NCBI GenBank assembly: GCA_025060505.1 | Contig: JANXBU010000028.1 | Coordinates: 1-9,643 of the forward strand | DNA: 9,643 nt | Source: Candidatus Calescibacterium sp. | GTDB taxonomy: Bacteria > Calescibacteriota > Calescibacteriia > Calescibacteriales > Calescibacteriaceae | Reading direction: 5' to 3' | Shown: positions 1 to 9,643 of the stretch, in pieces | How positions within the stretch are numbered: the stretch's first letter is position 1 | Layout of the letters: each line of letters starts with the position of its first letter | Notes under the pieces: generated by a model | The model's database searches: none | Told to the model about the DNA's origin: nothing | Seen by the model: only the letters and a program-made list of their open reading frames with translations | Position numbers and translations under genes: made by a program

Positions 1-2
1 TA

Positions 3-440
3 GAATATATAAATAGGTTAGGAGTATTTGCAGAGCTCAGAGACATAAGAGAAGATTTAAAAAAGGAGGTACAAAAAGCAGTGATAGATATAGACATAAC
101 TAAAACTTGGCTATATCAGCAGGGAATGCAAGAAGGAATACAGAAAGGAATAAAGGAAGGTATACAGAAAGGAAGAAAAGAAGGGATACAGAAAGGAAGA
201 AAGGAAGGCATAAGAGAGGGTATAAAGAAAGGAATAATGGAGGGGATAAGGAAAGGTTTGAAGGAGGCGTTGCTTTCCGATGTAAAATTCAAGTTTGGCA
301 GAGTATCAAAATTGATCAAAAAAGAAATAATGCAAATTGATGATATTAACAAACTTAGATTTCTGAAAAAGGAAGTGTTGAAATCAAGGACCCTAAAAGA
401 ATTCGAGAAGAAGCTCAAATCCGCAGACCGTGGTAGATAA
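3..440 (+). CDS. C-terminal part of an Rpn/PD-(D/E)XK-transposase-like protein with charged repeat tail (5' truncated by window edge)
   Basis: The reading frame is open from base 3 to the TAA at 438-440, so this is probably the tail of a longer protein whose N-terminus lies outside the window. A GTG at 81 preceded by AAGGAGGT (63-70) could act as an internal start, but that stretch also encodes in-frame KKEV, so I do not favour it. Counting from the GTG codon, residues 18-61 are a tetrapeptide repeat of the form (E/K)G(I/L)x, such as EGIQKGIK and EGIQKGRK. About 50 residues of charged helix follow (KFGRVSKLIKKEI, then IDDINKLRFL and TLKEFEKKL). This tail is typical of Rpn/YhgA-like recombination-promoting nucleases (PD-(D/E)XK superfamily, often labelled putative transposases). 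The nuclease core is not visible, so activity cannot be judged. Family assignment is by recalled pattern. Confidence 0.7.
   Translation, partial: EYINRLGVFAELRDIREDLKKEVQKAVIDIDITKTWLYQQGMQEGIQKGIKEGIQKGRKEGIQKGRKEGIREGIKKGIMEGIRKGLKEALLSDVKFKFGRVSKLIKKEIMQIDDINKLRFLKKEVLKSRTLKEFEKKLKSADRGR
132..263 (+). repeat. 12-bp-period coding repeat (tetrapeptide EGIx/KGxK)
   Basis: Eleven consecutive imperfect 12-base units lie inside the Rpn-like gene, each encoding (E/K)G(I/R/L)(Q/K/R/M). The best-conserved higher-order unit is 24 bases (GGGATACAGAAAGGAAGAAA and variants). The strand is almost pure purine. Such an array can slip in replication and vary the helix length between strains. Confidence 0.85.
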
Positions 441-460
441 ATCTTTATGACGAAGCACAA

Positions 461-646
461 TTAGACTCTCAAATATTTGGATTCTTTTATGGATTGTTCT
501 GTTGTATTCATAAAGATGTTCAACTTTCCGAGCACAGTGTTCTTCTGGATTACTATATTTTCGTAATAGGGAAATAAAAGATAAAAAGCCTTAGATAATG
601 GAAATCCCGTGTTTGCGACGGAGTGTTTTGAATAATTTTCAATCAC
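461..646 (-). CDS. doubtful 61-codon ORF overlapping the aroF stop
   Basis: A GTG at 646-644 overlaps the aroF stop as GTGA, an arrangement typical of translational coupling, with GGAAG a few bases upstream inside aroF. The product (contains AFYLLFPYYENIV and LGKLNIFMNTTEQSIKES) matches no family I recognise. It has no clear domain, signal peptide or membrane segment. It fills most of the gap to the convergent Rpn-like gene. Against it are its short length, unremarkable composition and lack of any known partner in this position. I list it because it is the only candidate in the 203-base gap, and I judge it more likely non-coding. Confidence 0.2.
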   Translation of the reverse strand: MIENYSKHSVANTGFPLSKAFYLLFPYYENIVIQKNTVLGKLNIFMNTTEQSIKESKYLRV

Positions 647-1659
647 ATTGTTCTTCCAACAACATCAGCGAGTTTTTTGAGTTTCTGCATCATTTCTTTG
701 AACATCTCAAGTGTTAGAGATTGGGCTCCATCGGAAAGAGCTTTTTCCGGTTCAGGATGAACTTCTATAAGTAGTCCATCTGCTCCAGCTGCTATTGATG
801 CGTAAGCCATTGGCGGAACGTAGCTTCTCTTCCCGGTTCCATGGGAAGGATCTATAATTATTGGAAGATGTGTCTTTTCTCTTAGGACTGGTATAGATGA
901 GAGATCAAGTGTGTTCCTTGTTGCAGTTTCAAATGTTCTTATACCTCTTTCACACAAAATTACGTTTGGATTCCCGCCAGAAAGGATGTACTCTGCTGCA
1001 AGTAGCCATTCTTCTATGGTTGACCAAAGCCCTCTTTTAAGGAGTACTGGCTTTCTTGTGTTCCCAACTTCTTTGAGCAGTGGAAAGTTCTGTGCATTTC
1101 TTGTTCCTATTTGAAGTATATCCGAATATTTTGATACAATTTCAACATCTCGTGGATCAAGAACCTCTGTTATGACATACATTCCGAATTCATCTGCTGC
1201 TTCTCTGAGTATTTTTAGTCCTTCTTCTCCGAGCCCCTGAAAGGTGTAGGGAGAAGTTCTTGGTTTAAATGCTCCACCGCGTAGAATTTTTGCTCCGGCT
1301 TCTTTTACTCCCTTGGCTGTTTTCTTTACTTGCTGGATGTTTTCAACAGAGCACGGACCAGCCATGACTACAAAAGAATTCCCACCAATTTCTATGTCTC
1401 CAACTTTTACTTTTGTTCCAGCTATATTTGTTTCTCTTGCTGCAAGTTTATATGGTTGCATAACATGTAGAACCTTTTCAACTCCATAAAGAGATTCTAA
1501 TGTTTCTTTGAGACCTTCTTTTCTTTCTTCCCCAACACAAGCTATAACTTTTAAGAATTCACCTTGCAGAATTTTCGGCTCAAGACCAAGATCCTTTATT
1601 TTCTGTATGATTGAGTTAATTTGTTCTTCTGTTATATCTGATTTAAGAACTACTATCAT
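643..1659 (-). CDS. aroF: 3-deoxy-7-phosphoheptulonate (DAHP) synthase, type I-beta
   Basis: Condenses phosphoenolpyruvate and erythrose-4-phosphate to DAHP, the first committed step of the shikimate pathway (cytosolic). At 338 residues it has the length of the Thermotoga maritima enzyme and its architecture: an N-terminal ferredoxin-like/ACT-like regulatory domain (about 1-70; MIVVLKSDITEEQ) followed by a TIM barrel (about 75-338). Visible active-site motifs are GPCSVEN (101-107), KPRTSPYTFQG (132-142), GTRNAQN (185-191), LLKRG (206-210), DPSHGTGKR (270-278) and EVHPEP (299-304). The expected metal ligands are present as C103, H273, E299 and D310, all offset by one from the T. maritima residues. 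The ATG at 1659-1657 gives the expected N-terminus; its ribosome site is weak. The N-terminal domain suggests feedback control by an aromatic amino acid (family knowledge). It is a single gene, divergent from the peroxidase. Nothing looks broken. Confidence 0.97.
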   Translation of the reverse strand: MIVVLKSDITEEQINSIIQKIKDLGLEPKILQGEFLKVIACVGEERKEGLKETLESLYGVEKVLHVMQPYKLAARETNIAGTKVKVGDIEIGGNSFVVMAGPCSVENIQQVKKTAKGVKEAGAKILRGGAFKPRTSPYTFQGLGEEGLKILREAADEFGMYVITEVLDPRDVEIVSKYSDILQIGTRNAQNFPLLKEVGNTRKPVLLKRGLWSTIEEWLLAAEYILSGGNPNVILCERGIRTFETATRNTLDLSSIPVLREKTHLPIIIDPSHGTGKRSYVPPMAYASIAAGADGLLIEVHPEPEKALSDGAQSLTLEMFKEMMQKLKKLADVVGRTM

Positions 1660-1798
1660 AACTTTCTATATTACTCACAGTTGATAGCACTTGTGTTTTT
1701 TTCGCAAAAGATAATGGGAATTATTTTGATATGAAAATTTTTTTGAAATCAATTTTTATTTTTAAGTTGTAAAATATTAATATGGAGGTATAAGAAAT
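1660..1798. promoter_or_regulatory. divergent intergenic region between aroF and the peroxidase gene
   Basis: These 139 very AT-rich bases must hold the promoters of both divergent genes. A candidate plus-strand -10 is TAAAAT (1770-1775), with TTGAAA at 1743-1748 as a poorly spaced -35. I see no convincing paired promoter on the minus strand. The peroxidase ribosome site GGAGGT lies at 1784-1789, nine bases before its ATG. No operator palindrome stands out. Confidence 0.4.
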
Positions 1799-2908
1799 AT
1801 GGAGTTCGGAAAAATTAGAAAGTATATAGTGTTTTTAATTTTTGGGCTTTTTGCCTTTTTGGTTCTGCAAGGGGTTCCATCAGAGGCTCAGAAAGATGCG
1901 AAAATCTCAAAAGAAGATAAAGAGCTTTTAGATAGAGCGAGAACATTTTTCGCACCGCTTCCTAAGGTAGCAGATAATCCAGATAACAAGATCACTCCAG
2001 ATAAAGTAAAACTTGGAAAGATGCTTTATTTTGATCCGAGGTTGTCAAAGAGTGGTTTTATATCGTGTAACTCCTGCCATAATCTTTCAACTTATGGTGT
2101 AGATAATCTCCCGACTTCAATAGGACATAAGTGGCAGCTTGGTCCAAGAAATGCTCCAACAACTTTGAATGCTGCTTTACATATAGCTCAGTTTTGGGAT
2201 GGTAGAGCAAAGGATGTTGAGGAACAGGCAAAGGGGCCTATTCTGAATCCAAAAGAAAAAGCTTCGCCCTCTGAGAAGTTTGTTGTAGATCGTTTAAAAT
2301 CTATACCGGAGTATGTTGAGCTATTTAAAAAGGCTTTTCCGGAGGAAAAAGATCCGCTAACATACGATACGATAACGAAAGCTATTGCTGCTTTTGAGAG
2401 AACTCTCCTTACTCCATCTCGCTTTGATAAATTTCTTCAAGGTGATACAAGGGCTTTAAGTCAAGAAGAAAAAGAAGGTTTGAAGCTTTTTATTGAAGTT
2501 GGATGTACCGCATGCCACAGAGGAGTTGGTATAGGTGGAGATATGTATCAGAAGTTTGGAATTGTGAAGCCGTATTATGAGGTTATAAAATACTCTGATC
2601 CATCTATGATAGATAAGGGTAGATATGAGGTCACCAAAAATGAAGCAGATATGTATGTTTTCAAAGTTCCATCTTTGAGAAATGTTACAAGAACATATCC
2701 GTATTTTCACGATGGCTCTGTATGGAGGCTCGAGGATGCTGTTTCCATAATGGCGGAAATACAGCTTGGAAGAAAGCTTGAACCAGCTCAGGTATCAAAA
2801 ATAGTTGCATTCCTGAGATCTCTTGAAGGGCAGATCCCACAGGACGCTCTTACTTTACCGGTTTTGCCACCATCAACAGAAGCGACATCGAAACCTGATA
2901 CAAAATGA
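1799..2908 (+). CDS. di-heme cytochrome c peroxidase (bacterial CcpA/MauG superfamily), periplasmic
   Basis: Reduces hydrogen peroxide to water with electrons from small c-type cytochromes in the periplasm. Residues 1-30 are a signal peptide (basic start, then hydrophobic YIVFLIFGLFAFLVL, likely cleaved near SEA-Q). Two covalent heme sites are present: CNSCH (90-94, peroxidatic heme) and CTACH (236-240, electron-transfer heme). Aligned by eye with the Pseudomonas enzyme at a constant offset of 39, H110 matches distal ligand H71, W133 matches the inter-heme W94, Q143 matches Q104, and E153 matches catalytic E114. M318 in MAEIQLGRK fits the distal ligand of the high-potential heme. This points to a classical peroxidase that needs reductive activation, not a MauG. 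Length (369) is normal, with a short Pro/Ser/Thr-rich tail after about 350. GGAGGT nine bases upstream fixes the ATG. Monocistronic by context. Confidence 0.96.
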   Translation: MEFGKIRKYIVFLIFGLFAFLVLQGVPSEAQKDAKISKEDKELLDRARTFFAPLPKVADNPDNKITPDKVKLGKMLYFDPRLSKSGFISCNSCHNLSTYGVDNLPTSIGHKWQLGPRNAPTTLNAALHIAQFWDGRAKDVEEQAKGPILNPKEKASPSEKFVVDRLKSIPEYVELFKKAFPEEKDPLTYDTITKAIAAFERTLLTPSRFDKFLQGDTRALSQEEKEGLKLFIEVGCTACHRGVGIGGDMYQKFGIVKPYYEVIKYSDPSMIDKGRYEVTKNEADMYVFKVPSLRNVTRTYPYFHDGSVWRLEDAVSIMAEIQLGRKLEPAQVSKIVAFLRSLEGQIPQDALTLPVLPPSTEATSKPDTK

Positions 2909-3037
2909 TTCGGTTGCTTCTTTGTCTGTAATGGATGGTTCTGAATTTGGTACTGGAGTAGCTACACCCTGAGAAGAGTTCTTGGGGAGTCCTGCAGTCT
3001 GAGGCGTATTTGAACAAGAATATGAACAAGATCAACT

Positions 3038-3061
3038 GAATACTTAAAGGATTCTTTTTTT
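3038..3061 (+). terminator. candidate intrinsic terminator of the peroxidase gene
   Basis: GAATACTTAAAGGATTC folds into a stem of six pairs with one A-G mismatch and a three-base loop, followed at once by seven T. It lies about 130 bases after the peroxidase stop. The stem is AT-rich and weak, so the call is tentative. Confidence 0.38.
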
Positions 3062-3116
3062 GCCTGATTGTGTTGCGGTTGTGTGTAAAATGGGGTAGTG
3101 AGGATTACCAAATCTT

Positions 3117-3125
3117 TGTTATAAT
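3117..3125 (+). promoter_or_regulatory. candidate extended -10 element TGTTATAAT
   Basis: A perfect TATAAT (3120-3125) preceded by TGn fits an extended -10 sigma-70 promoter. No good -35 lies upstream. Transcription would run rightward into sequence without a gene, toward the end of the convergent methyltransferase/ATP-grasp gene. It may be fortuitous, or may drive a short non-coding or antisense RNA. Confidence 0.3.
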
Positions 3126-3247
3126 CTCCCTGTTTCCGCTCCATATGTTATCTCACAGACACAGCATTTGGGTGTAGCTTTTTGATCTGGTGTAATTCTT
3201 TGATTTGTTGCAAGGATTCTCTGCGTATCTATGAGTCTGGCCGCCAC

Positions 3248-3280
3248 AAAAAAGCTGTAAATCTTACACTAGTTTGCAGC
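3248..3280 (-). terminator. candidate intrinsic terminator of the methyltransferase/ATP-grasp gene
   Basis: On the minus strand GCTGCAAA (complement of 3273-3280) pairs with TTTACAGC (complement of 3254-3261), with one C-A mismatch and an 11-base loop, followed by six T. It sits about 80 bases beyond the stop of the minus-strand gene, where a terminator is expected. Confidence 0.45.
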
Positions 3281-3360
3281 GGAAATATGGGTTTATTTTA
3301 AATTAACGAACCTATGAGCTTATTTAAATTATTTTTGCGACAGAGAGATAGGAATTTGCA

Positions 3361-5310
3361 CTATACGAGGATTTCTGGTTGTTGATATAGTTTAAGTCTT
3401 TTTTCTGCCGCTTTTATAATAAGTGCGAGCATTTGGGAATATGATATTTCAACAAGTGAGCACAGCTTTGAGAGATGACCATCCCAGCACCAGCCCGGAT
3501 TTGGATTAACTTCAAGAAGGTATGGATTTCCCTCTTCATCAAGCCGCCAATCGAATCTTGCGTAATCTCTGCAACCGAGTCTCTCAAAAAGTTTTAAAGA
3601 ACACTCTATGATTATTCTTTCTACTTCGTCTGGGAGCTCAGCTTTTATTGTTCGTAGGTTCCAGTATGGAGAGTCCGGAAGCCATTTCGCTTCATATCCG
3701 CAGATTCTTGGTAGTCCCTCTGGTAAGTCTGTGTAATCTTCTTCACCAATGGGTAGAACTATGTAGTCGCTGGGAGGATTTCCTATGATTCCGAGTGTGA
3801 GGTCTTTTCCGGGTAGAAATTTCTCTACCAATATTGGTTTTTCGTATCCGAACTTATTCCTGACTTCTGATATTTGTGCTGTTAGTTCCTCAACCGAGTA
3901 GACAACAGATTTTGCTGTTATACCGAACGATGAATCTCCGAAATTCGGTTTGACTATTGCTGGGAATGAAAATGGTATCTCATATATTATGTCTGAGGGT
4001 TTTATGAAGAAAGCTGGTGGAACAGGTATTCCCATTTCTTTTGCTATACCTCTGACCAATGATTTGTCATAGCAGAATGATAAGCACTGCGGTCCAGCTC
4101 CCGTATATGGTATTCCGAGAGTTTCAAGTAGGGCTGGGATGTGAAGTTCTTTTGTTGGATCGTTTCCAAAACCCTCATCGCATAGATTCAGAACAAGGTC
4201 AACTTTTCCTTTGTTCTTTATTTCTCTTAGTGTGTCTATCAATTTATCGTGGTCTGAGACATAATAGAAGTTATATTCTTTGATTTCATTAAGGGCTTCT
4301 TTGAGTTTGTTTATAGTGTATATATCGTCTTCATCAAATGTTCCGCCGGGTTTTATGGGATCTTTCTTTTTAGGGTCGCCGAGTATAACAACAATGTTTT
4401 TAAGTGTTGAGGAATGACCGTTTGTTTTCGTCCATGATTTGTTTGCTTTTGCGGTTATGAAGAATCTTCTTTCCATCATTCCAAGATCCTGACCTCTTGT
4501 TGAGAGACCCTGTATTCTTTCGATGTCTATTTCTGTAAAGCCAATTTCTTCAAGCATTTCTTTTATTTCATCTGTTGAGTAGAGCCTTTCAGCGTAGAAG
4601 CGGTCTACAAGGATGCCTTTTTCTGAGTGAATTATTACTTCTCTTGATATTATCCTTTTTGAGTCTGAAGATAGAGATCTTTCTCTGCAAACTATGCTTT
4701 TCTTATCTATCCATTCCCATGAGCGTGGTTGGAAGTTTTGTCTCATATACTCACCATCTGTTATATCAATTACAACTTTTCCATCTGGTTTTAGGACTCT
4801 GAAAACTTCTTTCAGAACTCTTTTGTCATCTTCGTCAGACTCAAAGTATCCGAAGCTGTTTCCAAGTATCATCACAACATCAAATTGATCTGATTTGTAT
4901 GGTATTTTTCTTGCGTCGCCCTCCCTAAATTTTACGGGAAGTCCTTCTTTTTTGGCTTGTTTTTTTGCTCTTTCTATAAGGTAGTGAGATCTATCTAGAC
5001 CTTCTACGAAGATGAAACCCCTGCGTGCAAGTTCCAGAGCGTGTCTACCCTGTCCGCAGCACAAGTCAAGTATCATCACATCTTTGCTTATAGATGTTTC
5101 CATTCCGAGCTTCTCAAGTATTTTTGACACCTCCGCTTTAGTTATGTTGTCGTCGCCAACTACATCGCTATCTGTTTTGATGTAAAATGAATCAAATATT
5201 TTTCTCCACCAGTCAGATGGAACATATTGTTCAAGGTTTTCAACGGGTCCGAGTGTGCCTCTTTTGCTACTTTTTTGTAGTGGTATTTGCCTAAAGCTTT
5301 TATCTTTCAC
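3361..5310 (-). CDS. bifunctional fusion: class I SAM-dependent methyltransferase + D-Ala-D-Ala-ligase-like ATP-grasp enzyme
   Basis: Residues 1-290 are a Rossmann methyltransferase: motif I ILDLCCGQGRHALELA (80-95), acidic D106 in EGLDRS, REGDARKIP (129-137) and FDVVMILGNSFGY (143-155). A linker (about 288-303) leads to an ATP-grasp ligase (304-649) of D-Ala-D-Ala-ligase type. Its motifs are GIPYTGAGPQCLSFCYDKSL (399-418), AIVKPNFGDSSFGI (451-464; K454 is the expected ATP contact), ILVEKFLPGKD (493-503) and DYARFDW (582-588), with the Mg ligand region LLEVNPNPGW (598-607; E600 and N602). The ligase half should join a carboxylate to an amine with ATP; the methyltransferase acceptor is unknown. 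A sister enzyme for wall synthesis would be about 310 residues and unfused, so this is probably not the cell's Ddl. The start is GTG with GGGGAGGG ten bases upstream. Both halves keep their key residues. The fusion resembles proteins I recall from other phyla, unverified. Confidence 0.9.
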   Translation of the reverse strand: MKDKSFRQIPLQKSSKRGTLGPVENLEQYVPSDWWRKIFDSFYIKTDSDVVGDDNITKAEVSKILEKLGMETSISKDVMILDLCCGQGRHALELARRGFIFVEGLDRSHYLIERAKKQAKKEGLPVKFREGDARKIPYKSDQFDVVMILGNSFGYFESDEDDKRVLKEVFRVLKPDGKVVIDITDGEYMRQNFQPRSWEWIDKKSIVCRERSLSSDSKRIISREVIIHSEKGILVDRFYAERLYSTDEIKEMLEEIGFTEIDIERIQGLSTRGQDLGMMERRFFITAKANKSWTKTNGHSSTLKNIVVILGDPKKKDPIKPGGTFDEDDIYTINKLKEALNEIKEYNFYYVSDHDKLIDTLREIKNKGKVDLVLNLCDEGFGNDPTKELHIPALLETLGIPYTGAGPQCLSFCYDKSLVRGIAKEMGIPVPPAFFIKPSDIIYEIPFSFPAIVKPNFGDSSFGITAKSVVYSVEELTAQISEVRNKFGYEKPILVEKFLPGKDLTLGIIGNPPSDYIVLPIGEEDYTDLPEGLPRICGYEAKWLPDSPYWNLRTIKAELPDEVERIIIECSLKLFERLGCRDYARFDWRLDEEGNPYLLEVNPNPGWCWDGHLSKLCSLVEISYSQMLALIIKAAEKRLKLYQQPEILV

Positions 5311-5320
5311 CTATAGTTTT

Positions 5321-5359
5321 CCCTCCCCTTTTCCCTAATTTTTATGAAATATTATAACA
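5321..5359 (-). promoter_or_regulatory. promoter (extended -10) and ribosome site of the methyltransferase/ATP-grasp gene
   Basis: On the minus strand, TGTTATAAT (complement of 5351-5359) is a perfect extended -10 with no obvious -35. It would start an RNA near 5344 with a leader of about 34 bases. GGGGAGGG (complement of 5321-5328) lies ten bases from the GTG at 5310, which supports that start. Confidence 0.6.
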
Positions 5360-5444
5360 AAAACTTTCTTCTGATGTGTGAAAATTAAACAACTTTTTTT
5401 GTTATGTAGATAATCGAAACCGAAATCTGTGAAGGTGTTTAGAT

Positions 5445-6171
5445 ATGTATAAACTGAGTAAAGAGCAGGAGATTGAAATGGTCTGTATTGAAGAGATTTA
5501 TTGTATGAAGCCGATTATCAGAAGACCTAAGGAACTAGTTAATAAAAATCAAACTGATTGGATCAATTAGCTCAATAAAATTTATGAAGTTTTCAGAGAT
5601 TCTGAAAAAGAAGTCAGAGATCTTGTAATGTGGAGAATCAATAGAGGTGAGATAAAGAATATGAATCAGGCGATCAAATCTATTGAGTGAAATGCTTTTT
5701 CAAACTGTTTAATCTACTTATTTCTGATAAAAAGTTGAATATAAGACCAGATATTTAACAAATAAGAGATCACAAGTTAAGGTTTTGATAGTGTCAATAA
5801 ATAAAGTTCAAAAGCCCGATTTTGACCTGATAATATAAGGAAGAGCACAGAGTTCTTGATAGTTTTATTATTCTTTATTTGAAGACTTCTCTGAGAGAAA
5901 GAGCCGGTCATGAGTGAAAGCTACTTATGGAATAGCAGCAACAGAAAATCCTATAAAGGAAAAACACAATATAGGGTATGAATGTTCTGCAAAGCTTTTG
6001 TTTTGCTACTCTGAATTTTTACGATGAGATAAAAAGTCTTCAGCATATAGGAATGTTTAAGTTTTGAATGTTTAAGTTTTTGACAAAGTCTTTGTTGCAA
6101 AAGAGGGAGTAGTTTTGGATTTAGTTTCACCGTTATCGGATTTGGTTGAATTCGTCAATGATGAATTATAG
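5445..6171 (+). pseudogene. decayed type II restriction endonuclease (MjaII/TdeIII-like by pattern)
   Basis: Translation across frames gives a recognisable but dead enzyme. It starts at ATG 5445 with AAGGTG seven bases upstream and reads about 81 codons to TGA 5688, interrupted by TAG 5568-5570. A further piece in the same frame (NAFSNCLIYLFLI) ends at TGA 5736. Later pieces shift frame: RPDI, then QKPDFDLII (PD near 5815-5820), then KTSLRERAG (5882-5908), ATENPIKEK, LNFYDEI and finally SPLSDLVEFVNDEL ending TAG 6169-6171. The PD...xK arrangement followed by TSLRER suggests a PD-(D/E)XK nuclease of the MjaII/TdeIII group, whose known members cut GGNCC. The family label and specificity come from memory of conserved phrases, not a search. 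About 242 codons of length remain. A 15-base tandem duplication (6051-6080) is one of the lesions. It lies directly ahead of the dead methyltransferase, so this was a complete RM system. Confidence 0.75.
6051..6080 (+). repeat. perfect 15-bp tandem duplication
   Basis: GAATGTTTAAGTTTT occurs twice head to tail (6051-6065 and 6066-6080) inside the endonuclease relic. The unit brings an in-frame TGA (TTT TGA ATG). Conserved coding resumes after the second copy as DKVFVAKEG in another frame. It looks like a slippage or repair scar in unselected DNA. Confidence 0.9.
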
Positions 6172-7567
6172 CTTATGATTTTTTAATAATTCACTATTTC
6201 GTTTGCAAGATTGGATGGAATAAAAATTACAAGTTTGCTGATCTGTTAAATTTGGTAAAATCTTCTTTACGCTTATATAACGAAGAAGATGAAAATCACT
6301 ACGAGCCAAAGGATATAATACAGTGGTACTACGAGTAGGATTTCAAAGATTATAATCGGAATATTTATTCACACATGTTTCATCAACACCCAGCTAAATT
6401 TGTTCCAAGGCTCGCAAGAAAGATATTAAGGGTTTTTTACAGATCAAAGTAGTGTGGTTCTTGATAAATCTATGGCTTCTGGAACCACTTAATTGAGTTG
6501 CACACAGGTTTTCATAGATTCTTTCACAATGTATAATCCTTACTTCCAGAACCACTTAATTGATTGCATACTCTTGAACATAAGAAAAGCAATAGGAATA
6601 GAATTGAATCCATTTGCTTGCTTCATGGCGAAAGTAAAAACTACACCTAGAATCTATTAGGAGAGATTATTTCTCTATGTAAGCAATTGCAGAATATACA
6701 AATTTTACAACATAAAATTCTGGTTTAAGGAAAGACAGATAGAAGATTTATCAAAGCTCAGAGATATAGTTAGGAACTTATCAGACCAAGACGTAAAAGT
6801 TTTTTCTTTTTGTATATGAGTAATGTTGTCAGAAGAGTTTCTTTAACGAATCACAATGGTTTCAGGCTTCATCGCGACAAAAATAAATTAAAAGATGATT
6901 TCAGTCCAGATGTTTGGTGGCATTTTGAGAATGTTTCCCGCAGGAATATATCACTTATGGCTGATTTCTACAGAGTTATCAAAAACAGAAGTGAAAATAA
7001 TACAGGAAGATTCCAGAAAGAAATTAATTGAAGAAAACAGTATTGATTTTATTTTAATATTTCCACCTTATGGAGATTCAAGAACGTAAGTAGCATATGG
7101 TCAGTTTTCTCGTCTGTCGTAGCAATGGATAGAGGAATTTGAAGACAGAAGCATATACAAAATAGATAAAAATCTTTTGTGTGCGAGTCTCTCAGCCGAT
7201 AGAGAAATTCTTGATATTTCTGGAACGTTGAAAACTCAATACAGTCAAATAAGAGATAAAGATAATTGAAGGGCTAAGGAAGTTTTATCTTTTTACTCTG
7301 ATCTGTTTATATCTCTGAAAAACACGTATAGCTACCTGAAAAAAGGCAAATATTTTGTGATAGTTGTGGGTAATAGAACCGTGAAAGGAATATTTCTCAG
7401 AGCAGATCTGATTATAAGCTAGATGATGGAGAATGTTGGTTTTAAAACTGAGAAGATACTTTAATAGGAATATAATTAACAAAAGCTCAAAGAATTCTCC
7501 TACTAACATAAAGGGAGAAGTTTTAAATACAATGTTGAAGGAAATTGTAATTTTTCTTAGGAAATAA
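6161..7567 (+). pseudogene. decayed type II DNA amino-methyltransferase (N4-cytosine/N6-adenine class) of the dead RM system
   Basis: The likely old start ATG 6161 overlaps the endonuclease stop. It reads NSLFRLQDWME with TGA 6176 and TAA 6221, then shifts frame to NYKFADLLNLVKSSLRLYNE. Motifs in order: HPAKFVP (6387-6407, motif X-like); LDKSMASGTT (6460-6489), a mutated LDPFMGSGTT SAM-binding motif I; AIGIELNPFA (6589-6618, motif II); VRRVSLTNHNGFRLHR near 6830-6870; FPPYGDSRT (7060-7086), a mutated SPPY catalytic motif IV; VAYGQFSRLS, then stop TAG 7120; TGA 7267; GNRTVKGI; TAG 7420; TAA 7462; then a +1 shift to RNIINKSSKNSPTNIKG and IVIFLRK ending at TAA 7565-7567. Stops of all three kinds, several frameshifts and mutated catalytic motifs show loss of function. 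The remaining length of about 460 codons is normal for the family. Confidence 0.85.
6476..6568 (+). repeat. imperfect direct repeat (about 27 bp, 67 bp apart) across motif I of the methyltransferase relic
   Basis: 6476-6502 and 6543-6568 match at all but two substitutions and one indel (core GAACCACTTAATTGA in both). The second copy continues into the conserved DCILLN...AIGIELN coding path, while the first continues into about 40 unrelated bases. The segment between them is therefore an insertion bounded by a duplication. Confidence 0.7.
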
Positions 7568-7889
7568 TAATTTTGGGGGAGAAAAGAATTAGTACGAATA
7601 TTTAAAAAATCCGCTTTTCAGTACATCGTTGTAATCATTTAATTCGGTTCTGGCACAGATTTTACATATCTGGTGTGTATCAGGTTTGCAAGAAGGTTAA
7701 AAATTAGTTGTTTGTGTTCTGTTTTTCATTTTAGGTTATTCATATTGAAGTTAGCAAGCTGAATGATTCTCCTTTTCAAGTTCTTTTCAAGTTATAGGGG
7801 GAATCGTTTTGGAAAAATAGATGTTTTTCACAAAACTAATATTGGTATGATTAAATTTTTACAAAAGGCAATTAAGGAGGTGCTTTGTT
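7568..7889. other. intergenic region after the RM relic
   Basis: I see no ORF of substance, RNA gene or riboswitch-like structure here. Notable items are a perfect 11-base tandem repeat CTTTTCAAGTT at 7772-7782 and 7783-7793, and a candidate promoter and ribosome site at the right end, annotated separately. The stretch may include more eroded sequence from the RM locus, but no conserved phrase is readable. Confidence 0.6.
7843..7882 (+). promoter_or_regulatory. candidate promoter and consensus ribosome site for the 19-codon ORF
   Basis: TGGTATGAT (7843-7851) fits an extended -10 (TGn + TATGAT) without a clear -35. AAGGAGGTG (7874-7882) is a full anti-16S match, seven bases before the ATG at 7890. 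It is the best Shine-Dalgarno I see in the window, which argues that something here is translated. Confidence 0.6.
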
Positions 7890-7949
7890 ATGATTATAAA
7901 TTGGAGACCGGCTCCACTCTCAGGCAAGAAGAAAAAAATTAAAAAGTAA
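7890..7949 (+). CDS. 19-residue basic micro-ORF upstream of the radical SAM gene
   Basis: ATG 7890 to TAA 7947-7949 encodes MIINWRPAPLSGKKKKIKK. The case for translation is the consensus AAGGAGGTG at ideal spacing and a candidate extended -10 about 40 bases upstream. The peptide has a hydrophobic/aromatic head (IINW), a WRPAPLSG centre and a lysine-rich tail with six Lys in the last seven residues. I recognise no family. It lies 120 bases ahead of a B12 radical SAM gene on the same strand, so it could be a modified-peptide precursor, a leader peptide controlling the downstream gene, or an independent small basic protein. The Lys run partly reflects A-rich DNA, and a chance ORF after a purine-rich SD-like stretch is not excluded. 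Confidence 0.5.
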   Translation: MIINWRPAPLSGKKKKIKK

Positions 7950-8031
7950 AGTACAAAGATAAGTTAGAGAGTGATTTATTATTGATTAGATGGTTTGTTG
8001 TAAATTCGTTAGTGAATAACCCATTGCTGAG

Positions 8032-8061
8032 TTTGAAGAGAACTTCAAATTTATTTTTATT
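8032..8061 (+). terminator. hairpin plus U-rich tract just before the radical SAM start (attenuator-like)
   Basis: TTTGAAG (8032-8038), loop AGAA, CTTCAAA (8043-8049) form a perfect seven-pair stem with a tetraloop, followed by TTTATTTTTATT. It ends nine bases before the ATG of the radical SAM gene and lies 83 bases after the micro-ORF stop. It could terminate the micro-ORF transcript, act as an attenuator, or shape the initiation region. The stem has only two G-C pairs, so strength is modest. Confidence 0.5.
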
Positions 8062-8069
8062 GTCTGATT

Positions 8070-9536
8070 ATGAACCTACTACTTATAGCTCCAAGGTGGT
8101 TGAAGGTTTACGGGAGTTTCAAGTATATAACGAAGATTCTGCACTTTGAACCTCCGCTTGGTTTATGTTATCTTGCTGCTTCTTGCGAAAAAGAGGGCAT
8201 AAACACTGATATTCTTGATGCTGAGGCGGAAGGATTTGATGTTGAGGATATAATATCTTATGTGAAAAAGACCAAACCAGATTTCATTGGGATAACAACA
8301 ACAACTCCAACAATAGGTGAGGCAAAGAGGGTAGCGCAGGAGATAAAAAGAAATTTCAGTATTCCCATTATTGTTGGCGGACCGCACGTGACTCTTATTG
8401 GTAAGCAGGTTCTGGAAGAAAATCCGGAATTTGATTTCGCAATGACAAACGACTGTGAGTTCAGACTTCCTATGTTCTTGAAATTGCTGTGGGATGGCAA
8501 AGATATACAAAAAGTAGGCGGACTCATATTCAGAAAAAATGGAGAGGTTATTCAAAATTTTCCTCCTACTGAAGATGTGCAATTTGATAGTATTCCTTTT
8601 CCCGCGAGGGAAAAACTCAAAATTCAAAGATACAAATGGTTTGTTCCTGGAGTTGGTGAGAGAATTGCTACGACTTTCCAGACGTCTCGCGGGTGTCCGT
8701 TGCGATGTATTTTCTGCTCAGAAAGAGTTCTCTATCCGAAAACTAAACTTAGATCTCCGGAAAATGTTATTGAGGAACTCAAGCATATAAAGAAGAACCA
8801 TCCAGAGATACAGCACATAATTTTTATAGATGATACTATAACCCTTGTTCCAAAGAGAGCGTACGAGATATTCAGACTTATGGAGGAGGAGAAACTCGGA
8901 TTCACATTTGAGTGCGAGACGGTTGCAAACAGAATAGATGAGAAGCTCGCAGAGCAGATGGTAAGAGCAGGTCTCAAAAGGATAAACTTTGGAATAGAAA
9001 GCGGCGATCCGCAGATTCTCAAAATGGTGGGAAAAGGAACGAATATTGATGATATAAAGAAAGCTTACAAGATTGTTAAGTCATTGGGAGTGGAAACGAG
9101 AGGTTCTGTTATAATAGGCTTGCCATACGAAAATTTAAAAACTATAGCAAGAACTATATTTTTCATCACTTCTCTTAAAGAACTTGATTTTGCATATATA
9201 AACATAGCGACTCCGTATCCCGGAACTGTTTTGAGAGATATGATACTTGGAGGCGAGGGAGGTTCAAAACTTTATTATTCTGGATATGATATGAAAAGGT
9301 ACGGTTCAGCGGTAGTAGGTGTCGGAAAGCTCAAACCAAATCATCTTGTTAAGATTCAGAAGCTTGCTGTTCTTTTGTTTTATATGAGGCCAAGAAGAAT
9401 AATGCATATTATAAAGTCAAGGGGATTTGGTTTTGCGTTTCGTCTTCTTTTAGGTTTTATGCTTGGAAATTTTCTTGATCTTTTTCAGAGAACGAGTTCT
9501 AACAATGGGCACATCAGCAGGGTAGCGGGGGGATAG
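8070..9536 (+). CDS. B12-binding-domain radical SAM enzyme
   Basis: Cytosolic iron-sulfur enzyme that cleaves SAM to a radical, probably with cobalamin as methyl carrier. Residues 1-145 form the B12-binding Rossmann domain: IAPRW (6-10), FEPPLGLCYLAASCEKEG (26-43), DFIGITTTTPT (71-81) and IIVGGPHVT (100-108). It lacks DxHxxG, as is usual in this class. The radical SAM barrel carries CxxxCxxC as C209, C213 and C216 (TSRGCPLRCIFC), then FIDDTITL (252-259), RINFGIESGD (304-313) and GSVIIGLPYE (345-354). A C-terminal region (about 420-475) has the FYMRPRRIMHIIKS and FGFAFRLLLGFML features common at the end of B12 radical SAM proteins. The substrate cannot be told; relatives methylate lipids, peptides, tetrapyrroles and antibiotics. 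The ATG at 8070 gives the expected N-terminus (TGA in frame at 8034-8036) but has no Shine-Dalgarno. Length is typical. Confidence 0.92.
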   Translation: MNLLLIAPRWLKVYGSFKYITKILHFEPPLGLCYLAASCEKEGINTDILDAEAEGFDVEDIISYVKKTKPDFIGITTTTPTIGEAKRVAQEIKRNFSIPIIVGGPHVTLIGKQVLEENPEFDFAMTNDCEFRLPMFLKLLWDGKDIQKVGGLIFRKNGEVIQNFPPTEDVQFDSIPFPAREKLKIQRYKWFVPGVGERIATTFQTSRGCPLRCIFCSERVLYPKTKLRSPENVIEELKHIKKNHPEIQHIIFIDDTITLVPKRAYEIFRLMEEEKLGFTFECETVANRIDEKLAEQMVRAGLKRINFGIESGDPQILKMVGKGTNIDDIKKAYKIVKSLGVETRGSVIIGLPYENLKTIARTIFFITSLKELDFAYINIATPYPGTVLRDMILGGEGGSKLYYSGYDMKRYGSAVVGVGKLKPNHLVKIQKLAVLLFYMRPRRIMHIIKSRGFGFAFRLLLGFMLGNFLDLFQRTSSNNGHISRVAGG

Positions 9537-9574
9537 AAATTTCTGTGTTTGTTTATTTTTAATTTCAGGTAAAG

Positions 9575-9643
9575 ATGTTTCAATTTTCACACTTTTATTT
9601 TTTGGTGATTATAATTGTAATTAACTGGATTGTGGTGCCGTAA
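9575..9643 (+). CDS. very short hydrophobic ORF (22 codons) at window end
   Basis: ATG 9575 to TAA 9641-9643, the last bases of the window, 38 bases after the radical SAM stop. AGG at 9567-9569 is a weak ribosome site. The peptide is mostly hydrophobic, with FYFLVIIIVINWIVV able to form a single membrane-spanning segment. No family is recognised, and AT-rich DNA makes such ORFs by chance. I see no clear terminator for the radical SAM gene in the remaining bases. Confidence 0.2.
   Translation: MFQFSHFYFLVIIIVINWIVVP

Follow-up and report, generated by a model that had tools for sequence, protein, structure and literature searches.

A probable conserved microprotein gene, with an invariant WRPAP core and a basic tail, in the family of Candidatus Calescibacterium

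Introduction

An open reading frame of 19 codons in a genome of Candidatus Calescibacterium sp. raises the question of whether so short a frame encodes a peptide at all and, if it does, whether that peptide serves the radical SAM gene beside it or acts on its own account. A preliminary description of the window (the whole stretch of DNA analysed here, 9,643 nucleotides) had put forward several readings of the frame: a precursor of a modified peptide, a leader peptide, conceivably a lysine-sensing one, or an overlooked small basic protein. We examined the locus alongside a phylum sample of five genomes, all of one family (the window's own genome, G000, and four others, G001–G004), with micro-ORF backgrounds taken from 1.33 Mb of stretches sampled from three genomes.

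Results

A micro-ORF with a strong ribosome-binding site

The frame runs from ATG 7890 to TAA 7947–7949, with 19 codons and six lysines near the C-terminal end, just as had been described (Table 1). Its Shine-Dalgarno sequence (SD), TAAGGAGGTG, contains a GGAGG whose end lies 9 nt from the ATG, and it is indeed the best in the window: 10 exact bases, against six for the next micro-ORFs and 0, 4, 5 and 6 for the large genes. Across 340 kb of the same genome (contig C27), at least nine exact SD bases precede 3 of 216 genes and 1 of ~13,600 micro-ORFs. A 10-base SD stands before two of the 1,124 intergenic ATG micro-ORFs (14–40 aa) in the 1.33 Mb background, where the WRPAP micro-ORF is the sole basic one and where none of the others with at least seven SD matches is as basic as its peptide. 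The second such micro-ORF (G000 contig C20, position 10042, + strand) reads MLWVDKTQLSLLETW and is non-basic.

On contig C27, 124 of the 216 large genes have no SD; it is against this background that the SD of the micro-ORF is exceptional and, with the signal absent from the majority of these genes, SD-independent or leaderless initiation is perhaps common in the phylum. Judged by duplex energy (−12.4 kcal/mol, a value equalled or bettered by 15 of 226 genes), the window SD is strong, neither extreme nor unique. The extended −10 element proposed in the preliminary description is present (TGGTATGAT), but a −35 to go with it is unrecognisable and a scan for promoters around the micro-ORF reported nothing on the + strand; we therefore regard the promoter as plausible rather than established.

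Table 1. Window coordinates of the micro-ORF, its candidate signals and the gene that follows it.
Feature	Position	Strand	Remarks
Possible extended −10, TGGTATGAT	7843..7851	+	Read from sequence; 5/6 match, weak
Shine-Dalgarno, TAAGGAGGTG	7873..7882	+	Exact 10-base match to the anti-SD complement
Micro-ORF, probable microprotein gene	7890..7949	+	MIINWRPAPLSGKKKKIKK then stop, 19 aa; homologues in G002 and G003; flanks unconserved
Codons of the invariant core W-R-P-A-P	7902..7916	+	Unchanged as a peptide across three genera; nucleotides vary at three sites, each a third codon position
Codons of the basic tail KKKKIKK	7926..7946	+	Tail basic in 3/3 copies
Neighbouring B12-binding radical SAM gene	8070..9536	+	Pfam B12-binding and Radical_SAM; BchE/HpnJ-like, below every curated cut-off

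Homologues in two further genera

A tblastn search with the 19-mer in 60 genomes gave, as its best non-self match, a copy in G002 (64% identity over 14 aa, E 0.057; the runner-up had E 0.445). This copy, MKCNWRPAPVPKKKKGKK, belongs to a different genus and is complete in itself: an in-frame ATG behind a strong purine SD (GAAAGGGGGGAACTGGGAT, duplex energy −15.9 kcal/mol) and a stop codon. Pattern searching found a third copy, MMVEKIHTGWRPAPPVRKRKKKNK, in G003 (bacterium HR19), which has no SD and an uncertain start; a 10-of-12 promoter match stops seven bases short of its ATG, so that the HR19 peptide is perhaps translated from a leaderless message. A model trained on the first two copies ranks HR19 first among the non-training matches, with an E of just 0.16 in 0.4 Mb, and we therefore base the HR19 assignment on its exact WRPAP-plus-tail pattern.

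The same peptide is thus found in two of the four other phylum genomes and in three genera in all. The three copies are 18–24 residues long and hold 7–9 lysines and arginines and 0–1 acidic residues; the tail reads KKKKIKK in the window and KKKKGKK and RKRKKKNK in the other two, with lysine exchanged for arginine in HR19. In G001 and G004 (genus of HR19; assemblies ~85% complete) no copy was detected, and the weaker motifs there are in-gene or chance matches only.

Beyond the family our searches yielded no homologue. The pattern TGGAGNCCNGCNCC..K4, which covers the AGN-arginine form, occurs at 12 places in ~85,000 species genomes; two of these are the homologues, and the remaining ten, when read in frame, give no start-to-stop micro-ORF and are attributed to chance. 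The CGN-arginine form was scanned within 386 genomes only. A profile search of these 386 returned just weak matches outside the family, six of them, among the 381 further genomes, being judged chance in frame; viral contigs gave one match, also chance, and phages and plasmids none. Nothing related to the peptide turned up in Pfam, NCBIfam, the PDB sequences or the searchable literature either. As far as its sequence goes, WRPAP with a basic tail is a separate family, lineage-restricted and previously unannotated; the suggestion of an overlooked small basic protein has gained two homologues from other genera in which WRPAP is invariant and the basic tail is kept.

Conservation follows the reading frame

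Among the three genera the 15-nt core differs at three sites, which fall at codon positions 3, 3 and 3 and are all synonymous; random placement would put all three at third positions with a probability of 10/455 = 0.022. The preliminary description had named synonymous-biased substitution as a check on the frame, and it is this that we observe. The flanking DNA is unalignable among the copies, so that conservation coincides with the ORF: an in-frame amino-acid sequence is preserved between diverged flanks, as in a small-ORF (smORF) gene. The ribosome-binding site that such a gene would own is strong in G000 and G002 and absent in HR19. A 59-aa ORF that overlaps the micro-ORF (7763–7942) was considered and rejected, as the core substitutions fall at its first codon positions and as the SD and ATG suit the WRPAP frame in two genomes.

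These observations also bear on two ways in which the peptide might be illusory. An RNA or DNA element could be what is conserved, for instance the hairpin TGGAG-ACCGG-CTCCA at 7902–7916; its 5-bp stem is present in the window, where it registered as terminator-like on the − strand, and the core DNA of G000 and G002 is almost identical. The stem, however, is lost in the relatives (CGCCA in G002, CTCCT in HR19), the core changes keep to synonymous third positions and the tail codons differ yet leave the tail basic, and we consider such an element very unlikely. The alternative of a chance ORF with coincidental likenesses in other genomes draws on the shortness of the peptides, the low complexity of the tail and the two family genomes that have no copy; set against it are a chance rate of ~1e-4 pattern matches per genome, compared with two of four other phylum genomes positive (each copy in an intergenic micro-ORF), and an SD that is exceptional in the window and strong in G002, and we find coincidence barely credible. 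The micro-ORF is, with high probability, a real conserved microprotein gene.

Genomic surroundings of the three copies

The placement of the frame upstream of a B12 radical SAM gene holds (8070–9536): the peptide gene ends 120 nt before it on the same strand, and the radical SAM gene itself has no good SD. The position of the peptide gene differs in each of the three genera. In G002 a divergent cyclase/TPR gene lies upstream and a convergent gene follows, its stop 5 nt from the peptide stop; there is no B12-type radical SAM gene within 9 kb of the peptide, and a SPASM-type gene 6.2 kb away is the sole radical SAM match in 360 kb. In HR19 a methyltransferase gene lies upstream and a convergent B12 radical SAM gene 51 nt past the stop, the copy sitting inside a cluster of three B12 radical SAM genes plus the methyltransferase.

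Genes of this kind are sparse: 1.33 Mb contained 18 radical SAM-like matches, almost all of them grouped in a few clusters; contig C27 holds, in its 340 kb, one CxxxCxxC ORF and otherwise no radical SAM gene, and an estimated ~7% of the sampled sequence is no farther than 6.2 kb from a match. The copies are nearer to radical SAM genes than expected; yet enzyme type, order and orientation differ. A link to B12 radical SAM enzymes may therefore exist, two of the three copies adjoining such sparse genes and the third lying 6 kb from a SPASM-type one. The neighbouring enzymes are non-orthologous (25–29% identity), and the NCBIfam families nearest to them are BchE/HpnJ-type, all far below cut-off. 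Membrane and glycosyltransferase-like genes occur in the clusters of G000 and HR19 along with genes for myo-inositol-phosphate synthase, a content that points to lipid or surface chemistry; as the clusters resemble lipid/surface-glycan loci, a common location in accessory regions explains the proximity adequately.

Several other features of these regions deserve record. On G000 contig C18 (40–59 kb; L143 and its neighbours) a 20-kb stretch carries seven B12 radical SAM genes with polytopic membrane genes and glycosyltransferase-like ones set among them, possibly for lipid or surface-glycan chemistry, and this cluster is partly orthologous to that of HR19 (56% identity for one pair). Within the window, positions 6490–7470 hold successive short frames in shifting registers that resemble a decayed DNA methylase (ELNPFACFMAKVKT, DFILIFPPYGDSRT, KGKYFVIVVGNRTVKG); with the methylase-like frames broken across registers, the stretch that precedes the peptide gene has the look of a pseudogene region. 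Positions 3361–5310 (− strand) encode a class I methyltransferase fused to a D-Ala-D-Ala ligase-like ATP-grasp domain, an unusual pairing. Positions 3–440 encode the C-terminal portion of a protein that bears GIQKGIKEGIQKG-type repeats and a weak Yae1_N match; such repeats we take to be characteristic of Rpn/PD-(D/E)XK transposase-like nucleases.

Possible ties to the adjacent gene

Two readings tie the peptide to its neighbour. Were it a cis-acting leader, ribosome stalling or lysine sensing within it would control the downstream radical SAM gene, a notion encouraged by the shared strand, the 120-nt interval and the poor SD of that gene. Poly-lysine and proline-rich stretches can slow ribosomes. 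Nevertheless, the peptide is kept in G002 and HR19, where no co-directional gene follows; because the next downstream gene is convergent in both relatives, a leader or lysine attenuator is unlikely on that ground. In the window region, moreover, there is no + strand terminator after the micro-ORF, no antiterminator, no match to a known RNA family in Rfam and an ordinary regional fold (z = −1.15), the motif is RPAP where known arrest peptides have RAPP (PMC10951233), and HR19 has exchanged lysine for arginine in the tail. Neither the leader nor its lysine-sensing variant, both raised in the preliminary description, finds support here, and we hold a cis-acting leader to be very unlikely indeed. 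Were the peptide instead a RiPP-like precursor, B12 radical SAM enzymes would methylate or cross-link WRPAP residues, with the lysine tail as a recognition follower. Such genes beside two of three copies (in HR19 a cluster of them with a methyltransferase), a third copy lying 6.2 kb from the one radical SAM match detected in 360 kb and the scarcity of these genes elsewhere, as on contig C27, speak for it. Set against this, no single orthologous maturase co-occurs with the peptide: the genes adjacent in two of three genomes encode different enzymes, spacing and orientation vary, the window enzyme has no match at E ≤ 1e-60 in the four relatives (G001–G004), and G002 lacks a B12-type gene nearby. 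The nearest curated families are of BchE/HpnJ type, the contents of the clusters hint at lipid or surface chemistry, and neither a transporter nor a protease lies beside the peptide. A comparable ORF beside homologous radical SAM genes, which the preliminary description had proposed looking for, did not appear when the flanks of distant homologues of the window enzyme in other phyla were scanned. A precursor for the adjacent enzyme as such loses ground with the lack of a match to that enzyme at this threshold (E ≤ 1e-60) in the relatives, while the presence of the HR19 copy inside another B12 radical SAM cluster keeps the wider idea alive; we rate a RiPP-like precursor unlikely, and still less likely the variant in which WRPAP peptides are minimal leaderless substrates of these enzymes, in trans from enzyme clusters, the lysine tail being the recognition element. 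On either formulation, the peptide is improbable as a B12 radical SAM substrate; were it one, a little-known bacterial phylum would have a peptide-modification system confined to itself.

Discussion

The unrelated genomic positions of the copies lead us to favour a free-standing microprotein over a leader of the adjacent enzyme gene, and we give about an even chance to a basic microprotein that acts in trans on a polyanion, a role suggested by its composition. All copies share an apparent architecture of a short N-terminus, the invariant WRPAP and a lysine/arginine tail that runs up to the stop codon. Translation would be efficient, from a short transcript belonging to the peptide gene itself. 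Its polycationic tail, with 7–9 basic residues and at most one acidic, suggests polyanion binding and might hold the peptide to rRNA or the ribosome (the most likely target), or else to nucleic acid or anionic membrane lipid; the invariance of WRPAP suggests a specific contact, perhaps through tryptophan stacking, the arginine and the rigid prolines. With two genomes of the same family having no detectable copy, the peptide would be accessory and non-essential, and so patchy a distribution speaks against a ribosomal protein of the essential kind.

Conservation can thus reveal a gene of 18–24 residues even where a phylum is uncultured, and a defined short motif is available for new genomes: WRPAP followed by a basic tail, or TGGMGNCCNGCNCC and then a lysine-rich stretch and a stop. 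If the peptide is a ribosome binder or a B12 radical SAM substrate, it would be a very small representative of either class.

Four known systems invite comparison. The ribosomal protein bTHX (TIGR04560) is, like the WRPAP peptide, tiny and very basic and contains W-R and a lysine tail; we rejected the identification, as TIGR04560 had no match over cut-off in the five genomes and the peptide was not among its matches. RiPP precursors with B12 radical SAM maturases resemble it in that a short peptide gene adjoins such a gene in two of three genomes, whereas the WRPAP loci have no orthologous maturase, fixed order, transporter or protease, and their maturase matches fall far below cut-offs. RAPP-type arrest peptides (PMC10951233, PMC10987492) likewise place arginine, alanine and proline in a short translated ORF; the WRPAP order, however, is R-P-A-P, followed by 8–10 residues that include the basic tail, the downstream neighbours are not the localisation genes (Sec/YidC) of those systems and are convergent in two genomes, and we rejected this class for want of a C-terminal RAPP-like motif upstream of a localisation gene. 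The closest likeness is to the bacterial smORF microproteins (PMC11188072, PMC11364881), which are, like the WRPAP gene, short intergenic ORFs with their own ribosome-binding site, lineage-restricted and unannotated. The WRPAP family is distinct in sequence from those catalogued, its 18–24 aa lying at the catalogues' low end, and the gene is, on the evidence of its sequence, that of a lineage-restricted smORF microprotein.
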